Assembly: GCF_021729155.1 (NCBI RefSeq) | Contig: NZ_JAJQYA010000022.1 | Location: forward strand, 1-64,000 | Length of the DNA: 64,000 bases | Reading direction: 5' to 3' | Origin: Membranihabitans marinus | GTDB lineage: Bacteria; Bacteroidota; Bacteroidia; Chitinophagales; Saprospiraceae | Shown: positions 1 through 64,000 of the stretch, in pieces | Layout: every line of letters starts with the position of its first letter | Numbering within the stretch: position 1 is the stretch's first letter | The notes under the pieces: generated by a model | What the model was told of the DNA's origin: nothing | Databases searched by the model: none | The model's input: the letters and a program-made list of their open reading frames with translations, nothing else | Position numbers and translations under genes: made by a program

Positions 1-10
1 ACCTAATCTT

Positions 11-30
11 ACTTCCCAAAAGAGGGAAGT
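11..30. terminator. Short perfect hairpin beyond the 3' end of the GHKL ATPase gene
   Basis: ACTTCCC and GGGAAGT form a perfect 7-bp stem around a 6-nt loop, 15 nt beyond the stop of the minus-strand gene at 46-801. There is no long T-run on either side, so this is at best a weak terminator. Confidence 0.3.
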
Positions 31-45
31 AGAATAATATTATTT

Positions 46-801
46 TTAAACAAAGACACAGTTAAATGAACTATCCCTTAAGAGTCTCCCTTTTGAATTT
101 TCAGTAAATTCTAAAATATTATTTAACCCAAATCCCCTATTTCTGGGATTTGATTTGACAGAAAAACCTTTTTCTAATGATTTTAATATAGCTTCCCAAT
201 CTTCCATTTGTGCTAAATCCTTTTGGTCTGTATTTTTTACAGATGTTGGAATTCCGATTCCATAATCACATACAGAAAAAGATAGCTTTTTGGTCTTTGG
301 GTAATATTGGGTTAAGATATATCCAGTAACTGGAGATTGTGAATGGTCAAAGATATTGTTGAATACTTCATCCATATTAGAAGCAAGTGGTATCAAATCC
401 TTATTCGCAGTAAACTTCTCGAAATAAAGTCTAGCATATTTAGAGTAGGAGTAAATCATATCAATTGAAATTTTCCAAAGACAAAGTGTTGTGTGATTCT
501 TTGAAAAGGTAAATTTATCTCTGTTGAAACCTGGCTTCCAATATTCTTTAAATTTAATATTAAAAAGGTGATCATTGAAATTTGGTGTGCCGCCAACAAA
601 TAAAATTTTACTGTTATTGATGTAATAACTTTCAATTAAACACGCTAACATTACGAATTCATCTGTATCCATAAAATGGACAACATTAAAATCGACTAGT
701 AATTCATCAAAACCAACAGTCTTTTGTAAGCTTCTATTTATAAATTGGAACCAGTCTTTTTTTTTCTGTGATGAAGGGACTTTTAATACACGGCTGTTCA
801 C
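46..801 (-). CDS. GHKL-type ATP-binding protein with STAS-like N-terminus
   Basis: A 251-residue soluble protein. The C-terminal half carries the Bergerat ATP-binding motifs: an N-box (DEVFNNIFDHS), a G1 box (DYGIGIP) and a G2 box (RGFGLNNI), in the right order and spacing for an anti-sigma/histidine-kinase type HATPase. No phospho-acceptor His box is present, so it is not a complete sensor kinase. The first ~100 residues look like the small alpha/beta STAS-like domain seen in stand-alone HATPase proteins (inference). The protein ends about 29 residues after the start of the G2 box, slightly short for the fold. No partner gene lies beside it; the nearest element is a decayed HTH gene on the other strand. 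Its role is unknown, perhaps a partner-switching regulator. Confidence 0.7.
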   Translation of the reverse strand: MNSRVLKVPSSQKKKDWFQFINRSLQKTVGFDELLVDFNVVHFMDTDEFVMLACLIESYYINNSKILFVGGTPNFNDHLFNIKFKEYWKPGFNRDKFTFSKNHTTLCLWKISIDMIYSYSKYARLYFEKFTANKDLIPLASNMDEVFNNIFDHSQSPVTGYILTQYYPKTKKLSFSVCDYGIGIPTSVKNTDQKDLAQMEDWEAILKSLEKGFSVKSNPRNRGFGLNNILEFTENSKGRLLRDSSFNCVFV

Positions 802-903
802 TTAAGATCTTTTATTGATATAAATTGCAATATCGTCACATAAGTTCATCGCAATGCAAAAGATTTAGTCTCGTTGGTTATTTAAAATAAATAGAAAGTA
901 TGA

Positions 904-1074
904 AGTTTAAATGTAGAATTAATTGGTGTAAAAAAAGCACAAATTTCGAAAATAGAGAATAATCTAACTGACGCTCGATTTGAAACTATTCTAAAAGTCT
1001 TTAGAGCATTAAATGCCAAAATCAACTTCAGTGTAGAATTGCTGGACCACAAAATGGACTTGACGAAGGAATAG
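904..1074 (+). pseudogene. Remnant of a HigA-like XRE-family HTH antitoxin
   Basis: This frame is open from just after a TGA at 901-903 to a TAG at 1072-1074 and has no start codon. It reads as the C-terminal two thirds of an XRE helix-turn-helix antitoxin: IGVKKAQISKIENN is a typical recognition-helix segment, followed by TDARFETILKVFRALNAK and a short acidic tail. The first helices and start are missing, and no toxin gene is found in the 100 bp upstream, so the gene appears truncated. I recognise the family from the motif alone; no search was possible. Confidence 0.65.
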
Positions 1075-1090
1075 CATCCATTCCATATTG

Positions 1091-1113
1091 TGGATAGAAA
1101 GCAATTCTATCCA
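1091..1113. terminator. Hairpin between the HTH remnant and pth
   Basis: TGGATAGAA and TTCTATCCA form a perfect 9-bp stem with a 5-nt loop, between the stop of the HTH remnant (+) and the stop of pth (-). It sits where a bidirectional terminator would be expected, but no T-run follows. Confidence 0.35.
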
Positions 1114-1148
1114 TTAATTAATGACTAGGAGGACTTATATTCCTTATG

Positions 1149-1715
1149 CTATTTAGTGTTGAACTCGTTCATCGTCCGTGCAGGACCAATGGTAAAATAG
1201 CTTTTGATGGCCTCACTGGCATTTTGAATAAATAAAGGGAGACCTGCTTCTTCATCTGCTGACCATTCCCCTAAAACGAAATCAATTTGCTGGCCGGAAT
1301 AAAAATTTTGACCGATACCCATACGCAATCGCGGATATTCTTGGGTTTGGAGTACTTCTTGAATATTTCTCAATCCATTGTGGCCCCCGTGGCTTCCTTT
1401 TTTGCGAATACGGATAACTTCGAAATCGATGTGAATGTCATCGACTACGACCAATACTCGGTCCAATGACTTGATTTTAAGTTTTTGCATCCAATAATTC
1501 ACGGCTTTTCCACTGAGATTCATATAAGTGTTGGGTTTAAGCATATATATGGTTCGACCCTTGTGCTTGCCCGTGGCCATGTGACCGTGTGTTACCGATT
1601 CAAAAGGGACGGCTAAATCTTGGGCTAAATGATCTAAAACTTTAAAACCTATATTATGTCTGGTATTGCTGTATTTAATTCCAGGATTACCTAGGCCAAC
1701 TGCTAAATATTTCAT
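1149..1715 (-). CDS. pth: Peptidyl-tRNA hydrolase
   Basis: This enzyme cleaves the ester bond of peptidyl-tRNAs that drop off stalled ribosomes and recycles the tRNA. At 188 residues it has the usual bacterial Pth length. The N-terminal GLGNPG motif (8-12), the catalytic His20 in NTRHNIGF, the substrate-loop KPNTYMNLSG (60-69), Asp93 and the glycine-rich SHGGHNGL segment are all present. The ATG at 1715 gives the canonical MKYLAVGLGNPG start. The gene is monocistronic here, convergent with the HTH remnant and divergent from the TPR gene at 1978. Bacteroidota often place pth near ribosomal protein or ribose-phosphate pyrophosphokinase genes; no such partner is seen. Confidence 0.97.
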   Translation of the reverse strand: MKYLAVGLGNPGIKYSNTRHNIGFKVLDHLAQDLAVPFESVTHGHMATGKHKGRTIYMLKPNTYMNLSGKAVNYWMQKLKIKSLDRVLVVVDDIHIDFEVIRIRKKGSHGGHNGLRNIQEVLQTQEYPRLRMGIGQNFYSGQQIDFVLGEWSADEEAGLPLFIQNASEAIKSYFTIGPARTMNEFNTK

Positions 1716-1977
1716 TGCTCTTAATAATTAATAAAGTGGAGAAAATCCTCTAACCTTCTGTTGATTTTCCTCCTTCAGTGTTATTTTTTTAGAATTAATC
1801 GGTCAAAATTAAAAGTATTCTTTACGATTATGTCGATTCTCTTGGGATATTTTAAAATTGTCAATATTTTTGTAACATCTTATTTACACTATTCATCCAA
1901 TACTTGTTCAGATCTTAGAGAATGGTATAGATTTTGAGTTAGTATTTTGCTACAAATAATTTTTTAAAACAACCAAT

Positions 1978-3000
1978 ATGTTCTATAAAAGTATCTTTCA
2001 AGGAAAGATAGAATTTGACAACCCTAGAAGTTATTCGAAAGCCCTTAAAATGTTTCGACACCGTGTGGAAAATTACCACAAGTCGACAGAGGTGATTTTC
2101 GATGAAGAGCTATTGTTTCACGAGGATCGGTTGACCATTGAATTGCCGCGAACCGTACTCAATACCACGGAAAAAGCCTGGAAAACCACGGTGAGCCTAT
2201 TGTCTTACACGGCGCAGTTTGGAATATCCGGGAGTTTGGGCGTGTGGATGATTGATGAAGGCAAGTTGATGCATTTTGCTTGGATAGAACCGGAAAGTGA
2301 TAAGGCTGTGGTCAAAAATTATCTAATGGGCAAAGAAATGTCCAAGGTAGAGGGCAAAGAAGACGAAGCCATTGACTTGTTGACAAAGGCTATCGAGTTG
2401 TATGACAAACATTCACAGGCCTACGAACGAAGAGGATTTATGAATTATATCCTCGAGAAATATCACGATGCCGAAAGAGATTTCTCCAAGGCCATTAAAT
2501 GGGATGAGGGCAATGCCGCTGCTTATTTGGGTAGAGGAAGAATTAAAATGAGACGGAAAGACTATGTGGAAGCCTTGGAAGATCTCAAGATGACCATAGC
2601 CAAGTCATTGGCCTTGCAGGACATCCATTGGCATGCCCGTAGACTTAAAGCCGATTGTTTGATCCATTTAAAAGATTTTAAAGGAGCGGAATTTGAACTT
2701 CGGTTTTTTATAAAGAAAGACTTTAAGAAGACCAGTAGAAATAGTCGACACAAAAAAGTGTCTATGCTCAAACATGCCATTGTGATGAAGGAACTCGGCG
2801 AAACAGACAAAGCTCTGGTAACGCTTAAGGATGCCTTGAAAATAGAGGACGAAAATCAGAAATATGTCGAAGATGCCGATATCTATTTGGAAATGTCCAT
2901 CTGTAAGAAAGAATTGGGCAAAAATGGCCACCTCGCCGATTTGAAAAGAGCGGCAAAAATGGGAAATAAACGCGCTATTGGCATTTTGGAAAATAGATAA
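1978..3000 (+). CDS. TPR-repeat protein
   Basis: A 340-residue protein without signal peptide or membrane segment. The first ~110 residues form an unrecognised mixed domain. From about residue 125 onward there are tandem 34-residue helical repeats of TPR type, for example EDEAIDLLTKAIELYDKHSQ followed by AYERRGF and YHDAERDFSKAIKWDEGNAA, continuing to about residue 325. TPRs mediate protein-protein contacts, so a scaffold or adaptor role in the cytoplasm is likely. The OmpA-type lipoprotein gene starts 24 bp downstream and also begins with TPR-like helices, so the two may be co-transcribed. The specific function is unknown. Confidence 0.75.
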   Translation: MFYKSIFQGKIEFDNPRSYSKALKMFRHRVENYHKSTEVIFDEELLFHEDRLTIELPRTVLNTTEKAWKTTVSLLSYTAQFGISGSLGVWMIDEGKLMHFAWIEPESDKAVVKNYLMGKEMSKVEGKEDEAIDLLTKAIELYDKHSQAYERRGFMNYILEKYHDAERDFSKAIKWDEGNAAAYLGRGRIKMRRKDYVEALEDLKMTIAKSLALQDIHWHARRLKADCLIHLKDFKGAEFELRFFIKKDFKKTSRNSRHKKVSMLKHAIVMKELGETDKALVTLKDALKIEDENQKYVEDADIYLEMSICKKELGKNGHLADLKRAAKMGNKRAIGILENR

Positions 3001-3024
3001 TCAAGGTTTGCGTTTATGGATTGA

Positions 3025-4884
3025 ATGAAATACGCACTATATATTATATTGTTTTGCTGTTTGTCTTTGGAAGGCTGTGCTCAAAATAAAAGGGCATCGG
3101 CTAAGTCCAAACACAAAAATATTGAGTCCTGTGTAGAATGGTATCGTTCTGGTGATTTTCAGAAAGCTTATGCTTGTTTGAATGATTTAGACGATACCTC
3201 GCTGTATTACTACAATATCAAGGGCAATACAGAATTGCAATTGGAGGATTACGCTGCGGCAGAAAAATCTTTCCGCAGGGTATTGGCATTAGATAGCCTT
3301 CAAAAAAATATTTTTGTGAATTTCAGTTTGGGCCAGGTCTTATGGTATCAAAATAAATTTTTGGAAGCATATGAGGTACTGACGACTATTCACGAAGCCA
3401 ATCTCAATCTTCAACCCACAGTGAGTCGCCAATTGGATTACTTCCTTCGATCGGCATCATTGGCCGATTCCCTATACAACTCACCTCGAATATTTGATCC
3501 TCAATCCTTGTCTAATACAATCAATACCGAAGACGATGAGTTAAGTATTTCATTTACCCATGATGGTGAAGAAATGATGATTACCCGCCGCAATAATCAA
3601 GAAGATATATTTTGGTCTAAACATAAAGATGGGGATTGGGCATTGCCGGTATCTATGGTGATAATCAATACCGCCGACAATGAAGGTGGAGTCAGTATAT
3701 CTGGGGATGGACAAACCCTAGTATTTACGGCCTGCAATCACAGTGAGGGCAAGGGCGGTTGTGATATCTTTATGTCCTTAAAATCCGATGGACATTGGCA
3801 AGAACCTTTCCCCATGACAGGAATCAATTCGAGGTTTTGGGATTCTCAACCATGTATTTCCAACGATGGCTCTGTATTGATATTCAGTAGTGATCGACCA
3901 GGAGGTCAAGGGGGAAGAGATTTGTGGTTGACGGTGTTGAATAGCCAAGGTCAATGGATCAATCCGATAAATTTGGGCCCGACTGTCAACTCCGTGGGCA
4001 ATGAGGAAAATCCTTTTCTACATCTCGACGAACACAGTTTATATTTTACTTCTGATTATCATCCCGGTTTTGGAGGTAAAGATGTGTTTCGCAGTCAGCG
4101 ATTACAGGGCAATCAATGGACGAGGCCACAAAATCTTGGCTATCCGATCAATAGCTTCAAAGACGAACAGGGTATATTTGTAAATGCCAAGGGAGATGAA
4201 GGCTATTTTTCCTCAAATATTGAAGGGGATTTTAATTTATATCGTTTTTCTATGGATGCTTCCATTCGTCCCTCCACCATTTTGTTGATCGATCTCGTGG
4301 TTATGGATAGAGCGGATCACTCTGTGTTGTCCAATACCGAGATTGAAGTATATGATATTGAAAATAACAAGGTGCTGAATAAGACTTTTACCGATCAGAG
4401 TGGACAGTTTCGCTACCTCGTATCTAGTGATCGACCTTATGGTGTCAATGTAAGAAGACCGGGTTATGTGATGACATCGGCTCAAGTAGATCACCTCGAT
4501 AATAACCGAAGAGATACCCTGTATTTAGATAAGTTAGAAAAATTAAATCGTCCTATTGTTCTAGAAAACATTTTCTTTGCAACGGGAAAAGCTGAATTAA
4601 AAGAGGCTTCGGTATTTGAATTGGATAAATTGGCCCAGTTTTTAGAGGAAAATCCCGATATGGAGATTCAAATCCTAGGTCATACTGACAATATCGGACA
4701 ACCTGATGATAATAAGGTATTGTCTCAAGATAGGGCCAATGCCGTAGTGAATTATTTAGTAGGCAAAGGCATAGAGCACAACAGGTTAATGGCTATCGGA
4801 AAGGGAGAGGAGCAGCCCATAGCCGATAACAACAGTCCAGAAGGTAGAGCAAAAAATAGACGTACAGAATTTTTAATAAAGTAA
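3025..4884 (+). CDS. OmpA-family lipoprotein with TPR and PD40 beta-propeller repeats
   Basis: A 619-residue outer-membrane-associated protein. The N-terminus is a lipoprotein signal with lipobox LEGC (Cys18). Then follow TPR-like helices (about 35-150), a set of WD40-like PD40 strands (about 165-420) with repeated ISGDGQTLVFT / ISNDGSVLIFSSDRPGG style units, a small carboxypeptidase-regulatory-like beta domain (about 425-500), and a C-terminal OmpA peptidoglycan-binding domain (about 510-619) with ILGHTDNIG and NRRTEF. This architecture is common in Bacteroidota and resembles gliding/type IX secretion-associated PorE/SprE-like proteins, though that assignment is not certain. The downstream rlmD gene starts 2 bp after the stop. 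Confidence 0.88.
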   Translation: MKYALYIILFCCLSLEGCAQNKRASAKSKHKNIESCVEWYRSGDFQKAYACLNDLDDTSLYYYNIKGNTELQLEDYAAAEKSFRRVLALDSLQKNIFVNFSLGQVLWYQNKFLEAYEVLTTIHEANLNLQPTVSRQLDYFLRSASLADSLYNSPRIFDPQSLSNTINTEDDELSISFTHDGEEMMITRRNNQEDIFWSKHKDGDWALPVSMVIINTADNEGGVSISGDGQTLVFTACNHSEGKGGCDIFMSLKSDGHWQEPFPMTGINSRFWDSQPCISNDGSVLIFSSDRPGGQGGRDLWLTVLNSQGQWINPINLGPTVNSVGNEENPFLHLDEHSLYFTSDYHPGFGGKDVFRSQRLQGNQWTRPQNLGYPINSFKDEQGIFVNAKGDEGYFSSNIEGDFNLYRFSMDASIRPSTILLIDLVVMDRADHSVLSNTEIEVYDIENNKVLNKTFTDQSGQFRYLVSSDRPYGVNVRRPGYVMTSAQVDHLDNNRRDTLYLDKLEKLNRPIVLENIFFATGKAELKEASVFELDKLAQFLEENPDMEIQILGHTDNIGQPDDNKVLSQDRANAVVNYLVGKGIEHNRLMAIGKGEEQPIADNNSPEGRAKNRRTEFLIK

Positions 4885-4886
4885 AT

Positions 4887-6296
4887 ATGGCAAGAAGAAG
4901 AGAGCCGCGAATGATAGAGGTCAACATCGTGGATATAGGGAACAAAGGTGCGGCAATAGGTAAAACCGATGCCGGAGAAGTGGTACTTGTACAAGACGCT
5001 GTACCTGGTGATCGAGTAATGGCCAATCTTTTGCGAAAGAAAAAGGGATTGTGGAACGGCTATGTTCATGAAATTATTAGTGAGAGCCCTGACCGCGTTG
5101 TCCCAGAATGTCAGCATTTTGAAGAATGTGGTGGATGTAAATGGCAGCATTTGAGTTATGCCAAGCAAATAGCCCTTAAAGAAAAAGGTGTCTACGATGC
5201 AATGCAGCGACTGGGAGATTTGACTATCGGTGAAAAAAGACCTATTCTTGGTTGTGAGGAGATTTACTATTATAGAAATAAATTGGAGTATTCATTTTCC
5301 AACAAGCGTTGGATTACCGATGCCGAAAAAGATATCGATAAGGAAAGTATAGAATGGCGGGGATTGGGTTTTCACCGACCCGGAAAATTTGATAGAGTAT
5401 TGCATTTATCTCATTGCCATCTTCAGCCTTCTCCTTCCAATGAAATAAGAAATTATATTCACGACCGGGCTTTGGAGTTGGATCTCACGTATTATGATGC
5501 GGTAAAAAAGATCGGTTTTTTGAGAAATATGATTGTCCGCACTACTGAGAGTGGTGACCTTATGGTGGTATTGATAGTTTCACAAAATGATGAAACTGTT
5601 ATTGAAACCCTGTTGAGTGGACTTAAAGCGGAGTTTCCCATCATAACGAGTTTGATGTATGTCATCAACAATAAAGCCAATGATACTATATACGATCTTC
5701 CCGTTCATGTATATTCTGGTAGTTCGACCATTGTAGAGACACTGCGAGATAAAAAATACTATGTCGGTCCTAAATCCTTTTTTCAGACCAATACTAAGCA
5801 GGCTACTCGACTCTATGATATCGTCGTTGAATTTGCTGAATTTAAGGAGGATGAAGTTGTCTATGACCTTTATTCTGGATTGGGGAGTATCGCATTGTAT
5901 GCCGCCGACAGGGTGGGTAAAATGATCGGAGTTGAGGAAGTGGAAGAGGCCGTAGAATTAGCTCATCGGAATATAGAACTAAACCATGCCGACAATTGTT
6001 ACTTTTACTGCGGTGATGTAAGAAAGGTTCTCAATACCGAATTTGTGGCTAAAAATGGAGCACCGGATACCATCATTGTAGATCCACCAAGAGCTGGACT
6101 ACACGCTGATGTCGTTCATTTTATAGGTCAATTGTCGCCCAATAAAATAGTGTATGTGAGTTGTAATCCCGCAACACAAGCCCGCGATATGGCCTTGTGG
6201 AAAGACGATTATGACTGTGTCAAAATGCAGCCGGTGGATATGTTCCCCCATACCAGTCACGTGGAAAATGTGGCACTTTTAATTAAAAAGACCTAG
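4887..6296 (+). CDS. rlmD: 23S rRNA (uracil-5-)-methyltransferase RlmD/RumA family
   Basis: This enzyme uses S-adenosylmethionine to methylate C5 of a uridine in 23S rRNA (U1939 in E. coli). At 469 residues it shows an N-terminal TRAM RNA-binding domain (about 8-66), the iron-sulfur cysteines C75-X5-C81-X2-C84 with a fourth Cys in HLSHCHLQ, the SAM-binding segment DLYSGLGSIALYAA, the catalytic motif IIVDPPRAGLH, and the nucleophile motif YVSCNPATQ near residue 420. All key residues are present. It follows the OmpA-type gene by 2 bp, suggesting co-transcription without an obvious functional link. Members can differ in exact uridine specificity (RlmC/RlmD/TrmA), which sequence motifs alone do not settle. 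Confidence 0.92.
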   Translation: MARRREPRMIEVNIVDIGNKGAAIGKTDAGEVVLVQDAVPGDRVMANLLRKKKGLWNGYVHEIISESPDRVVPECQHFEECGGCKWQHLSYAKQIALKEKGVYDAMQRLGDLTIGEKRPILGCEEIYYYRNKLEYSFSNKRWITDAEKDIDKESIEWRGLGFHRPGKFDRVLHLSHCHLQPSPSNEIRNYIHDRALELDLTYYDAVKKIGFLRNMIVRTTESGDLMVVLIVSQNDETVIETLLSGLKAEFPIITSLMYVINNKANDTIYDLPVHVYSGSSTIVETLRDKKYYVGPKSFFQTNTKQATRLYDIVVEFAEFKEDEVVYDLYSGLGSIALYAADRVGKMIGVEEVEEAVELAHRNIELNHADNCYFYCGDVRKVLNTEFVAKNGAPDTIIVDPPRAGLHADVVHFIGQLSPNKIVYVSCNPATQARDMALWKDDYDCVKMQPVDMFPHTSHVENVALLIKKT

Positions 6297-6344
6297 TTTT
6301 GTGGTCTGAATGGATATAATGTTGTAAGTACTATAGTTTTGTTT

Positions 6345-6707
6345 ATGAAAGAATTAGTTAAAAATTTTCAGGATCATTTTCCTCGCTTTAAAGACATGTT
6401 GCTAGAAGCCCAAAACATTATTTTAAACAGTGAGGTATCGGATTTTCCGGTTTTTGTTTTTTCGAAAACTGAGCCCGAAATAGGAATTGGTTTATACAGT
6501 TCAAAAGACTTTGATCGAGATTGGAATGTTCATGCATCCTCATTGGAAGAGCTAGTCGCTAAAAATGTAATCGTAGATTCCAAAATAGAAGAGTTTAAGG
6601 ATGTGTACAAAGATCCGAGTTCATTCTTTTGTATTTTATTGCTAGACCAAGCCAACGCTCAGTTTGCATTTCCTCCGATAAATGATATTCCTTTTTCGGA
6701 TAATTAA
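6345..6707 (+). CDS. Conserved-looking hypothetical protein
   Basis: A 120-residue soluble protein with no signal peptide, membrane segment or motif that I recognise. It is mixed alpha/beta with a proline- and phenylalanine-rich tail (FAFPPINDIPF). I chose the ATG at 6345, not the in-frame TTG two codons upstream, because the TTG sits inside a TATAGTTTTG stretch that resembles a promoter -7 element. It lies 48 bp after rlmD and converges with the VWA gene at 6720. Function unknown. Confidence 0.6.
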   Translation: MKELVKNFQDHFPRFKDMLLEAQNIILNSEVSDFPVFVFSKTEPEIGIGLYSSKDFDRDWNVHASSLEELVAKNVIVDSKIEEFKDVYKDPSSFFCILLLDQANAQFAFPPINDIPFSDN

Positions 6708-6719
6708 CGCCCAAATCGT

Positions 6720-7874
6720 TTAGTTAGAAAAAGTAGTTTTTTGTAAAGCCGCGGCAAGGACTTCGCTAAACTGGTTGGGATGACTGGTATAACAGGGGAT
6801 GTCGAGTTTGAGTAAATGTTGGGCCAGTGCTTTGTTGTAACTCGTACTGCCTTTTTCGTCCATCGACAAGATGCAGTGGATGGTTACATGATCGGCTCTT
6901 AATTCGCTTACCGTATCGTACACCGCACGATCGCTGTAATTGTCAAACAAGTCAGTTATTAAAAATACATAACTGTCCGCCGGTGTTTGAATTTTAGATT
7001 TTACATATTTCAAGGCTTTGTTAATATTAGTGCCTCCACCCAGTTCAATGTGGAAAAGGAGGTCGACTACATCGTCGAGTTGGTCGGACAAATCTGCAAT
7101 GTCGGTGTCAAAAAGGATAAGTGTGGTCTTGATGGTGTGAATTTGAGCCAGAATAGATGCGATAATGGCTGAATAAATGACGCTGTCGCTCATACTGGCA
7201 CTGGAGTCTACCACAATGAAAATCTCCGGAAACCCACTGGACTTCATAGCGTGACCATAGTATTTTTTAATCAAGATGGTATTTAGTGACTCCTGATAGT
7301 TCTTTAAATTTCTTTTAATGGTTTTGTTCCAGTCTACATATCTTTTTGGAGGGTGAAAACTCAACTCTCCTTTTGAAAAATGTTGAAATAATGCATTTTG
7401 AATTTCCCATTGGATGGTTTTTTCAACTTCTTCAGCATACCGTCTAATCATTAGTTTGACATCGTCGAGGCGATCTTCCGGTATTTGCGATTTTAGGTTG
7501 AGAATGGTCTTGATGAGTTCAATGTCTGGTATGAGTTGTTCAAAAGTTTCTTGTTCAAACAACAATTGATTAATACGCAAGCGTTCTATGGCTTCTTTTT
7601 GAAGAAAAAAAGTTTTTTCTGGGGGAAAATATTCTCGAATGTCTCTTAACCATTCATTGAGTTTAACCCTAGATCTACGCAATGCATCGTTTTTGGTATC
7701 GTCGTATACCAAGGATAGGGCGCGATCTATTTTTTCACCATCTTCGTCTAGGGATTCACTGCCTTCGGGATCAGCTCCAGGTCCTAGTATAAGGCGCCAT
7801 TTTTGATCAATGGACAGGTTCTCTTTCAATTTAATCCTTATTTGCGCATATGAAATAACAGGGATTTCAGCCAC
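6720..7874 (-). CDS. YehP-like VWA domain protein (MoxR-associated class), orphan
   Basis: A 384-residue cytoplasmic protein. The C-terminal half is a von Willebrand factor A domain with a complete metal-ion-dependent adhesion site: DxSxS at D223-S225-S227, the GGGTN threonine loop and the TDLFDN aspartate loop. The N-terminal half opens with KWRLILG, which I recall as characteristic of the E. coli YehP type that normally works with a MoxR AAA+ ATPase and a SWIM-domain protein. None of those partners is in the window. Its start overlaps the end of the GlsB-type gene by 37 bp, so the two are probably co-expressed. The true start could lie slightly downstream, but no later Met gives a sensible N-terminus. 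Confidence 0.82.
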   Translation of the reverse strand: MAEIPVISYAQIRIKLKENLSIDQKWRLILGPGADPEGSESLDEDGEKIDRALSLVYDDTKNDALRRSRVKLNEWLRDIREYFPPEKTFFLQKEAIERLRINQLLFEQETFEQLIPDIELIKTILNLKSQIPEDRLDDVKLMIRRYAEEVEKTIQWEIQNALFQHFSKGELSFHPPKRYVDWNKTIKRNLKNYQESLNTILIKKYYGHAMKSSGFPEIFIVVDSSASMSDSVIYSAIIASILAQIHTIKTTLILFDTDIADLSDQLDDVVDLLFHIELGGGTNINKALKYVKSKIQTPADSYVFLITDLFDNYSDRAVYDTVSELRADHVTIHCILSMDEKGSTSYNKALAQHLLKLDIPCYTSHPNQFSEVLAAALQKTTFSN

Positions 7875-8086
7875 AACAAAACAAAGGCTCCAACAGTAGC
7901 TGTGATTAGCGGTCCCCAGCGACTATCTATGGTCACACCGAGTTTTTCGAAGATCCACCCACCTACAAAGGCACCCAACATGCCGAGAATTATATTCACG
8001 ATCAATCCAGATCCTTTTCCTTTCCAAAGTAAGCTGGCTAGCCAGCCTGCAATACCACCTACGATGAGTCCGATAATTAAGTCCAT
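7838..8086 (-). CDS. GlsB/YeaQ/YmgE-type small membrane protein
   Basis: An 82-residue integral membrane protein made of three glycine-rich hydrophobic helices (about 2-18, 27-48, 58-78). It belongs to the transglycosylase-associated protein family (PF04226), recognised from GLIVGGIAGWLASLLWKG and the NIILGMLGAFVGGWIF segment. Members are linked to general stress; the biochemical role is unknown. The gene overlaps the start of the VWA gene by 37 bp. Upstream is a ~65-bp gap to the secreted thioredoxin gene on the same strand. Confidence 0.9.
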   Translation of the reverse strand: MDLIIGLIVGGIAGWLASLLWKGKGSGLIVNIILGMLGAFVGGWIFEKLGVTIDSRWGPLITATVGAFVLLWLKSLLFHMRK

Positions 8087-8151
8087 AGAACAGGGTTTGT
8101 GTTACTTAATGAGGTTTTATGGCCGTGTAGTGATGTTTGCACAATAAAAGG

Positions 8152-9306
8152 TTATATCATTTGTTTGGCCTTCTGGTAAAATTGAGTGATACGCATTTTG
8201 TCTTGATCGTTTTGACCATTTTTTGCTTGAATCATTTGATAAACCTTCTCCAAAAAATCTTCATCTTTTGAACCGATGGCCAAATTTAAGCCGATTACAT
8301 AGTTTTGAAGAGTTGTGTTTTCTGTATAATCGTTGATAAAAATTTGCTTAGAATAATCCCTCATATTGGGTGATTCGACAAAGGCTCTAAAAGTCTCAAA
8401 CGACAAAATAGAAACATTGGGACCGTCTTTTTTAATGTGTTCGTTTAGAGTCTTGAGATAACTGGTTTCATCCTTTAAAGTCCCGTAATATTGCAATTCT
8501 AGTTTTCTGCAAAAGGCAGGATTTAAACCAAATTCTAAAACGTTGTCTATAGTTTGGTTAAAGATTTTAACCTCTTCATACATGGCAGCTGTTTCAATAG
8601 AGGCAGAGGCCGCATTATATATTTTTTCGACCACGGCTTCATATCCGTATGCTTGGTCTAAAAAGTCTTTTTTATCCTTGATTATTCCATATAGATAAGA
8701 ATCTAAAGATTCCAATCCAGAATAAGCGATTTTGGTTTTGAGGGATTCGTCTATGGATTTTTGTTCTCTCAAGTATTCATTGGTGAATTTTTCCGTGGGT
8801 TTTTCAGCTTTTATCATTTCTTCTATGTAGCTGAGTACGAAACCGGGATCTCGCTCTCCGGCATCGTATTTTTCCTTGTATTCTTTGTATTGGTTGACTT
8901 TTCGCAAAGCCAATTCTGCATTCTGTATTAATTTGTCCGGGGTTTGGTATCCCACGACCTTGTGCAATACTTTTCCTGAGCTATTGACAAATAGTAATGT
9001 AGGGTAAGCAGTTACACCAAATTCCCCTCTCAACTTAGGGCCTTCGCCCTTTTCCATATCAATTTTGGCATTAATAAAATTCTTATTGAAAACATCGCCC
9101 ACTTCAGACGTGGAAAATACTTGTCGATCCATCATTTTGCACGGCCCGCACCATTCTGCATAGGCATCAACGAAAATGATTTTATTGTCTTTTTCGGCTA
9201 GCGCAAGAAGATCCGCCCATTTGTCGTGGTTGAATTCGATTTGACCAGTGGCTATTTGAACGCTCAAGAAACTGATAGATAAAATTAATAGTCGTCGAAA
9301 ATTCAT
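8152..9306 (-). CDS. Secreted thioredoxin-fold protein
   Basis: A 384-residue periplasmic or envelope protein. It has a Sec signal peptide (cleavage near residue 21, IATGQ), then a thioredoxin domain with active site C53-G-P-C56 in AEWCGPCKMM and the cis-proline YPTLLFV. The remaining ~250 residues are helical and carry no recognised motif. The fold resembles the DsbD C-terminal / thioredoxin_7 group, so it probably reduces disulfides or supports oxidative folding in the envelope. It is followed on the same strand by the GlsB-type gene and preceded by the AraC regulator, without strong evidence of an operon. Confidence 0.88.
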   Translation of the reverse strand: MNFRRLLILSISFLSVQIATGQIEFNHDKWADLLALAEKDNKIIFVDAYAEWCGPCKMMDRQVFSTSEVGDVFNKNFINAKIDMEKGEGPKLRGEFGVTAYPTLLFVNSSGKVLHKVVGYQTPDKLIQNAELALRKVNQYKEYKEKYDAGERDPGFVLSYIEEMIKAEKPTEKFTNEYLREQKSIDESLKTKIAYSGLESLDSYLYGIIKDKKDFLDQAYGYEAVVEKIYNAASASIETAAMYEEVKIFNQTIDNVLEFGLNPAFCRKLELQYYGTLKDETSYLKTLNEHIKKDGPNVSILSFETFRAFVESPNMRDYSKQIFINDYTENTTLQNYVIGLNLAIGSKDEDFLEKVYQMIQAKNGQNDQDKMRITQFYQKAKQMI

Positions 9307-9410
9307 AGAATACCCTGTTTTGATTTATTGTATAACTTCTTAAAAGTACGGTTGTTGTCTAATTATACCTAAAATTTAACGTTATTTAAATGATAGATAG
9401 GCCAATAAGT

Positions 9411-10277
9411 TTAAAAATGACTGTTTTTGCGGTATTGGCTCGGTGATTGATTCTTGGTTTTCTTAAATTGTCGATTGAAGTTGGCCAAATTGTTGAATCC
9501 ACATTTGTAGGCAATTTCTGAAATATTTTGATCGGTTTCCGACATCAACATACAGGCATGACCAATGCGTACGGAATTGACATACTCTACAAAAGTCATT
9601 CTAAATTGGGTTTTAAAATAGTTGCAGAAGGTAGTTACACTCATATTGGTCAATTCTGCAATGTCGGCCAATTTTATCGGTTGATCAAAATTTTGCATAA
9701 TGTATCCTGTGATTTTTTTAAACCGATCCGAAGTTGCATGGTTTGAGTTTTTTACAAATGTTGGGCTGGCTAAGAGTTCATATTCGGGTTGTTGAGTGAG
9801 CAAATCGAATATTTTAAAAAGAGAAGAAATCCGTTGCAAACCACTCATTTTCGGCATCGCTTTTATAATTTCATTGGCCACCTCCTTGGTCTTTCCTCTG
9901 AGGACCATGCCCCGCTCTGAAAGTTGTAGGATTTTGTTGAAACTTTCCATTTCTGGAATTTTCAATATTTCATCGCCGAGGAAGTCTGAAGTGAAGTGAA
10001 TGACTATGGCGTTGGCTTCCTCCTCTGCCTCTCCTTTGAGGTATTCTTCATCATTGATCCATACATGAGGAAGAAGAGATCCTAAAAACACCAAATCATC
10101 GGGCTCGAAATATCCGATGTGGTCGCCCACCATTCTGCGCCCAGTGCTTTGGGTAACTAGGACAAATTCAAAATGAGGATGGTAATGCCAAGGAACGGGA
10201 AAGTATTGACCAGTTTCTTGAAAAACAATAAAAGAAGTATTGTGATCTTGGGGTAAATGGAGTTCAACGGCTTTCAT
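9411..10277 (-). CDS. AraC-family transcriptional regulator
   Basis: A 288-residue DNA-binding regulator. The N-terminal ~150 residues form a cupin-like ligand-binding domain with a WHYHPHFEFVLV segment. The C-terminal ~100 residues carry the two helix-turn-helix motifs of AraC: LADIAELTNMSVTTFCNYFK, then NISEIAYKCGFNNLANFNRQFK and the closing KNQSPSQYR. The first domain suggests sensing of a small molecule such as a sugar. The gene is divergently oriented to the ROK kinase at 11046 across a ~770-bp gap, so it may control that gene, although this is only positional. Confidence 0.93.
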   Translation of the reverse strand: MKAVELHLPQDHNTSFIVFQETGQYFPVPWHYHPHFEFVLVTQSTGRRMVGDHIGYFEPDDLVFLGSLLPHVWINDEEYLKGEAEEEANAIVIHFTSDFLGDEILKIPEMESFNKILQLSERGMVLRGKTKEVANEIIKAMPKMSGLQRISSLFKIFDLLTQQPEYELLASPTFVKNSNHATSDRFKKITGYIMQNFDQPIKLADIAELTNMSVTTFCNYFKTQFRMTFVEYVNSVRIGHACMLMSETDQNISEIAYKCGFNNLANFNRQFKKTKNQSPSQYRKNSHF

Positions 10278-11045
10278 AATTTTCTAATATTTTCAGCCCT
10301 CTGGTCTGGTTTTAAGTTTATTTATTTCGATAGAATTCAACTCCAATTTACTGTTTTTTTCTCTATTCTCGTAAGTGAGGCTAGAGCTACATTGTATTTT
10401 CTAAAGATATATTGGGTTTATTTTAACATGTGTTCGAACACATAGTTTAAAAAGTACCATATTGACTGGCAATATTAGTTTTTCTTTATTATAAAAAATC
10501 TATTGTAGATAACAAACTAGATTTTTTTACCCCTTTTTATCGCACTTTGGCTATGGATGGTTTTTGGTCCATATCATCGATGACGAATCATCTTGTTCTT
10601 GCCTTTTAATTTTTTCTTGTTTATAGGACTTTTTGCCATTGAAAATGAAAGAGTATGGTTCTCCAAGGTCAATTAGATGAGTATTTTTAGCATTTAAATT
10701 TAAGTAGAGTTTGACTAAGAAAAGGGAGATGAAATATAAAGTGGCATTTAGTTTTTTTTGTAATATCTAATGATAGCATGGATGGATATTAAATTTAATG
10801 AGGCAACCAACTTTTTTGGTCTCTATAAAGTGACAGGTATTCAATTTGTCGGTTATAGACTGGATTCCTTTTTTATAGACCGAGTTCAATAAGGTAGCTG
10901 TCATGGATTTGTGAAGAGATTAAATAGTTTTTCTATTTTGTGAGCAGAAACACCACATTATAGTGACAGAGGATTGTATTTTACTTGAGTGGAATATCCT
11001 CTGGCTAAGGCAAGACTATTTTTTGAATTATTAAAAACACGATAG
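10278..11045. other. 768-bp intergenic region without a supported gene
   Basis: AT-rich spacer between the divergent AraC and ROK genes. The direct repeat TTATAGAC occurs twice near 10850-10885, with TCTATAA just upstream able to pair with it. On the minus strand a frame of about 65 codons (roughly 10553-10755) is open and protein-like near its end, but it lacks a start codon. Otherwise nothing is recognised. Confidence 0.4.
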
Positions 11046-11969
11046 TTGGCAGTTAAAAATGCATGTATAGGAGTAGATTTAGGTGGAACATCCATCAAGT
11101 ATGCAGCCGTGGATGAATCTGGAGCTGTTCTTTGGCAAGGGAAAAAAGCGACGGAAGCCCAGATGGCCACCCCTCATATTCTTCAGAATATCGTAACTGC
11201 CATCGAAGAGGCTAGGGCAGGTGTTAGAGATACAGGTTGTGAGATATTGGGTGTAGGTATGGGTTCTCCAGGGGTAATCGATATCCATAGTGGGCAAGTC
11301 CTCGGGGAGGCCAATAATCTCAATGGTTGGAATGGTCTGATGTTGGCAGATGCCATTACCGAAGCGGTAGGTTTACCCGTATTCATAGACAATGATGCCA
11401 ATCTAATGGGCTTGGGAGAGTTTTCATTTGGTCAGAATATCCGAGAGCGTCAGGTCTTGTTTGTCACCATTGGCACTGGTATTGGTGGGGCTATCTTTAT
11501 GAATGGCGAGTTGTATCGCGGTCATCGATTTGCCGGTGGTGAATTGGGTGGTTTGGTCATGGAGTATGAAGGCAAAGTGGGTTATTGGGAAGATTTTGCA
11601 AGTACTTCAGCATTGGTTGCCAGATATCAAGAAAAAGATGGTCATTCGGAAGAATCTATGGATGGATATACCATATTTCAACGGTATATAAAAGGTGAGG
11701 CATTGGCTAGTGAGGTATTGTTGGAACAGAGTCGACTCATTGGAATGGGCTTGGCCAGTTTGGTTAATATCTTTAATCCACAAAGAATAATTGTCGGTGG
11801 TGGTATTTCAGAAGCGGGTCCTATCTATCTTCAGTTGATAGAGAAAGCGATGTTACAATATAGTATGCCCACTGCTGTGAAAGATTGTATTCTATCTGCG
11901 GCTGAGTTTGGCAATCAAGCTGGGTTTTTGGGTGCGGCAGAATATGCTCGAAAAAGATTAAACTCTTAA
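11046..11969 (+). CDS. ROK-family sugar kinase (glucokinase-like)
   Basis: A 307-residue cytoplasmic ATP-dependent sugar kinase. It has the phosphate-1 motif [10 protein letters not shown], a GSPGVID strand, the catalytic-region [10 protein letters not shown], the phosphate-2 motif [23 protein letters not shown] and the adenosine loop GGGISEAG. The CxCGxxGC zinc cluster typical of many ROK proteins is absent after the [11 protein letters not shown] motif. The only start that keeps the N-terminal phosphate motif is TTG at 11046, since the nearby ATG is out of frame. It probably phosphorylates glucose or another hexose entering glycolysis. It converges with the DUF2200 gene, overlapping by 12 bp at the 3' ends. 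Confidence 0.9.
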
Positions 11970-12320
11970 TATCTTTTCCATTTTTCGACCTTTTGCGAGT
12001 TCGTCCACCAACTTGTCGAGGTATCTTACTTTTCGAGTTAAAGGATTTTCAATTTCCTCAATTCGATAACCACAGATGACACCTTTTATGAGGGTTGCAT
12101 TGGGATTGAGTTGGGCTTGTTGGAAAAACGTTTCAAAAGTTGCATTTTTTGCAATGAGTTCTTGCTGCTTGACCACATCAAAACCTGTCAACCATTCAAT
12201 GACACGATGCAATTCTTCTTGGCTTCTTCCTTTTTTCTCAATTTTGGTAACATAGTGAGGGTATACCGATGCAAAGGTCAAGCTGGCCATTCGTTCATTG
12301 TGTTTGCTAGTTACTTCCAT
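11958..12320 (-). CDS. DUF2200 domain protein
   Basis: A 120-residue soluble protein recognised as DUF2200 from [17 protein letters not shown], the [20 protein letters not shown] stretch and the [21 protein letters not shown] ending. The family is small, widespread and uncharacterised; it is alpha/beta without catalytic motifs I can name. Its last 12 bp overlap the end of the convergent ROK gene. Confidence 0.88.
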
Positions 12321-12824
12321 AATGATACATTTTAATTGTCCTAATAAATTGAACGCTATAAACTCACATTTGATTTTGTATTATTCTTAGATTTCTATAT
12401 TATTCCAAATGAATATATTATTGCCGGTTATTATTCGATTTGCTTATGTAGAGAGGTGGCCGACATCATAAAACGCAATTGGTATAAATATAGTAATTAT
12501 AATGGGAGGAGAATTGATAAATCATATATTTTAATTATTTGTTTACTTCCATTCATGAGAGTATTTAGTTTTCTTGAATTTTGAAAACTCTTCCTATTTT
12601 TTATATGCAGTCACTAGCTTGTCTGAATAGTACATTATATTGATAGTTTGTCTATGATGGAGATCTTTATTTTTGGCTATTCCATGTTGCTTAATCCGAA
12701 ATCGTTGGAATTGAATGTGAGTCTACAATAGTTTAAGGTTTTTCTTTTATTTGAAATATATTTTTGTAAAAATAAAATAAAGACCAATATTTGCCATTAA
12801 TTTTGTCCTGTATTAAAATCGAAT
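12321..12824. other. 504-bp divergent intergenic region upstream of sigma factor 1
   Basis: AT-rich spacer between the DUF2200 gene (-) and sigma factor 1 (+). Apart from a candidate -7 box near its right end, I see no gene, repeat or strong hairpin. Confidence 0.5.
12798..12805 (+). promoter_or_regulatory. Candidate Bacteroidota -7 box for sigma factor 1
   Basis: TAATTTTG matches the Bacteroidota -7 consensus TAnnTTTG and lies 19 nt before the ATG of the sigma gene. No well-spaced TTG -33 element is evident, so this is tentative. Confidence 0.35.
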
Positions 12825-13343
12825 ATGTCTGGTCGAGATCATAACATCAATTCACAACGAGAGCGATACAATCGTATGTTCGATGAGCATTATGAGATGA
12901 TGTATCGATATGGAATGAGGTTATTACAGGATAAGGTAAGTGTGGAAGATGGGATACAAAATGTTTTTATGCGTTTATGGCTTAAAAAAGACCAGTTGTC
13001 CATTCAATCGGAGTCGGCTTACCTCTTGATTTCATTGCGCCGTGAATTGTTGTTGAATAAGAAAAATACCATCGATATGACACCTATCGATGAAGGTTTT
13101 AATATCACATTTAATCAAAACGATATGCTGGAGCAAGAGATGGTCGGATTGCAACGAAATAGAATCACCCTGCTTTTAAACCAATTAAGCCAACGTCAAA
13201 AAGAGATTATTTACCTCCACTTTTATGAGGATCGATCTTATCAAGAAATTGCCTCTATCCTAGAGGTGAAATATCAGTCCGTCTTAAATAACCTTCAAAG
13301 GGCCTTTTCTAAATTGAGAGAGAAGGAAAAATTTAATCAATAA
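12825..13343 (+). CDS. ECF-type RNA polymerase sigma-70 factor (cassette 1)
   Basis: A 172-residue FecI-like sigma factor. Region 2 covers about residues 20-85 (YEMMYRYGMRLLQDKVSVED, then QNVFMRLWLKK), and region 4 covers about 115-168 (LNQLSQRQKEIIYLHFYEDRSYQEIA). It should be held inactive by the FecR protein encoded 234 bp downstream and be released when the SusC protein binds substrate. Its C-terminal YQSVLNNLQRAFSKLRE is nearly the same as in the second sigma factor at 26643, so the two are close paralogues. Confidence 0.93.
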   Translation: MSGRDHNINSQRERYNRMFDEHYEMMYRYGMRLLQDKVSVEDGIQNVFMRLWLKKDQLSIQSESAYLLISLRRELLLNKKNTIDMTPIDEGFNITFNQNDMLEQEMVGLQRNRITLLLNQLSQRQKEIIYLHFYEDRSYQEIASILEVKYQSVLNNLQRAFSKLREKEKFNQ

Positions 13344-13577
13344 TAATTATTTTTTTTAGGAATTATTTTTGGTTCTTCAATCTCCTTACATAGTATGATT
13401 GTTTAATATTTGGCATATTGGTCTTTATTTGGAATTATTGTCTAAACATGACAATATTGATGTTTGTATAATATGGTTTTTTTTAAATTTTATTTGTGTT
13501 GGTGAGTATATATAAGAGTATATTCTCTCTATGTAGTTAAATGTTTAGATAAAACAATATAGTCATAAAAGATAAAC

Positions 13578-14573
13578 ATGATCGATAAGCAGATAATAGA
13601 TCAATTAATCAATGATGATCAATTTAGAAAATGGGTGAAGAATGGGGAATACGATTTGTATTGGTCTCAATGGGATCAGTCTCATCCGGAGTACCATGAA
13701 GAATTTTTATTGGCTCAAGATATGATTTCTGGTATACCATTTGACCGCAGGCCATTGCCAATTGATGAGGTAAATCGGGCAAAAAATAGATTTTGGAATG
13801 AGGTTGAACAAGTAGAAAAACAAAGAACACCTATATCTATAATGACATGGAAGAGAGCCTTGTCAGCAGCGGCAGCTATTGCTTTGTTGATCTTGGGTTA
13901 TATGATGTTGGTCAGTCCATCCGAAGTTGTGGAAAAAGTCGCTGTTGTTGAGAATGAGATGATTCAGAATATTGCATTGCCCGATAGTACCATGGTGGTG
14001 TTAAATGCCTATGCCGATATAACCTATCATCATGACAGAGAAGAAAATCTTCGGTCGGTTTATTTGGAAGGAGAGGCCTTTTTTAATGTTAAAAAATTGA
14101 AGGAGAATAATGTGTATCAAAAATTCCAAGTGGAGACCAAAGATATGAAGATTAGTGTATTGGGTACATCATTTAATGTAATGGCCACCGATGATGGTAC
14201 TACTGTAGTATTGGAAGAAGGATCAATAGAGTTATTGGTAGAAGGATATGACAGACCTATGCTGATGAACCCCGGAGACAAGGTATATTATTCTAAATCT
14301 AAAGGACTGTTTAAGGAAGAATTGGTACTAGCCCCCGATTATTCATCTTGGAAGGAAGGTGTATTGACACTTACTGGGAAAAATTTGGGTGAAGTTGTAG
14401 CTTGGCTAGAACAGCGATACAACATCGATATTGAGATAGATACCTCCAGAGCAGATATTCGATTAAGTGGGTCAGTGAATACGGCCTCAACTTCGGAAAC
14501 CATAACTACAGTATCTATTGCGGCTGGTTTAGAGGCTATACAACTCGATGACAAAAGCTGGAAAATGGAATAA
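13578..14573 (+). CDS. FecR-type anti-sigma factor (cassette 1)
   Basis: A 331-residue inner-membrane anti-sigma factor. The cytoplasmic N-terminal part (1-90) should bind the sigma factor. One membrane helix lies at about 93-112 (AAAAIALLILGYMMLV). The periplasmic part contains the FecR domain, with LPDSTMVVLNAYADITY, VYLEGEAFFNV, ISVLGTSFNVMA and TTVVLEEGSIEL, and a C-terminal DUF4974-like domain (SSWKEGVLTLTGKNLGEVV) that contacts the STN domain of the SusC partner. SusC-1 follows after 26 bp, so the two are likely co-transcribed. Confidence 0.93.
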   Translation: MIDKQIIDQLINDDQFRKWVKNGEYDLYWSQWDQSHPEYHEEFLLAQDMISGIPFDRRPLPIDEVNRAKNRFWNEVEQVEKQRTPISIMTWKRALSAAAAIALLILGYMMLVSPSEVVEKVAVVENEMIQNIALPDSTMVVLNAYADITYHHDREENLRSVYLEGEAFFNVKKLKENNVYQKFQVETKDMKISVLGTSFNVMATDDGTTVVLEEGSIELLVEGYDRPMLMNPGDKVYYSKSKGLFKEELVLAPDYSSWKEGVLTLTGKNLGEVVAWLEQRYNIDIEIDTSRADIRLSGSVNTASTSETITTVSIAAGLEAIQLDDKSWKME

Positions 14574-14599
14574 ATTTTTACTAATATAAATTAATAATA

Positions 14600-17500
14600 A
14601 TGGGATTTTTTAAACGAATGTATATTCTCACATTAGTGGGAATACTGGCAGGACTATGCCCTGGTCATTCACAAGAAGGATTGACTTTGGTATCCTATCC
14701 TCATATGAATTTTCAAGAACGGACTGGAAAACAAGAATTAAAACGAGTCTTATATGATTTAGAAAAAAGATATAATGTCAATTTTGCATACCAAGCAGGA
14801 TTATTAGATGAGAAGTATATTACTCCTCTAGATTTAAAAGAATTGACTTTGGAGGATTTGTTGTCCAATTATCTAAAGAAGAATCAACTCGATTTTAAAA
14901 AGATGAGTGAGAAAAACTTTGTAATTTATAGAATGAAGAATAAAGGAGTTCATCTAAGATCTGTTCAAATGTTGCCCTTAAGATTTAATAAGTTTTTAAG
15001 TTATAAAAGGTCTGATCGGCAACCACCCATCGATGGTCTGGTGGTAGATAAAAGGTCGGTGCCTTTGATAGGAGCGACTGTTCAAGTAAAGGAGCAGCCT
15101 GGTTTAGGAGCCATTACTGATTTTGAAGGTCGATTTTCATTTGGAAATGTCAGGGCCAGTGAGACATTGATAATCTCTTATATTGGGTATAAGACTATAG
15201 AGGTTCCGATTAATGGAAGGTCAAATTTGACAATTACCTTGGAGCAAAATTCAGAATTGTTAGATGAGGTTGTCATTGTGGGCTATGGTGTTCAGAGGAA
15301 AGGTTCTACAACTGGTGCTATGAGTTCAGTAAAAGCTGAGGAAATAACAAAAACCCCAATAACAAATATAGCACAAGGAATTCAGTCAAGAGTATCTGGT
15401 GTTCAGATTACTCAAAATAGTTCAGCACCTGGAGGAAATATAAGTGTTCGTGTGAGGGGAACTAATTCCATAAATGGTTCTTCTGAGCCGCTCTATGTAA
15501 TCGATGGCATACAAATCTCTAATGGAGGAGGGGTAACGGATGTTAGTCCTCTATCCACTATAAATCCGAATGATATTGAATCGGTTGAAATCTTGAAAGA
15601 TGCATCTGCTACAGCAATTTATGGGGCTCGTGGTGCAAATGGTGTGGTTTTGATTTCTACTAAAAGAGGAAAGAATGCACCAACCAAAATTCAGTTTGAT
15701 AGTTATGTAGGAATGCAAAAAATAACAAAAAAATTAGATGTTTTAAATGCAAAAGAATTTGCAAAATTAGAAAATGAGATTTATCCTTCAACACCATATC
15801 CTGATATTGATAATTTAGGTCAGGGTTCAAATTGGCAGAATTTAATATATCGAAAAGCTCCTATTCAAAATTATCAATTATCTGTTACTGGCGGGAATGA
15901 AAAAACCCAATTTTCAGTTTCTGGAAATTATTTTGATCAATCTGGAATTATTATAAAATCAAATTTTAAGAGATTTTCTCTAAGATCTACCTTGGATCAT
16001 AATGTAAATGATAGAATTAGGATAGGTAGTACAATTTTAGGTAGTTATTCAGCTAACAATGGTATTCCTACCGGAGTGACTGGTGTAAATAATCATTTGT
16101 CAGATAGGAGTATAGTCGGTGCAGCATTGGGTGCTCCACCGACATTAAAACCATATCGGGATGATGGTGCGATTTTTCCTTTCGTTGATCAAGGTGGTGG
16201 ACGATACGCAGAAGTTGTAAACCCCTTAGGATTAGCAGAAGTATATGATAAAAATCAAATTAATAGGATATTGACGAATCAATATTTTGAAATTGAAATA
16301 TTGGAAAATGTTAGATATCGAGCTACGGCAAATTTTGATATAAACTATTCGTTAAAAGATTTTTATTCTCCTATCTATATAATTCCTGAAAGTATGGTAA
16401 ATGCCAGCTCTGGCACTGCGAGTAAGACCAATGTCAGCAAAAGATCCTTATTGCATGAAAGCATTTTGACATATATAAAAGATTTTAATGAACATGGATT
16501 AAAGTTTACAGGTGTTTATTCTATTCAGAGAGATTTATATTCAAGCAATAGCATATCTGCCTCTGGATTCCCCAATGATCAAACAACCAACGAAGCATTA
16601 GGTTTGGGTATAAATAGGACTGTAAGTAGTTATAGAAGTAAAGGTGATTTAGTTTCAGTAATGGGACGATTAAATTACTCCTTTAAAAGTCGGTATATTT
16701 TTGACCTGACGGCAAGATATGATGGAGCATCAAAATTTGGTATAAATAATAAATATGGTTTTTTCCCTGCTGTGGCTTTTGGCTGGAGATTAATTGATGA
16801 AACTTTTATGTCAAATCAAAATGTATTTAGCGATTTAAAAATAAGGACAAGTTATGGTTTAACTGGAAATGCTGCCGCAATAGGACCTTATCAATCACTA
16901 TCTCTTTCTAGCCAGGGTTATCCCTACATTTTTAATCATCAATATACCTCGGGAATAAGTCCGTCTGGCATTGCGAATACAGATTTAAGATGGGAAAAAT
17001 CCCAGCAATTAAATTTGGGTGTTGACATGTCTTTTATAAATAATAGGTTAAATGTAGTGATGGATATTTATGATAAAAAAACTGATGATCTGTTATTTGG
17101 AAGGGATTTACCGATGTCCTCTGGGTATAATTCATATACAGGGAATTTTGCAAGTATTAGAAATAGGGGATTTGAATTTGCCGTGGATGCAATTTTAATA
17201 GATAAGGAACTAAAATGGGATCTGGCTGGTAATATTTCCATTAATAAAAACGAGTTGTTATCCCTTGAAGGTAAAGAGAATGAGTTTATACTTTCAGAAT
17301 TTAGTATTCTAAAAGTTGGATTACCTGTTGGTACTTTTAGGACATATGTTTTTGACGGAATTTACCAAACTGGTGAAAATATTCTGCCAGGTCAGACCAG
17401 TAGAGTTGGAGGAACAAAATTAAAGGATGTAAATGGTGATGGAATGTTGACATCTGAAGATCAACTGATATCAGGGGACGCAAATCCTAAAATTATATAT

Positions 17501-17965
17501 GGAGTGTCTTCTAACCTTTCTTTTATGGGTTTTGATTTAAGTGTATTTCTTTCAGGTGTACATGGGAATAGTATTTATAATTTAAGTAGGTATACTTTTG
17601 AAAATCCTCTGGGGTCTAGGAATACCTTAGGAGGATTGGTTGATAGATGGTCATTGGATAATCCCAGCAATGAATTTCAGAATGGTAGTCAAGGAGGAAG
17701 ATTACAGATTTCAGATCGGTTCATAGAGGATGGTTCATACCTAAGGTTGAAAAATGTTAGTATGGGGTATAGATTAACTTCGCTAAAGTCCATAGCTTCA
17801 TTAAGGATATACATTAGTGCTAATAATGCCTTGACCTTTACTTCTTATTCAGGATATGATCCAGAGGTCAATTCATATGGTGGGTCTAATGTCTTGCTAG
17901 GAGTTGATAATCTTGTTTATCCTAATTCAAAGTCATTACTTTTCGGATTGCAAATCGGTTTTTAA
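14600..17965 (+). CDS. SusC/RagA-type TonB-dependent transporter with STN domain (SusC-1)
   Basis: A 1121-residue outer-membrane importer that forms a TonB-driven barrel capped by SusD. Order: signal peptide (about 1-24), STN signalling domain (about 40-115), carboxypeptidase-regulatory-like domain (about 145-215), the EVVIVGYGVQRK TonB-box region (about 227), plug with PLYVIDGIQI and SVEILKDASATAIYGARGANGVV, then a long beta-barrel ending in LLFGLQIGF with terminal Phe. The STN domain fits regulation through the FecR/sigma pair just upstream. Base composition changes inside the gene: the first ~700 bp are as G+C-rich as the neighbours, while from ~15.3 kb on the gene is strikingly AT-rich (for example 14 G/C of 60 at 16261-16320). 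Confidence 0.95.
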   Translation: MGFFKRMYILTLVGILAGLCPGHSQEGLTLVSYPHMNFQERTGKQELKRVLYDLEKRYNVNFAYQAGLLDEKYITPLDLKELTLEDLLSNYLKKNQLDFKKMSEKNFVIYRMKNKGVHLRSVQMLPLRFNKFLSYKRSDRQPPIDGLVVDKRSVPLIGATVQVKEQPGLGAITDFEGRFSFGNVRASETLIISYIGYKTIEVPINGRSNLTITLEQNSELLDEVVIVGYGVQRKGSTTGAMSSVKAEEITKTPITNIAQGIQSRVSGVQITQNSSAPGGNISVRVRGTNSINGSSEPLYVIDGIQISNGGGVTDVSPLSTINPNDIESVEILKDASATAIYGARGANGVVLISTKRGKNAPTKIQFDSYVGMQKITKKLDVLNAKEFAKLENEIYPSTPYPDIDNLGQGSNWQNLIYRKAPIQNYQLSVTGGNEKTQFSVSGNYFDQSGIIIKSNFKRFSLRSTLDHNVNDRIRIGSTILGSYSANNGIPTGVTGVNNHLSDRSIVGAALGAPPTLKPYRDDGAIFPFVDQGGGRYAEVVNPLGLAEVYDKNQINRILTNQYFEIEILENVRYRATANFDINYSLKDFYSPIYIIPESMVNASSGTASKTNVSKRSLLHESILTYIKDFNEHGLKFTGVYSIQRDLYSSNSISASGFPNDQTTNEALGLGINRTVSSYRSKGDLVSVMGRLNYSFKSRYIFDLTARYDGASKFGINNKYGFFPAVAFGWRLIDETFMSNQNVFSDLKIRTSYGLTGNAAAIGPYQSLSLSSQGYPYIFNHQYTSGISPSGIANTDLRWEKSQQLNLGVDMSFINNRLNVVMDIYDKKTDDLLFGRDLPMSSGYNSYTGNFASIRNRGFEFAVDAILIDKELKWDLAGNISINKNELLSLEGKENEFILSEFSILKVGLPVGTFRTYVFDGIYQTGENILPGQTSRVGGTKLKDVNGDGMLTSEDQLISGDANPKIIYGVSSNLSFMGFDLSVFLSGVHGNSIYNLSRYTFENPLGSRNTLGGLVDRWSLDNPSNEFQNGSQGGRLQISDRFIEDGSYLRLKNVSMGYRLTSLKSIASLRIYISANNALTFTSYSGYDPEVNSYGGSNVLLGVDNLVYPNSKSLLFGLQIGF

Positions 17966-17982
17966 TATTTAAATAATTAACA

Positions 17983-19461
17983 ATGAAATATATTATAAAA
18001 ATAGCACTAATTTATCTTTGTGTATTTTATTCCTGTAGTTTGGAGGAAGAACCATATTCTTCCTTATTTACAGAGGATTTTTATAAAACAGAAAGTGATT
18101 CAGAAGCTGGTTTAACTGCAGCTTATGGAGCACTTCAAAATTTGTACAATACTGCAGGAACAGGAGCTTCGGATTTTAGTGCAGATCAAACTTATGCCAG
18201 ACCAGTAGTGGGCAGAGATGTGTATGCATTATTTAATTATGATCAAAATTATACAACGCAAAGAAGTTTTAGTAGAGAGTTTGAATCTGCTCAATATATT
18301 TGGAGATCATGTTATCTTGGTATTGAAAAGGCAAATTGGGTTATTAAGAAAGTACCAAGTGCTTCTATGAATGAAGTTAGAAAGACTGAAATTATTGGAG
18401 AGGCTTATTTCTTAAGGGCATTTTACCATTGGTTTTTAACTAAAAATTTTGGTGATGTAATACTTAAGCTTGAACCTAGTGATAATCAACAAAGTGCATA
18501 TGTGGAAAAGTCAAAAAAAGAAATAGTATATAAACAAATCTTTAGTGATTTAGATAATGCCATTGAACGGTTACCACATTATGATATAAGTGTTCAAAAA
18601 GGGAGAGTTTCGAAAGAAGTTGCTATAGGACTCTATTCAAAAGCTGCACTATATGCTGAAGAATGGACTGTGGCTTTAGAAAAAGCTAAAATGGTAATTT
18701 CTTCGGGAGCATATCAATTAATTGATGATGTATCAAAATTGTACAAGGTGGAAACAGAGGATTTTGCAAGGACTGAAATTATGTGGGCATTTGAATGCGA
18801 GACTTCAGTACCATCAATTGGGAGTCAGATTCACAGTTTATTTGGCCCTAGAAGTAGTTCTGGTCCAAATTATCTTCGAACCTCTTGGGGGTCAGCTTTG
18901 GCTTATCAATCGTTTTTTGACTCATTTAATCCATTGGATGATCGACGTAAACTATTAGATACTTCATATTTGCATAAGGACGGACACAATGTGGCTCAAA
19001 AAGACATAGATCCAGCAATAAAGGAGGCAGTGCTATTAAAAAAATATCAAGATCCTAATTCTTTAGGTAGTATCGGAGCAAATAATATACCCATATTAAG
19101 GTTTGCCGATGTCCTATTGATTGCGGCTGAGGCTGAATGTAGGTTGAATGGACCGACAAATTTATGCTATGATTATATCAATCAAATTAGAAAAAGAGCT
19201 CGACTAGAAGTTTTGGAAATGGGACACACTAAAGAGGAATTAATAGATGCGATACTGCAGGAAAGATCTTGGGAGTTTTTTGGCGAGGGAGATAGATGGT
19301 ATGATTTAACGCGAACCAATACATTTTTGGAAGTGATTCCCCATGCCGTCAATAGTATTTACCCAGTAAGACAACCTAAGCCAAAACACAGGTATTTTCC
19401 GATTCCTTTAGAAGAAATTAATGCCAATCCCAAGCTTGTTCAAAATGAGGATTGGAGATAA
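17983..19461 (+). CDS. SusD/RagB-type surface lipoprotein (SusD-1)
   Basis: A 492-residue surface-exposed substrate-binding lipoprotein that closes SusC-1. The lipoprotein signal ends at Cys18 (VFYSCSLEEE). Helical TPR-like repeats hold GEAYFLRAFYHWFLTKNFGDV, and the C-terminus has the RagB/SusD signature PILRFADVLLIAAEAECR and ILQERSWEFFGEGDRWYDL. It starts 17 bp after SusC-1 and shares its AT-rich codon use. The substrate is not predictable from sequence; the next gene, a peptidase, hints at a peptide-containing ligand. Confidence 0.95.
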   Translation: MKYIIKIALIYLCVFYSCSLEEEPYSSLFTEDFYKTESDSEAGLTAAYGALQNLYNTAGTGASDFSADQTYARPVVGRDVYALFNYDQNYTTQRSFSREFESAQYIWRSCYLGIEKANWVIKKVPSASMNEVRKTEIIGEAYFLRAFYHWFLTKNFGDVILKLEPSDNQQSAYVEKSKKEIVYKQIFSDLDNAIERLPHYDISVQKGRVSKEVAIGLYSKAALYAEEWTVALEKAKMVISSGAYQLIDDVSKLYKVETEDFARTEIMWAFECETSVPSIGSQIHSLFGPRSSSGPNYLRTSWGSALAYQSFFDSFNPLDDRRKLLDTSYLHKDGHNVAQKDIDPAIKEAVLLKKYQDPNSLGSIGANNIPILRFADVLLIAAEAECRLNGPTNLCYDYINQIRKRARLEVLEMGHTKEELIDAILQERSWEFFGEGDRWYDLTRTNTFLEVIPHAVNSIYPVRQPKPKHRYFPIPLEEINANPKLVQNEDWR

Positions 19462-19485
19462 TTAAATTACACAACAAAAGAAATT

Positions 19486-20736
19486 ATGATAAAATTTATA
19501 AAAAGCTGTTTTTTTTCAGGCATGTTTATTTTTATGCTCATTGAAGTAAATGGTCAATCAGATGGGAATCAGGATCTAAGTGTAGTGATTGATAAAGAAT
19601 TTCCAGGAGGTAATATTTCGGTTCAGAAGATATCAAATGATACAGTTTATATCTATCAGGATTTAAAAGATACTGAAGGAAATTGGTTTTATTGGAACTT
19701 TCGATTGAGAGGGGGAGCAGGAAAAAAATTGGTTTTTCAATTTGTGAATCCCTGGAAAGACCTTAAAGATGTACCTGTATTTGCAGTGAATGGACCAGCT
19801 ATTAGTTATGATAATGGAAAGGAATGGATTTGGTTGGGTAAAGAAAGTGTAAATGACTTAAGTTTTGAATATGACTTTAAAAAGGAGGATACCATTGTTC
19901 AATTTAGTATGGGAATGCCATATGTTGAAGCTGATTTAAGGTCATTTTTGTCGAGGTTCACAGATAATATATTTATAGAAACTGGAATTCTTGCTGAAAC
20001 GAAAGGTGGGCGCAAGGTAGAGCGATTGCATCTAGGGAATATTCATGGAAACCCGAAATACAAGATAATTTTAACTGCTCGACACCACGCTTGTGAAATG
20101 ATGACCAATTATGTATTAGAAGGATTTATGGAAACGGTATTGGGAGATAGTGATGTTTCACGATGGTTTCAAAAACATGTAGAAGTAATGATTATTCCTT
20201 TCGTAGACAAAGATGGGGTAGAAAATGGGGACCAAGGAAAAAATAGGAAAGGTCGAGATCACAACAGAGATTATTCAGGAGAAAGTTTATATGAAAGTAC
20301 ACGAGCCATAAGAGCATATCTTCCTGTTTGGGCTGAGGATAAAATTCAAATAGCAATGGATCTTCATTGTCCATATATTAGTGGGGGGATTCACGAAAAA
20401 ATTCATATTGTTGGAGGGGAAAAAGGAGTTGTAAATGAAAAAGTATTTTCATTATTATTGGAGGAAAGTTCTCAAACCCTAAATTCATTACCTTATTATG
20501 AAAAAGATAATCTCTTATTTGGGCAATCATGGAATACATCAAAAAATTATACAAAAGGTCAGAACTTTAGGGGGTGGGTAGAGAATCTTGATAAAGTTCG
20601 TTTATCTACAACTTTGGAATTCCCCTATGCAGAGGTATCAGGGGTCCCAATTAATCCTAGTAATGCTCGATTATTTGGTAAAACGTTGGCATTTGCTATG
20701 CATAAATTTATTTTACTTGATTCTGATCAAAAATGA
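19486..20736 (+). CDS. Secreted M14-family zinc carboxypeptidase-like protein
   Basis: A 416-residue protein with a Sec signal peptide (about 1-23). Residues ~35-160 form a beta-rich N-terminal domain like that of cytosolic-carboxypeptidase-type M14 enzymes (FYWNFRLRGGAGKKLVFQF). The catalytic domain keeps the zinc ligands H201-x-x-E204 (HACE) and H294 (AMDLHCP), the NRDY arginine segment, and the general base Glu378 in TTLEFPYA. It should therefore be an active metallocarboxypeptidase or amidase in the envelope. It follows SusD-1 by 24 bp and overlaps the flavoprotein gene by ATGA, so it belongs to the operon. Peptidases of this class inside a SusC/SusD locus are uncommon; the substrate is unknown. 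Confidence 0.85.
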   Translation: MIKFIKSCFFSGMFIFMLIEVNGQSDGNQDLSVVIDKEFPGGNISVQKISNDTVYIYQDLKDTEGNWFYWNFRLRGGAGKKLVFQFVNPWKDLKDVPVFAVNGPAISYDNGKEWIWLGKESVNDLSFEYDFKKEDTIVQFSMGMPYVEADLRSFLSRFTDNIFIETGILAETKGGRKVERLHLGNIHGNPKYKIILTARHHACEMMTNYVLEGFMETVLGDSDVSRWFQKHVEVMIIPFVDKDGVENGDQGKNRKGRDHNRDYSGESLYESTRAIRAYLPVWAEDKIQIAMDLHCPYISGGIHEKIHIVGGEKGVVNEKVFSLLLEESSQTLNSLPYYEKDNLLFGQSWNTSKNYTKGQNFRGWVENLDKVRLSTTLEFPYAEVSGVPINPSNARLFGKTLAFAMHKFILLDSDQK

Positions 20737-22550
20737 AAAACTTTAAATATATTATGGCAAAAAGGAAAAATATGAAATTCGCATTGATGATTTTAAGCAT
20801 AATGTTGCACTTTGTAACAAGTCATGCTCAATCGTTTTTAATTGAAGCCGAGAGCTTTGATGACAAAGGGGGCTGGGTTGTCGATCCACAATTTGTGGAA
20901 CAAATGGGGTCACCCTATATTATGGCTCACGGTATGGGTATCCCAGTGGCAGATGCTGTGACACAGGCTAGTTTTAAAGAAAAAGGGGAATACCATGTAT
21001 GGGTTAGAACCAAAAATTGGGTGCCTGGTAAATGGGATCCGCCCGGACGCTTTAAGCTGCAAATTGACGATGTAGTCATGGAGCCCACATTGGGTCAAAA
21101 ACCTAGCTGGAGTTGGGAGTATGCCGGTAGTGTGGAGATAAATAAGAAAAAAGTAGCCGTGGTATTAAAGGATCTAACTGGATTTAATGGACGGTGTGAT
21201 GCTCTGTATTTTAGTCTCGAAAATCAGCCACCTCCCCATAGTGGAGAGGCATTGGCCGAATGGAGAACGGAAATTACCAATCAAAAAAATGCACCTAGCA
21301 AGACGAAACAATACGATTATGTAGTCGTAGGTGGTGGTATTGCGGGTTGTGCCAGTGCGATTGCAGCGGCAGAACAGGGATTAAAGGTGGCTTTGATTCA
21401 CGATAGACCAGTTTTAGGTGGGAATGCCAGTAGTGAAATTCGCGTTCATACTTTGGGTATTTACGGACATTATGAACGCATATTGAAGATGTTGGATACC
21501 GAACATTATCCCAACGGATCTCCAGAAGCTCACGAAGATCAAAAGAAACGAGATGAAAATGTAAAAAGCTATAAGAATATTGATCTTTTCCTCAATTGGA
21601 GAGCCTATGATGCCAATACGGAGAATAGTACCATATCTTCTGTAGATGCCAGACATACTTCGACAGGAGAGCGGATAAGATTTAAGGCTCCGTATTTCGC
21701 CGATTGTACTGGGGATGGATGGATTGCCTATTGGGCAGGGGCAGAATTTATGTACGGAAGAGAAAGTGTAGATGAATACGATGAAGGTTGGGATGAATTT
21801 GGAGAGTTATGGAGTCCAGAAGAACCGGATGGAGCGGTGATGGGATCATCTGTTTTATGGCGAAGCTTTGAGGATAGCAAGCCTTATCCTTTTCCCGAAT
21901 TGCCTTGGACAGAGGAAGTGGTGGGAGATTTTGCCGCCAAAAAAGGGGAATGGCAATGGGAGTATTCTCGAGCAGATATTCATCAAATTCACGATGCCGA
22001 GGAAATTCGAGATCATATGTTGAGGGGGATATTCGGTGCCTTTGCCAACCAAAAGAAATTGCCCGGTCAAGAAAATCTAGGATTGGAGTGGATCTCGTAT
22101 TTAGTGGGGAAGCGGGAGTCTAGAAGAATCATTGGTGATTACATTTTTACATTTAACGATGCGCGCAATAGCAAAAAGTTTAAGGATTCTGTAGTCATGG
22201 AGATCAGAGAAGTTGATGTGCATTTTCAGCAAAATTTAAAGGATCCAGAGAAGGTGGATTTTCTTTCTGAAGCCATGTTTTACAAGACCAAAATGTATTA
22301 CATCCCTTATCGCAGTCTATATTCACGAGATATTAATAATCTGTTTATGGCCGGAAGAAACTTTAGTTGTTCACATATTGGATTAGGGGGACCTCGAGTG
22401 ATGAGGACAACTGGGCAGATGGGGGCTGCTGTTGGTTTGGCCGCATCCATCTGTACCAAGTACAATGTAAGTCCAAGAGAAGTCTATCAAAACCATCTCA
22501 AGGAATATATGGAGTTGGTCGTCAATCAAAACAATCAGGCAAAGCCGTAA
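20733..22550 (+). CDS. Secreted FAD-dependent oxidoreductase with N-terminal beta domain
   Basis: A 605-residue exported flavoprotein. A signal peptide (MKFALMILSIMLHFVTSHAQ) is preceded by 13 extra residues if the ATGA-coupled start at 20733 is used; ATG 20772 is the alternative. Residues ~35-165 form a carbohydrate-binding-like beta domain (FLIEAESFDDKGGWVVD). A Rossmann FAD site follows, G200-x-G202-x-x-G205 in VVVGGGIAGCAS, then LGGNASSEIRVH and a C-terminal DINNLFMAGRNFSCSH motif typical of the FAD_oxidored (PF12831) family. It probably oxidises a sugar or related substrate in the periplasm. The stop directly abuts the next gene (0 bp), so the pair is a tight unit. Its G+C is clearly higher than that of the M14 gene before it. 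Confidence 0.88.
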   Translation: MKNFKYIMAKRKNMKFALMILSIMLHFVTSHAQSFLIEAESFDDKGGWVVDPQFVEQMGSPYIMAHGMGIPVADAVTQASFKEKGEYHVWVRTKNWVPGKWDPPGRFKLQIDDVVMEPTLGQKPSWSWEYAGSVEINKKKVAVVLKDLTGFNGRCDALYFSLENQPPPHSGEALAEWRTEITNQKNAPSKTKQYDYVVVGGGIAGCASAIAAAEQGLKVALIHDRPVLGGNASSEIRVHTLGIYGHYERILKMLDTEHYPNGSPEAHEDQKKRDENVKSYKNIDLFLNWRAYDANTENSTISSVDARHTSTGERIRFKAPYFADCTGDGWIAYWAGAEFMYGRESVDEYDEGWDEFGELWSPEEPDGAVMGSSVLWRSFEDSKPYPFPELPWTEEVVGDFAAKKGEWQWEYSRADIHQIHDAEEIRDHMLRGIFGAFANQKKLPGQENLGLEWISYLVGKRESRRIIGDYIFTFNDARNSKKFKDSVVMEIREVDVHFQQNLKDPEKVDFLSEAMFYKTKMYYIPYRSLYSRDINNLFMAGRNFSCSHIGLGGPRVMRTTGQMGAAVGLAASICTKYNVSPREVYQNHLKEYMELVVNQNNQAKP

Positions 22551-23630
22551 ATGAAATACAGAGGGATAATATTGATGGCCATCGTTTTTATGACCTCGCC
22601 CTTGATCGCCTTGATCTCGGAAATGTCTTATGGTCGGCCCATGAAGATAACTAGGAATTGGAAAGCCGTGTCTACTGCAGATAGGGCTTTTCAATATGTA
22701 GATGATAGTACTTTGATATCCATGGACATATTGCTGTTGGAGGACGATGGGGGGTTGCCGGAAGCCTATACGACTTATATTCGCACTCCGGTCTGTGATG
22801 ATACTTTGTGCAATCTTCTGCATATCCAAATGTATTGGAATGTATTGGGTAATTATTTGGGCTTCGATACCATAGCCGGTGAGTCTTTAACCAAAAACGA
22901 CCATTTGGCCTTTACCAATGAAGATTATGATAAATTGCATCAATTGTTACAAGATGACAATGCCGTAATTAAAAGGAAGAGCAAAGCCGAACTATTTGAT
23001 AAGACAGAAACACGTCAATCCGAAGTGGTAGATGCGGTGACTGGTGCCACGGCTTTGGAGGTAAAGGAAGCAGTGGTAGATGGTGCACTTTATTCTTGCT
23101 ATACCTTATATCATTTGGTATATGGAGAAATCTCTGATCGTATTCAGTTGCATACAGAGGAGTTATTGGATCGAGGATTGACAGAGAAGTTGTTGAATTC
23201 TCAATACGCCGATGATCAACTCTATGCCTTGAAAAACCTAAATGAAGATGATTTTCTACGCTATAAAGAAATCATCCTTGGTCTAATTGAGTCTGCTATA
23301 CCATTGAATAGAATTTATATTTTGAAAAAAATGCCCAAAATATTATGGCAAGATCGAGAGGTTCAACTTAAATTAGGGAAGTATTTTATGGCTATGGATG
23401 TCAACAGTAGAACCTATGTTTTAAATAAACTTTTGGACGAAGATTGGATTGAACCACAATCATTAAATGATATGGCGAATTGTCTAACTGAGTTGAGCAA
23501 GAATCAAGTGAAATCATTATCGGCTATATTGGCCAAGAATGAGGAAGTTATTTGGTCTTCAACCCGTATGCGTATCGATTCAATAGTGAACGGCGGGCAG
23601 TTTAGGTATGATTATTTATTGCAGCCATAG
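22551..23630 (+). CDS. Exported protein with FMN-flavinylation-like motif, partner of the FAD oxidoreductase
   Basis: A 359-residue protein with an N-terminal signal or anchor (about 1-22). Around residue 161 it has D161-A-V-T164-G-A-T167. This matches the DxxTGAT motif to which ApbE attaches FMN in Rnf/Nqr-type and other extracytosolic flavoproteins. A CDDTLC pair lies at about 82-87 in a segment that reads like the start of an FMN-binding fold. The last ~150 residues are helical and HEAT-like (NRIYILKKMPKILWQ). It begins immediately after the FAD oxidoreductase stop, so the two proteins are likely to work together, perhaps as an electron acceptor for the oxidase. I know of no named family for the full-length protein. 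Confidence 0.7.
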   Translation: MKYRGIILMAIVFMTSPLIALISEMSYGRPMKITRNWKAVSTADRAFQYVDDSTLISMDILLLEDDGGLPEAYTTYIRTPVCDDTLCNLLHIQMYWNVLGNYLGFDTIAGESLTKNDHLAFTNEDYDKLHQLLQDDNAVIKRKSKAELFDKTETRQSEVVDAVTGATALEVKEAVVDGALYSCYTLYHLVYGEISDRIQLHTEELLDRGLTEKLLNSQYADDQLYALKNLNEDDFLRYKEIILGLIESAIPLNRIYILKKMPKILWQDREVQLKLGKYFMAMDVNSRTYVLNKLLDEDWIEPQSLNDMANCLTELSKNQVKSLSAILAKNEEVIWSSTRMRIDSIVNGGQFRYDYLLQP

Positions 23631-23928
23631 AAGATTGAGATTCTTAAAGCCGTAATTGGGAGGGTAGAAGTGTAAAGTAGTTATAAGAGTTTGTTTTTAA
23701 TGGAGAAACCTGGTGAAGAGAAGATATTGACTATGATGGTAGAACCTCGTTCGCTTATATAGGTATGGTGATAAGTGGAAAACAACAGAATTGGGCAATT
23801 GTGCCAATAGGTATTCAAGAATCTTTAAAAATAGATGTTATTAAGTACAAAATAGTGTATAATTGCATCCCATTGTTGCCATAATTATATGGACAATGGA
23901 ATATATAATTATACAATAAATTATTACC

Positions 23929-25377
23929 ATGTATTTGTTTTTACTGTCTATCGCTATATTGGTATTGGGCTATTTTTTATACGGCAAACTTGTTGAACGT
24001 ATTTTTGTCATACAGACCGATGTCGAGACCCCGGCTTATGCCAATGCAGACGGAGTAGATTTTATGCCTATGCCTTGGTGGAGGGTCTTTTTGATTCAGT
24101 TTTTAAACATTGCTGGTTTAGGTCCGATATTTGGAGCGGTAGCCGGTGCAATGTGGGGGCCAGTAGCTTTTTTGTGGATTGCCCTCGGCAGTGTCTTTGC
24201 TGGTGCTGTTCACGATTATTTTTCTGGAATGCTGTCTCTTCGTCACAATGGTTTAAGTATTTCTGAGGTTACAGGACATTATTTAGGAGATAGCATGAAG
24301 CAGGTAATGCGGTTGTTGACTGTAGTACTATTGGTTATGGTGGGTGTAGTATTCATTATGGGACCTGCCAAGATATTGGCTGAGATCACCAGTGGATGGG
24401 CGTCGATGACTATGTGGGTGGCCATTATTTTTATATATTATTTAATAGCTACTTTATTGCCTATTGACAAGGTCATAGGAAAACTGTATCCGATATTTGG
24501 ATTTGTGTTGTTGTTTATGGCCGTTAGTATTTTGGTCAGTATGGTGGTTCAAGGTGTACAGATACCGGATTACAATATTGGCTTGACGACAAATCACCAT
24601 AGCAATTCTTCATCTTTCCCAATTTTTCCAATGTTGTTTGTGACCATAGCTTGCGGTGCGATCTCTGGTTTCCATGCTACCCAATCCCCGCTTATGTCTC
24701 GATGTTTGCAAAAAGAAAATCAGGGACGAAAGGTTTTCTATGGAGCGATGATCGTAGAAGGAGTGGTGGCTTTGATTTGGGCTGCTGTTAGTATGAGTTT
24801 CTTTGGGGGCATCGGTCAGCTCAATGAGGTAATGGCTGCCAATGGGAACAATGCAGGGTATATTGTCAATGAAATTTCAGTTGGTTTATTGGGTACATTT
24901 GGAAGTATTCTAGCGGTGTTGGGTGTGGTGGCTGCGCCAATTACTTCTGGAGATACGGCTTTTAGAAGTGCGAGATTAATTATCAGTGATTTTATGAAAG
25001 TCAAGCAAGGGTCTTTAAAAAACCGATTGATGATTAGCATCCCTTTATTTGCTGTTGCTTGGGTATTGACTCAAATTGACTTTGGAATTATATGGCGGTA
25101 TTTTGCTTGGTTAAATCAAGTGGTGGCAACTATAGTCTTATGGGCCATATCCGTTTATTTGTTGAAATACAGTAAAAATTATTGGATTACTTTAATTCCC
25201 GCCGTTTTTATGACCATGGTGGTATCTACCTATCTATTGTTTGCGCCTGAGGGATTGAGCTGGTCCTATGATAGGGCTCTAATGGCGGCAGCAGTAATAA
25301 CTGTGTTGGTTACCTTGTCCTTTACGCGATTGGTCTGGTCAATGAATAAAGGCAATACTAAAGAACAAGTGGTGTAA
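23929..25377 (+). CDS. cstA: CstA-type carbon-starvation permease
   Basis: A 482-residue polytopic inner-membrane protein, the short Bacteroidota form of CstA (E. coli CstA is about 700). It has many hydrophobic helices and the family segments FLIQFLNIAGLGPIFGAVAG, GSVFAGAVHDYFSGMLSLRH and TIACGAISGFHATQSP. CstA proteins import peptides and/or pyruvate. The gene is 298 bp downstream of the flavinylation-motif gene, so it may have its own promoter. Its position after a peptidase-bearing SusC/SusD operon suggests that it could take up the released amino acids or oxidised products (inference). Confidence 0.9.
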   Translation: MYLFLLSIAILVLGYFLYGKLVERIFVIQTDVETPAYANADGVDFMPMPWWRVFLIQFLNIAGLGPIFGAVAGAMWGPVAFLWIALGSVFAGAVHDYFSGMLSLRHNGLSISEVTGHYLGDSMKQVMRLLTVVLLVMVGVVFIMGPAKILAEITSGWASMTMWVAIIFIYYLIATLLPIDKVIGKLYPIFGFVLLFMAVSILVSMVVQGVQIPDYNIGLTTNHHSNSSSFPIFPMLFVTIACGAISGFHATQSPLMSRCLQKENQGRKVFYGAMIVEGVVALIWAAVSMSFFGGIGQLNEVMAANGNNAGYIVNEISVGLLGTFGSILAVLGVVAAPITSGDTAFRSARLIISDFMKVKQGSLKNRLMISIPLFAVAWVLTQIDFGIIWRYFAWLNQVVATIVLWAISVYLLKYSKNYWITLIPAVFMTMVVSTYLLFAPEGLSWSYDRALMAAAVITVLVTLSFTRLVWSMNKGNTKEQVV

Positions 25378-25495
25378 ATTGGCTAATGAAAGTATGTGTT
25401 GTTTATATGATCATGATAGTGTGATTGTATAAATCTTACCTCTTTTTGGTCTATGAAATTCATCCTGTCTCTGTCAAAGAATCTAGAGGACCTTT

Positions 25496-25510
25496 TGTAA
25501 TTCGTATAAT
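25496..25510 (+). repeat. Intergenic motif copy 1 (TGTAATTCGTATAAT)
   Basis: A 15-nt sequence identical to the one at 60140-60154 and very close to three others in intergenic regions (33744, 51934, 54011). It lies 119 bp after the cstA stop. Confidence 0.5.
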
Positions 25511-25537
25511 AAGATTAGGGAAATGTCGATTGGTTTT

Positions 25538-25574
25538 AAAAAAATGGTCGATATTTTTATTAAATATCGACCAT
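25538..25574 (-). terminator. Strong intrinsic terminator of the tRNA-like RNA gene
   Basis: A perfect 13-bp stem (ATGGTCGATATTT with AAATATCGACCAT, 5-nt loop) is followed on the minus strand by a run of T residues (A-run 25538-25544 on the plus strand). It begins 2 nt after the CCA end of the tRNA-like sequence. This is strong evidence that the minus-strand RNA is a discrete transcript. Confidence 0.85.
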
Positions 25575-25575
25575 A

Positions 25576-25738
25576 TGGCTGTGAGAGCAGGATTCGAACC
25601 TACACAGAGCGGTTAGTGCTATTGAACAGATACTGAAATCCAAAAACAATCGGTAAAGATTATTTATCCTATAACATTTATCCCGTTGACTCCACCCTCG
25701 AGACAAGAGGGCACGGCTGCCTATTTCGTCACCTCACA
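25576..25738 (-). tRNA. tRNA-like RNA, class II-like, with a ~91-nt insertion in the variable region; anticodon loop reads GUC
   Basis: Read on the minus strand from 25738, the sequence has a 7-bp acceptor stem UGUGAGG/UCUCACA (last pair G-U), U8, a 3-bp D stem ACG/CGU with an AAAUAGGCAGC loop containing GG, a perfect 5-bp anticodon stem CCCUC/GAGGG with 7-nt loop UUGUCUC, a 5-bp T stem with loop UUCGAAU, discriminator G and an encoded CCA at 25578-25576. Between the anticodon arm and T arm are about 91 nt instead of the usual 4-23; part of it can fold as CAACGG...CCGATTG. A promoter -7 box and a terminator flank it. It could be a functional odd tRNA, a tRNA with an unknown intron, or a non-translational tRNA-like RNA; the GUC anticodon would mean Asp, but other features resemble Ser/Leu tRNAs. 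Confidence 0.6.
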
Positions 25739-25750
25739 GTATGTTTATGG

Positions 25751-25775
25751 AATGTAATCACTTGTTGATTACATT
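25751..25775. promoter_or_regulatory. Perfect 10-bp palindrome between promoter and tRNA-like gene
   Basis: AATGTAATCA and TGATTACATT are exact inverted repeats around a 5-nt centre. The palindrome starts 2 nt inside the -7 box and ends 12 nt before the 5' end of the tRNA-like RNA. It could be a repressor operator or a 5' leader hairpin. Confidence 0.55.
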
Positions 25776-25777
25776 GG

Positions 25778-25785
25778 CAAATATA
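25778..25785 (-). promoter_or_regulatory. Candidate -7 promoter box of the tRNA-like RNA
   Basis: On the minus strand TATATTTG matches the Bacteroidota -7 consensus TAnnTTTG exactly, about 40 nt before the 5' end of the tRNA-like RNA. No clear -33 TTG is seen. Confidence 0.45.
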
Positions 25786-25943
25786 CAATAAAACATCTTG
25801 TATTATAAAAATAATTTAATAAAAATAGATTAAATATGCAATATTGATATTGTTGTGGCGTATTTGTTGAAATATTGATAATTTGAATTGTAATAGGGCA
25901 TTTCTAATTATTAAATTTTAAATTCATAGGTAATGATGCCATC

Positions 25944-26118
25944 TTGGATAATCCCCCTCCTTTGGAGGTGATCGAATGTAGTTGCTCAATAGAGCAACCC
26001 GATGGACTAAATGTGAACGAGCGAAATACGAAGTATCCAATGTCTGGATATAGTATAAAATTCAACAGCGATTTTCCGGGAATCTAGTCATGTCAGTGTG
26101 GGCATGACTAGATTTTAT
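25944..26118 (+). ncRNA. Hairpin-rich non-coding block, possible small RNA with terminator
   Basis: An outer 7-bp pairing TTGGATA (25944-25950) with TATCCAA (26034-26040) encloses two perfect hairpins, CCTCC/GGAGG (25956-25968) and GTTGCTC/GAGCAAC (25981-25998). Forty bases later a perfect 12-bp hairpin (AATCTAGTCATG with CATGACTAGATT, 26081-26114) precedes a short T-rich stretch and could terminate it. There is no open frame. The structure could belong to a small RNA or be a repeated intergenic element; neither can be settled from the sequence alone. Confidence 0.35.
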
Positions 26119-26642
26119 GAAAACTGATGGGGTAGTTAGATAAATTTTAGTCAATAATTTATTTGAAGTGATGGTGTTTAGGAGAATTTTCTTTCGATTG
26201 AATGGAGATGAAGATAATTTCTAAATTTGAGGTGGTTTCATTGTTATAAAACGATGACTATAATAAGCCTATGTTATGTTTGTGTTATGTTATTGAAAAT
26301 TTCATCTGCTAGATATTGGGAAAATAACCCTAATCAGGTCGGTAAATTGTGATATTTACCTAGGATTTTATATGATTTTTATTGTTTTAATAATACTGTT
26401 AACCTAGAGGTAATACATTAGTTTGTATTTTATTATTCTTGTATTTTGTAAATAGTTTCTGTGAAACATGTATTTTTAGTGATAATATTAGTTGGGTCGG
26501 AGATGATTTGATGTTCTAATATAATAATATTAAAATAGGTCACTTTAATACGTACTATTGTATGTTGCACTGTATATATTTCCTTCGAATATTTACATTT
26601 ACTCGAATTTTTACTTGAATATTAGAAGTATAATGTCATAGG
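26119..26642. other. AT-rich spacer upstream of sigma factor 2
   Basis: About 520 bp without a supported gene. It contains TTTAATACGTACTATTG near 26545, whose reverse complement is a degenerate relative of the 15-nt intergenic motif. No clear promoter box stands out. Confidence 0.4.
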
Positions 26643-27158
26643 ATGTCCAAAGAGCAAACCATAGATTTGTTGAAAAAACTGTATTTTGACAATTACGAAG
26701 TAATGTTGCGATATGGTGTTAAGCTTGTAGGTGATGCATCCATGGTTAAAGATATTATTCAACGATTATTCTTGCAATTTTATGAGAAATCACTGTCCTT
26801 AGAACGACATCCTAATCCGGATGCCTATGTTATTAAATCATTTCGAAGAGAATTACTCCGGGCGCAAAAATCCTATTTTTTATCTGCCGATAGGGTCATT
26901 GGAGAGGATGAGACCTTGGTATATTCGGCGGAAGATTGGGTTATAGAAGATGAGGAAAAGTCTCAGAAAAAGCAGAATGTGGCCGATCTATTAAATAGTC
27001 TTTCATCCAGACAGCGCGAGATTATTTATCTTCATTATTTCGAAGGTAAGACCTATAAAGAAATAGCCCATGTTTTGGATATAGAATACCAATCTGTCTT
27101 AAATAATCTACAGCGCGGTTTTAGAAAAATACGAGAAGTTTATCCTGAAGGTATATAG
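26643..27158 (+). CDS. ECF-type RNA polymerase sigma-70 factor (cassette 2)
   Basis: A 171-residue FecI-like sigma factor with region 2 at about 12-80 (NYEVMLRYGVKLVGD) and region 4 at about 112-166 (LNSLSSRQREIIYLHYFEGK, YKEIAHVLDIEYQSVLNNLQ). It is the closest relative in the window of the sigma factor at 12825. A FecR gene follows at 157 bp and a SusC with STN domain after that, so it should respond to the SusC-2 substrate. Confidence 0.92.
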   Translation: MSKEQTIDLLKKLYFDNYEVMLRYGVKLVGDASMVKDIIQRLFLQFYEKSLSLERHPNPDAYVIKSFRRELLRAQKSYFLSADRVIGEDETLVYSAEDWVIEDEEKSQKKQNVADLLNSLSSRQREIIYLHYFEGKTYKEIAHVLDIEYQSVLNNLQRGFRKIREVYPEGI

Positions 27159-27315
27159 TTTTTAGAACATTTTAGTTTTTAAAGAATAATATTTTGACAA
27201 CTCTTTGCTTTTTATATGATTTTAAAATTTAATTTTTTTTTAAAATTTTAATGTAAAAACTGAGTATGAATCCATAGTCCATTTCCTTATTAAGGTGTAT
27301 TGGAATAGGAAAATA

Positions 27316-28305
27316 ATGAAAAATAATATAGAAAAGATCTTGTCGGATCCCTTCTTTGCTCCCTATGTAGATCAAGGATTGTATAGCGAATATTGGGAGA
27401 ATTGGAAGGTTGAACATCCCGACATGATTGAATTGTTATATGATGCCATAGCTGTTAAACGAGGTTTGCCCGTTCGCAACCAAATGGTAAATGATGGTGA
27501 AGCAGAGGCTGGATTTGAAAGGTTGAAAGCTGCCATTTCTCAAAAGAATAGACGGATAGTAATCATGAGATGGTCTGCATATGCAGCAGCTTCCATCGTA
27601 TTGTTAATGGGCTTGTTTTATTTCATGAATTCACCTAAGACTGTTGAAGTTTCACTTCAAGAAATGACATTAGTTGGAGAAATAAAAGAAGTAGGTCTTC
27701 CCGATTCTTCATCCGTTATCCTCAATGGAAATACTACTATTTCATATACCTCTGACATAGCCAATGATGTCCGCAGAGTAGAACTGGATGGAGAAGCTCA
27801 TTTTTCTGTACGGAAACATTATCAAGATGGTCAGCCCCAAAAATTTGTTGTTCAAACCAGTAATGCCCAAATCGAAGTCTTGGGTACAACCTTTAGTGTA
27901 AGCACTGATAGTGTGTGGACAACGGTAGTGTTGGAAGAAGGTAGTGTTCAATTGCGCTTGGGCTCCATAGAATCAGCGAAAATAAAAACCATACTTATGA
28001 CGCCGGGAGAGAAGGTGGTTTACAATAATCTAACCGGACAGATAGATCAGCATAATATAGATGCTATTTCCTATAATTTATGGACGGAAAATAAGTTGGC
28101 CTTGGTCGATCGATCCCTAGATGAATTGATTCGTTGGTTTGGACACACTTACAACATAGAACTAGATCTACCTTCAAAATATTTGGATAGGAAATTGACA
28201 GGTACGATTGCAACAGATAATTCTGATACCGCGATAAAGATGATAGGAGCTGCGCTGGGATTGGAAGTAAAGAAAATAACTAATACAAAATGGGAATTTA
28301 AATAA
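27316..28305 (+). CDS. FecR-type anti-sigma factor (cassette 2)
   Basis: A single-pass inner-membrane anti-sigma factor of 329 residues from the ATG at 27316; an in-frame GTG seven codons upstream is less likely, because MKNNIEKILSDPFFAPYVDQ aligns with the start of FecR-1. Membrane helix at about 88-106 (AAASIVLLMGLFYFMN). The periplasmic FecR core has VGLPDSSSVILNGNTTISY, VELDGEAHFSV, EVLGTTFSV and TVVLEEGSVQL. SusC-2 starts 17 bp later. Confidence 0.92.
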   Translation: MKNNIEKILSDPFFAPYVDQGLYSEYWENWKVEHPDMIELLYDAIAVKRGLPVRNQMVNDGEAEAGFERLKAAISQKNRRIVIMRWSAYAAASIVLLMGLFYFMNSPKTVEVSLQEMTLVGEIKEVGLPDSSSVILNGNTTISYTSDIANDVRRVELDGEAHFSVRKHYQDGQPQKFVVQTSNAQIEVLGTTFSVSTDSVWTTVVLEEGSVQLRLGSIESAKIKTILMTPGEKVVYNNLTGQIDQHNIDAISYNLWTENKLALVDRSLDELIRWFGHTYNIELDLPSKYLDRKLTGTIATDNSDTAIKMIGAALGLEVKKITNTKWEFK

Positions 28306-28322
28306 TCTAATGAAAACCAGTA

Positions 28323-31300
28323 ATGATGAATAGGAAATTTACACGATTTATGATCGGTGTAATGGCTGTGTTTACTGTCTGCCAACTGCAGTCACAGGAA
28401 ATAGTAGCTTACGCCGGAGGAAGCTTTAATTCTACTTATGACAATGTGAAAGAGGAAAAACAAAGCCTCTCATCTGTTCTTAAAGTAGCAGAAAGAATTT
28501 ATGATGTGCAGATACTTGCACAGTCGAATTTGATTAAGGATGTTTCTTTGACCTATCAAATTCGACCAGAACAAAGTTTGGAAGTTAATCTGACCAGTCT
28601 TTTGAAAGATGTTGGTTTAACGTATTCCAAAATTGATGACCAGAATTATGTCATCATTAGAGCACCAAAGATTGAGGTTGTAGAAAACAATATTGCTGAG
28701 CAACCTAAGCTAGCTATGGTCACTGAAACTGTCGATAAAACCATTAATGTGAGTGGTCAAGTAGTCGATGAATCAGGTGAGGCCTTAATTGGTGTAAATA
28801 TTTTCGTAAAAGGAACAGATCAGGGGACGGCTACCGACTTTGATGGGAATTTTACACTAGAAAATATTGAAGAAACGTCAATAATTGTTTTTTCCTATAT
28901 AGGATATCAGACCCTTGAGGTGTCATTGGAAAACCAATCAGTGTCGACGGTAGTTTTGATGAGAGACTCCAAAACCTTGGATGAAATAGTGGTTACTGCT
29001 TTGGGTATTAAGCGAGAGCAGAGATCGTTGGGTTATTCTGTGGGAAAAGTAGATGGTGGTGATTTGAATGAGACCACCCAGAGCAACTTCCTAAGTGTGC
29101 TTTCGGGTAAGGTGTCTGGTGTCCAAATTTCTCAGATGGACGGAATGATGGGGTCGTCTATGAATGTAATTATCCGAGGTGCTACCTCATTAAATAACGA
29201 CAATCAACCATTGTTTGTCATCGATGGAGTGCCGGTTGCAAACTCTTTGAACAATGCCTACAAAGGGGCAGATATGGGTAATCCCATTGCCGATATCAAC
29301 CAAAACGATATCGCGGATATATCGGTTTTGAAGGGAGCAAGTGCGGCTGCATTATACGGATCTAGAGCGGGTAATGGTGTGGTATTGATTACTACTAAGT
29401 CCGGTGCCAATAGCAAGAAGGGATTGGGTGTATCGTACAATACGTCTTATATCAGTGACCAACCGTACAATTATTTTGATATTCAAAATAAATTTGCTTC
29501 AGGTAAAACAGGTACCCATATTTTGGAAGAAAGTCAAAATGAAAACTGGGGACCTGCTTTAGATGCTGGAGAAAATTGGGTGCAGTGGAATAGTAATGGT
29601 GAAGCAGTGCCATTGGTGTCCTATCCCAACCGATTTAAAGACTTCTTCCAGAATGGAAGCAATTTTACCAACAACTTGGCCATTAATGGAAACTATGACA
29701 AGGGTAACTTTAGATTGTCTATAGGAAATGCCAACAACACCGGGGTGATTCCAAATACAGATTACAATAGAACTACTTTTAGCTTAAACTCCCTATACAA
29801 TGTAACGGATAGATTGAGAGTTTCAGCCAATGTAAGTATTACTAATTCGGGATCTGATAGCAGACCCAATATCGATGGAGGTAGAGACTCCCCAGTTCGA
29901 AGTTTATATGAAATGGGTGCCAATATTAATATCCTCGATTTAAAAGATTATTGGGAGCCAGGTTTAGAAGGTATCCAACAATTGAAATATAAGGAGAAAC
30001 AAAATAATGCTTGGTTCTTGGCCCATGAAAATACTATTGGCTTTGCCAGAGATCGAAATGTCGCAAAATTCCAAGTTGATTATGATATATCCGATGACTT
30101 AAACATAATGGCTCGCTATACAAGAGACGCATTCACCCAAGAAAATGAGGCAAAAAAAGCCTTTAGTACATACGGATTATTCAATGGTGGATATAATTTA
30201 GTTAATTTAAATCGAGCAGAGTCAAATGTTGATTTGATATTGACTTATGACAAGCGATTTAGTGATGATTTGAGTTTCAATGCATTTGCTGGATTTAATC
30301 GATTAGAGCAGAATTCGAGAAGAATTGAAAACAATGCAGATGGTTTGGTAGTACCAGATTTGTATACCATTTCCAATGCCATCCCAGGAACGGTTCAATA
30401 CGATAGTGATTTGTATAGAAAATACTTGTACGGTGTATATGGAATGGCTTCAATAGGTTTTAAAGATTACTTGTACTTGGAAGTAACGGCTAGAAATGAT
30501 TGGTCTAGTACCTTGCCTGTAGCGAATAATTCATTCTTTTACCCATCGGCATCATTGAGTGTATTGGTATCTGAAATGGTTGACATGCCTAGTTGGGTTA
30601 GTTTCTTGAAACTTAGAGGTGGATACGCACAAGTGGGTAATGATGTAAGTCCTTATAGCTTAGCGCAATATTTCTCAGTAGCCAACGATTGGGGTACTTC
30701 CAAAAGAATGTACATGGGAGGTACTTTGAGAAACGCCAACTTGAAACCCGAAATTGCTACTTCAAATGAGATAGGATTTGATTTCAAAGTATTGGATAGT
30801 CGAATTGGATTAGAAGCTACGGTTTATAAAACTCAAAATGAAAACCAAATTCTAAATATTGGCTTGCCGGTTGAATCAGGTGCAACAAGTAAGTTGATTA
30901 ATGCAGGTTTGATCGAAAGCACAGGTGTGGAATTGGGATTGGTTACCACTCCTATTCTTACAGATGACTTCAGATGGGATATGAACTTTACATTTACCCG
31001 TAATAGAACCAAAATAGTTGAATTGGCTGATGGAATTGAATTTTTCAATTTTGGATCGGTACAAGGAGCTGAATTTAGAACCTATACAGGAGGTACTTTA
31101 GGTGATATCTATGAGAGACCTTTGTTGACGGTTAAGGATGAATCTTCTCCTTATTTTGGATATCCACTGTTGACCGGTAATGGTCGATACCAAAAAGATA
31201 GTGATGTAAATAATTTAGTAAAAATTGGTAACTATAACCATGATTTCATTGTAGGAATACAGCCTTCTGTTTCGTATAAAAATTTCTCATTGTATGCCAA

Positions 31301-31934
31301 TGTAGAATGGAGACAGGGAGGAGAATTTTACTCAGAAACGGAAATGTTTTTTGCTAATAATGGATCTACAATAGGCTCTTTGTCTGGTATTCCATACGAT
31401 CAAAGTAGAGACATCGAAGAGCAAATCTTGGAAAATCCTGAATATTTCTTCGGAAACTGGATTGGTGGAAGAAATGCTGAATACGGTGGATTTCAATGGG
31501 CAGAAAATAATCCAAGTGGACATGATGCCAGTTTCAATGCTGGGGTAAGACAGGCTACAGATGCAGATGGCAACATCATTTATATAGAGAACTTAGGAGG
31601 TGAAGGTACGGCATGGTTGAATCCTTATGATGCACATAGATATGCCATCAGAGAATTCCCTTCTCGTAATATTTTTGATGCTACTTATGTAAAGGTTAGA
31701 GAGGTTTCATTGACTTATAGATTTGATAAGAGTTTATTGGAAAAAATTAAACTTCAGAATCTTTCAATTTCATTTGTTGGAAATAATTTAATGGAATGGG
31801 TGAAAGCTGGAACAGACATAGATCCTGAAAGAGCTTTTCAATTGAGCGGAGACTCTTGGACTCAAGGATTTGAGTACTACAATGTAGTGCCGTGGACTCG
31901 ATCAATAGGTGTGAAATTAAATGTCGAATTTTAA
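28323..31934 (+). CDS. SusC/RagA-type TonB-dependent transporter with STN domain (SusC-2)
   Basis: A 1203-residue outer-membrane importer. Order: signal peptide (about 1-25), STN domain (about 50-118, from SLSSVLKVAERIYDVQ to YVIIRAP), carboxypeptidase-regulatory-like domain (about 140-215), TonB-box region DEIVVTALGIKREQ, plug with PLFVIDGVPV and SVLKGASAAALYGSRAGNGVV, and a barrel ending in IGVKLNVEF with terminal Phe. The TALGIKR type of box and plug separates it and SusC-3 from SusC-1 and SusC-4, which have GYG. The STN domain fits signalling to FecR-2. Confidence 0.95.
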   Translation: MMNRKFTRFMIGVMAVFTVCQLQSQEIVAYAGGSFNSTYDNVKEEKQSLSSVLKVAERIYDVQILAQSNLIKDVSLTYQIRPEQSLEVNLTSLLKDVGLTYSKIDDQNYVIIRAPKIEVVENNIAEQPKLAMVTETVDKTINVSGQVVDESGEALIGVNIFVKGTDQGTATDFDGNFTLENIEETSIIVFSYIGYQTLEVSLENQSVSTVVLMRDSKTLDEIVVTALGIKREQRSLGYSVGKVDGGDLNETTQSNFLSVLSGKVSGVQISQMDGMMGSSMNVIIRGATSLNNDNQPLFVIDGVPVANSLNNAYKGADMGNPIADINQNDIADISVLKGASAAALYGSRAGNGVVLITTKSGANSKKGLGVSYNTSYISDQPYNYFDIQNKFASGKTGTHILEESQNENWGPALDAGENWVQWNSNGEAVPLVSYPNRFKDFFQNGSNFTNNLAINGNYDKGNFRLSIGNANNTGVIPNTDYNRTTFSLNSLYNVTDRLRVSANVSITNSGSDSRPNIDGGRDSPVRSLYEMGANINILDLKDYWEPGLEGIQQLKYKEKQNNAWFLAHENTIGFARDRNVAKFQVDYDISDDLNIMARYTRDAFTQENEAKKAFSTYGLFNGGYNLVNLNRAESNVDLILTYDKRFSDDLSFNAFAGFNRLEQNSRRIENNADGLVVPDLYTISNAIPGTVQYDSDLYRKYLYGVYGMASIGFKDYLYLEVTARNDWSSTLPVANNSFFYPSASLSVLVSEMVDMPSWVSFLKLRGGYAQVGNDVSPYSLAQYFSVANDWGTSKRMYMGGTLRNANLKPEIATSNEIGFDFKVLDSRIGLEATVYKTQNENQILNIGLPVESGATSKLINAGLIESTGVELGLVTTPILTDDFRWDMNFTFTRNRTKIVELADGIEFFNFGSVQGAEFRTYTGGTLGDIYERPLLTVKDESSPYFGYPLLTGNGRYQKDSDVNNLVKIGNYNHDFIVGIQPSVSYKNFSLYANVEWRQGGEFYSETEMFFANNGSTIGSLSGIPYDQSRDIEEQILENPEYFFGNWIGGRNAEYGGFQWAENNPSGHDASFNAGVRQATDADGNIIYIENLGGEGTAWLNPYDAHRYAIREFPSRNIFDATYVKVREVSLTYRFDKSLLEKIKLQNLSISFVGNNLMEWVKAGTDIDPERAFQLSGDSWTQGFEYYNVVPWTRSIGVKLNVEF

Positions 31935-31946
31935 TAAAAAAGAATA

Positions 31947-33614
31947 ATGAAATATTTATATAATATATTAATAGTAGTATTTTCTATCTCAATCTTTTCT
32001 TGTGAGGATTTTGAAGAAGTAAATACAAGTCCGAATGACCCTGAGGTTGTATCTTCTAATTTTGTGTTGACCTATGTGTTGACAGAAACAGCAAAATTAT
32101 ATACTGGCGAAAGTGGAATTAGTTCAAATATTGCTGGAGCAATGCAGTACACTCAGAAAGGGACTCAGTTTAACAACAGTGGTCCTAATTACTATGCGTG
32201 GAGTAATGAATCTTGGTCTGGATATTACAATGTGTTGAGAAACAATCAGATAATATACAATTCTGCCGTTGAGCAAGACCATGCATTTTTCGAAGCGGTG
32301 TCTTTGGTAATGAGAGCTTATATATTTGGATTCGTAGCAGATTTATATGGCGATGTTCCTTTTTCTGAGGCTTTGCAGGCATCTGAAGACATATTCTTTC
32401 CTAAGTATGATGATCAGAAAGATGTATATGTAGGTGTATTGTCGGATTTGAAAAAGGCCAATGAATTGTTGTCATCGGTTAATACCAGCAATTCACCAAT
32501 TGATGCTTCTGCAGATATTTATTACGGAGGAAATCCCGATAAATGGAGACGTTTTGCCAATTCTTTGCGATTGAGATATGTGCTTAGATTGGATAATAAA
32601 AAGAGCGAAATTTCTGAATTGAATCTCGAGTCAGAGTTTCAGGATGCAGCACAATTTGTATTCCAAAGCAATGATGATAATGCCATTATGGAATACATAG
32701 GTACTACTGAGGACAATGCAGCCCCTGGCGGATTGTTGCGTTCTTCTAATCCCAATTTTGCCCTTAAACCTGCAGCAACACTGATCAATCAGTTGGTTTC
32801 TACTTCGGATCCGCGCTTGGAAAGATGGGTAAATCCAGTTTTGAGAAAATGGGATACTTCTGTTTCAGAAGTTACTACGACAACGGTTACCAATATTTTT
32901 GGAGATGAGTACACTGTGGAGTTGGTTCCTACCAATGATGAAACTTTAGATACGGATCTATATGTAGGTTTACCTATTGGATTGCCTTCTTTGGATGCCA
33001 TCAATTATAATATTGGTGATGATGATGAATTTTTTAATCCAGAGCGAAATCCTCATATTTCTTACCTTCACGATCGATTTAGAATGAATTATGAAGAGTT
33101 GGTCAATATCAAATTGATGACTTATAGTGAGGTTCAATTTATCCTAGCAGAAGCAGCCTTGATAGGTAGTTACGGTGTGTCAGGTAGTCCAGAGACTTAT
33201 TATCGAAATGGTATTTTAGCCTCTATGAACGATTGGAATGTGATTCAAGGAGCTTCTTCTTTTGATTTTGATGCTTTTTATAATCAACCCAGTGTAGATT
33301 ACTCAAGTGCTAGCAATCCATTGGAGAGAATTCTTACTCAGAAATGGTTGTCTTCTTTTGAATCTGCAGAAGCATGGTTTGATTGGAGAAGAACTGGTTA
33401 TCCAAATTTACAACCCGGTGAAGTAACTGAATTTGGAGATGCATTACCGATACGATTTGTGTATCCTTCACCTAATTTAGATCCTAGTTATTTGGTGAAT
33501 TATGAAGCGGCCATCAATAAATTGGAGGTGACCAATTTTGTTCCTGTAGGTCAGAGCAAAGACCATGCATACTCTCGTATGTGGTTGTTGCAAGGCACAG
33601 GAAAACCTTGGTAG
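31947..33614 (+). CDS. SusD-like surface lipoprotein (SusD-2)
   Basis: A 555-residue lipoprotein (Cys19 in ISIFSCEDFEE) of the SusD-like class that pairs with TALGIKR-type SusC proteins. It shows VSLVMRAYIFGFVADLYGDV for the helical core, a glycine-rich YYGGNPDKWRRFANSLRLRY segment and the C-terminal ILTQKWLSSFESAEAWFDWRR motif. It starts 12 bp after SusC-2 and is followed by a strong terminator, so the cassette ends here. Confidence 0.94.
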   Translation: MKYLYNILIVVFSISIFSCEDFEEVNTSPNDPEVVSSNFVLTYVLTETAKLYTGESGISSNIAGAMQYTQKGTQFNNSGPNYYAWSNESWSGYYNVLRNNQIIYNSAVEQDHAFFEAVSLVMRAYIFGFVADLYGDVPFSEALQASEDIFFPKYDDQKDVYVGVLSDLKKANELLSSVNTSNSPIDASADIYYGGNPDKWRRFANSLRLRYVLRLDNKKSEISELNLESEFQDAAQFVFQSNDDNAIMEYIGTTEDNAAPGGLLRSSNPNFALKPAATLINQLVSTSDPRLERWVNPVLRKWDTSVSEVTTTTVTNIFGDEYTVELVPTNDETLDTDLYVGLPIGLPSLDAINYNIGDDDEFFNPERNPHISYLHDRFRMNYEELVNIKLMTYSEVQFILAEAALIGSYGVSGSPETYYRNGILASMNDWNVIQGASSFDFDAFYNQPSVDYSSASNPLERILTQKWLSSFESAEAWFDWRRTGYPNLQPGEVTEFGDALPIRFVYPSPNLDPSYLVNYEAAINKLEVTNFVPVGQSKDHAYSRMWLLQGTGKPW

Positions 33615-33642
33615 TCAAGATATATCTTTAAAAGTGTTCATT

Positions 33643-33678
33643 AAATAGAAGCCAGTTAAGTCTGGCTTCTATTTTTTT
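33643..33678 (+). terminator. Intrinsic terminator after SusD-2
   Basis: TAGAAGCCAG and CTGGCTTCTA form a perfect 10-bp stem with a 6-nt loop, followed by seven T residues, 32 bp after the SusD-2 stop. Confidence 0.92.
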
Positions 33679-33743
33679 ATGGAAGATATATTAGGAACTT
33701 CCATTGAATTCTGATAGATTTCCTTTTTTCTATTCTTTAAAAG

Positions 33744-33758
33744 TGTAATTCGTATTAT
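33744..33758 (+). repeat. Intergenic motif copy 2 (TGTAATTCGTATTAT)
   Basis: Differs from copies 1 and 5 by one base. It lies between the SusD-2 terminator and the PI-PLC-like gene, 120 bp before the ATG of that gene. Confidence 0.5.
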
Positions 33759-33877
33759 ACATTGTATGTAAGCTGGTAGGTGTAGTTAGATGGACAACAA
33801 AAGGAGAAGGGTAATAAAAGGTTGTCATTGTGATAATGTATTATTAATATGGTTTCGCTATTTTTAGTAAAAAAACA

Positions 33878-34663
33878 ATGATCCGCGCTATCTTTTTTCT
33901 TCTATTACTTCATTCCAATTCATTAATTAAAGGACAGAATCCCGTCCCTCATCCTTTCCTTCAGTCGATACTGGCTCATAACGATTATCAAAAGTCTCAG
34001 CCTTTTTTAAATGCCTATGCCCATGGAGTGGGGGTAATAGAAGTGGATTTGTTTTACCATGATGGGGAAGTATTGGTAGCTCATGATGCTGCAGAAACTG
34101 TGCACAATGCCTCCTTTAAGAAGCTGTATCTAAAGCCACTGAAAAAGATAATGCGTGCTCGAAGTGGGCCATATCCCAATACATCTAATAGACTTGCCCT
34201 GATGTTTGATATCAAAAATCATCGCGAGGAAATAATGGGATTCATCATTTCATTGTACAATGATAATCCCCATATTTTTGGACCAATAGAAGGACAAGAA
34301 AATCTTATCCCTATTATTATCAGTGGTTTGAGACCAAATATATCTACCTGGGGGGATTTGCCACCAGGTATTATGATTGACGGCAGATTGTCTGATGACA
34401 TTCCCCCTGTCTTGCGTCACAAAGTGTATATGGTGAGTTCTTCCTATAGCGCTGTCGGAAATTGGGATGGAAAGGGTGAATGTCCTGATGAAGAAAAAGC
34501 AAAATTAGCTGCGACTATACAAAAAGTTCACGATGAAAATTTGAAAATCCGATTTTGGGGCGCCAAGGATGTGCCCGAAATGTGGGATCTTCTTATGAAT
34601 TATGAGGTCGATATCTTAGGTGTCGATCATTTAGATGATTTTAAACAATGGCTTGAAAAATAG
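33878..34663 (+). CDS. Secreted PI-PLC/glycerophosphodiester phosphodiesterase-like protein
   Basis: A 261-residue protein with a Sec signal peptide (about 1-20). The TIM-barrel phosphodiesterase motifs are present: catalytic H34-N-D in AHNDYQ, the metal ligands E55 and D57 in VIEVDLF, and H69-D70 in VLVAHDA. The rest of the barrel (IPIIISGLRP, LKIRFWGAKD, ILGVDHLDDF) matches the PI-PLC-like/GDPD superfamily. It should cleave a phosphodiester, for example a glycerophospho- or inositol-phosphate-decorated glycan. It stands 260 bp after SusD-2 behind a terminator, so it is a separate transcript. Confidence 0.8.
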   Translation: MIRAIFFLLLLHSNSLIKGQNPVPHPFLQSILAHNDYQKSQPFLNAYAHGVGVIEVDLFYHDGEVLVAHDAAETVHNASFKKLYLKPLKKIMRARSGPYPNTSNRLALMFDIKNHREEIMGFIISLYNDNPHIFGPIEGQENLIPIIISGLRPNISTWGDLPPGIMIDGRLSDDIPPVLRHKVYMVSSSYSAVGNWDGKGECPDEEKAKLAATIQKVHDENLKIRFWGAKDVPEMWDLLMNYEVDILGVDHLDDFKQWLEK

Positions 34664-34731
34664 TACATATAAAAATCTGAGTAGGGGGACTTGTTGTTTT
34701 TGTTTTTCTATAATAAAATATAATAATATCG

Positions 34732-34739
34732 TATTTTTG
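34732..34739 (+). promoter_or_regulatory. Candidate -7 box for the hybrid two-component sensor
   Basis: TATTTTTG fits TAnnTTTG, 88 nt before the ATG of the sensor gene. The nearest TTG upstream is not at ideal spacing. Tentative. Confidence 0.28.
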
Positions 34740-34827
34740 GATTTTTGTTGACTGACTTATGTATTATTGTATTTAGTTGTTTTACTTGTTCGGAGTAGAA
34801 TGGCCTCATATTATACTATAGATAATC

Positions 34828-37800
34828 ATGGTTTTTAAGTCGGTGTTCCGCATATTGTTTTGTATTTTCTTGCTTTCAACATGTTTGATTAGTCTCCCTT
34901 CGCAAAAACTTTATGGTCAAAGGTTACCAGAGCCTTCTTCTTTCAAATATATAACTATAGAGGATGGTCTTCCTCAGAATGTAGTCAATGAAATATTACA
35001 AGACCGACAAGGATTTATGTGGTTTGGGACCAAAGACGGTTTGGCAAGGTTCGATGGATATGAATACAAGGTGTATAGTTTTGATGCCAGCGATTCAATG
35101 TCCCTTTCAAATAATTTCATAACCGTATTATTCGAAGACGAAAATGGGAATATATGGGTGGGAACTATTGATGGTCATGTCAATTTGTTTATTCCGCAAA
35201 CTGAGCAATTTTTCGATGTTCCTTTTATAGCCGATGATTTGGAAGTTAAGAAAATAACGACGATTCAGTCTTGTCCTAATGGCGAAATTTGGGTGGGGAC
35301 AGATGGCAATGGTCTATGGCATGGTGAATTAGACGGTCAGGCATTGAATCTGTTCACTGATTACGATGCCCAAACAGGGTTTTCACTTCAAGTTAGCCAT
35401 TTAGCTGTCGATGAAGAACAATTGTGGATTGCAGGAGAAAATGGGGTGTTCGAGTTGACTAGGCAAGGCCATGAATATAGATTAGAAGCCTTAGATTTTG
35501 GGGATTTTGTGGATAATAAGGAATTTCCTAAATGTGGAATTTCTGCCAATTATATTTTTGTCGATTCAGCAGAACTGTGGATAGGTCATGGTTGTGGACT
35601 CATCCATTGGGACAAGGAAAAGAAGAAAGCGAGTTTTTATCCCAATAAGTATGCAGATTACCGATATGGTTGGGGAAATATTTTTGAGATTAAAAAGGTG
35701 GATGATGGTTATTTGTGGTTGGGTATCTTGGAAGATCTGGTGATTTTTGATATTGAGTCTAAATCCTACAATTACTATGATGGCAAAGCCACTTATTTAC
35801 CTAAGGTAGGAATCAAATCTATATATAAAGATAATTCTGGAGTGGTGTGGTTGGGTAGTAATGGTGGAGGTTTAAGTGTGTGGAGTAAAAATGCTCATCG
35901 TTTTGGTCTATATATAAAACCCTATAGTGCAGAGGAACGAATCCCAAATTTTAGTGTGCGCACAATCTTCGAAGACGATAATGACAATGTATGGATTAGT
36001 TCTGGATTATTGTATCGATGGAATAGAAGAAGCAATACTTTGAAAAGTTATGAAACCAATTCCTACGACGCCGAGGACTTTGGCAATACAGGAGTTTGGT
36101 CCATTATTGAAGACTCAAAGGGCTATTTGTGGTTTGGGACATACGAAGGCCTGTATCGATATAATCCGGATACGGAAGTAGCAGAACATATTGAATTTAC
36201 TCCTAGTCTATTCGAGCGATATAATGACAAACTAATATTTGAGATTTTTGAAGATTCCCATCAGCAAATTTGGTTTACCGTAGGAAAATATTTGTGTAAG
36301 TTAAAATCGCTTAGTGGAGAGGTCGAAGAATATCCCATTTTGGATTATAGATTGGCGAATATTTCCGGTTTTGAGTCCATTTATGAGGATGATGAAGGTG
36401 TTTTTTATATAAATACCAATATGGGCCTCATTAAATTTAATCCACAAACAGGCGATAGCAAATCCTATACAAATGATATCCATGATGTAAATAGCCTAAA
36501 CTTTAACGATGTAAAGTGTCTACTTCCCGACCCACAACAACCCGATGAAATATTATGGCTGGGTACTGGAGGAGGAGGTCTCAATAAATTTTATATAAAG
36601 GAAGAACGATTTGAAGCCTATACGGAAGCTGACGGTTTGCCCAATAATGTGGTCTATGGTATTTTGGCCGATGAGAACAACAACTTGTGGATGAGTACCA
36701 ATTTGGGACTGTCAAAATTCAATATCGAGGAAGAGACATTTACAAATTATACCAGTGATGACGGTCTGCAAAGTAATGAATTTAATTCTGGAGCCTATTT
36801 TAAAAGTAAAAGGGGGGAGATGTTTTTTGGAGGAATTAAAGGACTAAACTATTTTTATCCCCACGATCTTGTTGCCAATCCTGTAGGACCAAAAGTGGCA
36901 CTTACTGATTTCAAAATAGCTAATCACTCAGTTGAAATAGGGGATTCTACTGGGATTTTGCCCCAAGCATTGGCTTATACCTCTGAGATTGTACTGCCTT
37001 ATAAAATGGCCAATATTTTTAGTTTTACCTTTGCCGGATTGGAATATTCAGCGGTTGAAAAGAATACCTACGCTTACCAGCTCATGGGTTTTAATGACGA
37101 TTGGGTGTATTCGGGTCATGAACGCTCTTCAACTTATACCAATATTTCTCCAGGAAAGTACACTTTTAGAGTAAAAGCGGCCAATAACGATGGAGTGTGG
37201 AATGAGGAGGGCAAAGAAATATCTATCACTATTTTACCGCCCTACTGGCAATCAGAAGTTGCTTACTTTCTCTACATCCTTTTAGCTTTGTTGATAATTT
37301 ATGGTATTTGGAGCTACTTTTACAAAAGGAATTTGATGAGGAACCAGATTTTGTATCAGCAATTAGAGCGAGATAAGTTGCTGGCTTTGGATGAAATAAA
37401 GACTCAATTTTTTGCAAATATTTCTCATGATTTAAGAACACCGCTCACCTTGATCAAAGGTCCAGTTGAAACCCTGTTGACTGAGAATACTTCTGCAGAG
37501 CAAACTAGATTGTTGCAAGTGGTGCAAGAGAATACCAATCGCTTAAAAAGTTTAATCGATCAAATCCTAGACATTTCTAAATTGGATGCTGTAGGTATCG
37601 CATTGGAAAAATCGGAAATGGACATCATTTCTTTTGCGAAAGGAGTGTTTTCGTCTTATGCATTCTATGCAGAAACAAAGGAAATAGAAATGGTAGTAGA
37701 GTCGAATTGGGACAGTCTCAACCTTGAATTTGATTCAGGACAACTCGAAAAGGTTTTTCATAATTTAATTTCTAATGCCTTTAAGCATACCCAAAAAGGG

Positions 37801-38961
37801 GGACAAATAAAGTTAATCATAGGCAAAGGGAGTGAAAATAAATACAGTAAATGGCAGCAAAAATCTTATGTCGAGATATCTATTAAAAATACCGGATCTC
37901 AATTGCCTGATGACGTATTACCCAAGTTGTTCAATAAGTACTACACTTATCAAACAGAGAATAGTGGCGCGGGCTTGGGCTTGACTATTGTTAAAGAAAT
38001 GGTTGAACTACACGGTGGTTTCGTACGCGTTGGGAATACGAAAAAAGGTATTCGATTTTCATTTTTATTACCCGTAAAAGCCGAAATATTAAGTCGCAGT
38101 CTTAAGACGGTATCGCGTCAAATAATATCACATATACCCACTATTGTGACTAAGTCTAGTCAGGTAGATGCCATAGCAGAATTTGTATCGCCCAATGAAA
38201 ACCCTCTGATTTTAATCGTAGAAGATACATATGATTTACGCAAATTTTTGGCTCAAGTATTGCAGAAAAAATATCGGGTCATTGAAGCTGGAGATGGCGA
38301 AGAAGCTTTGGAAATCGCTATCGAACAGATTCCAGACCTAATTGTGTCTGATTGGATGATGCCAAAGATGGATGGATTGCAATTTTGTGCTTCCATTAGA
38401 GAAAATTTACTTACTTGCCATATCCCTGTAATTATACTTACGGCAAGGGCTATGCAGCATGAAGTTATTGATGGCTATGACAAAGGAGTAGACCAATATT
38501 TGACCAAGCCATTCTCCTCCGAGGAATTGTTGGTTCGGATTAAAAATTTACTCGATCAGCGAAAATTATTGAAAAATTTATTTCAAAGTCAGAATGATGA
38601 ATTCCTTCCCGACAGAGAAATTAGCCAAAAAGAAAAAGAGTTTCAAACGCAAATATTGGAATTGTTGGAAGAGAATCTATCTAATCCTGATTTTTCAGCC
38701 AATGAATTTTGTAAGGTGTTTTTTATGAGTGAGCGTCAAATGCGGAGAAAAATTAATGCTGAATTTAACATGACGCCAAATCAGCTGATTCGTAATTTTA
38801 GATTACATAAGGCAAGGGAATTATTGAGAAATACCAATAGTTCGATTACTGAAATTTGTTTTGCTGTAGGGTTTAATGAGCTCACTTATTTCTCAAAAAG
38901 GTATAAAGAATTTTACGGCCATTCTCCTTCTGAGGTGAGGGCTGGAAATGTAAGTCCTTGA
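34828..38961 (+). CDS. Hybrid two-component system protein (sensor, kinase, receiver, AraC output)
   Basis: A 1377-residue single-protein signalling system typical of Bacteroidota polysaccharide loci. Order: signal peptide (about 1-30); two-part periplasmic beta-propeller of Reg_prop repeats (about 40-690; DGLPQNVVNEILQDRQGFMW, VWSIIEDSKGYLWFGTYEGL); Y_Y_Y domain (about 720-805); one membrane helix (about 812-832); histidine-kinase dimerisation domain with His867 in NISHDLRTPL; HATPase domain (NLISNAFKHT, GAGLGLTIVKEM); receiver domain with Asp1175 in VSDWMMPKMDG; and an AraC-type DNA-binding domain at the end (MSERQMRRKI, EICFAVGFNELTYFSKRYKE). It should bind an oligosaccharide in the periplasm and activate nearby SusC/SusD operons. 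Confidence 0.96.
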   Translation: MVFKSVFRILFCIFLLSTCLISLPSQKLYGQRLPEPSSFKYITIEDGLPQNVVNEILQDRQGFMWFGTKDGLARFDGYEYKVYSFDASDSMSLSNNFITVLFEDENGNIWVGTIDGHVNLFIPQTEQFFDVPFIADDLEVKKITTIQSCPNGEIWVGTDGNGLWHGELDGQALNLFTDYDAQTGFSLQVSHLAVDEEQLWIAGENGVFELTRQGHEYRLEALDFGDFVDNKEFPKCGISANYIFVDSAELWIGHGCGLIHWDKEKKKASFYPNKYADYRYGWGNIFEIKKVDDGYLWLGILEDLVIFDIESKSYNYYDGKATYLPKVGIKSIYKDNSGVVWLGSNGGGLSVWSKNAHRFGLYIKPYSAEERIPNFSVRTIFEDDNDNVWISSGLLYRWNRRSNTLKSYETNSYDAEDFGNTGVWSIIEDSKGYLWFGTYEGLYRYNPDTEVAEHIEFTPSLFERYNDKLIFEIFEDSHQQIWFTVGKYLCKLKSLSGEVEEYPILDYRLANISGFESIYEDDEGVFYINTNMGLIKFNPQTGDSKSYTNDIHDVNSLNFNDVKCLLPDPQQPDEILWLGTGGGGLNKFYIKEERFEAYTEADGLPNNVVYGILADENNNLWMSTNLGLSKFNIEEETFTNYTSDDGLQSNEFNSGAYFKSKRGEMFFGGIKGLNYFYPHDLVANPVGPKVALTDFKIANHSVEIGDSTGILPQALAYTSEIVLPYKMANIFSFTFAGLEYSAVEKNTYAYQLMGFNDDWVYSGHERSSTYTNISPGKYTFRVKAANNDGVWNEEGKEISITILPPYWQSEVAYFLYILLALLIIYGIWSYFYKRNLMRNQILYQQLERDKLLALDEIKTQFFANISHDLRTPLTLIKGPVETLLTENTSAEQTRLLQVVQENTNRLKSLIDQILDISKLDAVGIALEKSEMDIISFAKGVFSSYAFYAETKEIEMVVESNWDSLNLEFDSGQLEKVFHNLISNAFKHTQKGGQIKLIIGKGSENKYSKWQQKSYVEISIKNTGSQLPDDVLPKLFNKYYTYQTENSGAGLGLTIVKEMVELHGGFVRVGNTKKGIRFSFLLPVKAEILSRSLKTVSRQIISHIPTIVTKSSQVDAIAEFVSPNENPLILIVEDTYDLRKFLAQVLQKKYRVIEAGDGEEALEIAIEQIPDLIVSDWMMPKMDGLQFCASIRENLLTCHIPVIILTARAMQHEVIDGYDKGVDQYLTKPFSSEELLVRIKNLLDQRKLLKNLFQSQNDEFLPDREISQKEKEFQTQILELLEENLSNPDFSANEFCKVFFMSERQMRRKINAEFNMTPNQLIRNFRLHKARELLRNTNSSITEICFAVGFNELTYFSKRYKEFYGHSPSEVRAGNVSP

Positions 38962-39130
38962 TAGTGAATGTTGAATTGTGTGAGTGTCCGTTTTGTTACA
39001 ACGGTTGTCCGAAAAGTATAAGCTGTGTAATGCCTTATTGGTTAGCTTAGAGTCGATGTTGTAACTATAGTAATCGTAGTCGAGGTGCAATGATTTCTAT
39101 GGTGCAGAATCTACCCTAAAACTAACAGCT

Positions 39131-39475
39131 ATGAATTACCTAATGACTTACTTAGTCTATTTGTGGATTCCTTTTTCTACAATAAATCCAGTAAATGAAG
39201 CTTTGCCTTCATGGAGTTCAAATGAACGATTGAGCCATGATATCGAATGGATGTTAAACGCACCAGAACTCAAATTCAAATTTTCTCAAAAAGTTAGAAT
39301 ATCCTTGTTTGTGACAGCAGATCGCCAGATGGTTGTCCTAAAAACCGATGCCAGAAAGAAGAAAATTGATGGCTTTATTAAATCTCGGTTGAATTACAAA
39401 AAAATTAAGATTGCCGATATCGAATCCGACAAGATATATACCATTAAAGTCGATTTTGAACTAAATGGAGAATAG
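39131..39475 (+). CDS. Small exported hypothetical protein
   Basis: A 114-residue protein with a likely signal peptide (about 1-24). The mature part is alpha/beta, with KVRISLFVTADRQMVVLKTD and a final IYTIKVDFEL strand; this resembles the small beta-alpha-beta C-terminal domain of TonB-like proteins, but lacks the rest of a TonB protein. The gene stands alone between the hybrid sensor and cassette 3. Function unknown. Confidence 0.65.
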   Translation: MNYLMTYLVYLWIPFSTINPVNEALPSWSSNERLSHDIEWMLNAPELKFKFSQKVRISLFVTADRQMVVLKTDARKKKIDGFIKSRLNYKKIKIADIESDKIYTIKVDFELNGE

Positions 39476-39669
39476 TGTGATTAAGCTCCTGGTGTATGGA
39501 TGCCATATACAACAAATCTTAGTCCATGGAAATGAGAGATGGTGTAGAATAAGTTATTTCAAAAAACTAAATGGAGGATTATTTAAAGAAATAAACGAAT
39601 ACTTAAGTTGAAATCTTGAACTGAGTTTCGAAAGAGAAAAGATTAAGTCAGTAACAATCTTTTTATGCC

Positions 39670-39710
39670 AAAAGTCATTCTGCTAAAGTGTGGAATGGCT
39701 TTTGTTTTTT
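39670..39710 (+). terminator. Intrinsic terminator, plus-strand orientation
   Basis: AAAAGTCATTC and GAATGGCTTTT form an 11-bp stem with one G-U pair and a 12-nt loop, followed by GTTTTTT. The T-run orientation serves plus-strand transcripts from the small exported protein gene ~195 bp upstream. It also abuts the stop of the minus-strand sigma gene. Confidence 0.7.
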
Positions 39711-40230
39711 ATGCCCCTAATAATATGGTCATCAATAAAAAGTAATCTGGATTGATTTTGTGTTTTAATTGTTTAAGTGCTTGCGCGAGATGGTTTTTAG
39801 CTGTGTAAGGTGAAATATTTAGCTGCTTACCGATTTCTTCAAGAGACAAACCCTCTATTTTGTTTAAGCGATAAACGGTCTGTTGTCTTTTAGGTAGGTC
39901 GCAAAGCACTTTTTCGAGGTGATTAATTAAATCATTTCTATACACTTCCTTTATGAGATTGTTTTCGTTCTTATTAGAATCTATCGTATTCCATACCTTT
40001 TCCCGGTAGGCTTGATTTCTAAATAATTTTTTGAAATGGTCCATCACCATGTTATGTGCAGTAGTTAAAATGTACTTTTCAACATCTAAAACTTCCTGGA
40101 ATTTATCTCGATTAATCCATAGCTTAATCATGACATCTTGTGTAAGGTCTTCCAGTTCGGGTTGAACTTTTATGTAATGGGATAGAAACCCATAGACGCG
40201 CTTTCGATATTCAAGTATAAAATGATCCAT
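39709..40230 (-). CDS. ECF-type RNA polymerase sigma-70 factor (cassette 3, inverted)
   Basis: A 173-residue FecI-like sigma factor with region 2 (QPELEDLTQDVMIKLWINRD) and region 4 (LCDLPKRQQTVYRLNKIEGL, LEEIGKQLNISPYTAKNHLA). It is of a different subgroup from the other two: region 4 ends in LKHKINPDYFLL and lacks YQSVLNNLQ. Unlike them, it is transcribed away from its FecR partner at 40432, with ~200 bp between the two starts. The last ~15 residues are hydrophobic (YFLLMTILLGA), as often seen in this subgroup. Confidence 0.9.
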   Translation of the reverse strand: MDHFILEYRKRVYGFLSHYIKVQPELEDLTQDVMIKLWINRDKFQEVLDVEKYILTTAHNMVMDHFKKLFRNQAYREKVWNTIDSNKNENNLIKEVYRNDLINHLEKVLCDLPKRQQTVYRLNKIEGLSLEEIGKQLNISPYTAKNHLAQALKQLKHKINPDYFLLMTILLGA

Positions 40231-40431
40231 TTGAAATTTTATAATTGATAAAATTAATGTGAATAAAGCTGATCTAAATGTAAAGTGGTAGTATAATATT
40301 CCTGTAATATAAGGATTTGGAAATAAATATAAAATAATTTAAGCTTTAACTAGTCTTTTTTATTCTGGAAACAGTCTAACTGTCCTGAAAAATGTCTGTG
40401 AATTTATTTTTTAACTATTAAATAAGATCAA

Positions 40432-41385
40432 TTGGAAGATAAATCAAACCAAATCCAGAAGTTGTTGTCCAAATACAAGGACAATAGTATTACTTCCAGC
40501 GAATTTGAGGAGTTGATAACATTGATGAAGAATGATGATTTGACGTTAAAATCGGAGATGTCTGCTCATTGGCAGTCAAATTACAGTGCTGTTGATGTTA
40601 GTCAGTCAAAGTCTAAGGGGAAGCAATTGATTTATTTGAGATTGGCTGCCTCCGTTTTGATAATTATCGCGCTGTGGTTTTTATTGACCATAGACAAAAG
40701 CCAAGATCAGACAATGGTTTATAGTACAGGGAATGGAGAGGTCTTAAATATTGAATTAAATGATGGATCTGTGGTTATGTTGAATGCTAATTCAGAATTG
40801 ACAGTGGCAAGTGATTTTGATCACAGTATGGTAAGACAAGTGAATTTGGAAGGGGAGGCCTATTTTAAAGTGGCTAAATCAGAGGATGATAATCATAAAA
40901 AACGAGGATTTCAAGTCAAGACAGCAGATATAGTTATTGATGTATTAGGTACTATTTTTAATGTGAATGCTAGAAAGGGGGAGCAAAGGCAAGAGGTTTT
41001 TTTGGAAGAGGGAAGTATCCATTATCAGATAGCAGAAGGTGAGAAAAAACCGCTGATGCCCGGTGAAAAAATTGTATACGATGATAAGACTTCGGAATTG
41101 GTCATTCAAAAAAATATCGATGTAGATGGCGTAGCTTCTTGGACCAAAGGCATATTGAGCTACCACGATGAAACACTAGGTGATGTTTTGAGAAACCTTG
41201 AATTACTGTTTGGAATTAGCTTGAAATGCAGTGATGATATAGAAGCAGAAAGAAGAATTAATCTAGGGGTGCCCTATATGGATTGGGAAAATACCAAGAA
41301 GGCATTGGAAATGGCCTTGGGCATTGTCATAGAGAAAGAAGGTCATGGATATTTGATATTAAATAATGATCAGATCTCAGATTGA
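40432..41385 (+). CDS. FecR-type anti-sigma factor (cassette 3)
   Basis: A 317-residue single-pass membrane anti-sigma factor. The only start giving a full N-terminal domain is TTG at 40432 (MEDKSNQIQKLLSKYKDNSI). Membrane helix at about 70-87 (LAASVLIIIALWFLLT). The periplasmic FecR core has IELNDGSVVMLNANSELTV, VNLEGEAYFKV, IDVLGTIFNV and EVFLEEGSIHY, then a DUF4974-like end (SWTKGILSYHDETLGDVL). It is divergent from its sigma gene and is followed at 33 bp by SusC-3. Confidence 0.9.
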   Translation: MEDKSNQIQKLLSKYKDNSITSSEFEELITLMKNDDLTLKSEMSAHWQSNYSAVDVSQSKSKGKQLIYLRLAASVLIIIALWFLLTIDKSQDQTMVYSTGNGEVLNIELNDGSVVMLNANSELTVASDFDHSMVRQVNLEGEAYFKVAKSEDDNHKKRGFQVKTADIVIDVLGTIFNVNARKGEQRQEVFLEEGSIHYQIAEGEKKPLMPGEKIVYDDKTSELVIQKNIDVDGVASWTKGILSYHDETLGDVLRNLELLFGISLKCSDDIEAERRINLGVPYMDWENTKKALEMALGIVIEKEGHGYLILNNDQISD

Positions 41386-41418
41386 AATTAAATTATTGGA
41401 GACAAAAACAACAGAATT

Positions 41419-44400
41419 ATGAATAAAATTTTAACTACGGTACTAGCTGTTTTTGCCATGTTGTATTCCTTTCATGTCGATGGGAAGGAGGTGTTGGATG
41501 GCATTAAGCTGAGTGAAGCACTTGACAAAATCAGTATTGATTACAATGTCTATTTTACTTTTGACAGAGATATGGCATCTCGATATACGGTGGAATATAG
41601 GCCTCAGGAATTGCAATCGGCAGAGGAGGCTATTCACACTGTGTTGTCTGGAACCAATCTTGCTTATCAGATTTTTGACAAGCAATTTGTAATTATCTAT
41701 AGAAATGACAAGCAAGGATTGGAGTCGGTCCAAAAAATGGTAAGTCATTTGCAGCAATTTCTAAACGATAAAAACAAGGTGGTCAAAAACCGGATGAAAA
41801 AAGATAATCAAAGTATTGATTTATTGAACTTCGGTGGAGGACTCAAATCTTTAAAACCTTTTGAATTAAATATTTCAGGAAGGGTAACCAGTGCCAATGG
41901 AGATGTGCTCATCGGTGTAAATATTCTGGTGAAGGGTAGTAGTAAGGGGACAGTGACAGATGTGGATGGTTATTTTTCCATTGATGATATCGATGAACAA
42001 GCGGTATTGGTGTTTTCCTATATTGGTTATGAATCAATGGAAGTTCCAGTCAATGGAAGGACTTCTATAAATGTGATCTTGCAAGAAGATAGCCAGACTT
42101 TAAATGAGGTTGTCGTTACAGCATTGGGTATTCAGCGCAAGACGAGGGATGTGGGTTATTCTGTCCAGCAATTGGAAGGGGGCAGTATTCAGGAAGCTCG
42201 AGAAGTTAATTATTTGAATTCGCTTCAAGGAAAATTGTCCGGTGTTCAAATTGGAGGAAACAGCGGATCTATGGGTGGATCCTCAAAGGTGACTATCAGG
42301 GGGCAAACTTCCATTTCAGGTGATAACAATGCATTGTTTATAGTGGATGGAGTACCTATGGCCAATATGAATCTCAATTCGGTAGGTACTACCGGAGGTC
42401 AAGGTACAGGAGGTGGTGGATTTGACTGGGGGAATCCTGCTCAATTAATCAATCCCAATGATATCGAAAATATTGCCGTACTCAAGGGTGCCGCAGCTAC
42501 TGCATTGTACGGTAGTCGAGGACAGAATGGAGTCATTTATATTACCACCAAAACGGGAAAAGGCGCCGGTAAGTTATCCGTCAATTACGATATGAATCTT
42601 CAGTTTGATCAGGTGTCTCTCCTACCGGATTATCAAAATTCTTATGGAGGTGGAGGAAGTCCTGAATTTATGAAATTATATGTCAATGAAAATCCCAGTG
42701 GGTTTTTGCCTGGAGGGGGAAGTTATGACGATGGCGATGGCAAAGGAAGATATGATTTAATACCTGCTTATGGAGTAGATGAATCGTGGGGCCCTGCCCT
42801 CGATGGACGTTTGGTGAGACATTACTGGTCCTGGGATGCCGATAGAAATAATCCAAATTTTGGAATCGCAGCTCCCTGGGAAGCTCATCCGACCAATGTT
42901 GAAGACTTCTTTGAAACTGGGGTGACTTTTTCAAATAATTTGTCGGTGGCAAGTAGTAATGAAAATGGTTCTATTCGATTTTCACTTGGGCATACCAATC
43001 AAAATTTCATCTATCCTGGTAGTGACTTAGAGCGTTTCTTTATGGGGCTAAATACGACCTATAAGTTTACCGATCAATTGACTTTTAGCGGTGGAATAAA
43101 TTATGTCAATGATGGGTCAAAAGGACGTCCTGGAACAGGATTTTATGGAAATAATCCCATGTTGTTCTATGTTATGTACGGACAGCGCCAGATCAATGAT
43201 GAATATTTTAGAAATTATAAATACGAAGATGGATCTGAACAAGGTTGGAATCGAAGGGCATGGAATATTCAGCAACCGGCCTTTACTCAGAGTCCGTATT
43301 GGAATCAATATGAAAACTATGCCACAGATCAAAACAAAAGGTATTACGGAAATGCGGGCTTAACTTATAAGTTTTCTGAGCAATGGTCGGCCGATGTTCG
43401 AGTGTTTTCCGACGATTTAAATCATTTAGACGAAACAAGGGCGGCAAAAGGCTTCTTTGTGGGATCCTACGCCAAGCGTCAGTTTGTGTTTAATGAAACC
43501 AATTATCAGGCTACTTTAAATTATAAAACCAAGTTGTCTAATAAGTGGTCATTGGATGGCGTAGCTGGAGGTAATATATTGAGTACGCGGTCTACTGAAG
43601 ATCTTGGAAATACCAATGGCGGACTCCAGAGTCCAGATGTTTATGTACTTCAGAATTCAGTATCTTCAGCTCGTATTCGTACTTTTTATAGCAGAAAACA
43701 GACCAACTCACTTTTTGCATCTGCTACTTTGGGCTATAACAACTACCTCTTTGTGACGGCTACTGGTAGAAATGATTGGGCCTCAACCCTCTATCAGACT
43801 GGAAATTACTCATATTTTTATCCATCCCTGGCAGGGTCATTTATATTTACTGATTTAATGTCACAGTCTGATTTGCTGACATTTGGTAAGTTGAGATTGT
43901 CCTTGGCTCAAGTGGGGAATGACGGCCAGCCTTATACCGTGTCCAATTATTACGATTATGTAGAATCATTTGGATCATATCCCTTGCAAACGACATCGAA
44001 TTCCTTGTTTAATGCCGACCTCAAATCGGAGCTGACTTCAGAGGTGGAAGCTGGACTTGACCTACGTTTTTTCAAGGATCGTTTATCGACCAGTTTTACT
44101 TATTATGACAGAACGACTAAAAATCAGATTTGGAATGTTCAGATTCCCGCTGAAACAGGATTTTTGACCAAGGTTGTCAATGGGGGAAATGTTCAAAATA
44201 AGGGATTTGAGTTTTCGGTATCTGCCTATGTGATTCGAGCAGATGATTTTTCTTGGAAGTCCGCTCTTAACTTTTCCAAAAACCAGAATAAGGTATTGGA
44301 TTTAAATAGTACCAGTGATGAAGTAGGTGGTTTGGAGAGATTTGTCATAGGGACGGAGCGAAGAACGCGTAAAGTGTCTATGGTGGCAGAGGTAGGAAAG

Positions 44401-45045
44401 TCCCTCGGTACCATGTTGGGAACTGATTATGTGTACGATAGTAACGGCAATCCCTTGGTTGGAGAGAATGGGATATATTTAGTGACCTCTAGTCCAGTAG
44501 TCATCGGTGACGTCAATCCCGATTTTATCGGTGGATTTTCCAATACATTTACATACAAAGGAGTTTATCTGTCGGCCTTGTTGGATTTTCAGAAAGGAGG
44601 TGATTTCTTTTCTTATACCAATCTATACGGCAACAAGTCTGGAATGTTGGCTCAGACAGCTGAAAACGGCATTAGAGAAAATGGTATAATTGTACCTGGT
44701 AAGAGAGAAGATGGTACGGTGAACAACGTATCTATTTCTGCGCAATCTCATTTTAATTCCAATGGTGGCAATCGCATTAGCAAAGCCAACCTATACGACG
44801 GAAGTTTTATTTATTTGAGAGAAGTGCGTATGGGTTGGAATGGTTCTTCAAATCTAGCTAGCAAGTTAGGGGTGGAAGCTTTGAGGTTGACACTCACCGG
44901 TCGGAATCTTTGGTTGATCCAGAGCAATGCGCCCAATGTAGACCCAGCCAATATTACCAATTCCAATGGTAATCAATTGGGTTTTGAAGGTGGTGCACTG
45001 CCGCCGGTTCGAAGTTTTGGAGTCAATATTAATCTAACCCTGTAA
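41419..45045 (+). CDS. SusC/RagA-type TonB-dependent transporter with STN domain (SusC-3)
   Basis: A 1208-residue outer-membrane importer. Order: signal peptide (about 1-22), STN domain (about 25-98; LSEALDKISIDYNVYFTF, QIFDKQFVIIYRND), carboxypeptidase-regulatory-like domain (about 152-228; ISGRVTSANGDVLIGVNILV), TonB-box region NEVVVTALGIQRKTR, plug with ALFIVDGVPM and AVLKGAAATALYGSRGQNGVI, and a barrel ending in SFGVNINLTL. The STN domain fits signalling through FecR-3 and the divergent sigma factor. SusD-3 follows at 27 bp. Confidence 0.95.
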   Translation: MNKILTTVLAVFAMLYSFHVDGKEVLDGIKLSEALDKISIDYNVYFTFDRDMASRYTVEYRPQELQSAEEAIHTVLSGTNLAYQIFDKQFVIIYRNDKQGLESVQKMVSHLQQFLNDKNKVVKNRMKKDNQSIDLLNFGGGLKSLKPFELNISGRVTSANGDVLIGVNILVKGSSKGTVTDVDGYFSIDDIDEQAVLVFSYIGYESMEVPVNGRTSINVILQEDSQTLNEVVVTALGIQRKTRDVGYSVQQLEGGSIQEAREVNYLNSLQGKLSGVQIGGNSGSMGGSSKVTIRGQTSISGDNNALFIVDGVPMANMNLNSVGTTGGQGTGGGGFDWGNPAQLINPNDIENIAVLKGAAATALYGSRGQNGVIYITTKTGKGAGKLSVNYDMNLQFDQVSLLPDYQNSYGGGGSPEFMKLYVNENPSGFLPGGGSYDDGDGKGRYDLIPAYGVDESWGPALDGRLVRHYWSWDADRNNPNFGIAAPWEAHPTNVEDFFETGVTFSNNLSVASSNENGSIRFSLGHTNQNFIYPGSDLERFFMGLNTTYKFTDQLTFSGGINYVNDGSKGRPGTGFYGNNPMLFYVMYGQRQINDEYFRNYKYEDGSEQGWNRRAWNIQQPAFTQSPYWNQYENYATDQNKRYYGNAGLTYKFSEQWSADVRVFSDDLNHLDETRAAKGFFVGSYAKRQFVFNETNYQATLNYKTKLSNKWSLDGVAGGNILSTRSTEDLGNTNGGLQSPDVYVLQNSVSSARIRTFYSRKQTNSLFASATLGYNNYLFVTATGRNDWASTLYQTGNYSYFYPSLAGSFIFTDLMSQSDLLTFGKLRLSLAQVGNDGQPYTVSNYYDYVESFGSYPLQTTSNSLFNADLKSELTSEVEAGLDLRFFKDRLSTSFTYYDRTTKNQIWNVQIPAETGFLTKVVNGGNVQNKGFEFSVSAYVIRADDFSWKSALNFSKNQNKVLDLNSTSDEVGGLERFVIGTERRTRKVSMVAEVGKSLGTMLGTDYVYDSNGNPLVGENGIYLVTSSPVVIGDVNPDFIGGFSNTFTYKGVYLSALLDFQKGGDFFSYTNLYGNKSGMLAQTAENGIRENGIIVPGKREDGTVNNVSISAQSHFNSNGGNRISKANLYDGSFIYLREVRMGWNGSSNLASKLGVEALRLTLTGRNLWLIQSNAPNVDPANITNSNGNQLGFEGGALPPVRSFGVNINLTL

Positions 45046-45072
45046 TTGTAAATCACCTATAAATAAGACATT

Positions 45073-46512
45073 ATGAAATTTTTAAAATCATTTTTATGGT
45101 TGATCGTGATTTGTGTATTTATCAGTTGTGATCAATTCGAAGAAATTAATGAAGATCCTGCTCGTTCCTCTGAAACACTGCCTGAGTATTTATTGGGCAA
45201 TGCGGAGAAATCGGCTTTGGATATTATATATAATAATTACTACAACGGCCGACAAGGCATGCAATTGGCTCAGTATTGGATGGGGACGGATAAGACATCA
45301 GACGGGCGATTTTTGTTCACTGATGATGGTCTATGGTCCAAGTTATATTCCGGTCCATTGGCCGATTTGCAAGAAATAGAGCATTATTATGATCGACACC
45401 CCGATGAAGTAAGCCCACATACCTTGGCGGCTGCCGAAATTTTTAAATCGTGGATATTTCATATTTTGACCGATGTATATGTCGACGTGCCTTATAGTCA
45501 AGCACTGCAAGGTGGGACGATAACACAGCCAGTATTTGATACCGGTGAAGATATATACATTGATATATTGGCCAATTTAGCCAATCAAATTGAGATCCTG
45601 AAAAACCCAAGTACCGTTATTCGTGGAGATATTATTTCTAATGGAGATGCAGAGCAATGGATCCGATTTGCCAATGCCCTGCGATTGAGAATGGCTATGA
45701 GGATGATTGACGTAAGGGAGGCAGAAGCCAAAGCTATTATTGCAGAGGCAGCCAGTCAAACCTTGACCAGTGTGGATGAAGATGTTTATTTTCCATATTC
45801 TGCTGCTGCAGTATCGAGTCGATTTCCATACAACAATGTAGAGCGACCTTTGGTGGAGTTTGCAGTGACAACGACTTTAATCGATTACCTGAAAGAACTC
45901 AACGATCCGAGACTGATCATCTATGCTCGTCCCGATGAGACCAATGGCGAATACATAGGGAAAGAATACGGTCAAGAACTCAATGATCCGACAGTGATTG
46001 GTCTTTCAAAGCCCGGTTCTGAAGCTTATAGTGGTTCTGCTAAGGGATATGTAATTACTTATTCCGAAGTAGCCTTTATATTGGCAGAGGCAGCAGCGCG
46101 AGGTGTCAACGTCGGTCAATCTGCAGCAGAATGGTATGAAGAAGGTATTCGAGCGGCCATGAAACAGTGGAATGTGACCGATGACTCAGTGATTGATGAC
46201 TATATTTTATCTGTTCCCTATGACGGAGGTCCATGGAGAGATGTTATTGGGAGTCAAAAATGGTTGGCCTTATATCTTCAGGGTATACAGGGCTGGATGG
46301 AGAGATTGCGGTTGGATTTTAAAAAGCCCAATGGTGAGGACTTGTTTATAGCGCCAGTGTCTGGAAGTTTAGATCCCGAAGTAGATTATTTACCCAGTCG
46401 ATTGACTTATCCTTCTTCTACTAAAGCGAATAATATAGCCAATAGTACAGCGGCATCTTCTCGAATCGGAGGTGATTCCCAGGCTACGAAAAATTGGTGG
46501 GATATTAATTAG
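45073..46512 (+). CDS. SusD-like surface lipoprotein (SusD-3)
   Basis: A 479-residue lipoprotein (Cys19 in CVFISCDQFEE), same class as SusD-2. Features: AAEIFKSWIFHILTDVYVDV core helices, AEQWIRFANALRLRMAMRM, the YSEVAFILAEAAARG helix and the C-terminal IGSQKWLALYLQGIQGWMERLR. It ends in a strong terminator. It pairs with SusC-3; the ligand is unknown. Confidence 0.94.
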   Translation: MKFLKSFLWLIVICVFISCDQFEEINEDPARSSETLPEYLLGNAEKSALDIIYNNYYNGRQGMQLAQYWMGTDKTSDGRFLFTDDGLWSKLYSGPLADLQEIEHYYDRHPDEVSPHTLAAAEIFKSWIFHILTDVYVDVPYSQALQGGTITQPVFDTGEDIYIDILANLANQIEILKNPSTVIRGDIISNGDAEQWIRFANALRLRMAMRMIDVREAEAKAIIAEAASQTLTSVDEDVYFPYSAAAVSSRFPYNNVERPLVEFAVTTTLIDYLKELNDPRLIIYARPDETNGEYIGKEYGQELNDPTVIGLSKPGSEAYSGSAKGYVITYSEVAFILAEAAARGVNVGQSAAEWYEEGIRAAMKQWNVTDDSVIDDYILSVPYDGGPWRDVIGSQKWLALYLQGIQGWMERLRLDFKKPNGEDLFIAPVSGSLDPEVDYLPSRLTYPSSTKANNIANSTAASSRIGGDSQATKNWWDIN

Positions 46513-46537
46513 ATTATTAGATCAATATCAAAATATT

Positions 46538-46572
46538 AGGGATGTCAATTATGGTTGGCATCCCTTTTTTTA
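46538..46572 (+). terminator. Intrinsic terminator after SusD-3
   Basis: AGGGATGTCAA and TTGGCATCCCT form an 11-bp stem (one G-U) with a 6-nt loop, followed by a long T-run, 26 bp after the SusD-3 stop. Confidence 0.9.
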
Positions 46573-46994
46573 TTTATTTTATTTAATAATGTATTTGTTG
46601 TGTTGTCGGCAAATATTTTTATTGTGATAATTGCTGTTTCTGGCAGTTGGTTCTGGCGCTTAATTTTATTTGCAATTTAGGTTGTAGTGCAATTTAATGG
46701 TTTTATTTATTGTATTTAAGTTTTTAGTTAATTAAGCATATTGCACTTAAGTTGTGTATTTGTATTTATTTATAAAAAATGAAATATTGTTGTTATGTTT
46801 TGTATCGATATAAAATAACGACAAAGATTGAAATTGAAGTTGAAGTAATTTCTTTGTAGTGAATTAAAGATAATATAATATTATTTCTATAGTTGTTTAA
46901 AATTGGGTGTTGTTGACTTTTTAATAATTATTTACCATAATTTAATGCTTAAGGTTAAATAAAATATTAAATTTATTGTCGAATCAATTATTTA
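46573..46994. other. AT-rich spacer upstream of SusC-4
   Basis: About 420 bp of very AT-rich sequence with no open frame, no strong hairpin and no clear -7 box. It presumably carries the promoter and any hybrid-sensor binding site of the SusC-4/SusD-4 operon. Confidence 0.4.
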
Positions 46995-49900
46995 ATGTGT
47001 AAATTTTACAATACAATGAAATGGAATAGGATGTTTTATGAGTATGGTTTGATTTTTATTTTGACCGTAATGACGAGTAGTACTCTATTTGCTATTGATG
47101 TCATGGCTGTCAATATTAATGGAACTATTTTAAATCAAAGTGGTGAACCACTTATCGGTGTTAATGTATTGGTCAAGGGAAGTGACAAAGGGACTGTCAC
47201 CGATTTTGACGGAAAGTATCAATTGCAAGATGTAGATGAACAAGCCGTGTTGGTTTTTTCATATATCGGTTATGTGTCGCAAGAAATTGCTGTTAATGGA
47301 AGGACGACCATCAATGTAGAATTGATGGAAGATGTACAAGCTTTAGATGAAATAGTGGTGATTGGATATGGTTCTCAGAAAAGGTCGGATTTAACTGGTG
47401 CTGTGGGCTCGGTTAATGTAGATCAATTAAGACAGCGACCAACTCCGTCACTGAATCAAGGATTGGCTGGAAAGATATCAGGAGTTCAAGTAAATACCAA
47501 TTCGGGGAGACCAGGAGGAAGGACAAATGTGAGAATACGGGGATTTAGTTCGATTAATTCATCCAATAATCCATTGTATGTAGTAGATGGAGTACAATTA
47601 CCTGTGGGTAATCAAGCTCAGTTTAGTCAATCCATCGATTATATTAATCCCGCTGATATCGTATCGGTAGAAGTCCTTAAGGATGCTTCTTCAACCGCCA
47701 TTTACGGTGCGCGTGGTGCCAATGGGGTTATTTTAATAACCACTAAAAAAGGACAATCTGGTGAAGGCCAGGTTTCTTACAATGCCGATTTTAGTGTGAA
47801 TACCATAGGGCCCAATAGACGAGAAGTCCTCAATGCGGAACAATATCTTGCTGTTGAAGATTTGGCTTGGAGAAATATGGAAAAATACGATCCCGAAGGT
47901 TGGGCAGCTGGAAAATGGGCCTATTTAAATCCAGCGCTTAGAAGAACAGATCCTCGAGTTTTTGATGCTCAGGGCAATCCAAAATACGATACCGACTGGT
48001 TAGAAGAAACCACCCAAAATGCATTGTCACAGAATCATCAATTGGGTTTTAGCGGTGGCAGTGATAACACTACATATTCCGTGTCTTTGGGGTATCGCGA
48101 TGATCAGGGATTGTTGAAAAAATCTTATTTGAAAAGATATTCTGGAAGATTGACATTAGATAGTGACGTTAAGACATGGTTGAACATAGGGACGACATTG
48201 AGTTATAATAATCAATCGGAAAATTTGGTCGATATCAGTGATCAAGTCGCTCGTCAAATCGTAGAAGATTTTCCTTTTTTGCCGGTTCAATACGAAGATG
48301 GAACTTATGCCAACAATAGGGATTATCCATTTGCAGAGGGGACGATGAGTTCGGTTCACCGGCTCAATGGACGAACCTATATACTGAATACTCAAACCGT
48401 ATTGGGAAGTGCATATGCCAATCTGACTTTGGCAGAGGGTTTGGTTTTTAAATCGATATTGGGAGCCAATGTAATCACTCAAGAAAGAAATGACTATACG
48501 ACTAGAACTCTAGACATTGGAAGTCAAGGACGAGCAGCTACGAGCAACGAAAAAGAAACATTTTGGTCCTTTGAAAATTATTTGACCTATAATAAAACCA
48601 TTAATCAAATCCATAGCTTTACAGGCTTGTTGGGAATGTCTTGGCAAGAGACCAATTATTTCAGGATAGATCAAGGAGCCAGAACTTTTGCTACCGACTA
48701 TTTCTTGTTCAATAATATAGGTGCTGGTAGCAACAATCTTAGCGTGAGCTCTGGCGCTTCAAGAGAGGCTTTGAATTCCTATTTTGGCCGTATCAATTAC
48801 AGTTTGGACAACAAATATTTATTGACGGTAACCGGTCGAGCCGATGGTTCGTCAAAATTTGGGGATAACAACAAGTTTGCCTTTTTTCCTTCTACGGCAT
48901 TGGCATGGCGTATGTCTGAGGAAGAATTCTTAGCCGATAATGCCGTTATATCAAATTTGAAAATAAGAGCCAGTTACGGTTTGACAGGAAATTCTGAAAT
49001 ACCTCCTTATTCTTCATTGTCTCTTTTGGGATCGGGCTATGCGGCGATATTGAATGATTCACGAGTGGGGGGAACTGGAATTAATCGATTGGCAAATCCG
49101 GATTTGAGATGGGAGAAAACAGCTCAGTCCGATATAGGTATTGAGTTGGGTTTGTATAATAACCGGATTTCAATAGAGACAGATTTTTACTATCGCAAGA
49201 CGACCGATATGTTGCTAGATGCTCCAGTACCTACGACAAGTGGATATGCAACCATTAGGAAAAATATTGGCTCTATGGAGAACAAAGGGATTGAGTTTAC
49301 TTTGAGAACGGTGAATTTTGATAATGCGGATTTTACTTGGAGTACATCATTTAATATTTCCTTGAATAGAAATAAGGTGTTGTCCTTGGCTACCCCAGCA
49401 CCAATATTCGGTGTGGGAGGACCTAATTTTACCAACCCAACCAATATTATCCAAGTGGGTGAGCCTGTGGGTTCGTTTTGGGGCTTAAATCGATTGGGTG
49501 TATGGAGCGAGGCGGAAAGAGCGGAAGCTGCAGAATTTACCAGTTATAGAAATGGTTTGACGATTTTGCCAGGAGATATAAAATATGAGGATGTAAATGG
49601 TGACAAAGCCATTACCGATGCCGATCGGATGATCATAGGAAATGGCAGTCCCAAAGGGTGGGGATCCTTGGTGAATACCTTGAGATATAAAAATTTCGAT
49701 ATGGTATTTGACGTGCAATACACTTATGGCAATGACTTAATGGATATGAACCTTCATCCCAGTGAAGATCGTCAGGCTTTAGCCAATAGTTATACTACGG
49801 TATTGGATGCTTGGACGCCAGACAATCAAGACAGTCAGATTGCTGAAATAAGAGATACTAGAGCGGGATATGTAACCAATGTGGATACGAGATGGATTAA

Positions 49901-50165
49901 GGATGCTTCTTTTATACGAGGTCGAAATTTATTAATTGGCTATACATTGCCATCGGCTACCGTATCCGCTGTAGGTATCGACAATGTACGTGTATATGCT
50001 TCGGCTCAGAACTTTTTCTTAATTGTAGATGATGAAGTAATCGGAGATCCTGAAGTAGCCCCTATTCGTGGAGGAGATGGAGATAATGCTTTTTCACAAG
50101 GTATGAAATGGCATGAATATCCGAAGCCGACGACATTTATGGTAGGTATTCAAGTTGGATTTTAA
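46995..50165 (+). CDS. SusC/RagA-type TonB-dependent transporter without STN domain (SusC-4)
   Basis: A 1056-residue outer-membrane importer. After the signal peptide it goes directly into the carboxypeptidase-regulatory-like domain (about 38-112; NGTILNQSGEPLIGVNVLV), then the TonB-box region DEIVVIGYGSQKRSD, plug (PLYVVDGVQL, VEVLKDASSTAIYGARGANGVI) and barrel ending in FMVGIQVGF with terminal Phe. The STN domain found in SusC-1, -2 and -3 is missing, in line with the lack of a sigma/FecR pair beside it. The hybrid sensor at 34828 is therefore the more likely regulator. The ATG at 47016 is an equally plausible start with a cleaner signal peptide. Confidence 0.94.
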   Translation: MCKFYNTMKWNRMFYEYGLIFILTVMTSSTLFAIDVMAVNINGTILNQSGEPLIGVNVLVKGSDKGTVTDFDGKYQLQDVDEQAVLVFSYIGYVSQEIAVNGRTTINVELMEDVQALDEIVVIGYGSQKRSDLTGAVGSVNVDQLRQRPTPSLNQGLAGKISGVQVNTNSGRPGGRTNVRIRGFSSINSSNNPLYVVDGVQLPVGNQAQFSQSIDYINPADIVSVEVLKDASSTAIYGARGANGVILITTKKGQSGEGQVSYNADFSVNTIGPNRREVLNAEQYLAVEDLAWRNMEKYDPEGWAAGKWAYLNPALRRTDPRVFDAQGNPKYDTDWLEETTQNALSQNHQLGFSGGSDNTTYSVSLGYRDDQGLLKKSYLKRYSGRLTLDSDVKTWLNIGTTLSYNNQSENLVDISDQVARQIVEDFPFLPVQYEDGTYANNRDYPFAEGTMSSVHRLNGRTYILNTQTVLGSAYANLTLAEGLVFKSILGANVITQERNDYTTRTLDIGSQGRAATSNEKETFWSFENYLTYNKTINQIHSFTGLLGMSWQETNYFRIDQGARTFATDYFLFNNIGAGSNNLSVSSGASREALNSYFGRINYSLDNKYLLTVTGRADGSSKFGDNNKFAFFPSTALAWRMSEEEFLADNAVISNLKIRASYGLTGNSEIPPYSSLSLLGSGYAAILNDSRVGGTGINRLANPDLRWEKTAQSDIGIELGLYNNRISIETDFYYRKTTDMLLDAPVPTTSGYATIRKNIGSMENKGIEFTLRTVNFDNADFTWSTSFNISLNRNKVLSLATPAPIFGVGGPNFTNPTNIIQVGEPVGSFWGLNRLGVWSEAERAEAAEFTSYRNGLTILPGDIKYEDVNGDKAITDADRMIIGNGSPKGWGSLVNTLRYKNFDMVFDVQYTYGNDLMDMNLHPSEDRQALANSYTTVLDAWTPDNQDSQIAEIRDTRAGYVTNVDTRWIKDASFIRGRNLLIGYTLPSATVSAVGIDNVRVYASAQNFFLIVDDEVIGDPEVAPIRGGDGDNAFSQGMKWHEYPKPTTFMVGIQVGF

Positions 50166-50210
50166 TTAGATCACCGAATTATTGCCGTTGATGTGTGGTG
50201 ATATATCGAG

Positions 50211-50294
50211 ATGAAAACTTTAAAAAAAATTTTCTTAACCAATGAAGACGCAGTCAAATTGGGTCAAAATAAAAAGAAAAAGATAAAATCATGA
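50211..50294 (+). CDS. Possible 27-residue leader peptide between SusC-4 and SusD-4
   Basis: An ATG at 50211 opens a 27-codon frame (MKTLKKIFLTNEDAV..., lysine-rich, ending KKKKIKS) that stops with TGA at 50292-50294, overlapping the ATG of SusD-4 as ATGA. The other SusC/SusD spacers here are only 12-27 bp, while this one is 125 bp. The frame may be a coupled leader ORF or chance. Low confidence. Confidence 0.25.
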   Translation: MKTLKKIFLTNEDAVKLGQNKKKKIKS

Positions 50295-51841
50295 AAAGTA
50301 AAAATATACAATTATATCTATGGGCCGCCTTATTGCTGGCCTGCTCCATGACATTTAGTTGCTCTGGATTTTTGGATGAAGAAGATCCCTCTAATCTTAC
50401 CCCAGAAGGTTTTTATACCATTCCCGATCACGCTGAAGCTGCCATAGCGGCGGCCTATGACAATACTCGGTTTTACGGAGGAGGAGCCGGTATATTTTCT
50501 TCTAATTGGCAACTTTTGGAAGCTCCCACAGGGACGAGTACTACAGAAACAGCTCAAAATTCGGATTTAAATAATCTGTATTCACTCACTTATGATGGCA
50601 ATACTGGTCACGTTATAAATTGGTGGCAAGGTATTTATCGATTGGTTGCCCAGTGTAATCTGGTATTGGATAAAGTCCCCGGAATTACACCGATGGACGA
50701 AGCACAAAAGACCAGAATACTTGGGGAAGCCAAATTTTTGAGAGCATGGGCTTATTTTTATGCTGTGAGATTATGGGGAGATGTTCCTTTGGTCTTGATG
50801 CCTCAGACGGCTTCATCCGAAGATTTTTCACCAGAAAGAACGGGTCAAGAAGTCGTATATGCTCAGATTGTAAATGACTTAAAAGATGCTGAGACCGCAG
50901 GACTTCCTTGGACAGATCAGAGTGGAAGAGTGTCTACGGCCGCAGTCAAAGGACTGATGTCGAAGGTTTATTTAACCATGGCTGGTTTTCCATTGAATAA
51001 AGGACAGGAATATTACCAATTAGCAGCAGCCAAGTCCAAAGAGATTATTGACAGTCCAGGTGGTATAGCCTTGTTCGATACTTATAAAGAGGTACATGAT
51101 GAAAACCTAGGCAATACCAAAGAACATATCTTCAGTATTCAGTACAACGATTTAGTAGCCTCCAATCCAATGACGAATATGTTCCCCAATTTTAAACCTA
51201 TTTCCTATAGGGGGCCAAGTGGGACAGGAAGTACAGTGCCTACCTCTAGTTTTTATAATTCCTTTGAGACTGGAGATAAACGAACCGTCAATCAAGAAGG
51301 TTATTTTTATACCACTTATTACACCAACGGGAGCGAGGATGAATTTGATTTGGGAGCACCCTATATTTTTAAGCATTTTAATATTGCAGCCAATGGCACA
51401 TCTGGTGTGCCTGGAACGGCAAAGGACAATTTAAATGTACCTATTCTTCGATATGCAGAAATCTTGTTGATTTATGCAGAGGCTCAGAATGAAGTAAGTG
51501 GACCCAATCAAGCAACACTAGATGCGCTTAAGCAGATTAGAGACCGGGCGGGATTGAATACACTTCCACTATCTGAATATAGCAAAGAATCATTTAGGGA
51601 AGCGGTATGGAAAGAGCGATGGCATGAGTTGTGCTATGAAGGCAAGACTTGGTTTGATATGGTGCGTTTGCGTAAGGTGTTTAATGAAACGACAAAGGGA
51701 TTCGACGATTTTGTAGGCCATAAGAATTTAGGCTCAAATGAGTCCCTGCAAGAGAAACATTTATTGTTCCCGTTGGGGGTTCAAGAGATGTTGAATAATC
51801 CTAATTTAAGACCACAGAATCCAGGTTATCCTACAATGTAG
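50291..51841 (+). CDS. SusD/RagB-type surface lipoprotein (SusD-4)
   Basis: A 516-residue surface lipoprotein with signal ending near Cys24 (MTFSCSGFLDEEDPS). It has the helical core GEAKFLRAWAYFYAVRLWGDV, the PILRYAEILLIYAEAQNEV signature and the C-terminal AVWKERWHELCYEGKTWFDMVRLR motif of the RagB/SusD family, the same class as SusD-1. It pairs with SusC-4 and ends in a strong terminator. Confidence 0.95.
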   Translation: MKSKNIQLYLWAALLLACSMTFSCSGFLDEEDPSNLTPEGFYTIPDHAEAAIAAAYDNTRFYGGGAGIFSSNWQLLEAPTGTSTTETAQNSDLNNLYSLTYDGNTGHVINWWQGIYRLVAQCNLVLDKVPGITPMDEAQKTRILGEAKFLRAWAYFYAVRLWGDVPLVLMPQTASSEDFSPERTGQEVVYAQIVNDLKDAETAGLPWTDQSGRVSTAAVKGLMSKVYLTMAGFPLNKGQEYYQLAAAKSKEIIDSPGGIALFDTYKEVHDENLGNTKEHIFSIQYNDLVASNPMTNMFPNFKPISYRGPSGTGSTVPTSSFYNSFETGDKRTVNQEGYFYTTYYTNGSEDEFDLGAPYIFKHFNIAANGTSGVPGTAKDNLNVPILRYAEILLIYAEAQNEVSGPNQATLDALKQIRDRAGLNTLPLSEYSKESFREAVWKERWHELCYEGKTWFDMVRLRKVFNETTKGFDDFVGHKNLGSNESLQEKHLLFPLGVQEMLNNPNLRPQNPGYPTM

Positions 51842-51876
51842 TCTTATATCATTTTTTTAGATATAATAATTTTAGG

Positions 51877-51913
51877 CTATGCCCTACTATGTTGAGTAGG
51901 GCATAGTTTTTTT
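51877..51913 (+). terminator. Intrinsic terminator after SusD-4
   Basis: CTATGCCCTACT and AGTAGGGCATAG form a perfect 12-bp stem with a 6-nt loop, followed by seven T residues, 35 bp after the SusD-4 stop. Confidence 0.94.
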
Positions 51914-52254
51914 ATTTTAATATCTTTATAAAATGTATTTCGTATTAATGGAATACCCATAGATTAGCAATTTATATTTTATGTCAATTAACTATAACTG
52001 ACTTGATCTGGCTGGGAATCAACTTAAATCTGGTCTATCCCATTTTGCGATTCATAAGTGAATAATATAATAGCTCTGTGGTCTTTAATTTACTTTATTT
52101 CTTTGTATCTAATTATGATAAGTCACTTTATTACAAGATTGTGGTGAAGTAGTCGAATCAAGTCCTAACTTTCGTTTGATAAAAAGGCAATTTTTTTGAA
52201 AACAATTCTGTTTACTTTCTTTTACTATTTATAGCTTTGCAGATTAATTATGCT
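51914..52254. other. Intergenic region with motif copy 3
   Basis: About 340 bp without a gene. It holds TGTATTTCGTATTAAT at 51934-51949 (motif copy 3), whose last 15 bases are identical to copy 4 at 54012-54026, and a TAGCTTTG -7-like box at 52232-52239 just before the next gene. Confidence 0.45.
51934..51949 (+). repeat. Intergenic motif copy 3 (TGTATTTCGTATTAAT)
   Basis: Shares 15 identical bases with copy 4 and differs by few positions from copies 1, 2 and 5. It lies 21 bp after the SusD-4 terminator. Confidence 0.5.
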
Positions 52255-52710
52255 ATGATTCGAGATTTTATATTAACTTTTTTATGGAGCATATCTCCCC
52301 TAGGGGAGGCTAAAGTGGGCATTCCCTATGGAATACTTAATGGATTAAACCCCTATATGGTGTTCGTGGTGGCACTTACTGCCAATATATTGGTATATCC
52401 TATTATGATGTTTTTCTTGGATAAAATTAATGTTTTCTTATTTCGATGGTATTGGTATAAAAAAATGGCCTTATGGGTAGCGAAAAGGGCTAAGAAGGGT
52501 TCGGCGACCAGTTTGAAAAAATATGGCAATATGGGAGTCGTCTTATTTGTTATGTTACCTGTCCCAGGTACTGGGGTATATGCTGGGTCAATCGCTACTT
52601 ATTTGTTTAAGTTGGAGCGCAAAGCTGCTTTTTTTGCCAATACAATTGGCATCACTATTTCATCTGTCATCGTGTGGAGCCTTGCTTATTTTGGTTCTCA
52701 AGCCATGTAA
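52255..52710 (+). CDS. Small multidrug-export (YqaA/PF06695-like) membrane protein
   Basis: A 151-residue integral membrane protein from the ATG at 52255. An in-frame TTG six codons upstream is disfavoured because it coincides with a TAGCTTTG -7-like box. It has four hydrophobic segments and the family motif SPLGEAKVGIPYGI near the N-terminus, then MLPVPGTGVYAGSIATYLF. Family members are annotated as putative small multidrug export proteins, but the transport role is unproven. It stands alone between SusD-4 and the esterase. Confidence 0.8.
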   Translation: MIRDFILTFLWSISPLGEAKVGIPYGILNGLNPYMVFVVALTANILVYPIMMFFLDKINVFLFRWYWYKKMALWVAKRAKKGSATSLKKYGNMGVVLFVMLPVPGTGVYAGSIATYLFKLERKAAFFANTIGITISSVIVWSLAYFGSQAM

Positions 52711-53148
52711 ATCACCATATACAATAGTGTAAATTCAATTAGATATATAATTTGGAAAAGATTGCTATTCGAGTTGAGCCTTGCAGCAATGCTGATGTTT
52801 AGGTTTTGAGAAAAATGATAGCTTAAAAGACAGAGGTTTTGATGATAATGTGACATAGAAGCTTGAGTTTAAATAAGTTTTTCAATTGTAAGATAGTATA
52901 GAAATGATTTGCTCTCTAAAATAATTTTATGGAGCGTTAGCGAGTCTTAGTTTCTGGTCAGTTGCCGTGTTTTATTCAACAACAAATTTTTTGTGTAATA
53001 TTTTTGGACAGTTATAGGTCTTATGGATTAATTATTTATAGTGTCGCTTTTTTTAGTTGAAATAAGATGGGAAGTCAAAATATTGAAATGTGATTTCATT
53101 TATGTATTTTGTTTTTATTTTATCAAACACCATTAAAATATATTTTTA
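52711..53148. other. 438-bp intergenic region, nothing recognised
   Basis: AT-rich spacer before the esterase. I see no open frame with protein-like features, no strong hairpin and no motif copy. Confidence 0.5.
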
Positions 53149-53991
53149 GTGAAAAAGGCATTCTTGTTATTTTTAATCTGTTGTTTCTCATTTACGATTC
53201 AAGCCCAGGAGTCTATTATTTACAAACAAGTCGATACTACAAAATTGACCATGGAGGTTTATAAACCAAGTAATATGAAGGCCGAACAATTGTATCCTGC
53301 CATAGTCTTCTTTTTTGGAGGAGGTTGGAATGGAGGAAGTACAGCTCAATTTGAACCCCATGCACAGTATTTGGCCAGTAGGGGAATGGTGGTTTTTTTG
53401 GCCGATTATAGAGTGAAATCTAGACAGGGAACTACACCATTTGAATCCTTAAAAGACGCCAAGTCTGCAGTGAGATATATTCGTGGCAATTTTAGTAAGT
53501 TTCAGATTGATCCCAATAAAATTGTTGCTGCAGGTGGATCGGCAGGTGGACATTTGGCTGCGGCTACAGCCACCATAAGAAGATATAATGAAAAATCTGA
53601 TAATCTCGATATCAGCGCTGTCCCCAATGCCCTTGCACTTTTTAACCCTGTGATAGATAACGGTCCTGGAGGTTATGGCTACGATAGAATAGGTTCAAGG
53701 TATCCCTATTTTTCACCACTGCACAATATCAGAATAGGTATGCCTCCATCGATATTTTTTTTAGGGGATAAGGATCGTTTAATTCCAGTTGAGACGGCAG
53801 AATATTTTAAAGTGGTGTCAGAGAAAGTTGGGAGTCGCTGTGACTTACATATATACGAAGATCAGCCCCATGGATTTTTTAATCTCAAAAATAGACCGAT
53901 GTACGAGGCGACGGTAGAAGCTTTAGATCGATTTCTGACCTCTTTAGGTTATTTGACTGGTGAACCCAATATGAAGTTGATAAGGGAATAG
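53149..53991 (+). CDS. Secreted alpha/beta-hydrolase esterase
   Basis: A 280-residue exported esterase starting at GTG 53149, which gives a full signal peptide (MKKAFLLFLICCFSFTIQAQ). The catalytic triad is Ser131 in GGSAGGH, an Asp at 207 or 209 (GDKDRLIP) and His241 in QPHGFF. The oxyanion motif is the FFFGGGWNGG variant of HGGG. It belongs to the acetyl-esterase/BD-FAE-like group, which often removes acetyl groups from plant or algal polysaccharides. It lies just before three sulfatases, so it likely strips decorations from the same substrate. Confidence 0.86.
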   Translation: MKKAFLLFLICCFSFTIQAQESIIYKQVDTTKLTMEVYKPSNMKAEQLYPAIVFFFGGGWNGGSTAQFEPHAQYLASRGMVVFLADYRVKSRQGTTPFESLKDAKSAVRYIRGNFSKFQIDPNKIVAAGGSAGGHLAAATATIRRYNEKSDNLDISAVPNALALFNPVIDNGPGGYGYDRIGSRYPYFSPLHNIRIGMPPSIFFLGDKDRLIPVETAEYFKVVSEKVGSRCDLHIYEDQPHGFFNLKNRPMYEATVEALDRFLTSLGYLTGEPNMKLIRE

Positions 53992-54010
53992 TCAGAGGAC
54001 GGTTAAAAAA

Positions 54011-54026
54011 CGTATTTCGTATTAAT
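54011..54026 (+). repeat. Intergenic motif copy 4 (CGTATTTCGTATTAAT)
   Basis: 15 of 16 bases identical to copy 3. It lies 20 bp after the esterase stop and 97 bp before the first sulfatase. Confidence 0.5.
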
Positions 54027-54122
54027 TGTTCTGTTCCGGAAATGGTGCATTGTAGAATTTACAAAATACTTAATATATGTATTCTATTTGAAAATAGAAA
54101 GTATTGATAAAAAATTGATGTT

Positions 54123-55670
54123 ATGAAATTATATGTATGGTTGTTTTTTGTAGGAATTTTGTTTGGTTGTCAATCACAGACAAAGACCGATGAGCAATCC
54201 GAGGATAAAAAGAGACCCAATGTAGTGGTCGTATATATGGATGATTTGGGCTATGGTGATGTAGGAGCCTATGGAGCTACTGAATTAAAAACTCCCCATT
54301 TTGATCGAATAGCCAATGAGGGGATTCGATTTACAAGAGGGTATGCTTCTTCAGCCACTTGTACTCCCAGTCGATTTGCATTGCTGACTGGAGTATATCC
54401 ATGGCGCAATAAAAATGCAAAAATCCTTCCGGGAACAGCACCCTTGCTCATTGATACCCAGCAAGAAACTCTACCGAAATTGATGGCGAGAGCTGGATAT
54501 CACACCGGAATAGTGGGCAAATGGCATTTGGGGCTTGGATCGGGAAATGTAGATTGGAACACAAGAGTATCGCCGAGGCCAAACGAAGTAGGTTTTGATT
54601 ATTCTTATATTATGGCTGCTACACAGGACAGAGTACCTACGGTATATATTGAAAATGGCGATGTGGTAAATCTAGACCCCAATGATCCCATTTCCGTAGA
54701 TTATAAAAACAATTTTGAGGGAGAACCAACCGGAAAAGACAATCCCGAATTGCTGAAAATGAAATGGCATCACGGACATAATAATAGCATTGTCAATGGC
54801 ATTCCGAGAATTGGTTTTATGAAGGGGGGAGAAAAAGCCAAATGGAAAGACGAAGATATGGCCGATCATTTTTTGAAAGAAGCTCAGGATTATGTGGTTC
54901 AACATAAAGATGAGCCATTTTTTCTGTACTATGCTTTCCAACAACCCCACGTGCCACGAACACCGCATCCGCGATTTGTGGGATCTTCAGGTTTAGGTCC
55001 TCGAGGTGATGTTATCGTTGAGGCAGATTATTGTTTTGGTGAATTCATGAAAACTCTAGAAGAAGAAGGAATATTGGACAATACCTTGATCATCTTTACG
55101 AGCGACAATGGACCTGTATTAAACGATGGTTATTTTGATGATGCCGTCGAAAAACTGGGCAATCACAATCCCAAAGGACAGCTCCGCGGAGGAAAGTACA
55201 GTCTGTTTGAGGCAGGTACTCGAGTGCCTTTTATCACTTATTGGAAAGGGAAAATTCAACCAGCAGTTTCCGATGCCATGGTATGTCAAATCGATTTGCT
55301 GGCATCTATAGGGGCTTTGGTGGGTTTAAATCCTGAGGGGAATATTGATAGTGAAAATTTACTTCCTGCACTTTTAGGAGAAAACGAGATAGGTAGGGAT
55401 GATTTAATCATAGAAGCTACCTCTCGAACGGCCTATAGACAAGGTGATTGGGCGCTGATTCCTCCATATAAGGGGCCGGCTCTGCATAAAGCAGTGAATA
55501 TCGAGTTGGGAAATGACAGCAAGTATCAATTGTATGACTTGTCTACTGACATAGGTCAACAAAATAATATAGCTGCTCAACATCCCGATAAATTGGAATC
55601 GATGATTAAGGATTTTGAGGCCATTAGAGGGGATGATTACGGAAAAATACAAGATTTGGAATTGAAATAA
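54123..55670 (+). CDS. S1-type sulfatase, lipoprotein (sulfatase A)
   Basis: A 515-residue sulfatase. Lipoprotein signal (Cys16, LFGCQSQ), then the calcium-ligand motif MDDLGYGDVGAYG and the formylglycine signature Cys80-T-P-S-R followed by LLTG, so it should be matured by an anaerobic (anSME) or FGE enzyme. GIVGKWHLG and TSDNGPVLN complete the active site. It removes sulfate esters from glycans at the cell surface. It is first in a run of three sulfatases, 26 bp before the second. The subfamily is not firmly assignable by eye. Confidence 0.92.
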   Translation: MKLYVWLFFVGILFGCQSQTKTDEQSEDKKRPNVVVVYMDDLGYGDVGAYGATELKTPHFDRIANEGIRFTRGYASSATCTPSRFALLTGVYPWRNKNAKILPGTAPLLIDTQQETLPKLMARAGYHTGIVGKWHLGLGSGNVDWNTRVSPRPNEVGFDYSYIMAATQDRVPTVYIENGDVVNLDPNDPISVDYKNNFEGEPTGKDNPELLKMKWHHGHNNSIVNGIPRIGFMKGGEKAKWKDEDMADHFLKEAQDYVVQHKDEPFFLYYAFQQPHVPRTPHPRFVGSSGLGPRGDVIVEADYCFGEFMKTLEEEGILDNTLIIFTSDNGPVLNDGYFDDAVEKLGNHNPKGQLRGGKYSLFEAGTRVPFITYWKGKIQPAVSDAMVCQIDLLASIGALVGLNPEGNIDSENLLPALLGENEIGRDDLIIEATSRTAYRQGDWALIPPYKGPALHKAVNIELGNDSKYQLYDLSTDIGQQNNIAAQHPDKLESMIKDFEAIRGDDYGKIQDLELK

Positions 55671-55696
55671 TTAATAGAAATAGAGAAAAAAAGATA

Positions 55697-57574
55697 ATGA
55701 TGAATGCCTCAATTCGATATCAAACCCTAATGGGTATATTTTTCTTAACCTTATTGGGTTGTCAAATGAAAAATGAAAAGGCCATCGTTGATCGGCCAAA
55801 TATTGTATGGATTACATCTGAGGACAATTCTATGCATTATCTTTCTATGTTTCATGAAAATGGAAGTCCAACTCCCCATATCGAGTTTCTGGCCAAAGAG
55901 GGGATACAATATAATCGAGCATTTTCTAATGCTCCGGTATGCAGTGTGGCACGATCCACATTGATTACTGGATGTTATGCTCCTCGGATCGGAGCACAGT
56001 ATCACCGAAAAATTCAAAAAGTTCCCATGCCCAAGGATGTCGAGATGTTCCCTCAGTATTTGCGGGAAGCGGGATATTATACGAGCAATAATAGCAAGGA
56101 AGATTACAATTTAGAGAAATCGGATAGTGTGTGGGATGATTCTTCAAAAAAGGCCAGTTGGCGAAATCGAAATGAAGGTCAACCTTTTTTTCATGTACAC
56201 AATATTGGAGTGAGTCATGAAAGTAGTTTGCATTTTGATAAAGATGTGGTACAATCATATGATCTCAAAACCGAAATGGATACGTCGATGGTTCTGCCGA
56301 ATCACCCCAATACCCATTTGTTTCAATTTACCAATGCCTACTACAGAGATAAGATTATTGAAATGGATGAAAGAGTGGGGAAAGTCCTATCAGATCTCGA
56401 AGCTGATGGTTTAATGGACAATACCATTATTTTTTATTTTGGAGACCATGGTGGTGTTTTGCCCGGCAGCAAAGGTTATCTCTATGAGACTGGACTCCAT
56501 GTGCCCTTAGTTGTCTATTTGCCACAACAATACAGAGAGGCCCTAAGTATTGAGGCTGGAAGTCAATCCAATGGCTTTGTACAGTTTATAGATTTTGGCC
56601 CTACCGTATTGAATTTGTCGGGGATTGAAATTCCCAAGGGAATGGACGGTAAACCGTTTTTGGGACAAGGTGTGCAATGGTCGGAGGTAGAAGGGCGAGA
56701 TGAAACTTATAGCTATGCCGATCGATTCGATGAAAAATACGATATGGTGCGTGCAGTTCGAAAAGGGAATTATAAATATATCCGCAGTTTTCAACCCTTC
56801 AATCACGATGGTTTAAGGAACAACTATCGATATAAACAATTAGCATATCGGGAATGGGATAGCCTGTATCGCGAGGGTAAATTGGATGAGGTAGAAGGGG
56901 CATTTTTTAAACCTCGACCCGTTGAGTTGTTGTACGATGTGAAAGAGGATCCATATGAGACCAATAATTTGGCCATGGAAAGCAGTTACCATTCTACTTT
57001 GCTGGATATGAGAGTCCGGTTACAAAATTGGATGATAGAAAAGACCGATTTGTCTCTATATCCCGAATATTTATTCATTAGAGATGGAGGGGGAGATCCT
57101 GTTACTTTTGGTCAGAATCATGCGAAAGATATTCAGCGGTATTTATCTATTGCGGATTTGTCTTTAGCAATCTTTGATGATGTAAAGGAAGAAATAATGA
57201 AGTGCCTCGAGTCCACTGATGCACTGGATCGTTACTGGGCATTGACGGTATGTGTGGGATTTGGAGAGGAAGCGGTTGGTTTATTTCCTATCATAGAAGA
57301 GATGGCGATAAAAGATGAAATGGGTATCAATAGAGTTCGAGCTGCAGAAGCACTTGCACTTGCAGGGAATAAAAATCAAGAGGAACACATTTTGACTGCG
57401 TTATATGAGGCAGAAGAGCCAGCTGAAGCACTGTTAATGTTAAATATGATGGTGTTGTTGGAGGATGGAGGTGCCGACTATCAATTCAATATTGACGGGA
57501 AGCGGTTAAAGGAGAAAGTAAGAGCAAGTGATGAAGTGCAACGGCGGTTGTTGTATTTGGAGGTGAAGATATAG
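55697..57574 (+). CDS. S1-type sulfatase with CSVAR signature and helical C-terminus (sulfatase B)
   Basis: A 625-residue lipoprotein (Cys22, LTLLGCQMK). The N-terminal ligand motif is TSEDNS, and the formylglycine motif is Cys82-S-V-A-R with STLITGCYAPR. Its third residue is Val where CxPSR/CxAxR has Pro or Ala; similar CSVAR sequences occur in heparan-N-sulfatase-like Bacteroidota proteins as far as I recall. GDHGGVLPGSKGYLYE provides the second metal-site segment. Residues ~480-610 are helical and HEAT-like (AVGLFPIIEEMAIKD, VRAAEALALAGNKNQEE), an extra domain not in sulfatase A or C. It follows A by 26 bp. Confidence 0.9.
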   Translation: MMNASIRYQTLMGIFFLTLLGCQMKNEKAIVDRPNIVWITSEDNSMHYLSMFHENGSPTPHIEFLAKEGIQYNRAFSNAPVCSVARSTLITGCYAPRIGAQYHRKIQKVPMPKDVEMFPQYLREAGYYTSNNSKEDYNLEKSDSVWDDSSKKASWRNRNEGQPFFHVHNIGVSHESSLHFDKDVVQSYDLKTEMDTSMVLPNHPNTHLFQFTNAYYRDKIIEMDERVGKVLSDLEADGLMDNTIIFYFGDHGGVLPGSKGYLYETGLHVPLVVYLPQQYREALSIEAGSQSNGFVQFIDFGPTVLNLSGIEIPKGMDGKPFLGQGVQWSEVEGRDETYSYADRFDEKYDMVRAVRKGNYKYIRSFQPFNHDGLRNNYRYKQLAYREWDSLYREGKLDEVEGAFFKPRPVELLYDVKEDPYETNNLAMESSYHSTLLDMRVRLQNWMIEKTDLSLYPEYLFIRDGGGDPVTFGQNHAKDIQRYLSIADLSLAIFDDVKEEIMKCLESTDALDRYWALTVCVGFGEEAVGLFPIIEEMAIKDEMGINRVRAAEALALAGNKNQEEHILTALYEAEEPAEALLMLNMMVLLEDGGADYQFNIDGKRLKEKVRASDEVQRRLLYLEVKI

Positions 57575-57654
57575 ATTGATTTGAAGTGCTTCGAGAGATA
57601 AGATTTTTAACCAAGGATGGAAGACTATTGAATAGAAATTGTGATAAAAAGATA

Positions 57655-59253
57655 ATGATGGAAATTAATGTGTTAAGCGTTATACGCAGTAGTGTTTTGT
57701 ATGCTGTGTTTGGTTGGATCTATATTTTGACTCTTAGCTGTAGTCAGGAGGAAGAGGCGGTTCGGCCTCCCAATATCCTGTTTTGTATATCGGATGACCA
57801 GTCTTTTCCCCATGCTTCAGCCTATGGTTGCGATTGGGTGAATACTCCATCATTTGATCGGGTCGCAGCATCGGGTATCTTGTTTACCCAAGCATATACC
57901 CCTAATGCTAAATGTGCACCTTCTCGTGCAATTTTGTTAACGGGGCGAAATTCGTGGCAGTTAGAAGAGGCTGGAAATCATGTTCCGTATTTTCCTTTAA
58001 AGTACAAGACATACGCTGAAGTATTACTGGATAGAGGATATCATACTGGATGGACAGGTAAGGGGTGGGCGCCAGGAGATCCGGGGAAGATCGATGGTCA
58101 GCCTCGTCATTTATTGGGGCGGAAATACGGAAGTGAAACTTTGACTCCGCCTACAAAGCAAATTTCTAATAATAATTATGCGGCCAATTTTAAGAAGTTT
58201 TTGCAGGATCGTTCACCCGATCAACCATTTTGTTTTTGGTATGGAGCTACTGAACCACATAGAAGGTATAGTTATCGTTCTGGGGTTGAAAAGGGTGGCA
58301 AGTCATTGGAGGATATCGATCGCGTTTTTTCATTTTGGCCAGATACCGATACGGTGAGGAATGATATGCTGGATTATGCTTTTGAGATCGAACATTTTGA
58401 TAATCATCTAGGTCAAATGATGGCTATTTTAGAAGAGATGGGGGAATTGGACAATACCATTATTGTGGTGACTTCAGACAATGGAATGCCATTCCCGCGA
58501 CTAAAAGGTCAATCTTATGAGTATTCCAATCATTTGCCCTTAGCCATTATGTGGCCAAAAGGTATTAAAAATCCCGGTCGTCGCTATGATAAGTTTGTAA
58601 GTTTTGCCGATATCGCACCTACCTTTTTGGCTGTAGCTGGAATAGTTGAGCCAAAAAGTGGAATGCAGCCCATAGAGGGAAATAATTTAATGCCGGTTTT
58701 TAAGGATAAAAAATTTCCAGATCAACGCAATTACATGGTTATAGGAAAAGAAAGGCATGATTTGGGGCGACCCAATGATGAGGGTTACCCTATGCGAGGT
58801 ATCCGACAGGATAGTTTTTTGTATATTAAAAATTATAAAACCGACCGTTGGCCTGCAGGTAATCCAGAGACAGGGTATATGAATTGTGATGGTTCGCCGA
58901 CTAAGTCATATATTTTAAATCTTCGCCGACGAATGGGAAGTTCAGTGTATTGGGATCTCTCTTTTGGGAAAAGGGGCAGTGAAGAATTGTATAATGTGGT
59001 CAAAGATCCCGAATGCATGGATAACTTGATCGATAATGCTTCTTATGAAACGGTTCGAAATAACTTATACGCACAAATGGAAAAAGAGTTGAAACAAGAG
59101 AAGGATCCGCGAATTCTCGGTAATGGGGACATCTTTGACCATTATCCCTATTCGCAGTCTGCTACTCGAAATTTTTATAGTCGATTTATGAATGGTGAGG
59201 ATATCAAAGCCAATTGGATTAATCAAACAGATATCGATACTGATATTGAATAA
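57655..59253 (+). CDS. S1-type sulfatase, lipoprotein (sulfatase C)
   Basis: A 532-residue sulfatase from the ATG at 57655; an in-frame GTG at 57586 would add a non-signal stretch. Lipoprotein signal with Cys29 (LTLSCSQEE). Metal ligands in [14 protein letters not shown], formylglycine motif Cys87-A-P-S-R with ILLTG, and [10 protein letters not shown]. The [11 protein letters not shown] segment replaces the usual GKWHLG, suggesting a heparan-sulfatase-like subgroup. It is 80 bp after sulfatase B and last of the three. Confidence 0.9.
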
Positions 59254-59338
59254 TTGTATTCTATTACATTAATTTCATAATTACGGTTAAGATTACGAGG
59301 GTTATTCTAGGTTGGGCTTGTTCTGTAATTTTAATTAG

Positions 59339-60076
59339 CTATTTTTTAAATTTTCGTTGACCCGTGTGGTCTACACCTTGTTGTCTTTCATAGGCAATCA
59401 TGGATGTGGGGCGATAATTGAGAATAAGTGCGCGTCTTGATCCATTGGTTTCGTTGCCCCGGCTATAATGTAAGGTGAATCCATCGTGGGCGGTGCAACT
59501 ACCCGCTTTCATGGAGATGGCTTGGCTTTGGTCCCCCTTGTACTCACAGTATAATGCTCCGCCATTGGGTAGATTTTGATGATGGTAGACGGTATCTTCT
59601 TTTGCTCGAGGGACAAACCACATACAGCCATTTTCGGGAAATACATCGTCGAGGGCGATCCAAAAACTTACGGCTCGTTTGTCTGGCATATTGATCCAAT
59701 AGGCTGCATCTTGATGCCAGGGCGTTTCGGTTTTTGTAAAGGGCGCTTTATTGATGAGCATATCAAAATCTAAGGCCATATCTGGCCCCAGAAGATCTTG
59801 TGCCCATTGTATTGTTTTTTGATAAACAAGGTGTTGATGGAGTTCTTGATTAACAGAACTGGGCCTCATAATTTGGGTGATGCGTTCTACACCGCTGTCG
59901 TTAGTCGCATTGTCCCCAGCCAGATCACTTCTCAAATTTTGGGTGGCTAATTTGTCGGCCAATAATGCATCGTATATCTGTCGCAATTCATCGACTTCTG
60001 TTTTGGTCAATAGGGAATCTATTTTGACAAAGCCTTTTTCACGAAATTGATGGATGGTGGTTTGCATAGATTTCAA
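59339..60076 (-). CDS. Phytanoyl-CoA dioxygenase family protein
   Basis: A 245-residue cytoplasmic Fe(II)/2-oxoglutarate dioxygenase. The iron triad is H121-x-D123 (WHQDAAYW) and a distal His203 in LHYSRGNET, and the 2-oxoglutarate-binding Arg is in NGSRRALILNYR. It has the typical N-terminal helix FREKGFVKID. ATG 60076 or 60067 may be the start. Members hydroxylate many small substrates. It converges with sulfatase C. Upstream lies motif copy 5 and the Gfo/Idh/MocA gene on the same strand. Confidence 0.9.
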   Translation of the reverse strand: MKSMQTTIHQFREKGFVKIDSLLTKTEVDELRQIYDALLADKLATQNLRSDLAGDNATNDSGVERITQIMRPSSVNQELHQHLVYQKTIQWAQDLLGPDMALDFDMLINKAPFTKTETPWHQDAAYWINMPDKRAVSFWIALDDVFPENGCMWFVPRAKEDTVYHHQNLPNGGALYCEYKGDQSQAISMKAGSCTAHDGFTLHYSRGNETNGSRRALILNYRPTSMIAYERQQGVDHTGQRKFKK

Positions 60077-60139
60077 ATTTATGCTTTTTAAAGCTAGATA
60101 TATTTTTAAAAATTGACAATTTTATATTCCCATGGCACA

Positions 60140-60154
60140 TGTAATTCGTATAAT
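60140..60154 (+). repeat. Intergenic motif copy 5 (TGTAATTCGTATAAT)
   Basis: Identical to copy 1. It lies 64 bp upstream of the dioxygenase start, in opposite orientation to that gene. Confidence 0.5.
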
Positions 60155-60271
60155 ATCGGTGATAGGAATGGTCGAATTAAAACAATTATTCTATCATTCT
60201 ATATGAATTATTCCCAGCAGCAATAATGTGCTTTGAAAAGCTTGATTTTGTAAATATCTTAAAAATTGATT

Positions 60272-61642
60272 TTATTTATTTAAATATTTTTTGGGGAACT
60301 TCCATTCTCCTCTGTATTCGGGAATGGCCATTTTTGCGGCAACTTTGTCATCGACAATAGTCTCAGTTATGGGATCAAATTTAATGGAACGACCTAGTTT
60401 AAGAGATAGAATACTTAGCTGTATGGGTAGGTCCACTTTGATGTGGTATTCCGCATTGCAAGAAGGTTGAATTTTGTTTCTCAATCCTTGAATCCATTCC
60501 AATTCATGTCCTGGAGAAGGCGCAATCGAAGGAGGAGGTGTGGATAGGTTATCCATTCTATTGCCTTCGGGAACGAGAATGTGTGAAGAATAATCGGTGA
60601 TCAAGGTCCCATTGACTCCGTGAAAATAAATGCCTAATCTTCTTCTGGTCCCCGTTTCGTAGCCTACACCAGTTTTGTCGGCATTTTGAAATGCCCATCC
60701 ATGACTATTGGTTGAAGACTGCATCCATGTCATGGTCAAGTTGGGATATCTCCATAAAACCTCGTGATTGTCATAGGCATCCCCATCATCATTGATGATG
60801 AATCGTCCTCCGCTTGCTGATATTTCAGTAGGATATCCAAGATTCAATGCCCATATGGGTAAGTCGGTAATATGTGGTGCCATACCCGGCGTCCAACCTC
60901 CGCTAAAATCCATCCAAAAGCAGTGATAGAAAGCATCTTTAACCAAATGAGGATTGAAGGCTTGCATCGGCGACGGTCCTACCCAAAGATTCCAATCTAA
61001 ACCTTTGGGGATGGGAGAGTTGTTGAATCCTGAGCCTATGCCATCGGGGGCTTCATTCATTACAAAAAAGGTTCGAACAGAAGCTATTTTACCCAAATTA
61101 CCGGATTGGATAAGTTCTACCATCCTGCGGTAGTGTTGTCCTGCATGAATCTGAGTGCCTATTTGATTGATGGTTTGGTGTTTTCTAAATGCATTTCTCA
61201 CTGCAATGCTTTCGGCTGGATGCATAGTCATAGGTTTTTGCAAATAAACCGCTAGTCCAGCTTCTGCGGCATCAATGGCTTGTATGGCGTGCCAATGAGC
61301 CGGCGTGGCAATGATGACGGCATCTAATCCCGGGTGGTTCAAAAGCTCACGATAGTCATGGTAGGGTTTAGCGTTTTTGTATTGGTCAATAATGGGATTC
61401 AATCTTTCGTCCCATACATCACAGGCGGCCACCAGTTCTACTGCATTGTCTTTCATACAAGCTCTTAAATTGGCCTTGCCCAAACCACCGCAGCCTATGA
61501 TGCCTAAATTAATTTTGTCGTTGGGCATTATTTTGCCCTTGCCTGAAATAACTTTTGAAGGAAGTACAAAAGGTAGGGTGAAAGCTGCCATAGAAGTTTG
61601 TTTGACAAAGTCTCTGCGCTTGATATCATTTTTATTTTTCAT
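60272..61642 (-). CDS. Tat-exported Gfo/Idh/MocA family oxidoreductase
   Basis: A 456-residue NAD(P)-dependent sugar dehydrogenase-like protein. It starts with a twin-arginine signal (R9-R10-D-F-V-K, then a hydrophobic stretch), so it is probably folded with its cofactor before export. The Rossmann motif is GIIGCGGLGKAN; the usual EKP is QKP in LQKPMTMHPAES. The C-terminal alpha/beta domain is complete (GGWTPGMAPHITDLPIWAL). It lies 54 bp after the PmoA-type gene and precedes the dioxygenase, suggesting a minus-strand operon of three. Confidence 0.88.
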   Translation of the reverse strand: MKNKNDIKRRDFVKQTSMAAFTLPFVLPSKVISGKGKIMPNDKINLGIIGCGGLGKANLRACMKDNAVELVAACDVWDERLNPIIDQYKNAKPYHDYRELLNHPGLDAVIIATPAHWHAIQAIDAAEAGLAVYLQKPMTMHPAESIAVRNAFRKHQTINQIGTQIHAGQHYRRMVELIQSGNLGKIASVRTFFVMNEAPDGIGSGFNNSPIPKGLDWNLWVGPSPMQAFNPHLVKDAFYHCFWMDFSGGWTPGMAPHITDLPIWALNLGYPTEISASGGRFIINDDGDAYDNHEVLWRYPNLTMTWMQSSTNSHGWAFQNADKTGVGYETGTRRRLGIYFHGVNGTLITDYSSHILVPEGNRMDNLSTPPPSIAPSPGHELEWIQGLRNKIQPSCNAEYHIKVDLPIQLSILSLKLGRSIKFDPITETIVDDKVAAKMAIPEYRGEWKFPKKYLNK

Positions 61643-61696
61643 TATTTTGAATTTTTTAGAAAAGGATACAGGTTTATTGGATCAATTTTTCACATT

Positions 61697-62689
61697 TCAA
61701 TGATTGTATTCATCCCACCATTCTTCAAATATTTTGTCTTGAATATTATTTTCATTGTGAATGACGAGTCGATATCGCAAAGTGAGTGGTTGATTTTGGT
61801 GCAAAGCATATCTAGTACCCGGAGTGGGAAATGTGGGTTGAACCCAAGCCAAATCGGGGTATTCTACCCATGTGCCTGGATATTCTGGATTGGATCCATG
61901 CTGTAGAACGGCGAGACCACTACTTTTTTCTGCCCCTAGGAAATGACCGCTAAAATCTGACCATGATCGAATGACTTCATTGGTTATTGTGTCGGAATGG
62001 TGCCTAATGGATTGATGGTCTGGGGTCTGCATGCGAAGATTAAGGCCGCCGTAACTGTCTGTTTTTCGAGTTGCAATGGTTATACTGTCTTTTAGGGCAT
62101 GAAAAGTTAATACTAAATCGATCCAACGCAAATCTTCAGATTTGTCATAGACTTTGATTTTCGCTATTTCTCGAACAATGTCGGTGGTATCCTCCCATTT
62201 CCAAAGATTTTCAGCCTTTATTTCAACAAAATCTTCTCCATTGGAAAATTCTAAATTTCCAGTAGGTCTTGCAAAAACTGTTTGCAAAGCATAGATGTCT
62301 CCCTTTTCCTTACCCCATTCTACCTCAGGCCAGGCCCAAAATATGGCTCTGTGATGTGGGTGGCCTCCGTCTGGCCAATCCCGCGTCAGCATTTCACCTT
62401 GGAGTCCGTACAAAGGATGGATATAATCACTTCTGGGAACGGCGTAAATACTTGTGGTCACAAATGTATCGCCTTCCACTCTATTGTAGTTCTCACGAAC
62501 GGCTCCATCTAATCGAATGACATCTTTTTCGTGAATGGTATGATAGTTATAAATCAATACAGTGTCTTCAAGATCTTTAACTATGACATGACCATTGCTT
62601 TCGTCTTGGGTCACCGATAAGCTGGATTTTTGCTGTATGGGTGAATTACATGCCAAGATTAAAAGGTAGATTAGGATGATGTATTTCAT
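61697..62689 (-). CDS. PmoA/DUF6807 family lipoprotein
   Basis: A 330-residue lipoprotein from the ATG at 62689 (MKYIILIYLLILACNS, Cys14); an in-frame ATG seven codons upstream is less likely because it lengthens the signal. It belongs to the DUF6807 family (annotated PmoA-like), recognised from the strongly conserved HPHHRAIFWAW motif and the C-terminal PLTLRYRLVIHNEN. Function uncharacterised; such proteins often lie near sulfatases and Gfo/Idh/MocA oxidoreductases. It appears to be the first gene of the minus-strand trio. Confidence 0.82.
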   Translation of the reverse strand: MKYIILIYLLILACNSPIQQKSSLSVTQDESNGHVIVKDLEDTVLIYNYHTIHEKDVIRLDGAVRENYNRVEGDTFVTTSIYAVPRSDYIHPLYGLQGEMLTRDWPDGGHPHHRAIFWAWPEVEWGKEKGDIYALQTVFARPTGNLEFSNGEDFVEIKAENLWKWEDTTDIVREIAKIKVYDKSEDLRWIDLVLTFHALKDSITIATRKTDSYGGLNLRMQTPDHQSIRHHSDTITNEVIRSWSDFSGHFLGAEKSSGLAVLQHGSNPEYPGTWVEYPDLAWVQPTFPTPGTRYALHQNQPLTLRYRLVIHNENNIQDKIFEEWWDEYNH

Positions 62690-63121
62690 GGCTATTGGGT
62701 TATTGGTCACGGTAACTATCGATGGTTTGGCTTTTATTTTCTGTTTAAAGATAATTCATCATCTGGGATAGGCAATAGAATGTGGGTGTATTTGTTGTTA
62801 TTTGGAAATTTTATATTTTTTTGTACGACCATCGTCAGCTCTTACTTCGATGGGATAATGACGCGTTCTGGTAATTTATCTTTTTATACCTGATCAATAA
62901 GTGCTTTCCAAAAGGAAGTCTAATTACTTTTTCAAAGGATTATTATATCTAATTTTATTGAGGCATTGTATTCAATTTCTTTCCAAGAAATCTTGTTTCG
63001 TTTAAACTATGAAATTTTCCTTTCAAACTTTTGAATTGAATAGGAGGATAGATGTTTTGTGTCTAAAAATTTTGTTCTTTGATTTAGGAACTTGGATTTG
63101 ACATTTTAAGGTGGGGAGGAA
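62690..63121. other. 432-bp intergenic region, nothing recognised
   Basis: AT-rich spacer between two minus-strand genes. I see no open frame, motif copy or convincing terminator; the minus-strand promoter of the PmoA-type gene should be here. Confidence 0.5.
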
Positions 63122-63694
63122 TTAAGTGATTTGAATTTTATATTTACTGAGAAGTGAAAGGGCTTCGGGCAATGAAAATTTAGCGCCTTTGATTTTATTC
63201 TGATCTGGATCAATGCTGTATTGGGTGGAATGACGGAAATCGACCTTCTCCAAAACAGTATCGTGAAAGGTGGCATTTAGTAAATCGCAATGATTAATTT
63301 CAGAACGGCTAAGATTACACCTCGTGAAATCCGTAAAGTGCAATTGGCAATGACTAAACAAAGTCTTAGGGAGACTGACTTCGAAAAAGGAGGAGTAATT
63401 GAGTTGGCAACGTTCAAAGGTAACCTCTAGTCCATAGGTATTGCACTGGTCAAAATGTAGGCCTATCATTTTACAATCTTTAAAGCTCACTTCTAGGAAA
63501 CTAGTATTGTGTAGGATGGTGTTGCTCAAATTGCATTCCAAAAATTCGCAGTCGAGAAATCGAATCTGAGATAAGTCTGCCTTTGTGAAATTGCAAGAGG
63601 CAAAAGTACAGTATTCATATTCCCCCATTTGAATAGGATTTTCAGAAAAGTCTATTTTGTCAAAAACCTGGGCTTCTATGTATTTACGATCCAT
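63122..63694 (-). CDS. Pentapeptide-repeat protein (QnrB/MfpA-like)
   Basis: A 190-residue protein made of tandem pentapeptides with central Leu or Phe (A-D/N-L-x-x type: CNFTKADLSQIRFLDCEFLECNLSN), from about residue 20 to 155, which should form a right-handed quadrilateral beta-helix. The end FSLPEALSLLSKY with a preceding YSIDPDQNKIKGAKF is typical of the Bacteroidota branch. Some relatives protect DNA gyrase against quinolones; this is not shown here. Confidence 0.9.
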   Translation of the reverse strand: MDRKYIEAQVFDKIDFSENPIQMGEYEYCTFASCNFTKADLSQIRFLDCEFLECNLSNTILHNTSFLEVSFKDCKMIGLHFDQCNTYGLEVTFERCQLNYSSFFEVSLPKTLFSHCQLHFTDFTRCNLSRSEINHCDLLNATFHDTVLEKVDFRHSTQYSIDPDQNKIKGAKFSLPEALSLLSKYKIQIT

Positions 63695-64000
63695 TTGATT
63701 GTGGTGTTAAATAGATATTGTAGTTGTTTTGGTGATGATGTAAAGTTAGATTAAAAGAATGAGTTCTTAAAGCGCGAATGAATTTAACTTGGTGTGAGGA
63801 AGAAGGAAAAATTTCCTAAAGATTTTACGCTGCGATAAAGATTTTTGGTTTGGGAGTCGTTGATATTCGGTTTATTAGTATCATTGTTTTAGGTAGAATA
63901 TGGAAAAGTAGTTCAGTTATTTATACGACAAATAGTGTAAGATTGAGTTAATATTTGACAATTTACTTATGTATTCTAGATTTTGATTAAATAAATTCGA
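63695..64000. other. 306-bp terminal region, nothing recognised
   Basis: AT-rich end of the window upstream of the pentapeptide gene. No gene, repeat or hairpin can be supported. Confidence 0.5.

Follow-up and report, generated by a model that had tools for sequence, protein, structure and literature searches.

What kind of RNA gene lies on the minus strand between positions 25576 and 25738 of the window, i.e. the 64,000-nucleotide stretch of Membranihabitans marinus DNA that was analyzed as a whole? The initial annotation had described a stand-alone, 163-nt tRNA-like gene. All of the parts that it named are present in the sequence, and a covariance model (R1, for which 32 sequences from the window's relatives served as the training set) matches exactly this span, from U1 to A76, with 132.2 bits over the full model (positions 1–152). 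The observation is right but understated. Judged by sequence comparison alone, the gene belongs to a new family of tRNA-like RNAs, which is present in one to several, often tandem copies in its hosts and is carried by phages, too. ARAGORN called no tRNA in the window. The Rfam search that had been proposed as a check (Rfam 15) gave no match above a gathering score; the permissive matches, all below their gathering scores, fell mostly on the terminator and the A/T-rich flanks.

The RNA comprises an acceptor stem with the 5' strand UGUGAGG (residues 25732–25738) and a 3' strand (TCTCACA in DNA letters) that is followed by G73, C74, C75 and A76 (25576–25586). U8 is present. The D arm (25713–25729) is of class II, with a 3-bp stem ACG/CGU and a Leu-like loop containing GG. 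It is followed by an anticodon arm CCCUC-UUGUCUC-GAGGG (25695–25711) with G34, U35, C36, U37 and C38, and the T arm reads GUAGG-UUCGAAU-CCUGC (25587–25603). These elements were assigned from the sequence together with the family alignments. The place of the variable loop is taken up by 91 nt (25694–25604). At the base of this variable arm is a 4-bp stem, V1 (25690–25693 with 25609–25606), which is supported by the alignments and by comparison with the tRNAs of the genome. The second stem, V2 (5' strand CGG, 25683–25685, with 25612–25610), covaries in both alignments described below. An internal loop follows, with GAUAAA (25677–25682) opposite CUAA (25616–25613), the latter invariant in 32 sequences. 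The third stem, V3 (25671–25676), was taken from sequence and alignment, and its partner strand in the window copy (25622–25617) was placed by eye. The apical part of the V domain (25623–25670) does not contain the GGRUNGACCAC hairpin that is present in most copies counted.

Upstream of the gene we found TATATTTG (25778–25785), a Bacteroidota-type −7 box located 40–47 nt before U1, and downstream an intrinsic terminator consisting of a hairpin and a T run (25538–25574). Both assignments rest on the sequence and on enrichment over the host copies. The motif TAnnTTTG, which we take to be the consensus of this type of box, occurs 21–60 nt upstream of 56/142 host copies, compared with 3.2 expected when windows are drawn at random from these loci. 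Terminator-like hairpins follow 84/143 host copies (7.1 expected). Both counts include tandem copies. Many host copies look like transcription units of their own, and the proposal that the gene stands alone, under a promoter and terminator of its own, is supported. For the phage copies the corresponding numbers are 4/41 (0.7 expected) for TAnnTTTG and 0/42 (1.1 expected) for the hairpin, and the surrounding genes mostly run in the same orientation. The phage copies therefore seem to lie inside operons. The leader of the window copy contains a palindrome, AATGTAATCA/TGATTACATT (25751–25775), which had been regarded as operator-like. It is indeed perfect, in this copy alone among those compared, and a shorter version that also pairs was seen by eye upstream of four copies in the genus (L043, L044, L045 and L046). 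The operator reading is weak; the element is more like a leader hairpin.

The structure of the family was read by eye, as 34 base pairs, from a MAFFT alignment of 32 copies. In this alignment 96.3% of the cells are paired, 21/34 pairs show two-sided changes, and the number of two-sided cells is 135 compared with 41.6 in shuffles, none of which (0/500) reached it. Sliding the partners lowers pairing to 46–57%; reading the structure from this first alignment by itself favors it over slid versions. A larger alignment (A5) contains 133 model-aligned rows with 127 distinct sequences from 100 loci, one row being from a phage record. It was aligned to the structure of R1 and is biased to what R1 can find. 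It was not selected by anticodon, and all statements about the anticodon rest on it. Here 96.4% of the cells are paired and 26/34 pairs change on both sides, with 760 two-sided cells compared with 208 in shuffles (0/500 reach it). In slid structures, pairing drops from 96.4% to 48.6–55.0%. The lack of homologues with conserved or covarying stems had been named, together with a lack of RNA-seq coverage, as the finding that would refute the gene; such homologues were found. The signal would not have been visible in one sequence alone, since the fold energies are unexceptional (z = −1.21 for the window copy and −0.88 for another copy) and the anticodon arm is missing from the minimum-energy folds.

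A 7-bp acceptor stem, U8 and G9, a D stem of 3 bp whose loop is Leu-like, an anticodon arm of 5 bp and 7 loop nucleotides, a T arm and the nucleotides G73 and C74 are common to the extracted copies. In the first 32 copies, U8, A14, A15, G18, G19, U48 and UUCGA of the T-loop are invariant. The variable arm is built up in the order V1 (4 bp), V2 (3 bp), GAUAAA/CUAA internal loop and V3, to which many copies add hairpins, and the whole RNA is 111–213 nt long. V3 has up to 7 bp and is the weakest helix (84.7% of its cells paired). V1 and the one-nucleotide spacing to position 48 are, by eye, the same as in the tRNA-Leu(taa) and tRNA-Leu(caa) of the genome, which identifies the extra domain as an expanded loop of a tRNA-Leu-type variable arm. 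As far as alignments can establish it, the family has a class II body resembling tRNA-Leu, in which the variable arm grew into a conserved multi-stem domain. Several sequences (L454–L457, L471 and L472) have a U-U mismatch in the middle of the anticodon stem (CCUCC/GGUGG).

One hairpin of the V domain carries GG(G/A)UNGACCAC. For the hairpin counts, 83/295 rows were filtered out beforehand (short matches, ordinary tRNAs, T-loop variants and others), leaving 189 distinct ones. The closing pair covaries (114/135 paired compared with 65.9 after shuffling, maximum 81); no covariation was found for the outer pairs beyond it. With at most one mismatch the hairpin is present in 42/43 distinct phage copies, the remaining one having two mismatches. 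It is present in 73/115 host copies and absent from 42/115; in the first set it was seen in 20/31 copies. The fixed GAC of its loop is complementary to the GUC anticodon. Because both are fixed, this complementarity is beyond a covariation test and was given no weight. Of two similar copies in the window's genome (L043 and L044, on G000:C66), one has lost the GGGTTGACCAC hairpin, which is the chief difference between them. In tandem host arrays (e.g. L129, L113, L170, L180 and L005) short, hairpin-less copies stand beside long, hairpin-bearing ones, which suggests two coexisting forms.

The genome of the window contains four copies, one on the contig of the window (C14), one on C38 and two on C66. 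Relatives in other genomes were seen by BLAST, and copies there are often in tandem. Some BLAST match at E ≤ 1 was obtained in all 60 related genomes, which does not amount to presence; presence was defined by covariance-model calls. According to R1, and at the score level given below for members, 30/60 relatives carry the family, as do 161/248 genomes of the order with a completeness of at least 95. Two overlapping samples of the phylum yielded 39/395 (E below 1e-20) and 30/295 genomes. Members in the 395-genome sample have at least 88 bits and at least 111 nt; the next match has 67.2 bits and the rest at most about 62. The stricter filters of such large searches lose weak matches. Carriers in this sample belong to the families f1 (5/5), f20 (11/13), f22 (7/10), f27 (8/8), f28 (2/3), f29 (3/3) and f67 (3/3), and the RNA was absent from all other families sampled. 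The value for f1 is flattering, because the order sample and the 60 relatives include many f1 genomes without the RNA. No copy was found in the congener G001; this patchy loss indicates that the RNA is dispensable in some lineages.

A pattern scan of named genomes gave at least 119 stretches. The 80 matches listed are all from Bacteroidota, with many from Chitinophagaceae, Saprospiraceae, relatives of Cyclobacterium and Dyadobacter/Spirosoma among them. Chitinophaga pinensis YS-16 (L097) has a match of 148.9 bits and Dyadobacter fermentans (L116) one of 133.6 bits. This set and the IMG/VR set described below were fetched by exact anticodon-arm patterns, so their fixed anticodon loops are fixed by construction. 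Proteins from 33 host stretches (copy located in 29) were clustered, and no cluster occurred in more than 8. The two largest extend over 8 and 7 stretches, and ribosomal protein genes are shared by 4. By eye, the shared neighbors are housekeeping-like and reflect shared synteny only. A 79-nt relative with 67.2 bits (G129:C23:55335-55413; L465, L501) has almost no variable arm, together with the same acceptor end, G73, C74, A34 and the loop CUAUCUC. It was left out of A5 and is possibly a stripped form or an ancestor.

The scan of IMG/VR with an anticodon-arm pattern yielded 80 stretches, all of which (80/80) contain the RNA with at least 97.9 bits; two of these copies are cut by the end of the stretch. 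ARAGORN found tRNAs in 36/80 stretches, sometimes only a few nucleotides away from the RNA, and none within the examined stretch in the other 44/80. A PHROGs match was obtained for 6/10 neighboring proteins, including a terminase large subunit, PhoH, an exonuclease and a primase/helicase-like protein. The 636-kb record LR756504 of an uncultured phage contains one copy (129.5 bits). A search of annotated phages with a second query, taken from another phage copy, found nothing.

Phage stretches also contain a second family. Its ends are constant and tRNA-like, with an acceptor AGTCAGG, a Leu-like D arm, a T arm, A73 and C74, and its middle is hypervariable. The family was observed in six loci (L232, L233, L237, L273, L285 and L289) and in at least 120 IMG/VR stretches (L334–L453), altogether at least 134 distinct units, none longer than 200 nt, on at least 104 contigs, with up to four units per contig and at least 76 groups of middles. 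An anticodon arm with 5 bp and 7 nt at the normal place occurs in 7/134 units, compared with 6.9 expected with shuffled middles. Some of these stretches also hold many ordinary tRNAs; a few of the units are called by ARAGORN or the Rfam tRNA model. In L232 a single nucleotide separates a unit from the main RNA. No description of this second family was seen among the open-access papers listed in the literature searches, which leave out most subscription papers.

The fixed nucleotides of the main RNA were compared with those of tRNA-Asp. A review (PMC9976931) gives G73, G34, U35, C36 and C38 as the aspartate set; it describes G1:C72 as strictly conserved in bacterial tRNA-Asp and says that it matters. 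For E. coli, PMC6523644 names G2:C71 and G10 as further determinants. In the 127 distinct sequences of A5, G73, C74, U35, C36 and C38 are each present in 127/127 and G34 in 124/127. U1:A72 and G2:C71 are also found in 127/127, and the third pair is U3:A70 in 126/127 and C3:G70 in 1/127. The pair at position 10 is A-U in 97 sequences, G-C in 14, U-A in 13 and another in 3, i.e. G10 is mostly replaced by A10. The five main aspartate determinants are met by the family; with U1:A72 and mostly A10, two features of tRNA-Asp are missing. Three sequences (L463, L464 and L468) have C34 or U34 in loops CUCUCUC and CUUUCUC, which are glutamate-type anticodons.

Position 33 is U in 108/127 sequences and otherwise A (7), C (6) or G (6), with losses of U33 in the families f1, f8, f20, f21 and f67. 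Position 37 is U in 111, C in 11, G in 4 and A in 1, i.e. a purine in 5/127. The control consisted of the ordinary tRNAs that ARAGORN detects in loci from hosts and phages. Of these, 162/165 have U33 and 161/165 a purine at position 37; the scoring of ARAGORN may itself favor such tRNAs. Taken at face value, these counts indicate that an aspartate handle was fixed and part of the decoding machinery was let go.

The RNA does not replace tRNA-Asp, as a normal tRNA-Asp is present in the window's genome and in at least three phage stretches (L252, L257 and L264). The genome also has a normal tmRNA (G000:C76). AspRS was found above cut-off in 39/40 relatives, as a rule as one gene. By eye, all of the 30 distinct tRNA genes listed for the genome encode C74 and 4 encode the full CCA, and the 3' ends of the family with C74 resemble these ordinary genes. 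The encoded CCA that had been noted is not characteristic of the family; only C74 is common to its members.

With tRNA-Leu, a class II tRNA, the RNA shares the D arm, the 4-bp base of the variable arm with its spacing, A15, U48 and the T arm. Among the tRNAs of the genome, tRNA-Leu(tag) has the best identity (0.72, variable region left out), a small lead over tRNA-Tyr and tRNA-Trp (0.71). However, tRNA-Leu has A73, whereas the family has G73, a GUC-type anticodon loop and a domain-sized variable arm with conserved loops. With tRNA-Asp it shares G73, G34, U35, C36, C38 and G2:C71, but it differs by its class II body, U1:A72, the mostly missing G10 and the loss of U33 and purine-37; the short class I variable loop of tRNA-Asp is not compatible with whole RNAs of 111–213 nt. 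The tmRNA, which is carried by cells and some phages, keeps its alanine handle without an anticodon. It is likewise tRNA-like with a charging handle kept while decoding features go. In contrast to it, the family has an anticodon arm, a D stem and U3:A70 (126/127) instead of the alanine pair G3:U70. No match to RF00023 was found in the window, and the genome has its own tmRNA elsewhere. According to PMC7609411, tRNA-Sec is a special tRNA with a long variable arm and G73. The family differs from tRNA-Sec and allo-tRNAs by a 7-bp acceptor stem combined with a 5-bp T stem, and none of the 127 sequences has a UCA anticodon. SelB was above cut-off in 0/40 relatives, all 40 of which have weaker matches. 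As the RNA failed a defining test of each, we did not classify it as tRNA-Asp, tmRNA or tRNA-Sec. To our knowledge, none of the known AspRS substrates combines a class II body with an arm of this kind. The RNA has no Rfam family, and no description of it was seen among the open-access papers listed in the literature searches (without most subscription papers).

Based on these comparisons we tentatively propose an aspartate-charged, non-decoding tRNA-like RNA whose variable-arm domain binds a partner. Charging is an inference; there are no data on charging, expression or processing. The RNA probably has a task outside ordinary protein synthesis. The RNA would be trimmed and provided with CCA like the tRNAs of the cell. 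Subsequently, it would be charged with aspartate by the ordinary AspRS, which we infer because, in the anticodon loop and at the acceptor end, it is the five main determinants that are fixed. Given that U33 and purine-37 have not been retained, a use in reading codons is not expected. The anticodon, which AspRS recognizes, could have stayed as a charging handle, similar to the alanine handle of tmRNA. The V domain, with its GAUAAA/CUAA loop and mostly the GGRUNGACCAC hairpin, would bind the partner, which is the weakest step of the proposal. For the aspartyl-RNA, the partner might open a special route, namely entry into the ribosome without a codon or a non-ribosomal transfer, and phages might exploit this as well. 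U1:A72 in place of G1:C72, the mostly missing G10 and C34 or U34 in three sequences speak against the proposal. As partners we considered SelB as well as PF09924 and FemAB, two families that transfer tRNA-bound amino acids to lipids or the cell wall. PF09924 occurs in 2/60 relatives, both carriers, and is lacking in 28 other carriers; FemAB occurs in 8/60, of which 2 are carriers. None of the three follows the distribution of the RNA, and they were rejected.

Alternatively, the molecule could be a regulatory or scaffold RNA that is matured by tRNA enzymes and never charged, with the UCNC tail of the loop and the D and anticodon arms forming a site to which a protein or a second RNA binds. Such a site would account for U35, C36 and C38 being fixed even where positions 33, 34 and 37 change, and for an anticodon stem that, in the 32-sequence alignment, is less variable than the stems of the acceptor, V1 and V3 (3/5 pairs never vary). 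That no partner enzyme emerged from SelB, PF09924 and FemAB fits as well. In the larger set, however, the anticodon stem does covary (4/5 pairs), C74 is kept, and the fixed positions coincide with the determinants of AspRS, which holds even for G73 at the opposite end of the molecule. We regard an uncharged scaffold as unlikely, without being able to set it aside.

It is still less likely that the RNA serves in host–phage conflicts as a decoy or target, produced by the cell or the phage, that absorbs or detects tRNA-cutting or tRNA-mimicking factors. Its patchy, multi-copy occurrence in hosts and its presence in several phage lineages (with the terminase, PhoH, exonuclease and primase/helicase-like neighbors) would agree with this role, but it is near-constant in family f20 of the order (11/13), and it does not imitate the tRNA-Asp of the genome in the anticodon stem or at position 37. 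Moreover, no protein cluster is common to more than 8/33 host stretches, whose proteins were not scanned with a defense library.

An ordinary additional tRNA-Asp decoding GAC/GAU with a merely decorative variable arm appears improbable. It would explain G34, U35 and C36 in 124/127 sequences and the kept nucleotides of the tRNA core, but not the loss of U33 in 19/127, the lack of purine-37 in 122/127, C34 or U34 in 3, the conserved V domain and the normal tRNA-Asp that is already present. That the variable region holds an intron or a mobile insert which is spliced out is hardly tenable: the extra segment does sit at one fixed place with varying length, but its basal stem V1 covaries, and two tRNA-Leu of the genome have this 4-bp stem, at this one-nucleotide spacing to position 48, as their normal variable arm. 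Neither the group I core nor any other Rfam intron matched in the window. The remark that the segment is too big for a class II arm and too small for a group I intron was correct, and whole RNAs of 111–213 nt are too short for a self-splicing core. A decayed tRNA or chance fold, for which only the unexceptional single-sequence energies speak, is practically out of the question. For the family it is refuted by covariation that 0/500 shuffles reach in either alignment, by the loss of pairing in slid structures and by invariant positions, promoters and terminators; it cannot be ruled out that the window copy by itself has lost its function.

The RNA is skipped by ARAGORN and Rfam, yet it is present in 161/248 near-complete genomes of the order and in many phage stretches. 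For its conserved variable-arm domain we found no described counterpart. With the reservation that charging is inferred, charging seems to be separated from decoding within one natural molecule. Returning to the proposed aspartate-charged RNA, it is possible, albeit doubtful, that it represents a second tRNA-derived translation helper beside tmRNA, which would be steered by a partner to codon-free entry into the ribosome or to a hand-over of aspartate, in large groups of Bacteroidota, and which phages would have adopted. If charging is true, the family points to an unknown use of aspartyl-RNA that is common to phages. Its tRNA core is intact, and a codon-independent use, if proven, would be categorically new.
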